In this document: one piece after another, positions 1 through 39,670 of the stretch
Layout of the letters: each line of letters opens with the position of its first letter
How positions within the stretch are numbered: position 1 is the stretch's first letter
NCBI GenBank assembly: GCA_030649165.1
Contig: JAUSGG010000145.1
Coordinates: 1-39,670 of the forward strand
Source of the DNA: Armatimonadota bacterium
GTDB taxonomy: Bacteria > Armatimonadota > UBA5829 > JAUSEB01
Length of the DNA stretch: 39,670 nt
Reading direction: 5' to 3'
The notes under the pieces: generated by a model
The model's input: the letters and a program-made list of their open reading frames with translations, nothing else
Database searches by the model: none
What the model was told of the DNA's origin: nothing
Made by a program: the position numbers and the translations under genes

Positions 1-138
1 AACGTATACCAAAAGAAGCCCCGGAGGACGTCATTCCGAGGAGGAACGACGAGGAATCTGCTTTTTCCGGAACTTACCACAGCAAGAGCAGATTTCTCGA
101 CTCCGCTGGCGCTCCGCTCCGATATGACAATTCCCGGT
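1..138 (+). repeat. Dispersed ~130-bp repeat, copy 1 (cut by the window edge)
   Basis: The first 120 bases match 21441-21560 almost base for base. A diverged copy lies in reverse orientation at about 23166-23252. The element contains two inverted GGAATC/GATTCC-like arms and a short GC-rich palindrome. Copy 1 runs directly into a word (CAATTCCCGG...GAACTGTTAC, about 128-155) that in copy 2 is separated from it by about 145 bp of inserted sequence. No coding role is visible. Confidence 0.8.
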
Positions 139-159
139 AGACTGAACTGTTACGAGAAG

Positions 160-272
160 AGTTATGAGGTTTATGAAGTTCATGAGGGTTCCAGGGTTCT
201 AAGGGTTCTAAGGGTTATGAGGGGGCGGCGGAGCGCGGACACTAACCACTAATCACGAACCACTAACCACTG
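160..272. repeat. Degenerate 8-11-bp word arrays
   Basis: Two runs of short degenerate direct repeats lie here: AGGGTTCTA-like units (about 171-221) and AACCACTAA-like units (about 243-270). The same words recur at other gene ends: 3418-3550, 10481-10555, 27803-27898, 29345-29428 and 33264-33333. I see no gene. Confidence 0.6.
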
Positions 273-310
273 CCTCCCGTTGGTGCGGCTCCGATTTGCC
301 CGTCCGTATT

Positions 311-584
311 GCATCACGATAGAATGTTACCGTAGCACTTCGGAGGGCACCGCAGGTTTAGTGGGGGAGTGATCCGAGTTCAGACCGGAGGAAAGAGCCT
401 TGTGAAGACGCTCCAGTGAGACGGCAAGGCTCGCCAAACCACGCTCAGAAACGGCAGAATCCGCCGTTCCTGACGCACCGGACCGCTTTCCTGGCCTTCC
501 CCCAGGTATGAGATCGAATCCGCAGTTTCGGTAACATCCTTATCTGATGCAACGAATCGCTTTTGGTGACATCTATCGTGATGC
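311..584. other. 274-bp structured element with terminal inverted repeat
   Basis: The ends 311-331 and about 564-584 are complementary over about 20 positions, with GCATCACGATAG facing CTATCGTGATGC perfectly. Inside are three further stems: 395-402 with 425-432 (8 bp, perfect), 445-455 with 463-473 (10 of 11), and 490-494 with 502-506. The right end is partly duplicated, since 529-553 resembles 564-589. No convincing reading frame is present. It may be a small non-autonomous mobile element or a folded non-coding RNA, and the strand is unknown. Confidence 0.45.
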
Positions 585-596
585 AACGGTAGCGTC

Positions 597-625
597 TTGC
601 TTTCCCCCCGCCTATCTGCTATGAT
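597..625 (+). promoter_or_regulatory. Sigma70-type promoter for the STAS gene
   Basis: TTGCTT (597-602), a 17-bp spacer and TATGAT (620-625) predict transcription from about 632. That leaves a 5' leader of about 150 nt before the GTG at 786. CCCATC/GATGGG segments within the leader could pair. Confidence 0.55.
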
Positions 626-785
626 GTTGCCGGATGGACCCGCCCATCCCGTCCGCCCACCGCTTCCGACACTTGTTGCTGTTCTTCTTTCTACCAGAGG
701 TGGATGGGAGACGTGTCCCTTGGATCCACGGACGGCTCCGAAAGCTCTGCGGAGACGCTGATCTTATCGAAGAGGAGGGATCACC

Positions 786-1148
786 GTGTCGAAAGGCCGA
801 TTGAGTTTGGCGGTGGGCACACTGGCAGGAGCCCCGCTGTTGGAGGCCGCCGGGGATGTGGATTTCGCTACGCTCGGCGAGTTGAACGACGCAGTGCGGC
901 AAGTTCTGGGGAAAGGCTCGGAGATTACGCTGCTCGACCTGCGCAGGGTCAGAAGCATGGACGCGGGAGCGGCGGGGACGCTGATCGAGGCGTGCCGGTC
1001 TCTCGGACCCGGAAGGAAGCTCTGCGCAATCGCCCGCGGACAGTCCGAACAGGTTTTGCGTAAAGTCAGGTTGGATTCGATGATGTTCGTGGTTGGCGAC
1101 GCCGATGCGGCGGCGGAACTGGTCCGTAGAGTGAACAGTGAGCGGTGA
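786..1148 (+). CDS. STAS-domain protein (anti-sigma factor antagonist-like)
   Basis: This 120-residue protein has the length and pattern of a single STAS domain: a hydrophobic strand, then LLDLRRVRSMDAGAAGTLI, then amphipathic helices. STAS proteins of this size usually bind anti-sigma kinases and release a sigma factor after phosphorylation of a Ser or Thr in an MDSSG-like loop. Here that loop reads MDAGAAG, with Ala at residue 60, so the usual phosphorylated residue is missing. It may be a constitutive binder or a structural partner. The GTG start was chosen because GAGGAGGGA lies 5 bases upstream and a good promoter sits at 597-625. No kinase or sigma factor gene is adjacent. The fold call is fairly secure, but the partner is unknown. 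Confidence 0.75.
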   Translation: MSKGRLSLAVGTLAGAPLLEAAGDVDFATLGELNDAVRQVLGKGSEITLLDLRRVRSMDAGAAGTLIEACRSLGPGRKLCAIARGQSEQVLRKVRLDSMMFVVGDADAAAELVRRVNSER

Positions 1149-1199
1149 GCAGTGGGCGGTGACCAGCGAACAGTGCAGAATGACCTCCCCCTTCCTATC

Positions 1200-1222
1200 C
1201 CTCCAGGTATCTTACCTGGAGG
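1200..1222. terminator. Perfect 10-bp hairpin after the STAS gene
   Basis: CCTCCAGGTA (1200-1209) pairs with TACCTGGAGG (1213-1222) across a 3-nt loop, 50 bases past the stop codon. There is no following T-run, so it may be a transcript-end stabiliser rather than a classical intrinsic terminator. The preceding 1128-1172 is a GTGAACAGTG-type word array. Confidence 0.4.
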
Positions 1223-1239
1223 AGAACGGTAGCGCCGTT

Positions 1240-1319
1240 GTTTCGGGATTTGAGGCTTGGGGTCTGAGCTTATCGGCTTAACAGGACGGCTTCTCATCCC
1301 AACCCGGAAATCCCGAAAC
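1240..1319. repeat. 80-bp palindrome-ended repeat, copy 1
   Basis: The element begins GTTTCGGGATTT and ends AAATCCCGAAAC. It is the reverse complement of the element at 21575-21653, with strong identity in the outer 25 bases of each end and a diverged centre. A minimal 26-bp form with the same ends lies at 34424-34449. Confidence 0.75.
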
Positions 1320-1349
1320 CACTAATGTGAGGCACGGAAAGGCTGAGAT

Positions 1350-2012
1350 TTGGAGAATTTGAAGAAGATAACGGACGACATTCACGCCGAGTTGATTGAG
1401 AAGAACTCGGCGCGGGAGAAGGCGCTGAGGGTTTCGCGGGAGGTGATTCGCCTCTCCGCTAACGCGATACGGGCCGTGCATCGTGAGGAGTTCGACGAGG
1501 CGCGCGGATTGATGGACGAAGCCAGGTCGAAGGTGGACGAGACGCGGAATCTGCTCAAAGACCAACTCGACATCTACTACGCCGGTTACGTGCAGGACGC
1601 CCAGAAGGAATACGCGGAATCGGAGTTGACGTCGGCCATAGTCCAGGACAGACCGATGCCGAGCCACCAGGAATTGAGGGTGGAATGCGCGGCTTATCTG
1701 AACGGTCTGGGCGAAGCCATCGGCGAATGCAGAAGGCACGTGCTGGACATAATAAGAAAGGGAGACCTCGTCCGGGGAGAAAAGCTTCTCCAGATAATGG
1801 ACGACGTCTACTATATGCTGGTGACCTTCGATTATCCCGACGCCGTTACCGGTGGACTTCGGCGGACCACTGACATGGTCCGGGGAGTATTGGAGCGAAC
1901 ACGGGGCGATCTCACGGTCACAATCCGCGAACAGGAGCTGGAACAGGCGATAGATACGGCTATCGCGCGTTTGAACAGTGAGAACTCTGGACAGAATCAG
2001 GGAGGCGACTAA
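1350..2012 (+). CDS. Translin family protein
   Basis: This all-helical 220-residue protein matches the translin/TRAX family along its length. REKALRVSREVIRLSANAIR lies near residues 22-41. YLNGLGEAIGECRRHVLDII follows at 116-135, and FDYPDAVTGGLRRTTDMV-type sequence further on. Translin and TRAX form barrel-shaped oligomers that bind and cut short RNA; the eukaryotic C3PO complex also processes tRNA fragments. Acidic pairs expected of a TRAX-like catalytic site are visible: E87/E90 in EYAE and E122/E126 in EAIGE. The TTG start has GGAAAGG 7 bases upstream. The 3' end overlaps the tRNA nucleotidyltransferase start by 35 bases, implying one operon and possible coupling. Family assignment is confident; nuclease activity is inferred. 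Confidence 0.9.
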   Translation: MENLKKITDDIHAELIEKNSAREKALRVSREVIRLSANAIRAVHREEFDEARGLMDEARSKVDETRNLLKDQLDIYYAGYVQDAQKEYAESELTSAIVQDRPMPSHQELRVECAAYLNGLGEAIGECRRHVLDIIRKGDLVRGEKLLQIMDDVYYMLVTFDYPDAVTGGLRRTTDMVRGVLERTRGDLTVTIREQELEQAIDTAIARLNSENSGQNQGGD

Positions 2013-3330
2013 GAGCTCGGAATACGAGGGGAGGCTGTATCTGGTCGGAGGCATTGTCCGCGATAAGATACTGGGCCTTCCCGAGGAACAGGATATCGAC
2101 ATCGTCCTGGAGGGCGATGCCGCCGCGCTCGCCGAGTTTCTGCACGATAAGGGTCTGACCGAGCATTTTCCCGTCGTGTATCCCCGATTCGGCACGGCGA
2201 TGGTTTCCCTGAACGGTCGCAAGGTCGAGCTGGTCAGCGCGCGGACGGAGAAGTACGAGCCGGAAAGCCGCAAGCCGGACGTGCAACTTGCATCTCTCCG
2301 CGACGACGCCCTCAGGCGCGATTTCACCATCAATACGCTCCTCGAAAACCTCCACACCGGCGAGGTCATAGACGTCCTCGGAACCGCGCTGTCGGACCTC
2401 AAGAACCGGACCATCCGTACCCCGACTGATCCCGTAAGCACATTCGCCGAAGATCCGCTCAGGATGCTGCGAGCTGTCCGATTCGCCGCGCGCTTCGGGT
2501 TCACGATAGACCGGGACGCGCTTGAGGCGATAAGGCAGGAAGGAGATCGGCTCTCGATTGTCAGCGGTGAGAGGATAAGAGACGAGCTGATCAAGATCCT
2601 CGCTTCCCAGGGAGCAATAACAGGCCTCGAGCTTCTGCGCGAGACCGGGCTTCTGCGGCGGTTTGCCCCTGAAATCGACAGAATGAGCGGCGTCACCCAG
2701 AATATCTACCACGTATACGACTGCTGGACGCATACGCTGAAGGCGCTGGAGGCGCTGCCGCCGGATGCGAGCCTCCGCCTGCGCCTGGCGACGCTTTTTC
2801 ACGACATTGGAAAACCGGATACGAGGACCGTGGACGAGGCGGGAAACGTGCACTTCTATTCGCACCAGACGGCGGGCGTGGAAATCGCTCGGCGGGTGAT
2901 GCGACGGCTGCGCTTCTCCAACGATGAGATCGGTTACGTGGCGCCGATGATCCACATGCACCTGAGGGTAGGAGAATACGATGACGAATGGTCGGACGCC
3001 GCCGTGCGCCGGCTGATCCGCGACGTCGGGGACATGCTCGATGATCTCATAGAACTCACCCGAGTTGACAAAGCCGCAAGCAATCTCGAAATGCCGTCGG
3101 TGGACCTGGAAGCGCTGCGGCGTCGAATCGCACAGGTCGAATCCGGGCTCGCGGCGGCGGAGATTCGAAGCCCGCTGAACGGCCACGAGATAATGCAGGT
3201 GTTGGGCGTCAAGCCGGGGCCGGTCCTGCGCGAGGCCAAGGATTTCCTGACCAACGAGGTCATCGAGGGGCGGCTTCGCCCCGGCGACAAGGCCGAAGCG
3301 GAGCGGCTGCTGAAAGAGAGGTTTGGGTAG
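1978..3330 (+). CDS. cca: CCA-adding-type tRNA nucleotidyltransferase with HD domain
   Basis: This protein of about 450 residues has a class II nucleotidyltransferase head, with GG at 24-25 and the DID metal pair at 39-41. RRDFTINTLL (113-122) and the EDPLRMLRAVRFAARFGF motif follow. The second half is an HD domain with H252, HD at 275-276 and H296. The enzyme adds or repairs the 3' CCA of tRNA. Some lineages split the work between A-adding and CC-adding enzymes, and poly(A) polymerases share these motifs, so exact specificity is uncertain. The GTG start lies inside the end of the translin gene and has no clear ribosome-binding site, which fits coupling to translin. A slightly later start cannot be excluded. 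Confidence 0.85.
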   Translation: MRTLDRIREATKSSEYEGRLYLVGGIVRDKILGLPEEQDIDIVLEGDAAALAEFLHDKGLTEHFPVVYPRFGTAMVSLNGRKVELVSARTEKYEPESRKPDVQLASLRDDALRRDFTINTLLENLHTGEVIDVLGTALSDLKNRTIRTPTDPVSTFAEDPLRMLRAVRFAARFGFTIDRDALEAIRQEGDRLSIVSGERIRDELIKILASQGAITGLELLRETGLLRRFAPEIDRMSGVTQNIYHVYDCWTHTLKALEALPPDASLRLRLATLFHDIGKPDTRTVDEAGNVHFYSHQTAGVEIARRVMRRLRFSNDEIGYVAPMIHMHLRVGEYDDEWSDAAVRRLIRDVGDMLDDLIELTRVDKAASNLEMPSVDLEALRRRIAQVESGLAAAEIRSPLNGHEIMQVLGVKPGPVLREAKDFLTNEVIEGRLRPGDKAEAERLLKERFG

Positions 3331-3730
3331 GCGGCCCCCTCCCTCCGATCCCCTCTTCCCCCCTCCAGAAACTTTTTTTAGAAAAATCTCCCCAACCCGG
3401 AACAAAACCCACCCGCTATTCACTACTAGTGGTCACTAGCGAGTGGTTAGTGGCCCGTGGTTAGCGGCTAGTGTCGGACTCGATCGAAGACAAAGACACC
3501 CCGGACGCTCTGTCGCACTAATCACGAACCACGAATCACTAGCCACTCAATCCGGAGCGGTTTCCGGACGAAACTGAAGCATTTCCAGAGAACGTGCGAC
3601 CTTTATAGCGGCTTTTTCACATTCCGGCTGTTTCGCCCTCAGGGAGAGGGGTCTCAGGAGTCGGCAGGAGGGTCTGGAAGCGGTGTACGACAACCAACAA
3701 CTAACAACCAACAACCAACAACCCGCCATC
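3331..3730. repeat. Gene-free stretch with word arrays
   Basis: Three things are visible here. A GTGGTTAGTG/CACTAACCAC-type array runs in both orientations (about 3418-3550). A short block resembles the double-hairpin family (about 3635-3665). AACCAACAA units follow (3687-3722). I found no plausible gene. Confidence 0.55.
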
Positions 3731-3910
3731 TGTCACCCGCGGTTCACACTGTTCGTCGGCTGATAATCGGCGCCGGGCGACTTGCGGCGGACTCGTGCGT
3801 GACTCCATCGACTGGAACCGCAAAATTCCCGCTCAAAACGAAATAACGAAATGCTCCTTGAAAACTGAGCGCGAGAAGGCTCTGACGGCGGCGGCGAGAG
3901 GCTGTCTCCA

Positions 3911-4024
3911 GGACCCTCTATAGGGCCAACTCGGTCCCTGAGTTGAGATCTCCCCGTCGCCGCAAGGAGGGAATTCCCCGGTTCTGACGTAATCTACAAG
4001 TGTCCGCCCCGTCTCATTGGGCGG
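3911..4024 (+). other. Structured leader upstream of the sugar ABC permease
   Basis: Three small hairpins precede the permease: CCCT/AGGG (3914-3925), CAACTC/GAGTTG (3927-3945) and CCGCCC/GGGCGG (4004-4024). The last ends 21 bases before the ATG. An AAGGAGGG purine tract lies at about 3964-3971, too far upstream to serve the annotated start. It matches no riboswitch class I can name. It could be a regulated leader or chance GC-rich pairing. Confidence 0.3.
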
Positions 4025-4045
4025 CGACGGAGACGCTTTCAACTG

Positions 4046-5146
4046 ATGGAAGACGACAAGACCTCCTCTGCGATGGAACCCGTCAAGACCCCGGAGACAC
4101 CGGAAAAAGGCAAAGGGCATCTGTCCGCCGGACCGGCGAAGGGCAATTCGCGGGCCGTCAGCTTTATCAGCTTTGTTTCACCTCTGAGGGGCGTGATCGC
4201 TCTTCTGGCTGTGTTCGCACTGGGCATCTGCTTTTCCCCTGATGCGCCGGGAACGAACTGGCCGTTGTTTCTGACAGGTCCCATACAGAGAGGCATTCTG
4301 TTCGACTACGCGGAGTATGGGATTCTGGCGACGGGGATGACGCTGGTGATCTTATCAGGGGGCATCGACCTCTCCGTCGGATCGGTGCTCGGGGCGTCGT
4401 CGGTGATGTTCTCGCTTCTCGCGATTGGATATGGCTGGCCGCCGCTTGCGGCCGTCGGCGCGTGCATTCTCGCGGGACTGGCGGCGGGATCGCTAAACGG
4501 CATTCTGATCTCCCGTTTCAAAATGCAGCCGTTCGTAGCGACACTGGCGATGATGGTCGCCGCAAGAGGAGCGGCGAAGCTGATCTCCGGCGGTATCAAA
4601 GTCCAGCCAGGCGCTCAGACGTGGTACAAAATGCAGGGAGAGTCGCCGGGCTTCTACAGTTGGATGACGACCCCGCTCCACGGGCTGAGTATCCAGCCGA
4701 TAACGCTGTTGTTCCTCCTGGCGATACTCGCGGCGTTCCTCGTCGTGCGATACACGCGTTTTGGGCGGCATCTCTATGCCATCGGCGGCAACGAGGAGGC
4801 CGCCAGGCTTTCCGGTGTTCGGGTCAGCGCGAGCAAGATACTTGCTTACGCCTTGTGCGCCGGGCTGGCCGCTCTTGCCGGAGTGGCCGATGCGTGCACG
4901 ACCGGCCTCGGCGACCCGGAGGCGGGGTTCACATACGAGTTGGACGCAATTGCCGCCGTGGTCATAGGCGGAACGAGCTTAATGGGTGGCCGCGGTGGTG
5001 TGATATTCACCCTCATCGGAACCCTGATCATCGGCTATATCGGCAAGATCTTGAGCATAAACGCGGTTCCCGAGGCGGGTCGGTTGCTCGCCAAAGGAGG
5101 AATCATAGTCGTCGCTGTGCTAATACAGCAGAGAAAGAGCGCGTAG
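4046..5146 (+). CDS. Simple-sugar ABC transporter permease (RbsC/YtfT type)
   Basis: This 366-residue inner-membrane protein has an unusual hydrophilic N-terminal extension of about 45 residues, then roughly eight to ten hydrophobic segments. Family marks are GILATGMTLVILSGGIDLSV (about 90-109), FVATLAMM, the cytoplasmic loop YAIGGNEEAARLSGV that contacts the ATPase, and IAAVVIGGTSLMGGRGG. It would form the channel for a ribose-, galactose- or xylose-like sugar. The binding-protein gene follows 90 bases downstream. No RbsA-type ATPase gene is next to it, so the ATPase must be encoded elsewhere. The ATG has only a weak ribosome-binding site. Exact substrate is unknown. Confidence 0.88.
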   Translation: MEDDKTSSAMEPVKTPETPEKGKGHLSAGPAKGNSRAVSFISFVSPLRGVIALLAVFALGICFSPDAPGTNWPLFLTGPIQRGILFDYAEYGILATGMTLVILSGGIDLSVGSVLGASSVMFSLLAIGYGWPPLAAVGACILAGLAAGSLNGILISRFKMQPFVATLAMMVAARGAAKLISGGIKVQPGAQTWYKMQGESPGFYSWMTTPLHGLSIQPITLLFLLAILAAFLVVRYTRFGRHLYAIGGNEEAARLSGVRVSASKILAYALCAGLAALAGVADACTTGLGDPEAGFTYELDAIAAVVIGGTSLMGGRGGVIFTLIGTLIIGYIGKILSINAVPEAGRLLAKGGIIVVAVLIQQRKSA

Positions 5147-5162
5147 GGGGTCGGGGAAAAGA

Positions 5163-5190
5163 ATAGGACAGATAGGACCTATGGGACCCA
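5163..5190. repeat. Short GATAGGAC word array
   Basis: Degenerate units of about 10 bp (ATAGGACAG, ATAGGACCT, ATGGGACCC) lie between the permease and the binding protein. They are the reverse complement of the CCTATCCGT units at 36871-36904. Confidence 0.5.
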
Positions 5191-5236
5191 TTCGACAGGT
5201 TGGACGAAACACAATAAGAGCAGGCAGGAGGACTAC

Positions 5237-6184
5237 GTGAACAGGTTCAGAATACTCGGAGCAGTATTGGCGATAGCGGCGCTGATTTGCGCGTCGGGCT
5301 GCGGGAAGCAGCAAGCGGCCGGGCCGAAGGGCGCTGCGCAGAATCCGTGGGTCATAGGTATGTCTCAGTGCAACTTGGGCGAACCGTGGCGGGTGCAGAT
5401 GAACGCGGACATAAAGGCCGCCGCGGAGAAGCATTCTGGGCTGAACGTGCTCTACAAGGACGCGCAGAACAATACCAATACTCAGCAAAGCCAGGTGCGC
5501 GAGTTCACCGCGCAGGGCGTGGACTTGATAATCGTCAGCCCCAAAGAGGCTGAGCCGCTTACCCTTCCAATCGCCGAAGCGTTTAGAAAAGGTATACCGG
5601 TAATCGTACTGGATCGCAAAGTTGCGGGACAGGAGTACACGAAGTTCATCGGCGCCGACAACGTAAAGATAGGCCGGGAGGCAGGGAAGTATATGGTCAA
5701 GCTGCTTGGCGGGAAAGGCAGTATTGTCGAGCTGAAGGGTCTGATGACATCCACACCGGGGCAGGACCGGCACAACGGCTTCACGGAGGGCATCAAGGGC
5801 TCGCGGATCAAGATCATCTTCGAAGCCGACTGCAAATGGCTGGAGCCTGACGCGCGCCGGGAGATGAACTCGGCTCTGTCCCGATTCCCGAAGATAGATG
5901 CGGTTTACGCTCACAACGATCCGCAGGCCCACGGCGCGTATATGGCCGCGAAGCAGGAGGGCAAGGGGCGCGAAAAGACGATCAAGTTCATCGGTATCGA
6001 CGCGCTGCCGCACGAGGGCGTCAAGTACGTCAAGGACGGCGTTTTGGCAGCGACGTTCCAGTACCCTACAGGCGGAGCGGAAGCCATCGATAGCGCGCTT
6101 AGAATTCTGAAAGATGAGGATATGACCCTCGGCACCCGAATCTTCACGAAAGACAATGCCGCAACCGGCGGCAAAGCGTTGTAG
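5237..6184 (+). CDS. Sugar-binding lipoprotein of the ABC transporter
   Basis: This 315-residue protein begins with a lipoprotein signal (hydrophobic stretch, then CASGC with the lipidated Cys at about residue 22). A periplasmic-binding fold of the ribose/LacI type follows. Visible family features are IGMSQCNLGEPWRVQMN, GVDLIIVSPKEAEPL, VIVLDRKV, IGADNVKIGREAGKYMVKLL and VYAHNDPQAHGAYMA. It captures an extracellular sugar and delivers it to the permease upstream. The GTG start is fixed by AGGAGGA 5-6 bases upstream and by the signal peptide. The spacing implies one transcript with the permease. Substrate cannot be told from sequence. Confidence 0.9.
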   Translation: MNRFRILGAVLAIAALICASGCGKQQAAGPKGAAQNPWVIGMSQCNLGEPWRVQMNADIKAAAEKHSGLNVLYKDAQNNTNTQQSQVREFTAQGVDLIIVSPKEAEPLTLPIAEAFRKGIPVIVLDRKVAGQEYTKFIGADNVKIGREAGKYMVKLLGGKGSIVELKGLMTSTPGQDRHNGFTEGIKGSRIKIIFEADCKWLEPDARREMNSALSRFPKIDAVYAHNDPQAHGAYMAAKQEGKGREKTIKFIGIDALPHEGVKYVKDGVLAATFQYPTGGAEAIDSALRILKDEDMTLGTRIFTKDNAATGGKAL

Positions 6185-6215
6185 AGTTCCGAGTACTGAG
6201 TTCTGAGTCCTGAGT

Positions 6216-6235
6216 GGGGCGGCTCCCGCCGCCCC
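6216..6235 (+). terminator. GC-rich hairpin after the binding-protein gene
   Basis: GGGGCGGC (6216-6223) pairs perfectly with GCCGCCCC (6228-6235) over a TCCC loop. It follows a GAGTTCTGAGT-type word array (6184-6215) and precedes CCCTACAAC words. It lacks a T-run, so termination is probable but not certain. Confidence 0.45.
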
Positions 6236-6303
6236 TACAACCCTACAACCCTCCTAACCCCTCCCCCCTACCCAGCACAATTACCGGATTTGTGCGGAAA
6301 AGG

Positions 6304-6332
6304 TTGCCGCCGCCCCGATAATCAGCTAGGAT
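6304..6332 (+). promoter_or_regulatory. Sigma70-type promoter for the GH99-like gene
   Basis: TTGCCG (6304-6309), a 17-bp spacer and TAGGAT (6327-6332) predict a start near 6339 and a 65-nt leader. The match is moderate. Confidence 0.35.
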
Positions 6333-6404
6333 GTACCATGCAGCCTGTGGAAACCCACCCTCGGGTAACTTTGGCTGGCAAGCATTGGATCGAGGGGGCG
6401 GACT

Positions 6405-9400
6405 TTGAACACACCCGGTCTCATTTCGCCACGGCGGGCCGCAATAGCACAGGCTGCAACCACGGCGGTTATCGCCGCCCTCCTCATATTGACCTTACTG
6501 CTATTTGCCAATGCGCAGACGGTCGATCGCACCACTCTCACAGGCAGAGTGCTGTGCGGATACCAGGGCTGGTTCGCCTGCGAAGGCGACGGCGGCGGCC
6601 TCGGCTGGCAGCACTGGAGCCAGGGCGGGTCCGTCATCGGCCCCGACCTCTATAACACCGATGTCTGGCCCGACGTGACCGAGTATAACTCCGAGGACCT
6701 CTACAACTGCGGACCTCTCGTGACCTTGACGAACGGACAGCCCGGTTACCTGTTCAGTCCGAGGAAGCAGGGGGTTACGGATACGCACTTCAGGTGGATG
6801 CAGGAGAACAACATCGACGGCGTGTTTCTTCAGCGGTTTTCCGGCGGCCTGGGCAATCCGGGAGGCGCGGGCCAGCAGCACAAAGACGCCGTGTTGCAGA
6901 ACATAATGCGTTCCTCTTACAAATATGGCCGCACTTTCTGCATTGAATGGGATATCTCCGGAACGAGCGAACCCGAACTCTTCGACAAGCTGACAAATGA
7001 CTGGACCTACCTGAACACCACCTTCGATATGAAGAACCATTCGCGCTACCAGTACCACAATGGCAGGCCGGTCGTCTCGATCTGGGGCATCGGCATAACC
7101 GACCGGCCCGGCACCGCGCAACAATTCGAACAGATCATCGGCTGGTTCCACGGCCAGAACGTTTTCGTGATCGGCGGGGTAGCGCCCGGGTGGAGGACCC
7201 TCAGCGGCGTCAAGAACGACAACCCGGCCTGGTGGACCGCGGTCTACAACAGCCTGGACGGAATCAGTCCGTGGACTGTCGGGGCGTACGCGGACTGGGG
7301 CGGCATTCAGTACTTCAGAGACACTTTCTGGGGTCCTGATATCGTGGACTGCAACAGCCGCGGAGTGGTGTACATTCCGGTGGCCTGGTCCCGGTTTGGA
7401 TGGGACAACGCAAACCACCTGCCGTGCGGGACGTCCAAGTTTCCGACTCGCGGCGGACAGCATTTGTGGGACCAGAGTTACGCGCAGAAGAGTGTCGGAT
7501 CGACGACGCAGAAGATAGCCATGTTCGACGAATGTGATGAGTCGACCGCCATTCTGAAGATGTCCGACGACGTTCCGGTCACGGGCTGCTGGTGGACCAG
7601 CGAAGGTCTGCCTCACGATTGGTATCTCAGGCTAGCCGGCTACGGCGGCAAGATGTTTCGCGGCGAAATCCCGCTTTCCCAGACACTGCCGATCAGCCCA
7701 TCTAGCTCGCCGGACAACGCATCCGTTGTCAGCAACACCATTCCCTCGACGATGGCCCTGGGGCAGCAGTATTCCGTGTCGATCACGATGCAGAACACCG
7801 GCGAGACCTGCTGGAACTCCGAGTTCTTCAAACTGGCGGCGGTTGGCGATTCGGACCCCTTCACGACCACGACGAAATACGCGATGGCGTCCGGCGCGAC
7901 CGTCATGCCCGGCCAGCAGACGACCTTCAGCTTCACGTTGAGAGCCCCCGTCCGCGACGGCGTCTACGTCACCGACTGGGAGATGAGCCACGAGCTCATC
8001 ACGCGGTTCGGGGCCAAACTCGTGAAAGTGATCACAGTCGGGGCCGGCCCGACGATGCTTAACAACAGCGCGTTCCCCTCCAACTCCGACGGCTGGACTA
8101 CATCCACCTGGCGAGCTGGGACCTCCAGCTACGGCACGATGGCCTGGAACTCAGGAGCCGGCAACCCCGGAGGCGCGATGCGCAGCACGGGCGCCGGCAG
8201 CACGGACAACACCGACCGCTGCGCGCGCGAAGGCGGGGAGATAAGAAAGACGATCAGCTCGGTCGGTCATCAAGATCTGGTGGTCTCGTACGACCTGAGG
8301 GTGAACGCGCTTGGCTCGGACCGAACCGGGGCCGGGACGGGAACGTGCGCTGTGGACCACAGTCTGGTCGATGAACAGCTCAGCGTCTTCTATTCGACCA
8401 ACAGCGGCTCCAGTTGGACCGAGACCGACTGGCTGAAGAGAGGCGACTTGAAGGCGAGCTACTTGACCTACGGGACGCGCTACATCGATCTGTCGAGCGT
8501 AACAGCCTGCGATAACAACCCCAACTTCGCGCTTCGCTTCCGCTGGCAGCTCAACACCAGCGGCGACTACGCGGATTTGGACAACATAAAAGTGATGGGC
8601 AACATAATCGACATCACGGCTCCGGGTCCGGTCACCGGCGTATCGGCGGCGGGCGGGAACGAGCACGTGGCGTTGACGTGGACCAACCCCTCCGACCCGG
8701 ATTTCACAGGAACGATGGTCAGATACAGGACGGACACCTACCCGACGAGCGTAACAAACGGCTCTCTTGTCACAGACGAGCCCGGCTCGCCCGGAACGAG
8801 CGACGGCTGCATACACATCGGGTTGACAAACGGCGTGACGCACTACTACGCGGCGTTCGCGCACGATGACGGGGCGCATTACTCGACATCGGTCACGGCT
8901 TCGGGCGTTCCACAAGGGACGGTGGAAGAGTGGGTCAACGAGTCGTTTGACGCTTATCCGAACGGAAACCTCGGCGGCCTGAAATGGCGCGTCACAAGCG
9001 AGGCGAGCGCTCAGGTGCAGTCGGCAATGGCCAAAGGCGGAGCCGGAAAGGCGCTGCTTCTCGACACTATTGCGGCCGAGCGCCCTATCGCGAACGAGGT
9101 CGACTTCACCGGCAAGACGGCCGGATACTGCTATCTGAGCCTGGACGTCGCAAGCAACTCATCGGGCGGCTCGGTCGCGGATGCGATAGGATGCGTGACC
9201 GTGTACGGCTCGGATTCCGCGACTGAAATAGCGAGGCTGTGGATAGACCGTGGGGCCGGCGTTTTCAACCGTCTCCTGGTGGAATACGGCAGCGGCAGTT
9301 GGGCGGTGCTGACGGCGGCCGCGGTCAATGACACGTGGTACAACGTTAAGATCGGTTTCAACATAGACACGAGGCAGTTGGACCTGTGGCTGGACGGGTC

Positions 9401-10454
9401 CGGCAAAGGGACCAACTACGCCTGGAAAGGGACCGCGACCAACATCTCCAGGATAGCCATCTCAAGCGACGGAAACGCGAACCTGAGCCCGCGGAAGGCT
9501 TACATCGACAACCTGCGTTTCGAGCCGAAGCCTGGGGTCGTGTCCGAAGTGCGCGATGACGGAGGCTGGAGCCCGAGCCTCGACAAACTACACTTCAGCT
9601 TCGATCCCGTGCTCTACAGCGCCGAGTACAAGTATGCCATAGGAACCACCTCAGGCGGGACTCAGATACGAAATTGGACAAGCTGCGGGACCTCGACCGA
9701 CTACACAGCCACAGGATTGAGCCTCACCGAGAGCGCCAACTACTACATAAGCGTTCAATGCGGCACGTTGTATGGATTGTGGGGCGCGACAAAGAACGCC
9801 GACGGCGTCAAGGTCGCTCCGGGTATCGCGAGCATACAGGCTGCAAAAGCTCTCGCGGATGGAGCGCCGACGGATGTCAAGGCTCTCCGAAGTAAGATCG
9901 TCACCGGCGTCTTCCCCGGCTGCTTCTACATCCAGGAGCCGGGCAGCCTTTGCGGCTTAAGAATAGCCTCCACCACCTTTGTCGCTCCCGGCAACGAAGT
10001 TGACGCCTGCGGAGTGATGAAAGGCTCAGGGGCCGAAAGATACGTCGACACAACAGGCTGTGGGATCATCAAGACGGCTCCCGGCCCGGGTCTTCCCAAC
10101 ACGGTAGTCTTGCCCAACGCCTCCGTCGGCGGAGCGGACTTGAACGCTTACACTCTCGGAGTAGATGGCGGGATCGGACCCAACAACATCGGCCTGTATG
10201 TGACCGCCTGTGGAAGAGTGACCCAGAGGCAGAGCGCCGATCCGAAGTACTTCTACATCGACGACGGCTGTGGTCTGATAGACGGAACCCAGATGGCGGG
10301 CGTGGACAACGTGGGTATCCGTATCAACGCGGACCCCGCCGGCTATCCCCAAGGCGCTTATGTTGTAGTGACCGGCGTCAGTTCAGTCTTCTCCGACGCC
10401 GGCCAACTAAAGCGCCAAGTCCTTCCCAGCGAGGTCAGAGTCTTGGCTCCGTAG
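6405..10454 (+). CDS. Secreted multi-domain GH99/GH71-like glycosidase
   Basis: This 1349-residue exported protein has a signal peptide (RR, a hydrophobic core, cut after ANA near residue 37). Residues 45-425 resemble the GH99/GH71-like hydrolases, with LCGYQGWFACEGDG, WPDVTEYNSEDL, FRWMQENNIDGVFLQRF, FCIEWDISG and VVSIWGIG. An NBR1-type Ig-like domain (about 435-545) follows, then a galactose-binding-like jelly roll (550-735), an FN3 domain (738-835), a LamG-like jelly roll (845-1060), and a second FN3-like domain. The last ~205 residues form two OB-like repeats shared with the gene ending at 17673. The TTG start has GAGGGGGCGG about 5-7 bases upstream. It probably attacks an external polysaccharide; the exact substrate is unknown. 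Confidence 0.8.
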   Translation: MNTPGLISPRRAAIAQAATTAVIAALLILTLLLFANAQTVDRTTLTGRVLCGYQGWFACEGDGGGLGWQHWSQGGSVIGPDLYNTDVWPDVTEYNSEDLYNCGPLVTLTNGQPGYLFSPRKQGVTDTHFRWMQENNIDGVFLQRFSGGLGNPGGAGQQHKDAVLQNIMRSSYKYGRTFCIEWDISGTSEPELFDKLTNDWTYLNTTFDMKNHSRYQYHNGRPVVSIWGIGITDRPGTAQQFEQIIGWFHGQNVFVIGGVAPGWRTLSGVKNDNPAWWTAVYNSLDGISPWTVGAYADWGGIQYFRDTFWGPDIVDCNSRGVVYIPVAWSRFGWDNANHLPCGTSKFPTRGGQHLWDQSYAQKSVGSTTQKIAMFDECDESTAILKMSDDVPVTGCWWTSEGLPHDWYLRLAGYGGKMFRGEIPLSQTLPISPSSSPDNASVVSNTIPSTMALGQQYSVSITMQNTGETCWNSEFFKLAAVGDSDPFTTTTKYAMASGATVMPGQQTTFSFTLRAPVRDGVYVTDWEMSHELITRFGAKLVKVITVGAGPTMLNNSAFPSNSDGWTTSTWRAGTSSYGTMAWNSGAGNPGGAMRSTGAGSTDNTDRCAREGGEIRKTISSVGHQDLVVSYDLRVNALGSDRTGAGTGTCAVDHSLVDEQLSVFYSTNSGSSWTETDWLKRGDLKASYLTYGTRYIDLSSVTACDNNPNFALRFRWQLNTSGDYADLDNIKVMGNIIDITAPGPVTGVSAAGGNEHVALTWTNPSDPDFTGTMVRYRTDTYPTSVTNGSLVTDEPGSPGTSDGCIHIGLTNGVTHYYAAFAHDDGAHYSTSVTASGVPQGTVEEWVNESFDAYPNGNLGGLKWRVTSEASAQVQSAMAKGGAGKALLLDTIAAERPIANEVDFTGKTAGYCYLSLDVASNSSGGSVADAIGCVTVYGSDSATEIARLWIDRGAGVFNRLLVEYGSGSWAVLTAAAVNDTWYNVKIGFNIDTRQLDLWLDGSGKGTNYAWKGTATNISRIAISSDGNANLSPRKAYIDNLRFEPKPGVVSEVRDDGGWSPSLDKLHFSFDPVLYSAEYKYAIGTTSGGTQIRNWTSCGTSTDYTATGLSLTESANYYISVQCGTLYGLWGATKNADGVKVAPGIASIQAAKALADGAPTDVKALRSKIVTGVFPGCFYIQEPGSLCGLRIASTTFVAPGNEVDACGVMKGSGAERYVDTTGCGIIKTAPGPGLPNTVVLPNASVGGADLNAYTLGVDGGIGPNNIGLYVTACGRVTQRQSADPKYFYIDDGCGLIDGTQMAGVDNVGIRINADPAGYPQGAYVVVTGVSSVFSDAGQLKRQVLPSEVRVLAP

Positions 10455-10480
10455 GTTGCCGCTCCCACAACCTGCAAACC

Positions 10481-10555
10481 TAAGAACCTTGGAACCCTGG
10501 AACCCTATAACCCTGGAACCCTATAAACCTACAAACTTACAAACTTACAAACCTA
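10481..10555. repeat. CCCTATAA/ACAAACTT word array between convergent genes
   Basis: Degenerate 10-11-bp units (GGAACCCT, ATAACCCT, ACAAACTT) fill the gap between two convergent genes. The array runs into the last codons of the peptidase gene on the minus strand, and its TTACAAAC word supplies that gene's stop codon. Confidence 0.65.
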
Positions 10556-12876
10556 ATCGCGTAGCTGTCCGAGACCGCCCCGTAAGTATCTCTTGAGTGC
10601 TGCAGCCCCTGGGTTCCCGTTTGATTCTCGATCCCCACGGTCGCCTTCGCCCCGGCGCCGTAGACCAGGTTTGCGCTCGCCACGTTCAGATACTGAAAGA
10701 CGATATCGTTCGAGCCTTCGCAGAGGACCGCCTGCAATGTGAACAGGGCCGTCTTGGCTAACCGATGCGGCACGCCGACCCAGCTCACGACGAACTTGCG
10801 GTCCGGAGCAACGCCGACCGTGCCCGCTCGCACAGCGCCCGTGCGCGGATTGAGGTCGTCCCAGTAGGGATAGATAGCGGCATTGGGCGTGGCTGGGAGA
10901 GGAATTGCCGTGTTTGCACTCGCGGTCGCGCCCGTTTTGCTGAAACTGATCAGCCCGTTTGAACCCACGAACAAATAGGTGTAGTTTTGGCCGTAGAACC
11001 GGAAGACGAAGGGTATGCTGATCGCCTTGCTGACGGAGTTGTCGGACAGGGAGATTCGCGAATGGCTATCCGGCGCTATCCAGGAGAATGTGGCCGGCTG
11101 CTCCACATAGCTCTGCGTCGCGGTAACGGTGAGCTGGACCGGCCTGGTCGCGCTGCCGTTTCCGTTCGTGGTGTTCGCAAAGGTTATCGTGTCGGAATAG
11201 ACGCCCGCTGAAAGCGCGGTCGCGCCGGAGTTGATGGTGACCGTAACCGGAACGCTTTCGCCGGGGCTGAGGCTTCCACTGCCGGATGACAATGTGACCC
11301 ACGTCGCCGTCTTGCTTGCGGTCCAGCTAAGCGCGCTGCCGCCGGTGTTGCTCAGGGTGTAGATCTGGCTGAGCGGGCTGAAAGGTCCTCCGGCAGGGCC
11401 GGTGGACGTGATCCCGCCGGCCGGACTGACCGCCAGCGTCCCCGGCGACGGAGTGGCCGACCCAGACGTAAACGCCTTCAGGCAGACGTTGGCATTGGAG
11501 AAGCTCTGAGTTATATCCGACCAACTGGAGCCTGCGCTGCTGATATAGCTCTGCCCCGGTCCGGCCGCCGCGCCGCTGCTGTAGCCGGAATATGGTCGTT
11601 CCATGGGGACTGGGTAGTTGTAGCCGGGTGTGGTTAGTCGAACGACCAGGGAGAACTTGCGCCCCGCCGTGAGCGAGACCGGAGAGTCGAGCCGAACAGT
11701 CTGATAGCCCGCGTCCCCCAGGGTACCCGATTTCGTCGCCGCGAGCGTTCCACTCGTTGGGCCCGTGGTCGCATCGGTGTATACGTAAAGCGCGTAGCCG
11801 GACAATGGCGACGCCGCGTACCAGCTTGCCGCCTGCAGCGCCGAGTCCGAGGCCGCCGTAAACACGTTGGCGAACCAGGCGGTATTGGACCCGTATCCGC
11901 AGCTCCCGATCCATCCGTAAGGATCGTATTGGTAGACTGTGTCGTAGGCGATCGACTGGTCGGCCGTGAACGCCGCGTTTTCCGTCCCGACATTCGTGTC
12001 GTAGTAAGAGATGTAGAAGTAGCCGTTCTGCCCCCAGTACGCGCCCCAGCTATTCTTGATGATGAAAGCGCCGTTGTCCGGTGGAATGGTCCCGAAGTTG
12101 TTCTTATCGAAGCTGTCGTCCCAGCCGACTACGCAGACGGCGTGGTTGGGCGCCGACCCTCCGTAGTAGTAATAACCCTTTGTGGTGGAGTTATAGTAGG
12201 CGTCATTGTGATAGTAGGTCGTGTACACAGCCCCATAGGTCATCACAGCCTGCTTGATCCCGGTGTTGTCCAACACGCTGCTTCTATCAGGGATGAAGCT
12301 GACTTGCTGAACGTTGGCCGCGACCGGCAGTCCTGACGGGGAATAGCAGCTAGAAGCGCTGTACGGATCGTCGGACTCATTGATGGGACCTCCCCACCTG
12401 GCGAGGTACGCCGTGGCCATGGTCCTGTTGCCTCCCTCGCAGCAACTGATATCGAAGCCGCTGAGGTTTTTCAGGTTGTTTTCGGAGAAATCGCAGGATT
12501 GCGTGGGCATCAACGAAGACTCCAGAGACCCAATGGCGGCAAAGGCCCAACAGCTCCCGCACCCGCCCTGGTTTCTGACGGGCGTAAGTTTCCCCAGAGG
12601 GCGAAGGTCGTAATAGGTGGGAAGCGCCAGAGTGATATCGAAACGCCCGGGCAGTCCGCGCGTGTGCGACAGGTCGATAGGCTCCGGTATGAGGCCGGAC
12701 ACTGCCTCGCTGACCGCCAGCGCCTTGCCGGTGAACTCCGGCTTGTCCACGAACGACGCGAATTCAGGATTGTCCGGAGCAATGGACAGGGCGGCATCCT
12801 GAGCGGCGACCGGCGCGCAGGCCAAAGCCAGCGCAAATACCAGCAGGACCAGCCTGCACGGGTGTAGACACTTCAT
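10537..12876 (-). CDS. Secreted C1A (papain-family) cysteine peptidase, multi-domain
   Basis: This 779-residue protein starts with a signal peptide (cleavage after VAA near residue 25). A propeptide-like stretch and a papain catalytic domain from about residue 85 follow. The active site is complete: Q103 and C109 in NQGGCGSCWAFAA, H245 in NHAVCVVGW, and N275 in IIKNSWGAYWG. Next come a lectin-like beta domain usual in bacterial C1A proteins (about 315-480), a BACON-like all-beta domain (about 490-595), and a C-terminal domain with IPFVFRFYGQNYTYLFVGSN. GGAGG lies 8 bases before the ATG. It sits between two plus-strand secreted hydrolases but lacks their shared C-terminal module. Its last residues, RFVSL, are encoded inside an intergenic word array. 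Role: extracellular protein degradation. Confidence 0.88.
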   Translation of the reverse strand: MKCLHPCRLVLLVFALALACAPVAAQDAALSIAPDNPEFASFVDKPEFTGKALAVSEAVSGLIPEPIDLSHTRGLPGRFDITLALPTYYDLRPLGKLTPVRNQGGCGSCWAFAAIGSLESSLMPTQSCDFSENNLKNLSGFDISCCEGGNRTMATAYLARWGGPINESDDPYSASSCYSPSGLPVAANVQQVSFIPDRSSVLDNTGIKQAVMTYGAVYTTYYHNDAYYNSTTKGYYYYGGSAPNHAVCVVGWDDSFDKNNFGTIPPDNGAFIIKNSWGAYWGQNGYFYISYYDTNVGTENAAFTADQSIAYDTVYQYDPYGWIGSCGYGSNTAWFANVFTAASDSALQAASWYAASPLSGYALYVYTDATTGPTSGTLAATKSGTLGDAGYQTVRLDSPVSLTAGRKFSLVVRLTTPGYNYPVPMERPYSGYSSGAAAGPGQSYISSAGSSWSDITQSFSNANVCLKAFTSGSATPSPGTLAVSPAGGITSTGPAGGPFSPLSQIYTLSNTGGSALSWTASKTATWVTLSSGSGSLSPGESVPVTVTINSGATALSAGVYSDTITFANTTNGNGSATRPVQLTVTATQSYVEQPATFSWIAPDSHSRISLSDNSVSKAISIPFVFRFYGQNYTYLFVGSNGLISFSKTGATASANTAIPLPATPNAAIYPYWDDLNPRTGAVRAGTVGVAPDRKFVVSWVGVPHRLAKTALFTLQAVLCEGSNDIVFQYLNVASANLVYGAGAKATVGIENQTGTQGLQHSRDTYGAVSDSYAIRFVSL

Positions 12877-13228
12877 CTGGTTCCTCCAAACGCGGGGTTT
12901 GCTTGCGGTTCAGGCCCCAACTGTACACGAGACATGCTGGTACATGCCATAGGCCGGGGCGCAGGTAGGCTGGTACGATTGCGGTTTTCGGGGTGAAGAG
13001 CGGGAGGAGTGGAGCGAGTCGTATAAACCCGATGAGTCGCGGAGAACGGCTCCCTCTCCCTTGAGAAGGACCACGGAGAGACGAAGGACCGAGGGATCAG
13101 AACTGTCCGGCAGCCCAAGTTCCTGCTCCTCAATGACACCGGCGTTTACCGAATGTCACCCGTCGTAGCTTCAAGTTTTCAAACCGTTTATACATGCCTC
13201 GTACGATTACCTGTTTTTCGGAATGACC
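12877..13228. other. Divergent intergenic region
   Basis: This lies between the divergent C1A and sedolisin-like peptidase genes. TACATGCC-type words recur at about 12940 and 13191, with a related TACATACATG at about 13250. CTGGTACGATT and CTCGTACGATT (about 12970 and 13199) are similar, and one double-hairpin-like fragment lies near 13050. No gene was recognised. A shared operator is possible but unproven. Confidence 0.3.
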
Positions 13229-13257
13229 TTGACGCGATGGCGATGTTGGTACATACA
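13229..13257 (+). promoter_or_regulatory. Sigma70-type promoter for the sedolisin-like gene
   Basis: TTGACG (13229-13234), a 17-bp spacer and CATACA (13252-13257) predict a start near 13264. The -35 is strong and the -10 weak. The leader of about 100 nt contains CCCG/CGGG (13298-13311) followed by CTTTTTTG, which could act as a weak attenuator before the gene. Confidence 0.35.
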
Positions 13258-13364
13258 TGTTGGGAAGCTCGGCAGTATGGGGCTTGCTAGCGCAACACCC
13301 GTAAGGCCGGGGCTTTTTTGGCTTGTTGGTAAGGGTTCAGAGAGGGATTGGGAGGAGAAGAAGG

Positions 13365-15104
13365 ATGGAGTTCAGGAATGCTACGCGTTTTTCGGTACTT
13401 CAGCGGGGGGTCGGACAGGCTACCTGTGCCTTGGGACTGTTGCTCTCATTGACATTTTGGCCCGGCTCCTTAGCTGCCGCACAGCCGGTTGCTATATCAC
13501 AGCAGGCCATGGAACAAATCGCGGCGATTCGGCAGGAAAAAGGCTCTTGGACGCCCGCGCAACGGAAAATCGAATCCAAGCTCTTGCTGGCCGCCAAGAA
13601 GAACCGGCAGGCGCCACTAGCCATCGGCATGCCTGAGCTGCGTTCATCCATTGAGCTGGATAGCGAGAACAAAGTCCTCGTTGATGTCAGGGCAGTAGTT
13701 ACGGACCAACTGATCACTGAGATCAAAGCTTTGGGCGGCGATGTCATAAACAGTTTGCCTCAGTATCATGCCATCCGTGCTCGCCTCCCAATCATACAGG
13801 TAGAGACGCTGGCTGCGAAGGCCGCCGTACGATCCATCCGACCGGCGGACGTCATGTTTACGAATAAGACGAACACGACGCAGGGAGACGTCGCCCACAG
13901 AGCATACGCGGCGCGTAGCGCCTTCGGGATTGACGGAACAGGCGTGAAGGTTGGCGTGATCTCCGATAGCGTAGACTACCTGGCGACCGTCCAGAGCTCG
14001 GGGGACCTGCCGGGTGCCGTTACGGTGCTTTCGGGACAAAGCGGCAACCCCGGCAGCAGTGAGGGAACGGCCATGCTGGAGATCGTCTACGACCTCGCGC
14101 CCGGCGCAGAACTCTATTTCGCCACTGCCAACGGAGGAGAAGCCAACTTCGCAAACAACGTCTTGGCCCTTCAGTCCGCCGGCTGCAACGTGATCGTTGA
14201 CGACGTGGGCTACTTCGCCGAACCAGTCTTCCAGGACGGAATCATCGCGCAGGCCGTCGAGACCGTCTGCGCTGCCGGGGCTCGCTATTTCTCAGCCGCC
14301 GGCAACTCGGGGAACGAGAACGACGGCACTTCAGGCGTGTGGGAAGGGGACTATGTGCCGATGGCTGTCCCACCTGCCATTGGGTACGGGACCGCGCAGA
14401 GCTTCGGCGGCAGCAACTCCGACCTGATCACGGTGGATTCACCGTCGTTCTTTACCTTGCAGTGGTCGGACCCAATGGGTGGATCCGCCAACGACTACGA
14501 TCTTTACCTCTTGGACTCGACGCTCACCACGGTGCTCGATGGGTCCGCGGGCTGGCAGACGGGAATCGAAGACCCATTCGAGATTATTGACTCACGAACG
14601 CGCAATGACGCCGGCAACCGGCTCGTCATCGTAAAATACTCGGGCAACGCCCGGTATATGCACCTCAACGCCAACCGAGGCCGATTGTCGGTAAACACGG
14701 CTGGGCAGACGTGGGGACATTCCGCGGCAGCGAGCGCCTACAGCGTCGCAGCCGTGGATGTAGCCACGGCCGGCGGTGGGATCTTCACAGGCGGGCCATC
14801 CAACCCAGTCGAGACTTACAGTTCCGACGGGCCGCGCCGGGTCTTCTATGTGGCCAACGGCACCCCGATCACGCCAGGCAACTTCTCGTCCACGGGCGGC
14901 GCAGTGCGCCAAAAGCCTGACCTTGCCGCAGCTGACGGCGTAGCGACAGCCACGCCCCCTGCGGCATGGTTCAACCCATTCTACGGGACCTCCGCTGCAG
15001 CGCCTCACGCAGCGGCAATAGCAGCGCTCCTACTTGACTACAAACCCATCCCTGACGCCTTCGCGGATGAGAACTGCCTTCGCGGCGACGGCGCTGGACA
15101 TTGA
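13365..15104 (+). CDS. Secreted sedolisin-like serine peptidase, 5' part of a frameshifted gene
   Basis: The protein starts with a signal peptide (cut after LAAA near residue 39), a prodomain and a subtilisin-fold catalytic domain. No HGTH motif is present. The first Asp is D201 (GVISDSVDY). The usual His region reads SEGTAMLEIVYDLAPGAEL, giving E239 and D243 in the E-x-x-x-D spacing of sedolisins (S53-like). The nucleophile is S543 in GTSAAAPHAAAIAALL. The frame then runs off into an unrelated tail. Reading one base fewer in the AAA at 15042-15044 gives LLLDYNPSLTPSRMRTAF and continues the domain in the next frame, to 17673. ATG 13365 has GGGAGGAG 8 bases upstream. The break could be mutation or sequencing error. 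Confidence 0.85.
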   Translation: MEFRNATRFSVLQRGVGQATCALGLLLSLTFWPGSLAAAQPVAISQQAMEQIAAIRQEKGSWTPAQRKIESKLLLAAKKNRQAPLAIGMPELRSSIELDSENKVLVDVRAVVTDQLITEIKALGGDVINSLPQYHAIRARLPIIQVETLAAKAAVRSIRPADVMFTNKTNTTQGDVAHRAYAARSAFGIDGTGVKVGVISDSVDYLATVQSSGDLPGAVTVLSGQSGNPGSSEGTAMLEIVYDLAPGAELYFATANGGEANFANNVLALQSAGCNVIVDDVGYFAEPVFQDGIIAQAVETVCAAGARYFSAAGNSGNENDGTSGVWEGDYVPMAVPPAIGYGTAQSFGGSNSDLITVDSPSFFTLQWSDPMGGSANDYDLYLLDSTLTTVLDGSAGWQTGIEDPFEIIDSRTRNDAGNRLVIVKYSGNARYMHLNANRGRLSVNTAGQTWGHSAAASAYSVAAVDVATAGGGIFTGGPSNPVETYSSDGPRRVFYVANGTPITPGNFSSTGGAVRQKPDLAAADGVATATPPAAWFNPFYGTSAAAPHAAAIAALLLDYKPIPDAFADENCLRGDGAGH

Positions 15105-17673
15105 AGCGGCGGGAATCGATCGCGACTCGGGATATGGTATCATCGACGCGGTCGCCGCCATAGGCAGCCTTGGCCTTCCGCCTCCCGATTTCGCCTCGGT
15201 TGACCGCGACAACTTCTGCGCCGACGATCCCGGCGACATAAGCCTTTCGGTAACAGGCGGATCCGGAACAACCCTGCGCTGGTTTGACGACACCTGCGGC
15301 GGCAACTCCATCGGCACGGGGACGCCACTTGTGATACCGTCACCCACGGTGACCACGACCTACTACGCTCGTTGGGAGAATATCTCTGGTAACTCGGATT
15401 GCGCAAGCGTAACGGTGACAGTGGGGGAAGTGCCGCCACCGCCGACCAACCCGAGTCCAGCCGACGGAGCGACGGGTGTGCCGGTTGACGCGGCCCTGTC
15501 GTGGAACAACGGCGCCGGTGCGTCGCCACAAGACGCCCCCGTTTCCTTGCTGCAGAACGGCGGATTTGAAACCGGCGACTTCTCCGGCTGGACGATTGTG
15601 ACCGGACCAGGCTACGAGTTTCAGCCGTGGACGCTTGCCTCATACGGCAGTGGGTCTTGGTTCGGCAACGGCGTGCCTGCCGAAGGGAACTACTTCGCAC
15701 AAAACGGGTTCGATGGAGAATCCGGCCTTTACTATGACATCTATCAGGAAGTTGCCATTCCGATTGCGGCGGCATCAGCCCAACTGGAGTGGAGTGACCG
15801 CCTGCAATGGGACACGACCTTTGGCGCCACAGTGGAGCGTCCCTATCAGGTTACGTTGCAGCCCGCGGGAGGAGGCACACCTTTAGCCATCTTGTTCTTG
15901 ACAGCCTTACCGCCAGGAACAACGGGCGACACGGGATATGTAACCCATTCCATCGATTTGCTTGCCGCGGCACCTGGGATTGCCGGTCAGACCGTGCGTA
16001 TCAACTTTCACGAGTCTATCCCTGAGTCGTCAATGGGACCGGCGCAGTTCGATCTCGACGGCGTAGCGTTGACCGTGGTGGAGAATGCGGAAACTTATGA
16101 CGTCTACATGGGCGACTCCTGCGAATCAATGAGCCTGATTGGCTCGGATATAACCTCGCCTACATATGATCCCCCAGGAGATCTGCAAGACTGCACGACC
16201 TACTATTGGAAGGTTGTGGCGAAAAACGGCTGCAGCGAGGAGGGTCCTTGCTGGTCATTCACAACAGGGACGCCGCCTTTGGCGCCGACTGAAGCATCGG
16301 TTGACCGGGACAACTTCTGCCCCAATGATCCCGGTGACATTAGCCTTTCGGCAACGGGCGGCTCAGGCGATACCCTGCGCTGGTTCAACGACACCTGCGG
16401 CGGCAACTCCATTGGCACGGGCAACCCGCTTCTGATACCTTCGCCGACCGTAACGACTACATACTACGCTCGGTGGGAAAACACCTGCGGCAACTCGACC
16501 TGCGCCAGCGTGACTGTGATCGTGACTGACAACGAGAACCCCGTCATCACCTGTCCCGGCAACATCACGCAGACGGCTGACGTCGGCAAGTGCGGGGCGA
16601 CGATCACGATCATCCCAGCGACGGCGACTGATAACTGCGGAGCGACGGTAGCCGGAGCGCGCAGCGACGCGCTTCCTCTGACCGACGACTATCCCGTAGG
16701 GACAACGACGATCACCTGGACGGCGACGGACGCAGCGTTGAACACGGACACCTGCGCTCAGACGGTGACCGTGACGGACAATGAGGCTCCTATGATCACC
16801 TGTCCCGGCAACATCACTCAGACGGCTGACGTCGGCAAGTGCGGGGCGACGATCACGATCATCCCCGCCACTGCAACGGACAACTGCGGAGCGACGGTAG
16901 CCGGAGTGCGCAGCGACGCGCTTCCTCTGACCGACGACTATCCCGTGGGGACAACGACGATCACATGGACGGCAACGGACGCGGCGTTGAACACGGACAC
17001 CTGCCCTCAGACAGTGACCGTGACTGTCAACCCGGGGATCAGCATTCCTCAGGCGAAGGCGCTAGCTGACACCACGAAGTTGTGCCTGGGGTTGAAGGAG
17101 GTTACCGCCGTCTTCAGCGATCGGTTCTACCTGGAAGAGAGTAACAGGATTATGGGCATCCTGGTTGTTCCGACCGCGATGCCGCCCGGAGTCGCGCCTC
17201 GTAAGAAGGTTGACCTGAGCGGAACTATGGGGACGGACGCGAACGGCGAACGCTGCATCATCGAGGCTAATGTGGTGGTAACGGGAGAGGCGACAGTAGA
17301 AGAGTCTGTGCGACCGTTCTTCCTGGGCCACGCCTCAGTCGCCGGGCCCGATCTACTACTTCCGTTGACGGGATTCGGCCAGCAGGGTGTGGTGAACCCC
17401 TTCGGTCCGAACAATATCGGCCTGCTGATCATCGTTTGCGGCAAGGTGACGCAGATCGGCCCAGACTACCTCTACATTGACGACGGCCACAACCTGAAGG
17501 ACGGGACACTTACCGGCGCCGAGGAGAACGTCGGTGTGCGGATAGCGTGCAATCCGTCCGTATACGCCGCCGGCGACTACGTGCTGGTAACCGGGGTGAG
17601 TTCCTGTTTCCGGTTGTCGCCGACCGAACTGGGGCGGCGGGTCCAGGCGGTGGAGGTCAGGAAGCTGCGGTAG
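15034..17673 (+). CDS. 3' part of the frameshifted peptidase: FN3, Ig-like and HYR domains plus a shared C-terminal module
   Basis: This frame continues the peptidase domain (PSLTPSRMRTAFAATALDIE) and is unlikely to have its own start. An Ig-like repeat containing DNFCADDPGDISLSV follows (about 15190-15420). An FN3 domain begins at PPPTNPSPADGATGV and is interrupted by a ~185-residue jelly-roll-like insert starting NGGFETGDFSGW. It resumes at AETYDVYMG. A second copy of the Ig-like repeat (about 16290-16530), two nearly identical 83-residue HYR domains, and the two-OB-like C-terminal module (17035-17673) complete the protein. The module matches the end of the GH99-like protein. Many Cys residues suggest disulphides in an extracellular stalk. 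With the 5' part the intact product would have about 1,436 residues. Confidence 0.8.
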   Translation: MTTNPSLTPSRMRTAFAATALDIEAAGIDRDSGYGIIDAVAAIGSLGLPPPDFASVDRDNFCADDPGDISLSVTGGSGTTLRWFDDTCGGNSIGTGTPLVIPSPTVTTTYYARWENISGNSDCASVTVTVGEVPPPPTNPSPADGATGVPVDAALSWNNGAGASPQDAPVSLLQNGGFETGDFSGWTIVTGPGYEFQPWTLASYGSGSWFGNGVPAEGNYFAQNGFDGESGLYYDIYQEVAIPIAAASAQLEWSDRLQWDTTFGATVERPYQVTLQPAGGGTPLAILFLTALPPGTTGDTGYVTHSIDLLAAAPGIAGQTVRINFHESIPESSMGPAQFDLDGVALTVVENAETYDVYMGDSCESMSLIGSDITSPTYDPPGDLQDCTTYYWKVVAKNGCSEEGPCWSFTTGTPPLAPTEASVDRDNFCPNDPGDISLSATGGSGDTLRWFNDTCGGNSIGTGNPLLIPSPTVTTTYYARWENTCGNSTCASVTVIVTDNENPVITCPGNITQTADVGKCGATITIIPATATDNCGATVAGARSDALPLTDDYPVGTTTITWTATDAALNTDTCAQTVTVTDNEAPMITCPGNITQTADVGKCGATITIIPATATDNCGATVAGVRSDALPLTDDYPVGTTTITWTATDAALNTDTCPQTVTVTVNPGISIPQAKALADTTKLCLGLKEVTAVFSDRFYLEESNRIMGILVVPTAMPPGVAPRKKVDLSGTMGTDANGERCIIEANVVVTGEATVEESVRPFFLGHASVAGPDLLLPLTGFGQQGVVNPFGPNNIGLLIIVCGKVTQIGPDYLYIDDGHNLKDGTLTGAEENVGVRIACNPSVYAAGDYVLVTGVSSCFRLSPTELGRRVQAVEVRKLR
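16534..17031 (+). repeat. Tandem 249-bp in-frame duplication (two HYR domains)
   Basis: Two units, each starting near ATCACCTGTCCCGGCAAC (16546 and 16795), are offset by 249 bp (83 codons) and nearly identical. One clear amino-acid change is Ala to Val in VAGARSD/VAGVRSD. The near identity suggests recent duplication or gene conversion. Confidence 0.85.
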
Positions 17674-17683
17674 TGATACAGCT

Positions 17684-17712
17684 TGCGGCGGAGCGTAGGG
17701 CGCTCCGCCGCA
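17684..17712. terminator. Strong bidirectional hairpin between convergent genes
   Basis: GCGGCGGAGC (17685-17694) pairs perfectly with GCTCCGCCGC (17702-17711) over a 7-nt loop. It lies just past the stop of the sedolisin-like gene and downstream of etfA on the other strand. TCCGCGTTAATCC words (17715-17750) follow. Confidence 0.6.
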
Positions 17713-17751
17713 GCTTATCCGCGTTAATCCGCGTTCATCGGCGGTTTCAAA

Positions 17752-18951
17752 TCAGTGCCCCCGCATCGCCGCGATCTTCTTCGTGAGCAGCGGGACGACC
17801 TCAAGGCAGTCGCCGACGATCCCGAAGTTCGCAACCTGGAAGATCGGCGCGTCCGGGTCCTTGTTGATGGCGATGATCGTGTCCGCGGAGGACATCCCCG
17901 CGAGGTGCTGCACTGCTCCGCTGATGCCGCAGGCAATGTAGAGCTTAGGGCAAACGGTCTTGCCCGTCTGTCCGACCTGGTGCGGGTATGGAATCCATCC
18001 CGCGTCAACCGCCGCGCGGCTCGCGCCGACCGCCCCGCCCAGGGCCTTGGCCAGTTCTTCTATAATCGCGAAGTTGGCGGGGTCCTGAATACCGCGGCCT
18101 CCTGAGACGATGACATCGGCGTCCACGATGTTGACGGTCGATTCCATCTGCTCGATGAACTCCAGTATCTGGCTCCTGGAGCCGAACAACTGAGGCTTGG
18201 CGTTCAGCTTCACGATCTCGGCCTTGTGGCCGTTCGAGCTTTTCGGGCTGACCGGAAAGACCTTGTGCCTGACCGTGGCCATCTGCGGACGGGTGTATGG
18301 GCAGAGGATTGTCGCCATGACGTTTCCGCCATAGGCGGGCCGGGTCTGGTACAGCAGGCTGTCTTCTTCTCCGATCGCAAGCCCGGTGCAGTCGGCAGTG
18401 AGGCCGGTGTAGAGTTGAACTGCGACGCGCGACATGAACGAGCGACCCGTAGTCGTCGCCCCGGCGAGAAGAACCTCCGGCTTTTTCTCACGGATAACGT
18501 CGGAGAGGACGCGGCCGTAGCGCTCGCCGTCGTAGCTCTCCAGCTCGGGGGCCTCGTAGAGGTAGATCTTGTCTATCGGGTATTCGGCAAGCTCGGCGGC
18601 GGCCTTCTCGAGGTTGCTGCCTATGGCTATGACGGCCAGTTCCGAACCGCGGGCGTCCGCCAACTGGCGTCCGACGCTCACCAATTCGACCACGACCGGC
18701 GCGATCTGGCCCTTAAACTGCTCGCCGAAGATCCAGACGCCCTTGTACTGGTTCAGGTCTTCTTCCGCCTGCTTGTCCACTTCCATGACTATCGCGCGGA
18801 AGCGGCACGTGCTGACGCACGAGTTGCAGTAGTTGCACAGATCGAGGTCTATGATCGCGAGCTTGTTATCGACCTCGATGGCCATTTGCGGACAGCTCTT
18901 GACGCAGAGCCCGCAGCCGTTACATTTCTCCTCTATAACTCGGATGGCCAT
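17752..18951 (-). CDS. etfA: Electron transfer flavoprotein alpha subunit with N-terminal ferredoxin domain
   Basis: Residues 1-60 are a two-cluster ferredoxin domain. The first Cys set is [12 protein letters not shown]; the second is [11 protein letters not shown], followed by Arg instead of the usual Pro. From about residue 68 it is an EtfA, with [27 protein letters not shown], and the FAD-binding C-terminal half ([50 protein letters not shown]). Ferredoxin-fused EtfA occurs in ETFs that link acyl-CoA dehydrogenases to NADH and ferredoxin, as in caffeyl-CoA reductase. Its ATG directly follows the etfB stop, so translation is coupled. Its 5' neighbours are etfB, hicB and an acyl-CoA dehydrogenase. 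Whether it bifurcates electrons is inferred. Confidence 0.92.
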
Positions 18952-19749
18952 CTATACGATCTCCAACTCCTTCAGCAATCCCGCGAGCTTGTCCGCCAGT
19001 TCGTCAGGCTCGCCGGCCCATTTCTCACCGCCCTCGCGATGCGGCGGGCTGAAGACCTTCACAACCTGCGTCGGCGATCCCTGAAGGCCCAGCTTGCTCT
19101 CGTCGGCCTCGATGTCAGCCGGCTTCCACATTGGTATCTCCGCTTTCTTCGCGTTCATCTTGCCGCGCAGGGAGGGGGTTCGAGGCTCGTTGATCTCCTT
19201 TACCACGGTCAGAACCGCGGGCAGGCGAAGCGAGCAAATCTCGTACCCGTATTCGTGCAGACGCTTGACGGTGATTTTTCGCTTTTCCAGCGACTCGATC
19301 TTGGCGACGTAGGTCGCCTGGGCGTAATCCAGATGCACCGCGATGCCCGGGCCGACCTGCCCTGTGTCGCCGTCTATCGCCTGCATACCGCAGAAGATCA
19401 GATCAGGTTCAAGCTTCTTCAGAGCCAGAGCCAGCGCGTAGGAGGTTGCCCAGGTGTCGGCTCCGGCGAAGGCACGGTCGGAGAGCAGAATGGCATCGTC
19501 CGCGCCGAGAGCGATCGCGTCTCTCAGTATTCCTTCCGCCGCGGGAATGCCCATAGTGATGACTGTAACCGTCGATTCCTCGCCCTGTTCGGCAAGCCGT
19601 TCCTTGACGCGAACAGCCTCTTCAAGGGCGTAGACATCGAACGGGTTGATCTGCGAGTCCACCCCCTCGCGGATGAGGGTATTGGTCTCAGGGTTGAACT
19701 TGACCTCCGTGGTCGCCGGTACTTGTTTTATGCAGACACAAATCTTCAA
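18952..19749 (-). CDS. etfB: Electron transfer flavoprotein beta subunit
   Basis: This 265-residue protein has the full EtfB length. It opens with KICVCIKQVPATTEV and contains INPFDVYALEEAVRVKE, VTVITMGIPAAEGILRDAIA, DLIFCGMQAIDGDTGQVGP and LPAVLTVVKEINEPRTPSL. With EtfA it forms the soluble flavoprotein that takes electrons from acyl-CoA dehydrogenase. The extended NPFDVYALEEA region resembles the NADH-linked, bifurcating-type ETFs more than mitochondrial ones, but that is a judgement by eye. The start is TTG with GGGTGAT 7-8 bases upstream. The stop abuts the etfA ATG. A CATCTGTGTTTATCTGTG word array lies immediately upstream. Confidence 0.93.
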   Translation of the reverse strand: MKICVCIKQVPATTEVKFNPETNTLIREGVDSQINPFDVYALEEAVRVKERLAEQGEESTVTVITMGIPAAEGILRDAIALGADDAILLSDRAFAGADTWATSYALALALKKLEPDLIFCGMQAIDGDTGQVGPGIAVHLDYAQATYVAKIESLEKRKITVKRLHEYGYEICSLRLPAVLTVVKEINEPRTPSLRGKMNAKKAEIPMWKPADIEADESKLGLQGSPTQVVKVFSPPHREGGEKWAGEPDELADKLAGLLKELEIV

Positions 19750-19765
19750 GCTCTATCACCCCGAA

Positions 19766-19806
19766 TCCCTATCCATCTGTGTTTATCTGTGTTCATCCGC
19801 GGTTAA
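19766..19806. repeat. CATCTGTGTT word array
   Basis: Units of about 10 bp (CATCTGTGTT, TATCTGTGTT, CATCCGCGGTT) lie between hicB and etfB. Related arrays flank the other genes of this cluster at 17715-17750, 20017-20047 and 20066-20103. Confidence 0.6.
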
Positions 19807-19810
19807 AAAA

Positions 19811-20005
19811 CTACTCCCGCCCCGCCGGCTCTGGAACGGGCTTCCCGTCAGCATGTAGCTGTTCGATGTAAAGCTCAATGGCCTCCCGTATCAGCTTCTC
19901 GGCCTCCTCAAATGTCTTGCCCACAGCATGACAGCCAGGCAAGTCCGGCACGGATGCCCCCCAACTGGTCGGGCCTTCTTCGTAGACTACGACGTATTCC
20001 TTCAC
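19811..20005 (-). CDS. HicB-like antitoxin-type protein (orphan)
   Basis: From the GTG at 20005 this is a 64-residue protein: KEYVVVYEEGPTSWGASVPD, then LPGCHAVGKTFEEAEKLIRE and AIELYIEQL. This is the HicB partial RNase H-like fold, with the typical PDLPGC turn. HicB proteins usually neutralise the HicA mRNA-cleaving toxin, but I see no HicA gene beside it. It may be a solitary HicB regulator. Upstream in-frame codons would add about 30 residues made entirely of an intergenic word array, so the GTG, with GGGAGC a few bases before it, is preferred. It sits inside a gene set that otherwise forms an acyl-CoA dehydrogenase-ETF operon. Confidence 0.8.
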   Translation of the reverse strand: MKEYVVVYEEGPTSWGASVPDLPGCHAVGKTFEEAEKLIREAIELYIEQLHADGKPVPEPAGRE

Positions 20006-20065
20006 GGCGCGCTCCCGATATCCGCGTTCATCGGCGGTTGCTTTTCCCCCGTTCCGCCGGTTTCC

Positions 20066-20103
20066 TATCTGTGCCCATCTGTGTTCATCTGTGGCCAAAA
20101 ACC
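20066..20103. repeat. CATCTGTGTTCATCTGTGG word array
   Basis: This array of about 10-bp units sits at the 3' end of the acyl-CoA dehydrogenase gene. It is the same word family as 19766-19806. A further block (TCCGCGTTCATCGGCGGTT) lies at 20017-20043. Confidence 0.6.
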
Positions 20104-21270
20104 CTAATCCCGCCCTGCCGCCGCGCTGACGAGGCCTCTGCCTATCTCATCCCTCTGAATCTGGTTCGTCCCCTCGTAAATCTGCGTGATCTTGGCGTCG
20201 CGCATCAGCTTCTCGACAGGATACTCCTTCATATAACCGTATCCGCCGAATATCTGGACCGCGTTGGTGGCAACCTCCATCGCCACGTCCGAGGCGAAGC
20301 ATTTGGCCATAGCCGAATACATGGTCGAGCGCTTGCCCTCGCTTGCGTCGATAGCGCGGGCGACGGCGTAGATCAGCGCGCGGGAGGCTTCGACCTTCAT
20401 CGCCATATCGGCCATCATGAAGCGCAGCCCCTGGAAGCTTGAGATCGGCGCGTTGAACTGCCGTCTCTCGCGGGAATAGCTCACTGACAGGTCCAGCGCC
20501 TCCTGGGCAATGCCGAGCGCCTGGGAGGCGACGCCAGGTCGGGACATATCGAAAGTCTTCATCGCCGTGAAGAACCCCGTGCCCGGACGGCCCAGCACGT
20601 TCGCCGCCGGCACGCGGCAGTCCTGGAAAACCAGTTCCCGCGTCGCGGAAGCGCGTATGCCGAGCTTATTCTCTTTCTTGCCGAATGTGAAGCCGGGAGT
20701 GTCCTTTTCCACCACGATGCAGGAGACTCCTCGGGCCCCGCGGGCCGGGTCGGTGACGCAGAAGACGCTGTAGATATCGGCCTCGCCGCCGTTCGTGATC
20801 CACTGTTTCGTGCCGTTGAGGATGTATTCGTCGCCGTCGAGGAGGGCCTTGGTCTGCATTCCGGCGGCGTCGGAGCCTGCGTTGGCCTCGGTAAGGGCAA
20901 ACGCGGCGAGCTTCTTGCCGGAGGCGACCTGCGTCAGCCACTTCTTCTTCTGCTCTTCACTTCCGGAGATGATTATGGGAAACGCTCCCAGGCCGGTCGC
21001 CGCAAAAGCAAGCGAAATGCCGCCGCAGGCTTTGGATAACTCCTCCGTCACGATGCACATGTTCATGACGCCCGTTCCGCCGGCCATACCGTCGTATTCC
21101 TCGTCTATGAATACTCGGAACAGATCGGCTTCGGCGATGGCCTCGACGATCGGCCAGGGGAACTCGCCCGACTCGTCGTACTCGGCCCGAACGGGGCGAA
21201 TACGCTTGTCGGCGATCTCCTTCGCAACGTCTCTCATGAACTGCTGCTCTTCCGTGAAGAAGTAGTCCAT
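20104..21270 (-). CDS. Acyl-CoA dehydrogenase
   Basis: This 388-residue flavoprotein has the standard acyl-CoA dehydrogenase layout. The N-terminal helices start at MDYFFTEEQQFMRDVAKEI. The FAD-binding middle has FALTEANAGSDAAGMQT, KQWITNGGEADIYSVF and GKKENKLGIRASATREL. The C-terminal helices include QIFGGYGYMKEYPVEKLMRD and end at IYEGTNQIQR, whose Glu is the expected catalytic base. It oxidises an acyl-CoA (or reduces an enoyl-CoA) and exchanges electrons with ETF. The ATG has GGAGG 6 bases upstream, which excludes the longer frame. It is first in the run leading to hicB, etfB and etfA. Chain-length specificity cannot be read. Confidence 0.93.
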   Translation of the reverse strand: MDYFFTEEQQFMRDVAKEIADKRIRPVRAEYDESGEFPWPIVEAIAEADLFRVFIDEEYDGMAGGTGVMNMCIVTEELSKACGGISLAFAATGLGAFPIIISGSEEQKKKWLTQVASGKKLAAFALTEANAGSDAAGMQTKALLDGDEYILNGTKQWITNGGEADIYSVFCVTDPARGARGVSCIVVEKDTPGFTFGKKENKLGIRASATRELVFQDCRVPAANVLGRPGTGFFTAMKTFDMSRPGVASQALGIAQEALDLSVSYSRERRQFNAPISSFQGLRFMMADMAMKVEASRALIYAVARAIDASEGKRSTMYSAMAKCFASDVAMEVATNAVQIFGGYGYMKEYPVEKLMRDAKITQIYEGTNQIQRDEIGRGLVSAAAGRD

Positions 21271-21361
21271 CCGAACCTCCTGTAAAGCGGCGCGGGCGCG
21301 GAACGGCCCGGCATAAGAAATTGCGGCCCCGCCGTGACGCCGCGACCGCAACTCTGTAATT

Positions 21362-21367
21362 ATTATA
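21362..21367 (-). promoter_or_regulatory. Candidate -10 box for the acyl-CoA dehydrogenase-ETF operon
   Basis: A consensus TATAAT on the minus strand lies about 90 bases before the ATG at 21270. No good -35 is found at 17 bp. The leader contains imperfect GC-rich pairing around 21320-21350. Confidence 0.3.
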
Positions 21368-21430
21368 CATCAGACGCGCTTGTTCCTTCCAGCGCGGCAA
21401 TGGGGAAGTGAGAGTTCAGTTCTACGGGAA

Positions 21431-21740
21431 TGTCATTCCGAACGTATACCAAAAGAAGCCCCGGAGGACGTCATTCCGAGGAGGAACGACGAGGAATCTG
21501 CTTTTTCCGGAACTCACCACAGCAAAAGCGGGTTTCTCGACTCCGCTAGCGCTCCGCTCCTAAGAAAGCGCCCTGTTTCGGGATTTCCGGGTTGGGATGC
21601 GAGGTTGTGCTATAACCGCACGAGTGTGAAGCCCAACCCTCAAATCCCGAAACACCGGGGTGGTTTCTTTCCGAAATAACCCGGCTTGCGGGGTCGGTTG
21701 CTCGAAATGACAATTCCCGGAAGACTGAACTGCTACATGG
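21431..21740 (+). repeat. Composite repeat: copy 2 of the 130-bp element with inserted sequence
   Basis: 21441-21560 matches window bases 1-120. The continuation found directly at 128-155 appears here only at 21707-21735. The ~145 bp between includes the 80-bp GTTTCGGG element (21575-21653) and about 50 bp more. This looks like one repeat inserted in another. No gene was found in the 564-bp gap 21271-21834. Confidence 0.7.
21575..21653. repeat. 80-bp palindrome-ended repeat, copy 2 (inverted relative to copy 1)
   Basis: It starts GTTTCGGGATTTCCGGGTTG and ends CTCAAATCCCGAAAC, the reverse complement of the ends of 1240-1319. The middle differs between copies. Confidence 0.75.
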
Positions 21741-21834
21741 GGAAGGGTTATGAGGATTAGAGGGCTCAAGTCCTCAGCAGGTAATGCCTGGGTGATCCGC
21801 TAAGGTTGTAATAGAACAAGGAAGGGGACACGCT

Positions 21835-23079
21835 GTGAAACCGAAGCATGTGATAGTCTGTCTGATCGATGCGGCCGGCGCCGGGCACATGAGCTGCTAC
21901 GGCTATCATAGGAAGACGACCCCCAACATCGATGCGCTCGCCGCGGACGGCATCATCTTCCGCCGGTGTTTCACCCCGGGAGATTTCACGATGGTCGGAT
22001 GCGGCTCCTTTCACACAGGCAGGTACGCCGAAGGCCACGGGGCGTATTACCTGGAACGGCGGCTGAAAGACGATGACCTCACTTTTGCCGAAACGATGCG
22101 CAGAGCAGGATACGTCGCGGGCGGGTTCTCCGCCAACACGTACGCCAATTCGTACATGGGGTTTCACGTGGGTTTCGACCATTTCGATGATATGAAGGAG
22201 GGCCTCAAGGGGAGTCGTCAGCGCGGGACTGACGAGATGTACGAATGCGAGCAGCGCTGCCACGAACGGTTCAACGCCTGGATGGAGCAGGCAGCCGGGC
22301 AATCCGTATTTGCCTACGTCCACTTCCAGCCGCCGCACGGCGACTATGAAGCGCCCATGAGCTTCCGGTATAGATGGGCAAACCCCGCGCACTGGATCCC
22401 CAACACTTCCGCGGACGCGCTGGAGGCGTGGGAGCAGGGTAAGGCTCCGTTCACCCAACAGGACGTGGACTACGTGCGCGACCTCTATGATGAGAACATG
22501 TTCTACGCCGATTACAACGTGGGGCTGGTTATCCGGAAGCTCAAAGACCTCGGCGTGTGGGACGACGCTTTGTTCATAGCGCTCTCAGACCACGGCGAGG
22601 CCTTTATGGAGCACGGCTTCACGCTGCACAACACCACGCTGTACGATGAGATGATCCACGTCCCGCTCATCCTCAAACGCCCGAAAGGAATGGACTTCGA
22701 ATGCAAAGACATAGACGCTCTCGTTGAGTTGATAGACATATATCCCACCGTCGCCGAGATGATCGGAGTCGAACTCCCGAACGGCACGGTGGACGGCAAG
22801 AGCTTCCTGCCTCTCCTGACCGGCGAGGCCGACAAAATCAAAGACTACACGCTCTCAAGATCGGCCCACAACCTCACCCCCATTCTGTCCGTGAGGACGC
22901 TCAAGCACAAATACATTTTCAACCAGATGACGGGAACGAGGGAGCTTTACGACCTGGAATCCGATCCCCTTGAGAAGAGTAACATCATGGACGGAAACAG
23001 CAGCCTCGCGGCGGAGCTCCATAAGCTTCTTGAGCCGGCGCTTGAATATTATCGAAAAGAGATCGAAAAGCAGAGCTGA
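21835..23079 (+). CDS. Sulfatase-fold (alkaline phosphatase superfamily) hydrolase without the Cys/Ser nucleophile
   Basis: This 414-residue cytosolic-looking protein has the sulfatase fold: VIVCLIDAAGAGHMSCYGY, TTPNIDALAADGIIF, LSDHGEAFMEHGF and HVPLILKRP. Likely metal ligands are D12, D252, H253 and H265. Where sulfatases carry the C/S-x-P-x-R formylglycine motif, this protein reads TMVGCGSFHTGRY. T52 aligns with the nucleophile, so the motif cannot be matured to formylglycine. Thr nucleophiles are known in phosphodiesterase members of this superfamily, so a phospho-ester or phosphonate substrate is possible. The usual second Asp of the N-terminal DxxRxD motif is also missing. GTG start with AAGGAAGGGG about 7 bases upstream. 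The gene stands alone. Confidence 0.82.
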   Translation: MKPKHVIVCLIDAAGAGHMSCYGYHRKTTPNIDALAADGIIFRRCFTPGDFTMVGCGSFHTGRYAEGHGAYYLERRLKDDDLTFAETMRRAGYVAGGFSANTYANSYMGFHVGFDHFDDMKEGLKGSRQRGTDEMYECEQRCHERFNAWMEQAAGQSVFAYVHFQPPHGDYEAPMSFRYRWANPAHWIPNTSADALEAWEQGKAPFTQQDVDYVRDLYDENMFYADYNVGLVIRKLKDLGVWDDALFIALSDHGEAFMEHGFTLHNTTLYDEMIHVPLILKRPKGMDFECKDIDALVELIDIYPTVAEMIGVELPNGTVDGKSFLPLLTGEADKIKDYTLSRSAHNLTPILSVRTLKHKYIFNQMTGTRELYDLESDPLEKSNIMDGNSSLAAELHKLLEPALEYYRKEIEKQS

Positions 23080-23165
23080 CCGCAACTACGTTCGCAATCT
23101 GAAATCTGAAATCTCAAATCCCAGGATTAGCCTCTTCATGAAACGCGGCGCATCCGGCGTTTCAT

Positions 23166-23252
23166 TAGGAGCGGAGCGCTGGCGTAGTCGAGGAATTTGC
23201 TTCTGTAAAGCGGCCGGAAAAAGCAGATTCCTCGTTCCTCGGAATGACGTTG
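23166..23252 (-). repeat. Dispersed 130-bp repeat, copy 3 (inverted, diverged)
   Basis: The reverse complement reads CATTCCGAGGAACGAGGAAT, then CTGCTTTTTCCGG, and ends with the GCGCTCCGCTCC block, matching copies 1 and 2 with small deletions. Confidence 0.7.
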
Positions 23253-23293
23253 CCCGGCAGGCGCTCACCATTCCTGAACTGTTACATCTCCCA

Positions 23294-23322
23294 TTGACAA
23301 TCCCCCATGTCTCGCGCATGAT
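23294..23322 (+). promoter_or_regulatory. Strong -35/-10 pair facing a gene-free plus strand
   Basis: TTGACA (23294-23299), a 17-bp spacer and CATGAT (23317-23322) predict a start near 23329. No plus-strand protein gene follows. Confidence 0.45.
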
Positions 23323-23328
23323 GCAATT

Positions 23329-23450
23329 AGACAGGTTCGCTTGCCTGCTACGGTCTTCATCCCCACAATGCCTCTCGCAATCATATCTGTGGGGTTTCAT
23401 CGAAGAGGCTGAATCGGCCGGGCTTGCTGGGCGCCGGCCGATTCCCTTTG
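23329..23450 (+). ncRNA. Candidate small non-coding RNA
   Basis: Downstream of the promoter at 23294-23322 are a CCCCACA/TGTGGGG hairpin (23361-23394) and a perfect 10-bp GC-rich hairpin (23411-23444) followed by CCCTTTGTGT. Promoter, internal stem and terminator-like stem fit an RNA of about 120 nt. The U-tract is weak, and the last hairpin could instead end the minus-strand gene. It resembles no class I know. Confidence 0.35.
23411..23444. terminator. Hairpin at the 3' end of the phosphodiester glycosidase gene
   Basis: GAATCGGCCG (23411-23420) pairs perfectly with CGGCCGATTC (23435-23444), ending 10 bases beyond the minus-strand stop at 23454. It may serve both strands. Confidence 0.5.
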
Positions 23451-23453
23451 TGT

Positions 23454-24197
23454 CTACCGATCGTCCTTGACAAGCAGAACGCTCGACATCCGCGAGTAAG
23501 GCTTCACCACCACGACGCCATCCCCGTACAGCGCGCACGACCCTCCGCCATCGAGGTTCATCGCGTCCGCCGCGCCGAGTTTGAGCATGATGTGGGCCAT
23601 CTCGTCCAGCGTCACTCGCCGCGGGGCAACCACGAGGAGGAGCTTCTCATCGGCAGTTAGACCGACCGCCGAACGGGGCGCGCGCAAGGCGCGGCTGAAC
23701 GACCCGAACCCCCCTGGTCCGGGACGCGCGGACGGTCTGCCCCCGCGCACGAGCATCGGCCCGGCGGCGAGCCCGGTTGAGAACCCCGACCACCGAAACG
23801 GACTCCGCCCCATCCGCCGCCTGAACCGCAACCGTCCGGAACCGTCCGCCGCGATGGCTGAACGCTGGTATCCCTTCACCAAGACCTTTCCTTGCGCTAC
23901 GATGTCGCCGATTGGCATGTAAGCCTTGTCGAAGTAAGTGCCGTTGATCGCGGCGCGGGGCTTATACTCATCGACCACCTGCTCGAACGTCTTGCGCGGG
24001 ACGAGGACCGGCAGGATATCAACCCGCGATCGCCGCGGGTCGATAGTCACGACGTGAATCCGGCGCCCCGATATCAGGACGCTTGTATAATCACGCTCCG
24101 GGGCTGCGAAGAAGTATGTCGCGGCGGCCGCGGCGAGCGCCGGCAGTAACAGCAGCACGAGGCGGCGCGAAGGTGGGCGATTCCTGCTGAATGTCAT
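23454..24197 (-). CDS. Phosphodiester glycosidase (NAGPA-domain) family protein
   Basis: This 247-residue protein has an N-terminal membrane or signal segment (residues 12-31) and one NAGPA domain: AAINGTYFD, GDIVAQGKVLV, GPMLVRGG, RSAVGLTADEKLLLVV and KLGAADAMNLDGGGSCALY. The family is related to the mammalian enzyme that uncovers mannose-6-phosphate. Bacterial members act outside the membrane on sugar-phosphate diesters or wall polymers, mostly with unknown substrates. A promoter on the same strand lies at 24237-24265, giving a short leader. Upstream lie repeats, and a hairpin follows the stop. The family call is firm, but the substrate is not known. Confidence 0.88.
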   Translation of the reverse strand: MTFSRNRPPSRRLVLLLLPALAAAAATYFFAAPERDYTSVLISGRRIHVVTIDPRRSRVDILPVLVPRKTFEQVVDEYKPRAAINGTYFDKAYMPIGDIVAQGKVLVKGYQRSAIAADGSGRLRFRRRMGRSPFRWSGFSTGLAAGPMLVRGGRPSARPGPGGFGSFSRALRAPRSAVGLTADEKLLLVVAPRRVTLDEMAHIMLKLGAADAMNLDGGGSCALYGDGVVVVKPYSRMSSVLLVKDDR

Positions 24198-24236
24198 CGG
24201 TAGTGTTTCTGAACTCCATAATTTTGCGCTGTCAGC

Positions 24237-24265
24237 AGTCTACCACCGGAGTCTGTGCAGGTCAA
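24237..24265 (-). promoter_or_regulatory. Sigma70-type promoter for the phosphodiester glycosidase gene
   Basis: On the minus strand, TTGACC (24265-24260), a 17-bp spacer and TAGACT (24242-24237) predict a start about 30 bases before the ATG at 24197. Confidence 0.5.
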
Positions 24266-24325
24266 AGGGGGCTTCGCGGTTTGTAGTTGATGGTTGGCGG
24301 TTAACCGAGTGTGCTGAATGATAGG

Positions 24326-24471
24326 TTCAACCCTCACCCCAGCCCTCTCCCGATTTGGAGATTGGAAGTTAGAGGTTAGAAGTTGGAGTCCGGTTCAACC
24401 CTCACCCCAGCCCTCTCCCTTCCAGGGAGAGGGAGTTTACCCTCGACTCCTTCGACTCTTCCGACTGCTGG
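24326..24471. repeat. Half copies of the double-hairpin repeat and a GACTCCTTC array
   Basis: CAACCCTCACCCCAGCCCTC appears twice (about 24328 and 24392), the second followed by a CCCTTCCAGGGAGAGGG hairpin. Between them are GAAGTTAGAGGTTAGAAG words. Three 9-bp units of the GACTCCTTC type lie at 24445-24471, just before the promoter of the next gene. No gene was seen in 24266-24538. Confidence 0.6.
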
Positions 24472-24488
24472 TTGATGGTTGGCCCTTC

Positions 24489-24498
24489 ATGCTATAAT
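24489..24498 (+). promoter_or_regulatory. Extended -10 promoter for the DUF1015 gene
   Basis: TGCTATAAT (24490-24498) is a consensus -10 with the TGn extension. A partial -35, TTGATG (24472-24477), lies 15 bp upstream. The predicted transcript starts near 24505, 34 bases before the TTG start. Confidence 0.5.
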
Positions 24499-24538
24499 GG
24501 GCCATTCAGCGAATCTCTCGGCAGAACAGGAGACAGTT

Positions 24539-25816
24539 TTGGCGATCATTCGGCCTTTTCGTGGAGTGAGATACGATCCATCGTTGGTGGGCAATCTCTC
24601 GGACGTTGTCAGCCCGCCGTACGATGTGATATCTCCGGCCGACCGCGCTTACTATCACCGGAAGCACCCGTGCAATTTCGTGCGGCTGGTCCTTGGTGAG
24701 GACCTTCCGGACGATGACGATCGGGAGAACAGGTTTACCCGGGCCAAAAGGTACATGGACGACTGGATCGGCCGCGGAATCCTGAAGGAAGACCCGGCGC
24801 CGGCCATATACGTTTACGAGCAGGAATACTCGAAAAAGGGCCGGACTTTCGTCATCCGCGGCCTCACGGTTCTTGTGAAAATCGAAGACTACGACAAGAG
24901 GGTCGTCCTCCCTCACGAGAACACCCTCGCGAAACCGAAGTCGGAGCTGATACGTCTGATGCGCGCCGCCCGGGCGAACTTCGACTCGATCTATGGTCTA
25001 TATCGCGACCCTGAGCACGTTCTGACACCGATTCTGGATGAACGCGCCTCGACCCCTCCCGTTGCGGAAGCCTGCGACAAGGATGCCGTTCGGCACAGGT
25101 TGTGGATCGTGGATGACGCGGAACTCATCCGCCAGACTGCGGCATTTCTGGCGGACCGTGAGATAGTCATTGCGGATGGCCATCACAGATACGAGACCAG
25201 CCTGGCGTACCGTAACGAGGCCAGGGCCCTCGATGGGTCGGCGGACGGCGGACAGCCCTACGACTACGTGCTCATGACAATAGTCAACGTGTACGGGAAA
25301 GACATGACCATATTCCCCACACACCGGATGGTCCGCAACCTGCCGGACGGCCTTGCGTCGGGTCTTCCCGCCAGGCTCTCCGACCGTTTCCACGTCGAGC
25401 CCGCCGGCTCCGACAACCTGACGGAGGCTATGGCCGCGCGTGACGGCAAAGCCATCGGCCTGCTGACGAAAGCCGGGGCTTATCTCCTGACGCCTAAAGT
25501 CGATACGCAGCCCCTCATCGGCAAGCCCAGGGCGTTGAGCGAACTCGACCTTGCCATCCTTCACAAGCTCATTCTGGAAGATGCGCTGGGAATCGACGAA
25601 GCCAAACTCAAGAATCAGACGAACGTCGTTTACACCAGAGACGAACGCGAGGCCGCGGCAAGGACGATGGCCGGAGAGTTTCAGATGGTGTTTTTCCTGA
25701 ATCCGATAAAGGTCGAGACGGTGCTGGAGGTGGCGAGGGCCGGCGAGAAAATGCCGCAGAAAGCCACTTACTTCTACCCCAAGCTGATCAGCGGCCTTGC
25801 GCTGCGGCGAATGTAG
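24539..25816 (+). CDS. DUF1015 family protein
   Basis: This 425-residue soluble protein matches the DUF1015 family. It has AIIRPFRGVRYDPSLVGNLS, VVSPPYDVIS, HPCNFVRLVLGED, VYEQEYSKKGRTFVIRGL, ADGHHRYETSLAYRNE, HRMVRNLP, and Thr-rich YTRDEREAAAR near the end. The HHRYET motif is the most recognisable conserved block. The family is widespread and mostly uncharacterised, so I assign no reaction. The TTG start has CAGGAG 6 bases upstream and lies just after an extended -10 promoter; an earlier ATG would sit in the promoter. A glycosidase-like gene begins 19 bases past its stop, so the two are likely co-transcribed. Confidence 0.88.
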   Translation: MAIIRPFRGVRYDPSLVGNLSDVVSPPYDVISPADRAYYHRKHPCNFVRLVLGEDLPDDDDRENRFTRAKRYMDDWIGRGILKEDPAPAIYVYEQEYSKKGRTFVIRGLTVLVKIEDYDKRVVLPHENTLAKPKSELIRLMRAARANFDSIYGLYRDPEHVLTPILDERASTPPVAEACDKDAVRHRLWIVDDAELIRQTAAFLADREIVIADGHHRYETSLAYRNEARALDGSADGGQPYDYVLMTIVNVYGKDMTIFPTHRMVRNLPDGLASGLPARLSDRFHVEPAGSDNLTEAMAARDGKAIGLLTKAGAYLLTPKVDTQPLIGKPRALSELDLAILHKLILEDALGIDEAKLKNQTNVVYTRDEREAAARTMAGEFQMVFFLNPIKVETVLEVARAGEKMPQKATYFYPKLISGLALRRM

Positions 25817-25835
25817 CGCGGAGGCCGCCCAAGAT

Positions 25836-27743
25836 ATGTCAGCGTCCAACGACACAAGGTTCTCCACGGGCAACGAACTGATCGCGATTCCCGATATTTC
25901 GGCCGCTCGCTGCGGAGTAGAGACGATAAGCTTCCTTCACCGCGGCCTGCGAGCGACCGTGGAACTCGGCGGCAGCGCGGACGCCCCGTTTCTGCAGCCG
26001 GATGTGACGATAGAAGGCGCGGCCCCCGACTGGCGGAAGGCGGAGTGGCGTCTGGATGAGAATTGGGTCCCCGCTTTCGAGCTGACTCATCCCGATTATG
26101 TGATCCGAGGCTGCGTTTTCGCTCCTCTTCAGTCTCGCGGTTTCGTCTACACGCTGGAAATCGAATCGAAAACGGACCGCGAACTGCCCATCCGGGCCGG
26201 TTGGCGCAGCGTGTGGGACACTACCTTCCACGCAACGTATACCAGCAAAGCAATGACGGGAGTCCGGCGAGTCGCCATAAACCAGTGGCTCGGGATTCCG
26301 TACGTGGAATTCCAATCGGTCGCCCCGCACTTCGCCGTGGCGTTCCAACCGTCGGACCTGATGGAAGTTCGGGTTTTTGCGGGAGAAGTAGATGCTTCGG
26401 AAAGCGTATCGGAAGACGGGCTGCTCGCTCGACCGGGAATGAAGGCAGGCTGCTTGCTGGCCCGCGAGTTCACGGTTGGACCCAACGACCGGGTTTCGAC
26501 GGCGATGTACGTCGGTGTAGGGCTGGAGGAAATATCCGCCGTCTCTTCAGCCGCCGACCTGTCCAGGCGCGGCTGTGAGGAGCTGCTCAGGACGACTCTG
26601 GCATGGCTCCGGCGGCGATCTCTTCGCGTGAAGGACCGGGAACTCGAAGCGGTCATGAACAGGAACCTGTTCTACAACTACTTCTTCGGCCAGGGAGTGA
26701 CTCTCGACACCGAGGAGCTGTCTCTGGTGACCTCCAGAAGCTCTCGCTACCCGCTCACCGCTGCCTATTGCGACCGCGACGCGATGCTGTGGAGCCTGCC
26801 TGCCGTCCTGCGCGTGGAACCGAGACAGGCCAGGAGAATGTTGGAGCACGCCTTCACCGTACAGATCAGAAATGTCGGAATCCACAGCAGGTTCATCGAT
26901 GGGATAGTCCTCGAACCGGGGTTCGAGCTCGACGAACTGTGCGCCCCGGTCCACGCGCTTTGGCGCTACGTCCATGAGACCAACGATCTGTCGATGCTTT
27001 TCGATCGCCGGGTGCAGGCGGGAATAAACCACATCCAGGACATATTGTCGCGCAAGAAGCATCCCACGGTTTCGTTGTACGAAACCACGCTGCTGCCGTC
27101 CGACGACGTTGCCGTGTACCCCTACGTAACGTTCGATAACGCGATGGTATGGCGTATGCTCAGAGACCTGGGCAGAATCTATGACCGGATCGGCGATTTG
27201 GACCGCAAAGACGATACGATCGAGCAAGCGAAGAGAGTGAAGCAAGCCGTGATGGAGCATGCCCTTGTAAAAGGCCCATTCGGCCAGATGTTTGCCTGGT
27301 CGGTCGATCTGAAGGGGAACCACAGGCTGCTCGACAATCCCCAGGGCAGCCTCCAACTCCTTCCACACATAGAGTTCTGCAGCCCGGACCTCGATCAGTA
27401 TCAGAACACGGTCCGCTGGATCCGGTCCGAGGAGAATCCTGCCAATGCGCCTCACGGGGGCAGAAAGCGCGTGTCGCTGTTCTCGATAGCAAATGAGCTT
27501 CTCATGGGCTCCACGCGGGACGCCCTCGAGTTCCTTCGCCGCGCGCCGCTGGACCACGGCTTATGCTGCGAAATCGCCGACGCGGAGACCGGCGAGGCCG
27601 TATCCGGCCGCGGTTATGCGGCCTGCGCCGGCTACTTAGCTTACGCTATGGCGGTCGCGCTCGGAGTCGAGCCGCTCGAACTCGAGGAAGCGGCGACCGG
27701 CGGCACACCTCATTTCAGACTTGACGGGGCAAAACCGCTGTGA
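25836..27743 (+). CDS. (alpha/alpha)6-barrel glycosidase-like protein
   Basis: This 635-residue soluble protein has a beta-rich N-terminal half (about 1-260) and a helical C-terminal half. The halves resemble glycogen-debranching and GH15/GH63-like six-hairpin enzymes. The barrel carries SSRYPLTAAYCDRDAMLWSL, IHSRFIDGIVLEPGFELDEL, VSLYETTLLPSDDVAVYPYV and FDNAMVWRML. The DRDAMLWSLP segment recalls the catalytic-site loop of these families. No signal peptide is seen, so it probably acts in the cytoplasm, perhaps on an oligosaccharide. The ATG has GGAGG 11 bases upstream; a longer in-frame TTG start within the previous gene is less likely. The exact family and substrate are unresolved. Confidence 0.6.
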   Translation: MSASNDTRFSTGNELIAIPDISAARCGVETISFLHRGLRATVELGGSADAPFLQPDVTIEGAAPDWRKAEWRLDENWVPAFELTHPDYVIRGCVFAPLQSRGFVYTLEIESKTDRELPIRAGWRSVWDTTFHATYTSKAMTGVRRVAINQWLGIPYVEFQSVAPHFAVAFQPSDLMEVRVFAGEVDASESVSEDGLLARPGMKAGCLLAREFTVGPNDRVSTAMYVGVGLEEISAVSSAADLSRRGCEELLRTTLAWLRRRSLRVKDRELEAVMNRNLFYNYFFGQGVTLDTEELSLVTSRSSRYPLTAAYCDRDAMLWSLPAVLRVEPRQARRMLEHAFTVQIRNVGIHSRFIDGIVLEPGFELDELCAPVHALWRYVHETNDLSMLFDRRVQAGINHIQDILSRKKHPTVSLYETTLLPSDDVAVYPYVTFDNAMVWRMLRDLGRIYDRIGDLDRKDDTIEQAKRVKQAVMEHALVKGPFGQMFAWSVDLKGNHRLLDNPQGSLQLLPHIEFCSPDLDQYQNTVRWIRSEENPANAPHGGRKRVSLFSIANELLMGSTRDALEFLRRAPLDHGLCCEIADAETGEAVSGRGYAACAGYLAYAMAVALGVEPLELEEAATGGTPHFRLDGAKPL

Positions 27744-27802
27744 TCCCCGGTCCCGGCCGGCAGGGAAACAATAGGAAACACCCGGTCGTCAAACTAAACA
27801 GC

Positions 27803-27898
27803 AGGGGTTATAGGGTTATAGGGCTATAGTTACCATCTCACGCCGGGGTCGATCCCCTAAGAACTTACAAACCTACAAACCTCGTATGAACTTATGAA
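27803..27898. repeat. GGGTTATA and CTTACAAAC word arrays
   Basis: GGGTTATA units run at 27803-27832 and CTTACAAACCT units at about 27862-27890, just before the tRNA promoter. They are the same families as at 10481-10555 and 29345-29428. Confidence 0.6.
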
Positions 27899-27900
27899 TG

Positions 27901-27929
27901 TTGCGTCGGGCTGTTTGGTATGGTAAGAT
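27901..27929 (+). promoter_or_regulatory. Promoter of the tRNA-Ser gene
   Basis: TTGCGT (27901-27906), a 17-bp spacer and TAAGAT (27924-27929) predict a start a few bases before the mature tRNA 5' end at 27940. Confidence 0.55.
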
Positions 27930-27939
27930 ATCTAGGCGC

Positions 27940-28033
27940 GGAGAGATGGCTGAGTGGTCGAAAGCGGTCGCCTGCTAAGCGATTGTGGGGCCATTAAACC
28001 CCACCCCGGGTTCGAATCCCGGTCTCTCCGCCA
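27940..28033 (+). tRNA. tRNA-Ser (GCU anticodon)
   Basis: This is a class II tRNA of 94 nt including an encoded CCA (28031-28033). The acceptor GGAGAGA pairs with TCTCTCC, with G as discriminator base. The anticodon stem TCGC/GCGA holds loop CTGCTAA, anticodon GCT at 27974-27976. A long variable arm GTGGGG...CCCCAC marks it as Ser, and the T-loop GGTTCGAATCC is canonical. It reads AGC and AGU. A short T-run follows at 28034. Reading frames through this region are accidental. Confidence 0.97.
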
Positions 28034-28155
28034 TTTTTGCGCGTGGCTGAGCGAGCCTGGTACCCTATTGCGGGAATTCGTAGCCTGGGGCCTTCCGCCC
28101 GTTCGAACGCCCACAAGGGGCCGGCAGGAATCGAATAAGGTCGATCACCAAGCAA

Positions 28156-28226
28156 GACCTCACCCCAACCCTCTCCTAAAAGGAGAGGGAGTCCCCCCTC
28201 CTCCCAGGAGGGGTTAGGGGGAGGTC
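28156..28226 (-). repeat. 71-bp double-hairpin repeat, full copy
   Basis: Two adjacent hairpins (CTCTCCTAAAAGGAGAG, then CCCCTCCTCCCAGGAGGGG) sit between GACCTCACCCC and GGGGGAGGTC arms. The reverse complement aligns along its length with 35112-35183, including paired changes in the stems. The rest of 28034-28355 holds no recognised gene. Confidence 0.75.
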
Positions 28227-28355
28227 AACGCGGCGCCTCGACTTTTGTCCGCCGGCTGCTACGCCGCGACCGTAAACTCACGCAAGCTGGGGCGGGTTGC
28301 CTCCCGATAATGTACAGTAGAACGGACTGACCTCAAGAGGAAAGGAGCGGCGCTG

Positions 28356-29345
28356 TTGCGTATAGCGTTGTCAACGGTTTTGGTTCTGGTCTTTCTCGCG
28401 CCTTCGGTGGTTGTCGCCAGCGTATGGACGCCGGCGGACGACTACCTCACCCTGCGCAGGCAGACCGGGGCCCTCACGGGAAAAGCGGCGGCCGAAGCTA
28501 TTACAAACCTTGATGCCTCCCGAGGGAAGACGGTTGAGCTGAAGGGAACCATCTCCGGGATCGTCCAGCGGTCCGACAGTTCCGCGTTTTTCCTCAACTC
28601 GGGGGGCCAGTCATACATCATCGCAAGTTCGGACCCCGACCCGCAAGTCGATCCGGGATGCGCGGTGCGCATGCTGGTCAAGGTGGGAGCGCCGAACGCT
28701 TCAGCCGACTATGTCCTCGTCGCCACCGCTTGGGATTACGTCATTACGACGCGCGAGAAGCAAGCGTCGGCGCGTCTCCAGAAGCGAGCGTCCGCGCCCC
28801 GCCGCATGACGTCGCGCGGCGGGTATCAGCGGCCCGACGTGCTTGTCGCCAAATGGACCCAAATACTGGAGCCTTACAAGAAAGCCATTATGAGCTTCAA
28901 CCGTAAGCTCACCGCCGCTCAGGCCGAGGCCATAGCGTGCTACATATTGGAGTACAGCGAAAAATACGACGTTGATCCGAGGCTGGTGGTGGCTGTCGTG
29001 CTGGCGGAGTCGCATTTCCGGTTGACTGCCACGTCTCGATCGGGCGCGATGGGGCTCGGCCAGTTGATGCCCGGAACAGCGGCCGGACTCGGAGTAAGCA
29101 ATCCGTACGATCCCCACCAGAACCTGTCGGCCTCCGTCCGGCTTATCAGGGGACACCTCGACAAGCTATCCGGAGGACGGAAATGGTCGCAGTTGACCTG
29201 GGACCACCTGTTCCTCGCCCTGGCCTCCTATAACGCGGGGCCCGGAGCGGTCCGCAGATACGGCGGCGTTCCCCCCTACAGAGAAACCAGGACCTACATC
29301 GCCCGCGTTACACAGATCTACAAGCAACTCTGCGGATACAAGTGA
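28356..29345 (+). CDS. Secreted lytic transglycosylase (SLT domain)
   Basis: This 329-residue exported protein has a signal peptide (cut near residue 21) and an N-terminal OB-like domain at about 40-130 (TVELKGTISGIVQRSDSSAF). A basic linker follows, then an SLT-type goose-lysozyme fold from about 185. The catalytic Glu lies in VVAVVLAESHFRL, followed by SRSGAMGLGQLMPGTA, NPYDPHQNLSASVRLIRGHL, ALASYNAGPGAVRRYGG and PYRETRTYIARV. It cleaves peptidoglycan glycan strands, producing anhydro-muropeptides. TTG start with AGGAAAGGAG about 7 bases upstream. The OB-like domain before an SLT domain is less usual and may bind glycan. The gene stands alone on its strand. Confidence 0.92.
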   Translation: MRIALSTVLVLVFLAPSVVVASVWTPADDYLTLRRQTGALTGKAAAEAITNLDASRGKTVELKGTISGIVQRSDSSAFFLNSGGQSYIIASSDPDPQVDPGCAVRMLVKVGAPNASADYVLVATAWDYVITTREKQASARLQKRASAPRRMTSRGGYQRPDVLVAKWTQILEPYKKAIMSFNRKLTAAQAEAIACYILEYSEKYDVDPRLVVAVVLAESHFRLTATSRSGAMGLGQLMPGTAAGLGVSNPYDPHQNLSASVRLIRGHLDKLSGGRKWSQLTWDHLFLALASYNAGPGAVRRYGGVPPYRETRTYIARVTQIYKQLCGYK

Positions 29346-29428
29346 GGGTTGCAGGGTTTCAGGGTTCCAAGGTTCCAGGGTTCTGAGGGTTCTGCCCTCC
29401 TCACAAACCCCATAAATCTTACAAACTG
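29345..29428. repeat. AGGGTTCC/CTTACAAAC word array
   Basis: Units such as AGGGTTTC, AGGGTTCC, AGGGTTCTG and then ACAAACCC and CTTACAAAC fill the space between convergent genes. As at 10537, the TTACAAAC word provides the stop codon of the minus-strand gene. Confidence 0.65.
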
Positions 29429-30768
29429 CTTTTCGGCAGGGAGAGAACCATAGCGTAATTGTTCAGGTACTTGCGCGCCACTCGCTGCACATCCGCTTTT
29501 GTCACGCTGTCGATGATCCTGTCGTAGTTGAGATCGAACTGATACCCCACGCCGATCGCCTCCATCCACCCCAGGTGGTATGCGCGCTCGCGGAGACGCT
29601 GGTGGCGCAGAGCGTAAGTTCCGATGACATATCGCTTCGCGCGCAGCAATTCCTCGTCGGACACGGGCTGATCCTTCAGCAGGGAAATCTCCTTCAGGAT
29701 CGCGTCCTTCGCATCCTGCAAAGCCATTTCTCTGGGGAATCCCGGCAGCGTCGGTTTGTACAGGTCCGTCACCAGCATCGCGGCTAAGTGGCTCTGCAGC
29801 TTGAAAATCGGGTAGATCGAGCCGATCTCGTACCCGATGCCGCGCTTCTCGCGGACGCCGGTGAACAGTCGCGAAGCCTTCCCTCCGCCCAGAATCGCGT
29901 TCGCCACCACAAGCGCTGGAAAGTCCGGATTCGACACTCCAGGCGCCAGAAAGCCGAGCACGATATACGCGGCGGGGATGTTCCTCTCGGCGATCTTTGT
30001 CACCGATTGGGTCAGCGTTTCGTCCCCGAACGGCCGCTGTGCAATGCTGCCCCCGGCGTCGGAGCCGGCAAAAGCCTTGTTCAGCCTTTCCACAACCTGC
30101 TCCGTCGTCACATCGCCGGCAACCGATATGACCATGTTGCTCGGCACGTAATACTTCCGGTAGAACGCCAGAAGGTCATCGCGAGTGAGCCGCCCCACCG
30201 ACGAAGCATAACCCGACTTTGGTCTTCGATACGGATTGTCCTTGTACAGCGCCTCAAGCAGTTGAGTATAAGCGGACCCCGCCACATCGTCCGCCGACCG
30301 CTTGATGTCCGCCAGCTCCGCCCGCTGGGTCCGCTGCACGACCGTCGGGTCGAACTCGGCGTTCAGCAGCACGTCGGCGATGATGTTCATAGCGTCGTCA
30401 AAGCCCTGTTTCGTTGTGATGGCGCTTACGTCCGTGACATCGGGAGACCAGTCCGTCTGGAACGCTCCGCCGACCTCATCGAATGCGGCGGCCAATCGTT
30501 CCTGCGAACGGCTTCTCGTGCTGCTCAACAGAGCCCGCGCGACCAGATTGCCGATGCCGACCTGCGTGTCTCGTTCCTGCGGCGCGCCGGCCTTCACGAA
30601 CGCCTCGATCGCGATCAGTCCGGTTCCAGGCTCGGGCTTCACTATCGCGACCAGACCGTTGGAAAGCACAGTCTTGCTGATCGGCGGCGCCGCCGCGGGA
30701 GCCGCGACAAGCGGGTTCGCGGCGACGATTGAGAAGAGAATGATCAGAAGAGTATACAGCCTTTTCAT
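29419..30768 (-). CDS. M16 peptidase-like subunit lacking the zinc motif
   Basis: This 449-residue exported protein (signal peptide cut after VAA near residue 23) has the two M16 halves. Where active members carry HxxEH it reads GIGNLVARALL, so no zinc site can form. The C-terminal half keeps features seen in both subunit types, such as YRRPKSGYASSVGRL and GGGKASRLF. In M16B heterodimers such as mitochondrial processing peptidase, one subunit is active and its partner helps bind substrate; this looks like the partner. Its ATG overlaps the stop of the active subunit gene in an ATGA junction, so the two are made together. Substrate unknown. Confidence 0.9.
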   Translation of the reverse strand: MKRLYTLLIILFSIVAANPLVAAPAAAPPISKTVLSNGLVAIVKPEPGTGLIAIEAFVKAGAPQERDTQVGIGNLVARALLSSTRSRSQERLAAAFDEVGGAFQTDWSPDVTDVSAITTKQGFDDAMNIIADVLLNAEFDPTVVQRTQRAELADIKRSADDVAGSAYTQLLEALYKDNPYRRPKSGYASSVGRLTRDDLLAFYRKYYVPSNMVISVAGDVTTEQVVERLNKAFAGSDAGGSIAQRPFGDETLTQSVTKIAERNIPAAYIVLGFLAPGVSNPDFPALVVANAILGGGKASRLFTGVREKRGIGYEIGSIYPIFKLQSHLAAMLVTDLYKPTLPGFPREMALQDAKDAILKEISLLKDQPVSDEELLRAKRYVIGTYALRHQRLRERAYHLGWMEAIGVGYQFDLNYDRIIDSVTKADVQRVARKYLNNYAMVLSLPKSSL

Positions 30769-32087
30769 GGCCGCACCTCCGCGACCACATAAGCGTCAGT
30801 GTTGATATACTTCGCCGCCACCGCGCGGATTTGCTCCGGAGTCACTTTTCGGATATGCTCTATATACGTCAGAGAGAACTTGTAGTCTCCAAGCGATTCG
30901 TAGAAGCCGAGCAGTCGAGCGCGCCCGGAAAACGTCTCGGCGTTGAACGCGTAGCCGCCCTCCAGCGTGCGTTTCGCCGCCGCGACCTCCGCGTCCGTCA
31001 TCGGGACCACTTTGATCTGCTTTAACCTGGCCAGGACGGCTTCCCTCACTTGCTCGATGGCCCCGGTCTCCGCGCCGACCATGAACATCACGTTCCCCGG
31101 GTCCTTGTGAGTGGTGAAATCGCCTGAGATGGCCTGCACTTCCGGTTTTGCCATAAGCGTCGTGTCCATCCAGCTCTTGTAACCCACGGCCATGCGCTCC
31201 AGCAGGACGTCCATCGCGTACACGTCATTGGGGTCCTTTATTCCCGGAGCGGGAAAGCTCAGGGCGGAATACGCGATCTTCGTTCCGCGTGTCGCCGTCT
31301 CCTTGCGCGCTTCGGTCAGCGCGGGTTCGACGGGCGTCGTCAACCGCGGAACGTCTTTCTTCTTGAATTCCGCGAAGGCCCGCCTTACGGCTTCAGTCGC
31401 TTTGGCCGCTTCGATGTCGCCCACTATAATGACCGCCATGTTGTTTGGGACAAAGTAGGTGTCGTAGAAGCCGCGAATCTGCTCCGTCGTCATTGCCGTT
31501 ACGTTGGCCGCGCTGCCTTCGATGGGCAGGCCATAAGGATGGTTCGAGAACGATGCCTTCGCCACCAGGCTCGCGACGGTCTGGAGCGGATCGCTGTCGC
31601 GTCGGGCAATCTCATCGAGGATTATGGTCCGCTCGCGGTCCACCAGCTTCGGATCGAGTTTCGCGCGCATGGTGACGTCCGTGATGACGTCCAGCGCCGT
31701 GTCGAAATACTTGCCGGCGACGACCGTGCCGATCCTGACGCTGTCCTTGGAAGTCGCCGCGTCCAGGGTCGCGCCGAGTGACTCGATCTCCAGATCGGCC
31801 TGTCCCTCGCCCCGTCGGGCCGTCCCCTTGAACAGGACGTGTTCGATGAAGTGCGATACGCCGTTGTTGCTCTTGGTCTCATAGAGCGTTCCGGCTTTCA
31901 CCCACACTTCCAACGCCACCAGGGCCGCGGAATGGTCCTCGAGCGTTATGACCTTCAACCCGTTATCAAGCGTGGTCGCGGTGACCGCCGATTGATCGAA
32001 CGGTTCCGCGAGAGCGGCGGAAACGACCAGCAGGGCCAAAACGTAGTATAGTATAATCAGACAAACAGTTCTGACGATCGATCTCAA
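30765..32087 (-). CDS. M16 zinc metallopeptidase, active subunit
   Basis: This 440-residue protein has a hydrophobic export segment, then an M16 core with GVSHFIEHVLFKGT supplying HFIEH and the downstream Glu expected near ESLGATLDA. PYGLPIEGSAANVTAMTTEQ and the FVPNNMAVIIVGDI strand complete the first half. It should cleave peptides outside the cytoplasm as a heterodimer with the inactive partner encoded downstream. The TTG at 32087 (GGGAG 10 bases upstream) gives a normal-length protein with a signal. The open frame continues 283 codons further upstream, but only as the antisense of rodA, so that part is rejected. The start is moderately certain. Confidence 0.88.
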   Translation of the reverse strand: MRSIVRTVCLIILYYVLALLVVSAALAEPFDQSAVTATTLDNGLKVITLEDHSAALVALEVWVKAGTLYETKSNNGVSHFIEHVLFKGTARRGEGQADLEIESLGATLDAATSKDSVRIGTVVAGKYFDTALDVITDVTMRAKLDPKLVDRERTIILDEIARRDSDPLQTVASLVAKASFSNHPYGLPIEGSAANVTAMTTEQIRGFYDTYFVPNNMAVIIVGDIEAAKATEAVRRAFAEFKKKDVPRLTTPVEPALTEARKETATRGTKIAYSALSFPAPGIKDPNDVYAMDVLLERMAVGYKSWMDTTLMAKPEVQAISGDFTTHKDPGNVMFMVGAETGAIEQVREAVLARLKQIKVVPMTDAEVAAAKRTLEGGYAFNAETFSGRARLLGFYESLGDYKFSLTYIEHIRKVTPEQIRAVAAKYINTDAYVVAEVRP

Positions 32088-32130
32088 GATACGTTGTCTC
32101 CCATAACCCCTGACGGCAGGAGGTATTCCA

Positions 32131-32157
32131 ATGCCCGTGGTTGTAGCGGCTAACTGA
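32131..32157 (+). CDS. Putative eight-codon leader peptide before rodA
   Basis: ATG-initiated frame encoding MPVVVAAN and a TGA stop. GGCAGGAGG precedes it by 6 bases, a better ribosome-binding site than rodA's own. The stop is 5 bases before the rodA ATG, so ribosomes ending here could reinitiate at rodA. It may be a regulatory or coupling leader. It could be accidental, but the strong site has no other obvious purpose. Confidence 0.45.
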   Translation: MPVVVAAN

Positions 32158-32162
32158 AGATA

Positions 32163-33263
32163 ATGAACCGCCGGAATCTCAGACATTTTGACTTTATTCT
32201 CGTCGGCTGCGCGCTGGCAATAGTCGCGTTCAGCCTGCTTGCGATCTACAGCGCGAGCAAGGGCGGCCCGGAGGGCGCCGATCGCGTCAAGAGGCAGATC
32301 ATCTGGGCTACCATCGGCGTGGCGGCCCTGTTCGCAATCTCCTCGATCGACCACAAGGCTTACCCGCGCATCGCCGGGAAGATATACGGCGCAAATCTGG
32401 CCCTCTTGCTGGCGGTGCTGCTGATCGGCAGGACCGCAAAGGGCGCCCAGCGATGGATCGGCGTCGGCCCGATCGCCATCCAGCCCTCGGAGCTTGCCAA
32501 GATCGCCATCATCATAGCGTTGGCGGCGTTCCTCGTGGCGCGGCGCAACCAGATTCGCGAGTTTCACATCGTCGTGAAATCGTTTCTCTATATCGCCGTT
32601 CCGATGCTTCTGATATTCAAACAGCCCGACCTTGGCACCGCGCTCGTGCTGCTGGCGATCTGGTTCGGTATGCTGTACTTCGGGGGCGCCAGACTCCGCC
32701 ACCTCGTAGCATTTGTCCTGGCCGGCGCTCTGCTGTTCACCGCCGCGTGGCACGTCGGAATCCTCAGGGACTACCAGAAAAAGCGTCTCGTCACGTTCGT
32801 GAACCCCGAGGCCGACCCGAAAGCCAGCGGATATCACATACGGCAGTCCAGGATCGCAATCGGATCGGGCCGGTTCCTCGGAAAAGGATACCTGCGCGGC
32901 ACTCAGAACAAACTGCGCTTTATACCGGAACAGCACACCGACTTCATATTCACGATGGTCGGCGAGGAACTGGGTTTCGTCGGCGGAGCGTTTCTGCTGC
33001 TGCTCTACCTCTGCCTCCTCCAGCGCGGGGCCGCCATTATGGTGACCGCCGAGGACCCCGTAGGGCGACTGATCGCCGGCGGCATATTATCAATGTTCGT
33101 ATTTCAGATATTCATCAATACGGGCATGACTATGGGTATAATGCCCGTCACGGGCGTGCCTCTGCCCATGTTCAGCTATGGCGGCAGCAGCCTGCTCGCC
33201 AGCCTCATTGCTATCGGCATCCTCGCCGGCATCTACGCCCGGCGGCATAAGATCAACTTCTAG
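32163..33263 (+). CDS. rodA: RodA, SEDS-family peptidoglycan glycosyltransferase
   Basis: This 366-residue polytopic membrane protein has about ten hydrophobic segments. SEDS features include RWIGVGPIAIQPSELAKIAI, KQPDLGTALVLLAIWFG, HIRQSRIAIGSGRFLGKG, EQHTDFIFTMVGEELGF, NTGMTMGIMPVTGVPLPMFS and YGGSSLLASLIAIG. RodA polymerises lipid II into glycan strands in the elongation machinery together with a class B PBP. No mreBCD or pbp2 gene is beside it. The start lacks a good ribosome-binding site of its own but lies 5 bases after the eight-codon leader. RodA is preferred over FtsW by overall pattern and short termini. Confidence 0.92.
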   Translation: MNRRNLRHFDFILVGCALAIVAFSLLAIYSASKGGPEGADRVKRQIIWATIGVAALFAISSIDHKAYPRIAGKIYGANLALLLAVLLIGRTAKGAQRWIGVGPIAIQPSELAKIAIIIALAAFLVARRNQIREFHIVVKSFLYIAVPMLLIFKQPDLGTALVLLAIWFGMLYFGGARLRHLVAFVLAGALLFTAAWHVGILRDYQKKRLVTFVNPEADPKASGYHIRQSRIAIGSGRFLGKGYLRGTQNKLRFIPEQHTDFIFTMVGEELGFVGGAFLLLLYLCLLQRGAAIMVTAEDPVGRLIAGGILSMFVFQIFINTGMTMGIMPVTGVPLPMFSYGGSSLLASLIAIGILAGIYARRHKINF

Positions 33264-33333
33264 AGTGGTTAGTGAATCCACTTCCGAAAAACGAGATGCT
33301 GTTCCCAAACGCGCCATTCCGACACTAACCACT
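33264..33333. terminator. 11-bp inverted repeat between convergent rodA and peptidase genes
   Basis: AGTGGTTAGTG (33264-33274) is a perfect inverted match of CACTAACCACT (33323-33333), 48 bases apart and immediately after the rodA stop. Both arms belong to the CACTAACC word family. A bidirectional terminator role is possible but unproven. Confidence 0.35.
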
Positions 33334-33339
33334 ACGCCC

Positions 33340-34416
33340 TTACAGCTCCAGCAGTTCCTTTGTGGCCCCCGTCAGAATCTCACACCCGCTCTCGGTTACG
33401 AGCACGTCGTCCTCTATTCGGACTCCGCCCCAATCGGGAATATATATCCCCGGCTCCACGGTCATCACCATCCCAGGCTCCAGAATAATCGTGCTGGTCC
33501 TCGAAAAGCCGGGACCGTCGTGCACGCCGCGGCCGAGGCTGTGCCCCAACCCATGTCCGAAGTATTCGCCGTAACCGGCGGCCGCTATATGATCGCGGGC
33601 CACTGCGTCCACGTCTTTGCCGGCGGCCCCTGGCCGCACCACGTCAATAGCCTTCAACTGCGCCTGGAGGACCGTATTGTACACCTCTCGCTGCTTCGCG
33701 TCCGCCTTGCCGAGACAGACCGTGCGCGTCAAATCGGACGGATACTGCCCGTATTCCGCCCCGAAGTCCATCTTCACGAGCTGGCCCGCCTCCAGGATTC
33801 TATCCGACGGCTGCGCGTGCGGAAACGCCGCGTGAGGACCGGCAGCGACTATGGTGTCGAACGCCGGCTTGTCCGCTCCGTGCCTGCGCATACAGAAGTC
33901 CATGTCGATCGCCAGTTCGCGCTCGCTCATCCCCGGTTTGATTCGCCCGATGACGTCCTCGAAGCACTTGTCGCTGATCGCAACGGCCTGCCTGATCGCC
34001 GCGACCTCCTGCGAGTCTTTGACGAGGCGGAGATCATCTACGAATCGCAGCGCGCCGTAATACCTGACCGACAGCAGAGTTCGGAGCTTGCGGTGGTCGG
34101 CGTAAGACATGTGGTCCGCCTCGAACGCCAGCCTCCGCGTTTTCATCTCTTTGACCACGCAGGCCGCGGCGGGCAGGACGGAGTCTTTGTATTCCCTTAC
34201 CTGAAATCGCCTGCACTGTTCGGAAGCCTGGAGCGTGTAGCGTGAATCCACGAGAAGAACGGCGTCCGATTTACTGACAATGGCCGTTGCGGTCGATCCG
34301 GTGAACCCGGTCAGATAGCGGACGTTATCCATATTTGTGACCAGTACCACGTCAAGCCGCTTTTCCGCCAGCTTGCTCCTCAAACGGGCAAGCCGTCCCT
34401 CAACCGCCCGGTCCAT
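33340..34416 (-). CDS. M24 metallopeptidase (Xaa-Pro aminopeptidase/dipeptidase family)
   Basis: From ATG 34416 this is a 358-residue protein with a creatinase-like N-terminal domain (NVRYLTGFTGSTATAIVSK, LVDSRYTLQASEQ). The pita-bread catalytic domain follows. The five expected metal ligands are visible: two Asp in VKMDFGAEYGQYPSDLTRTV, His in GHGLGHSLGRGVHD, and two Glu in MTVEPGIYI and GVRIEDDVLV. It removes residues next to proline in the cytoplasm. The internal ATG is preferred over the upstream GTG because the extra codons run through a 26-bp palindromic repeat (34424-34449). It lies 43 bases after aroQ, an order common in bacteria. PepP or PepQ specificity is not decided. Confidence 0.9.
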   Translation of the reverse strand: MDRAVEGRLARLRSKLAEKRLDVVLVTNMDNVRYLTGFTGSTATAIVSKSDAVLLVDSRYTLQASEQCRRFQVREYKDSVLPAAACVVKEMKTRRLAFEADHMSYADHRKLRTLLSVRYYGALRFVDDLRLVKDSQEVAAIRQAVAISDKCFEDVIGRIKPGMSERELAIDMDFCMRRHGADKPAFDTIVAAGPHAAFPHAQPSDRILEAGQLVKMDFGAEYGQYPSDLTRTVCLGKADAKQREVYNTVLQAQLKAIDVVRPGAAGKDVDAVARDHIAAAGYGEYFGHGLGHSLGRGVHDGPGFSRTSTIILEPGMVMTVEPGIYIPDWGGVRIEDDVLVTESGCEILTGATKELLEL

Positions 34417-34423
34417 TTCCGTT

Positions 34424-34449
34424 GTTTCGGGAAACCCCTTTCCCGAAAC
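34424..34449. repeat. 26-bp GTTTCGGG palindrome between aroQ and the M24 gene
   Basis: GTTTCGGGAAA (34424-34434) and TTTCCCGAAAC (34439-34449) form an 11-bp perfect stem with a 4-nt loop. The ends equal those of the 80-bp elements at 1240-1319 and 21575-21653, so this may be a minimal relic. It sits in the intergenic leader of the M24 gene. Confidence 0.7.
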
Positions 34450-34459
34450 CCTTGTCCCC

Positions 34460-34903
34460 TTACGACTCACGCTCTATAATCCTCTTCAGCGCGTCGAGCG
34501 CCAGCACGTATCCATCCCCGCCGAAGCCGACTATCTGCCCGGTCACAACCGGAGCGGTCATAGATCGGCGCCGGAACTTCTCTCTGGCGTGGACGTTGGA
34601 CAAATGCACCTCCACCGCCGGAAGGCCCGTCGCCGCGATGGCGTCTCGAATAGCGATACTGTAATGCGTGTAGGCGCCCGGGTTGATCACTATCCCCTGA
34701 GCCCAACCGACCGCCGATTGGACGGCGCCGACTATCTCGCCTTCGATGTTGGACTGAAACAGCCGGACCTCCATTTCCAGTTCGGTCGCCTTCGCCTCGA
34801 TCCGGACGTTGATCTGATCGAGGGTCTCAACACCGTACACCCCCGGCTCTCTGCGGCCCAGCATGTTGAGGTTCGGACCGTGCACTACCAGTATTTTGAT
34901 CAT
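34460..34903 (-). CDS. aroQ: 3-dehydroquinate dehydratase, type II
   Basis: This 147-residue protein is full length for the type II dodecameric enzyme, which converts 3-dehydroquinate to 3-dehydroshikimate in the shikimate pathway. Signature features are [21 protein letters not shown] (active-site Asn and the catalytic loop with Arg and Tyr), [26 protein letters not shown] and [32 protein letters not shown] lies near the end. Its ATG overlaps the stop of the Trm112-like gene by four bases (ATGA), so the two are translationally coupled. The M24 peptidase follows. Confidence 0.96.
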
Positions 34904-35088
34904 CCGCCTCCTCCCGGTTGTTCCCTCGTAAGCCGCGCTTCATCTATCAGCATGATCGGCATGTCGTCTCTTATCGGGTAGGCCCGTCCGCATTTGTCGC
35001 AGATAAGCTCGTCGCCCTCCAGCCTCACCGGAGGACGGTCATCACACGCCGGACAAGCCAGAATATCCAACATCTTTTGATCTACCAT
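34900..35088 (-). CDS. Trm112-like zinc-ribbon protein
   Basis: This 62-residue protein begins [15 protein letters not shown] and continues [20 protein letters not shown]. The two CxxC pairs (CPAC and CDKC) should bind one zinc ion, and the [10 protein letters not shown] stretch is typical of the Trm112/YcaR family. Trm112 proteins activate methyltransferases that act on tRNA, rRNA or release factors; small bacterial relatives are poorly studied. The gene has GGAGGG directly before its ATG and overlaps aroQ by four bases. The C-terminal tail is short and Gly-rich. Confidence 0.88.
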
Positions 35089-35111
35089 CCATTTCCCTCC
35101 CCCAACGACTC

Positions 35112-35183
35112 GACCTCCCCCTAACCCCCTCCTAAGAGGAGGGGGAACTCCCTCTCCTTTCAGGAGAGGGCTGGGGTGAGGTC
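35112..35183 (+). repeat. 72-bp double-hairpin repeat, full copy
   Basis: CCCCTCCTAAGAGGAGGGG and CCCTCTCCTTTCAGGAGAGGG stems lie between GACCTCCCCC and GGGGTGAGGTC arms. This is the same element as 28156-28226 in opposite orientation. CAACCATCAACCAACAACC words follow (35182-35206). Confidence 0.75.
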
Positions 35184-35202
35184 AACCATCAACCAACAAC
35201 CG

Positions 35203-35943
35203 TCAACCTTCCCTGGGTATCGACGCCATATACGCCCACACGGCGTCCTCCACCATACCATCGACCATCACGCGCCCGCCGCTCAGCCAGATCGCCCTGG
35301 ACGCGACCTTCTGCACCGCCTGCAAATCGTGGGACACGAAGATGATCGTCTTGCCCGCCTTCTGGAACTCGCCGATCTTCTCGTAACACTTCTCCTGAAA
35401 CGGCTCGTCGCCGACTGCGATGACTTCGTCTATCAGCAGCACGTCCGGGTCAACCTGGACCGCCACCGAAAAGCCCAGGCGCATCACCATCCCGTTCGAG
35501 TAGCTCCTGAGCGGCGTGTCGACGAACTTGCCAAGCTCCGAGAACTCCAGAATGTCATCCAGGCGGCGGCGGATTTCCCGCGTCCTCAGTCCAAGAATCG
35601 CGCCGTTCAGGTAGATATTCTCCAGCCCGGTCAGGTCGGGGTGTAACCCCGCGCCGAGTTCGAGCAACGCCGACACCCGCCCCCGCACGACGATCTTGCC
35701 GCGGGTGGGCTTGAACACATTGCCCAGCAGTCGCAGAAGCGTGCTCTTGCCGGAGCCGTTCCGGCCTATGACCGCCGTCGTTTGCCCCGGATCGATGCTG
35801 AACGAAACGTTGTCGAGAGCAACAAGCTCCTCGCATCGCGGGCGGCGAAAGGAGAGCGCCAGCGACTTGAGCGAGTTGTTCCGCCCGTGGCAGAGCTTGA
35901 AACTCTTCGTAACGCTCGATAATTCGACTGCCGCTTTCGTCAT
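35203..35943 (-). CDS. Polysaccharide/teichoic-acid export ABC ATPase (TagH/Wzt-type)
   Basis: This 246-residue ATPase has Walker A GRNGSGKST, the signature SYSNGMVMRLGFS, Walker B VLLIDEVIAVGD and the H-loop in IIFVSHDLQAV. The LKSLALSFRRPRCEELVALD region, GAGLHPDLTGLENIYLNG and DEPFQEKCYEKI are typical of exporters of lipid-linked polysaccharide. It lacks the C-terminal carbohydrate-binding domain of longer Wzt proteins. The ATG lies one base after the permease stop, so they form a coupled pair that flips a finished glycan across the inner membrane. A longer frame upstream is the permease gene read out of phase and is not used. Confidence 0.92.
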   Translation of the reverse strand: MTKAAVELSSVTKSFKLCHGRNNSLKSLALSFRRPRCEELVALDNVSFSIDPGQTTAVIGRNGSGKSTLLRLLGNVFKPTRGKIVVRGRVSALLELGAGLHPDLTGLENIYLNGAILGLRTREIRRRLDDILEFSELGKFVDTPLRSYSNGMVMRLGFSVAVQVDPDVLLIDEVIAVGDEPFQEKCYEKIGEFQKAGKTIIFVSHDLQAVQKVASRAIWLSGGRVMVDGMVEDAVWAYMASIPREG

Positions 35944-35944
35944 C

Positions 35945-36805
35945 TCACAACATCTCCGCAAAGCCCCACTTGCGCTTGTTGAAAAACCGATAGCCAACAA
36001 TCGCAAGCAGGATAGAGATAAGCGCGGCTATGCCCAGATAGCCCCAGTTCATCGGCATATCCGAAAGCTTCGCTCCGCGGAGGGTGAATTCGGGAAACGG
36101 GCTCAACAGAATCTTGCGGTAACCCATCAGCAGAGCGTTGAGCGGGTTGATCTGGTAGAGGACCCACAACGGCTCCTTAAACGCCGCCGGCAGACGGTGA
36201 GAGTGCATCAGGGCGTTGTGCGCAAGCTCGGAGACGTACATAACCGGGCTCGCGTAGAACAGCGCGTTCAGCCCGACCGCCACGATGAACTTCGTGTCCT
36301 CATAGAAAACGTTCAGACACGATATGAAAAACGCAACGCCGAGGTTGAAGATGAATTGGATAGCCATCAACACCGGCAGCAGCAGCGCGGTCGAGTAGAT
36401 CGGCGCGCGTGGGATCGTCACCAAATAGATAAAGAACACTATGAACGCCAGTATCAGGTGGATCAGGTTCGAGATGACCAGCGACACCGGCAGCGCTTCC
36501 CTGGGGAAATAGACCTTCTTCAGCAAATCGTGGTGTTTGAGCACCGAGTCCGATGCGTCCAGCAGGGACATCTGGAAGAACATCCACGGGAGGAACGCCG
36601 CCAGCAGATACGCCGAGTAGTTCGGGATCCTCACCAGCAGCAGAACCTTGATGACGATGGTGATTATCGCCACCTGCACGAGAGGGTTGATGAGAGACCA
36701 GAAGAAGCCGAGGACCGAGTTCTTGTAACGGACTTTCAGGTCCCGTATGACCAGTTGCGCGACCAGGTCGCGATATTTGTATAGTTCACGGAGGTCTGAT
36801 AGCAT
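35945..36805 (-). CDS. ABC-2 type polysaccharide export permease (TagG/Wzm-type)
   Basis: This 286-residue protein has a cytoplasmic N-terminus (LRELYKYRDLVAQLVIRDLK, VRYKNSVLGFFWSLINPL) and about six membrane segments. The family block LLAAFLPWMFFQMSLLDASD, the coupling segment KKVYFPREALPVS and a NVFYEDTKFIVAVGLNALFY stretch follow. It ends in FFNKRKWGFAEML. With the ATPase it exports an O-antigen-, capsule- or teichoic-acid-like polymer. No glycosyltransferase genes are present here to show which. A near-perfect promoter ends only a few bases before the ATG and no ribosome-binding site is present, so the mRNA may be leaderless. Confidence 0.92.
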   Translation of the reverse strand: MLSDLRELYKYRDLVAQLVIRDLKVRYKNSVLGFFWSLINPLVQVAIITIVIKVLLLVRIPNYSAYLLAAFLPWMFFQMSLLDASDSVLKHHDLLKKVYFPREALPVSLVISNLIHLILAFIVFFIYLVTIPRAPIYSTALLLPVLMAIQFIFNLGVAFFISCLNVFYEDTKFIVAVGLNALFYASPVMYVSELAHNALMHSHRLPAAFKEPLWVLYQINPLNALLMGYRKILLSPFPEFTLRGAKLSDMPMNWGYLGIAALISILLAIVGYRFFNKRKWGFAEML

Positions 36806-36816
36806 AGGTTAGTATC

Positions 36817-36845
36817 AGTATATGTAGCGGCACGGGTAGTGTCAA
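36817..36845 (-). promoter_or_regulatory. Consensus promoter for the ABC export operon
   Basis: On the minus strand, TTGACA (36845-36840), a 17-bp spacer and TATACT (36822-36817). The expected start is about 36810, only about 5 bases before the ATG at 36805. Confidence 0.65.
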
Positions 36846-36870
36846 ACTTCTCGCGGTTGTCGGTTGACGT

Positions 36871-36973
36871 GTCCTATCCGTCCTATCCGTCTCATCCGTC
36901 CTATTTCCCCGACTCTTTCGACTCTTTCGACTCTTCCGACTCGTTCGACTCCTTCGACTCCTTCGACTCCTTG
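36871..36973. repeat. Two adjacent tandem arrays (10-bp and 9-bp units)
   Basis: 36871-36904 holds CCTATCCGT-type units of about 10 bp. 36911-36973 holds seven 9-bp units of the form GACTCTTTC, drifting to GACTCCTTC. They lie between the divergent export and HD genes, and the last units end 34 bases before the HD gene start. Confidence 0.85.
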
Positions 36974-37007
36974 CCCGGATTGTGCTAACATAGAAGCACA
37001 AAATCAG

Positions 37008-37700
37008 ATGGCAAAGAAAGAGTATGTCCCAATGGAAAAGCAACTGATCAAGCTGGATCAGGTCCGCAAGAACGATAAGGTAAAGATATATCTCGAAAAG
37101 GCAAATGAGCAGATGAACGCGCTCGGTTATACGGAGCACGGCTTCAGGCACGCGGGGATAGTGGCGGGTATGGCCAGGTATATCCCGGTCAGCCTTGGAC
37201 TGGATCCCCGGCTTGCGGAGTTGGCGGCGATCTCCGGCTACCTGCACGATATCGGCAACGTGATCAACCGCAAGGACCATGGTGAGCTGAGCGCGATGCT
37301 GGCCTACGACATATTGAAGGAAATGGGAATGGACCCGGCGGAGATCGCCACGATAATGGGCGCCATCGGCAACCACGAAGAGGAACTGGGCTGTCCGATA
37401 AGCAGCATTGGGGCCGCCCTGATCCTGGCCGACAAGGCCGACGTGCACCGCTCGCGCGTTCAGAACCCGAATCCGCTCGCCTTCGACATACACGACCGCG
37501 TCAACCACGCGGTAACGCATTCGCAGCTTCGCATGGATACCGAGCAGAAATCGATCAACCTGGAGCTTACCACCGACACCCAGTCGGCGAGCGTTATGGA
37601 GTATTTCGAGATATTCCTGCTGCGCATGCTGATGAGCCGCAGAGCGGCTGACTTCTTCGGCTGCAAGTTCAAACTGATAATCAACGGGGTGGAGTTGTAG
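37008..37700 (+). CDS. HD-domain phosphohydrolase
   Basis: This 230-residue protein has HGFRHAGIVAGMARYIP (H48), the HD pair at 80-81 in GYLHDIGNV, H91 in KDHGELSA and H123 in IGNHEEELG. These are the metal ligands of an HD phosphohydrolase. SAALILADKADVHRSRV-type sequence and a C-terminal region of unknown role follow. The substrate could be a nucleotide or cyclic nucleotide; nothing here decides. The ATG at 37008 was chosen because earlier codons fall in tandem repeats; the ribosome-binding site is weak (AGAAG). A -35-like TCGACT from the array and TAACAT with a 17-bp spacer might drive it. Confidence 0.85.
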   Translation: MAKKEYVPMEKQLIKLDQVRKNDKVKIYLEKANEQMNALGYTEHGFRHAGIVAGMARYIPVSLGLDPRLAELAAISGYLHDIGNVINRKDHGELSAMLAYDILKEMGMDPAEIATIMGAIGNHEEELGCPISSIGAALILADKADVHRSRVQNPNPLAFDIHDRVNHAVTHSQLRMDTEQKSINLELTTDTQSASVMEYFEIFLLRMLMSRRAADFFGCKFKLIINGVEL

Positions 37701-37722
37701 AGGTGTCCCGAAGTCAGCGAAC

Positions 37723-37770
37723 CTCTCCCCTAACCTCTCCCCAACCCTCCCCTAAGAGGGGAGGGAGTTT
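37723..37770. repeat. Partial double-hairpin repeat
   Basis: CCCTCCCCTAAGAGGGGAGGG forms a strong hairpin between the HD gene and the convergent glycosidase gene, preceded by CCTCTCCCCTAACCTCTCC. It may also act as a bidirectional terminator. Confidence 0.6.
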
Positions 37771-39351
37771 CTAATCTCCTAACATCCTTTCCTTCGCCCC
37801 CTCCGGCGCCAGCTTTTCCCGGTGTACGTGCAGAATCCAGTCGGTCACGAATTGCGCCGGCGGGGTGGCTGGAGACGTGAAGGTTCGCGCCGCGCCGCCG
37901 GTGGTCGATTCCGCGGGGATTCGGCGCCCGGTTTTCGGGTCGAACCAGTCCACGTAGAAGGTCCCGCTCGCCGCCGACAAGTCCACCGTTACGCTTCCCG
38001 CCTGGAATATCTGCGCGATGTACTCCTCGTTCGGGACGCAGGCGCAAATCCCGGTGTTCACCAACTGCTGCGAGGGCACAAGCTCCCAGAACTTCGTCTT
38101 CGTGAAGAACTCGTACATCATGGCCATTTGCCTCGCGCCGAGGCTGTTCGTCGCGTTGACGTTGAACGAATCATTCTTGTGGAAAGTCATGAAACCGGGG
38201 ACTGCGTTTCCGTAGACGCCGTAGCCGCCCGCCAGCGTGAGAGCGTAATGGTCCATCCGCACCTGGTCGGCGTCCTGGCAGGCACGGTGGGCGTTGGTCG
38301 TCGACTCGTAGCCGTACTCCAGGTTGATCACGGGCTTCCCGAACGCCCGCGACTTCTCCACCAGACTGCGCAGGTACTCCGGCGTTCCCTTGCGCTGGTG
38401 ACCGATGACGGTATGAGAAGGCGCATTGCCGAACCGATCCGTAGTGTTGATCGTGTGCACGGTCTGCGGATGCCCGTAAGGGTCGTTGTCTCTGACGGTA
38501 TCCATGTAAGAAATCCACTTCTCGTTCGGCTCACCCGCTTCTTCGTATTCGCCCGCGATTATCCAGAAGACGTTCTTTGAGGCGTACCTGGCAACCAGAT
38601 ACTTGATGTACCTCTGGTATTGCTCGGCCGACTTGTATGATTGGTAGCCTTCGTTTCCCCACGCGAAAAGCAGGCCGGCGACCATACCTTTCGAGTTCAT
38701 ATAGTCGACTTTCTTGTCGAGCCATTGGAAATACTCGGGGTTGAGCGTATCGCAGTCGTGCTTTCCGTTGGACTCAAGGACTCGATAAGCGGAACGGACC
38801 TTGTCCCTGCGCACGTCGTGCACAACTCCCTGCACGTAGTTGAAATGCTGGGCCGCTCTCGCGTCTATGATCTTCTGGAAAGAACCGTCGGACATCGACA
38901 CGCCATACCACATGTGCCACATCGTGTCCCCCAGCAGGAAAAACGGCGTTCCGTCGGTCCATTCAAACGAATAGGGATGGGCGGCCGAGACCCTGACGTA
39001 TCCCTTGCTCGGCGAATCCTTGCAGACGAAGCTCCCGGTCCTACCGTTCAGTTCGCGGTCGTTCGAAGTGAGAGTCCACGTCCAGTTCCCAGGCTCCGTC
39101 GGTGTCATGCGGATTTTGTATGCCTTGCCGCCATCCCAGAATCCGTTCACGGTTATGGACTGGGTTGGGCCTTTGAACGTCGCTGAAAGCGTTACTTCCA
39201 GGTAAGGATTTGTGTAAGCCTTTTGCGTTGCCAACGCAACCTCATACTGGCCGTATTTGGGGATCGCGGCGCCTTTGCCCGCGACGGCGGCGGCGAAAGC
39301 GACTGTCAGAAGAATAGACAGCGCGAGCGTGAGGGTCGCCTTACGTGTCAT
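37771..39351 (-). CDS. Secreted apiosidase-like (DUF5060/DUF4038, GH140-type) glycosidase
   Basis: This 526-residue exported protein has a signal peptide (cut near VAG, residue 25). The N-terminal DUF5060 beta domain has YEVALATQKAYTNPYLEVTL, NGFWDGGKAYKIRM and PTEPGNWTW. A DUF4038 TIM barrel begins PFFLLGDTMWHMWYGVSMSD. Candidate catalytic Glu residues are in FWIIAGEYEEAG and VINLEYGYES. The end matches the C-terminal beta domain often found with DUF4038 (FYVDWFDPKTGR). GH140 relatives cut apiose-containing pectin, but related proteins have other targets. The ATG has GGAAAGGA 10 bases upstream, and a good promoter lies at 39385-39413; a longer in-frame start falls inside that promoter. Confidence 0.85.
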   Translation of the reverse strand: MTRKATLTLALSILLTVAFAAAVAGKGAAIPKYGQYEVALATQKAYTNPYLEVTLSATFKGPTQSITVNGFWDGGKAYKIRMTPTEPGNWTWTLTSNDRELNGRTGSFVCKDSPSKGYVRVSAAHPYSFEWTDGTPFFLLGDTMWHMWYGVSMSDGSFQKIIDARAAQHFNYVQGVVHDVRRDKVRSAYRVLESNGKHDCDTLNPEYFQWLDKKVDYMNSKGMVAGLLFAWGNEGYQSYKSAEQYQRYIKYLVARYASKNVFWIIAGEYEEAGEPNEKWISYMDTVRDNDPYGHPQTVHTINTTDRFGNAPSHTVIGHQRKGTPEYLRSLVEKSRAFGKPVINLEYGYESTTNAHRACQDADQVRMDHYALTLAGGYGVYGNAVPGFMTFHKNDSFNVNATNSLGARQMAMMYEFFTKTKFWELVPSQQLVNTGICACVPNEEYIAQIFQAGSVTVDLSAASGTFYVDWFDPKTGRRIPAESTTGGAARTFTSPATPPAQFVTDWILHVHREKLAPEGAKERMLGD

Positions 39352-39384
39352 TAGCCGGTTCCTTTCCGTGGTTGAACTGTAACT

Positions 39385-39413
39385 AGAATAAGGCGAGCGC
39401 ACAGCGGAGTCAA
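39385..39413 (-). promoter_or_regulatory. Sigma70-type promoter for the apiosidase-like gene
   Basis: On the minus strand, TTGACT (39413-39408), a 17-bp spacer and TATTCT (39390-39385). This gives a leader of about 27 nt. Confidence 0.55.
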
Positions 39414-39670
39414 TACGCGGGTAACAGTTCAGGCTTGGCGAGTAAGTATCTCTTCGCTGCTCGCTTTCGGGAGACGACGAGCGTAATCCCCTCTCCCTTG
39501 AGGGAGAGGGTTAGAGCCTGCCCTGAGCGCAGCGAACGGGGTGAGGGTGAAAGTTCTCTCCATTTCTGAACTGTTACATACGCGGTTGTCAGTTGAAACA
39601 GTTCAGTTTTGCGGGAACGCAATCCAGGCAATGGAGCATGCGCCACCTACCCCCTCTCCCCCTTGGGCGG
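39414..39670. repeat. Gene-free right edge with repeat fragments
   Basis: A CCCTCTCCCTTGAGGGAGAGGG hairpin lies at about 39489-39511, inside a partial double-hairpin repeat that continues to GGGGTGAGGGTG at about 39550. GAACTGTTAC words appear on both strands (about 39568 and 39599). The window ends inside a further CCCCCTCTCCC copy. No gene was recognised. Confidence 0.55.

Follow-up and report, generated by a model that had tools for sequence, protein, structure and literature searches.

The window analyzed here, namely the whole stretch of 39,670 nucleotides of an Armatimonadota genome, carries near its beginning two overlapping genes on the forward strand, hereafter called translin and cca, with these features:

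1336..1342 (+), Shine-Dalgarno-like GGAAAGG of the translin gene, read from the sequence (duplex energy of -4.1 kcal/mol against ACCUCCUUA)
1350..2012 (+), predicted TRAX-type protein of the translin superfamily, 220 residues, TTG start (NF011160, E=5e-84; AfTrax 3zc1, E=5e-21; predicted fold)
1608..1619 (+), codons of E87-x-x-E90, the first acidic pair, aligning with human TRAX E126/E129 (both positions kept in 104/104 relatives)
1713..1727 (+), codons of E122-x-x-x-E126, the second acidic pair, aligning with human TRAX D193/E197 (alignments and conservation)
1978..2012 (+), 35 bases shared by the reading frames of translin and cca (ends of the open reading frames; overlaps in 12 other genomes)
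1978..3330 (+), predicted class II CCA tRNA nucleotidyltransferase with HD domain, 450 residues, GTG start (domains; sole PF01743 gene)

Antisense open reading frames lying over the locus on the minus strand (1278-2696 and 1960-3423) were discarded, since the plus-strand frames hold conserved families. Upstream of the pair, a plus-strand gene (786-1148) encodes a STAS-domain protein resembling anti-sigma-factor antagonists, which scores at the Pfam cut-off and does not recur next to translin in other families. Repeats of the CACTAATCACGAACCACTAACCACT type occur between genes on both sides of the operon (247-271, 3516-3554 and 3699-3723), and further downstream a plus-strand frame of 1349 residues (6405-10454) contains in mid-protein an Ig-like domain from next to BRCA1 (N_BRCA1_IG, 3e-10). 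PADLOC returned no match for a defence system at the locus.

The product of the first gene belongs to the PRK14562 group of NCBIfam (NF011160, E=5e-84), and a single-sequence search against PDB sequences retrieves AfTrax (E=5e-21) and NEQ131 (E=8e-8). We built a profile from 104 bacterial relatives, the alignment of which was translated directly from DNA and extends down to about 37% identity. This profile finds AfTrax (4e-41), NEQ131 (1.5e-17), human TRAX (3e-6) and fly TRAX (8e-6), and gives no significant match to eukaryotic translin (0.5). The AlphaFold2 model is all-helical (pLDDT 97.6, pTM 0.90), and its top PDB matches in Foldseek are all C3PO, TRAX or translin structures; AfC3PO (target TM up to 0.91), NeC3PO and the TRAX chains of human and fly C3PO are the best, and translin chains are weaker. 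The earlier note had called the protein a bacterial translin; its place in the translin superfamily is retained but the translin type is not, since profile and fold both point to the TRAX type. Judged by sequence and model, the protein is a TRAX-type, predicted catalytic member that comes closest to the C3PO of archaea and differs from subunits of the translin type, and its gene is the only one of the translin family in the genome.

Curated libraries tend to hide this family. The NCBIfam entries NF011156-NF011161 (PRK14562), named 'haloacid dehalogenase superfamily protein', cover TRAX-type proteins of the translin family and their name looks wrong; a haloacid dehalogenase identity was rejected here because the predicted fold is that of an all-helical translin. 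The Pfam Translin model (PF01997) does not match our protein, though it recovers 78 of the 104 relatives when values of E<=1 are allowed, the best being 1e-7. A match to this model depends on its threshold and does not define the family; the miss is a shortcoming of the model and is outweighed by the direct matches to TRAX.

The catalytic quad of TRAX proteins, ExxE ... (D/E)xxxE, is present and aligns with the corresponding residues of human TRAX, AfTrax (E/E/D/E) and NEQ131. E87, E90 and E126 are kept in every one of the 104 relatives and E122 in 103, with D in the remaining one; in the model, the first pair lies on helix 79-98 and the second on helix 113-136. The suggestion that these residues fit a TRAX-like active site is therefore upheld by an invariant quad within a TRAX fold, and because the active-site residues are conserved, the protein is likely to be a nuclease.

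The second protein combines PolyA_pol (PF01743, 2e-25), RNA-binding (PF12627, 6e-19) and HD (PF01966, 8e-9) domains with the class II motifs LVGGIVRD...DIDIV, RRDFTIN and EDPLRMLRAVRF, which agrees with its previous assignment to CCA-adding-type tRNA nucleotidyltransferases. The motifs GGxxRD/DxD, RRD and EDPxRxxR mark class II CCA-adding enzymes, in which a flexible loop is needed for the addition of A; across this loop region, the protein aligns without gaps with cca2 9ns4. Its scores fall below the curated cut-offs of the NCBIfam CCA models, including that of TIGR02692 (9.5e-93). Since cca is the only gene of the PolyA_pol family (PF01743) in this 99%-complete genome, a division of labour between separate CC- and A-adding enzymes was set aside, and the enzyme probably adds the complete CCA.

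The reading frames of the two genes overlap by exactly the 35 bases reported earlier (1978-2012), GTG 1978 being the sole start codon within reach of the conserved N-terminus of the cca protein. No Shine-Dalgarno sequence is found upstream of this start (anti-Shine-Dalgarno pairing of +1.2 kcal/mol), in line with the earlier observation that cca lacks a good ribosome-binding site of its own. Across the 17 genomes in which the two genes are linked, median Shine-Dalgarno energies are -7.4 kcal/mol for translin, -3.3 for cca and -2.0 for background. The frames overlap in 13 of these 17 pairs, twelve by 26-44 bases and one by a single base (TGATG), the other four having gaps of 15-118 bases. Because the overlap is kept in 12 other genomes, its occurrence by chance is excluded. 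The translational linkage that the earlier note had proposed is strengthened by overlaps in 13 genomes of three families; with overlapping frames, little ribosome binding of its own at cca and conservation, the pair has the look of a translationally coupled operon.

Translin was found in 55 of 61 genomes of relatives and is near-universal in Armatimonadota, including 27 of the 28 class genomes considered here. In 17 of these 27, cca immediately follows translin in the same orientation (two are undecided at contig ends), and the possibility of neighbours in this genome only, raised by the earlier note, is excluded together with that of a one-genome accident. The pair is present in families f1 (2/2), f3 (2/2) and f4 (3/3, the fourth f4 being a fragment), and in family f2 in genera g3 (5/5), g7 (3/3), g9 (1/1) and g8 (one, the other g8 being cut by a contig end). 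The flanking genes differ among these four families and only the translin-cca pair is kept between them: rpoN occurs 3' of cca only in f2, and smpB only in f4. No adjacency occurs in genus g6 (3/3 apart) or in family f5 of the same class (5/5 apart), and the fact that f5 possesses both orthologues in separate places counts against a functional pairing as favoured below. Trees of the two proteins, in which internal branches are weakly supported, can be reconciled with a single origin of the pair within the class and its later loss from f5 and from g6.

Some neighbours deserve mention in their own right. The tmRNA partner gene smpB follows translin-cca in two f4 genomes (L067, L069), a small conserved frame of 62-122 residues, matching nothing in Pfam, precedes translin in f2 only (L153-L156, L158, L159), and a tRNA-SeC gene lies near the operon of G003 of family f3 (L070, 13824-13923, minus strand). 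Genus g6 (G006, G008, G016; L045, L046, L048, L167-L169) has unlinked, fast-evolving translin and cca genes plus a second cca-like gene. Its translin scores about 203-212 bits vs 270-293 in f2 peers and its cca 220-257 vs 440-591, and the scores of its RNase PH and RNase E/G are only slightly lower. In the sole class member lacking translin, G013 (L162), cca is likewise divergent and nothing exceeds the RNase PH cut-off. This pattern is suggestive of coupled evolution of translin and cca, resting on one lineage.

As a whole, these results are best explained by a homo-oligomeric TRAX-type single-strand RNase that would be co-produced with a tRNA end-repair enzyme, a tentative reading to which we assign a probability of roughly 45%. 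That the pair has outlasted its reshuffled neighbours makes a link of the TRAX-type protein to the care of tRNA plausible.

The link has a restricted distribution. Among 80 named loci from GTDB genomes, cca lies within 6 kb of translin in only four, all of this class, and none of 27 further Armatimonadota has cca adjacent to translin; in G033, cca lies 3.8 kb away on the opposite strand. Translin loci of Chloroflexota and Actinomycetota have no cca alongside, and in many Chloroflexota translin adjoins the gene for ThiD2-TMP synthase, H+-PPase, RNase HII and YraN. Nor do tRNA genes lie beside translin in any regular pattern in the relatives, which likewise counts against the preferred reading. 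The survey of gene neighbourhoods that had been suggested earlier hence yields a divided answer, with adjacency across 17 genomes of the class but confinement to that single class of Armatimonadota and unrelated neighbours elsewhere. Because the flanks are scrambled, the link is stronger than inherited synteny; it is a lineage trait, weaker than a family-wide rule.

Such a distribution would also suit general RNA decay, in which the oligomer would break down short single-stranded RNAs whatever their source, and the pairing with cca would be a historical, co-regulated housekeeping operon of one class whose products share no substrate. We regard this alternative as quite possible, if less probable than tRNA care: translin is far more widespread than its linkage to cca, which was lost in f5 and g6, and its neighbours outside the class are not tRNA genes. 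Against it stand the persistence of the pair across four families in which all other neighbours have changed, the overlap kept in 13 genomes and the precedent of archaea, in which TRAX genes too are linked to a tRNA gene, that of SepRS.

The state of the tRNA 3' ends bears on what the CCA enzyme would do. All 35 distinct tRNA genes examined in the genome, from 30 tRNA loci (L171-L200), end in an encoded CCA, as do three of three in G003; ARAGORN reports CCA-less tRNAs elsewhere in the genome set, for instance in G047 and G041. RNase PH exceeds its cut-off in 27 of the 28 class genomes and RNase E/G is present, two enzymes that in E. coli belong to the RNase Z-independent route. Since CCA is encoded and these enzymes are present, the CCA enzyme would serve for end repair, not first synthesis; tRNA ends are probably made by an E. 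coli-like route. On the same grounds, the earlier idea of a tRNA maturation or quality-control pair is weakened in its maturation half and shifts toward repair or turnover. Processing of tRNA 3' ends, however, looks complete with RNase PH and RNase E/G even without the TRAX-type protein, another point against our reading.

The class may have lost canonical RNase Z: none of its 28 genomes reaches the cut-off (the best, G006, has 272 bits against 293 and the rest are under 70), other Armatimonadota families have the enzyme, and in the genome studied here the nearest match is a PhnP-like MBL protein of 42.5 bits, with no RNase Z of the Thermotoga type. It could be imagined from this loss and the encoded CCA that the TRAX-type protein cuts the 3' trailers of pre-tRNA, with RNase PH then trimming and the CCA enzyme mending ends that were trimmed too far. 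We consider such a role improbable in view of the presence of RNase E/G and RNase PH, of translin in 11 of 12 relatives that do have RNase Z, and of G013, which has neither translin nor RNase PH; as a mere stand-in for missing RNase Z, translin is excluded since its presence does not correlate. Even less probable is a non-catalytic chaperone that, like eukaryotic translin, would present single-stranded ends of tRNA to the CCA enzyme. Although binding of single strands is a property of the translin fold in itself, and translins are also among the weaker matches of the predicted fold, the four catalytic acids are invariant, human translin lacks the first acidic pair by alignment and the sequence profile reaches TRAX, not translin.

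Under the preferred reading, of an RNase co-produced with a tRNA end-repair enzyme, the locus would be a two-gene, translationally coupled operon. Its first product would assemble into a closed homo-oligomer like archaeal C3PO, carrying a metal-dependent site for single-strand endoribonuclease activity made of the two acidic pairs, and its second would be the only CCA-adding enzyme of the cell, translated mainly by ribosomes that have completed translin and reinitiate at the overlapping GTG. This enzyme would mend frayed 3' ends of tRNAs in which CCA is already encoded, and the nuclease would most likely clear single-stranded RNA from the same sphere, such as leaders, trailers and broken or unrepairable tRNA. 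That tRNA is a substrate of the nuclease is our guess from gene order and precedent. A more specific proposal, which we find rather doubtful, is that bacterial C3PO is a dedicated nuclease of tRNA quality control that in this class performs, with the CCA enzyme, a repair-or-destroy step on 3' ends. If true, the role in tRNA metabolism that C3PO has in Neurospora would reach into bacteria and be connected with the TRAX-SepRS operons of archaea.

Prokaryotic TRAX homologues and the archaeal TRAX-SepRS operon have already been published. Neurospora C3PO removes 5' fragments of pre-tRNA (Li et al. 2012, as cited in PMC3834833), Trax of N. equitans degrades RNA on its own (PMC9051087), and many archaea have SepRS operons that begin with a TRAX gene (Mukai et al. 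2017, PMC5424206; PMC8762117). For members of the translin superfamily in eubacteria, the authors of the latter work refer to Gupta et al. (2012) (PMC5424206, PMC8762117). The open-access papers searched, which did not extend to Gupta et al. (2012) or Zhang et al. (2016), contain no description of a TRAX-cca pairing. Nor did the literature searched contain experiments on any bacterial TRAX-type member, which also counts against our reading. As TRAX-type proteins occur in nearly all Armatimonadota and often in Chloroflexota, with no bacterial functional study found, the conserved overlap with cca gives bacterial TRAX a testable function.

Among known systems, the closest is AfC3PO of Archaeoglobus fulgidus (AfTrax; PDB 3zc0, 3zc1), likewise a TRAX-type protein encoded by a single gene with the corresponding acidic quad. 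Its best matches to our model combine 28-30% identity in structural alignment with rmsd of 1.6-1.9 A and the TM values of up to 0.91 (target) given above; it differs in being archaeal and in having Asp, not Glu, at the third acidic position, and no cca neighbour was found described for it in the literature examined. NeC3PO of Nanoarchaeum equitans (NEQ131; PDB 5jr9, 5jrc, 5jre), which consists of TRAX alone and was solved with single-stranded RNA, has the same fold and acidic quad but is less similar (21% identity). The eukaryotic translin-TRAX complex (C3PO) shares the TRAX fold and the catalytic residues (human E126, E129, D193 and E197); it is, however, a hetero-oligomer of two paralogues, whereas the present genome has a single translin-family gene. 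The archaeal TRAX-SepRS operon similarly joins a TRAX gene to a gene acting on tRNA, although the partner is an aminoacyl-tRNA synthetase instead of a CCA enzyme and the organisms are archaea, not Armatimonadota. Together, this operon and the overlap with cca point towards tRNA as an old theme of the nuclease family.
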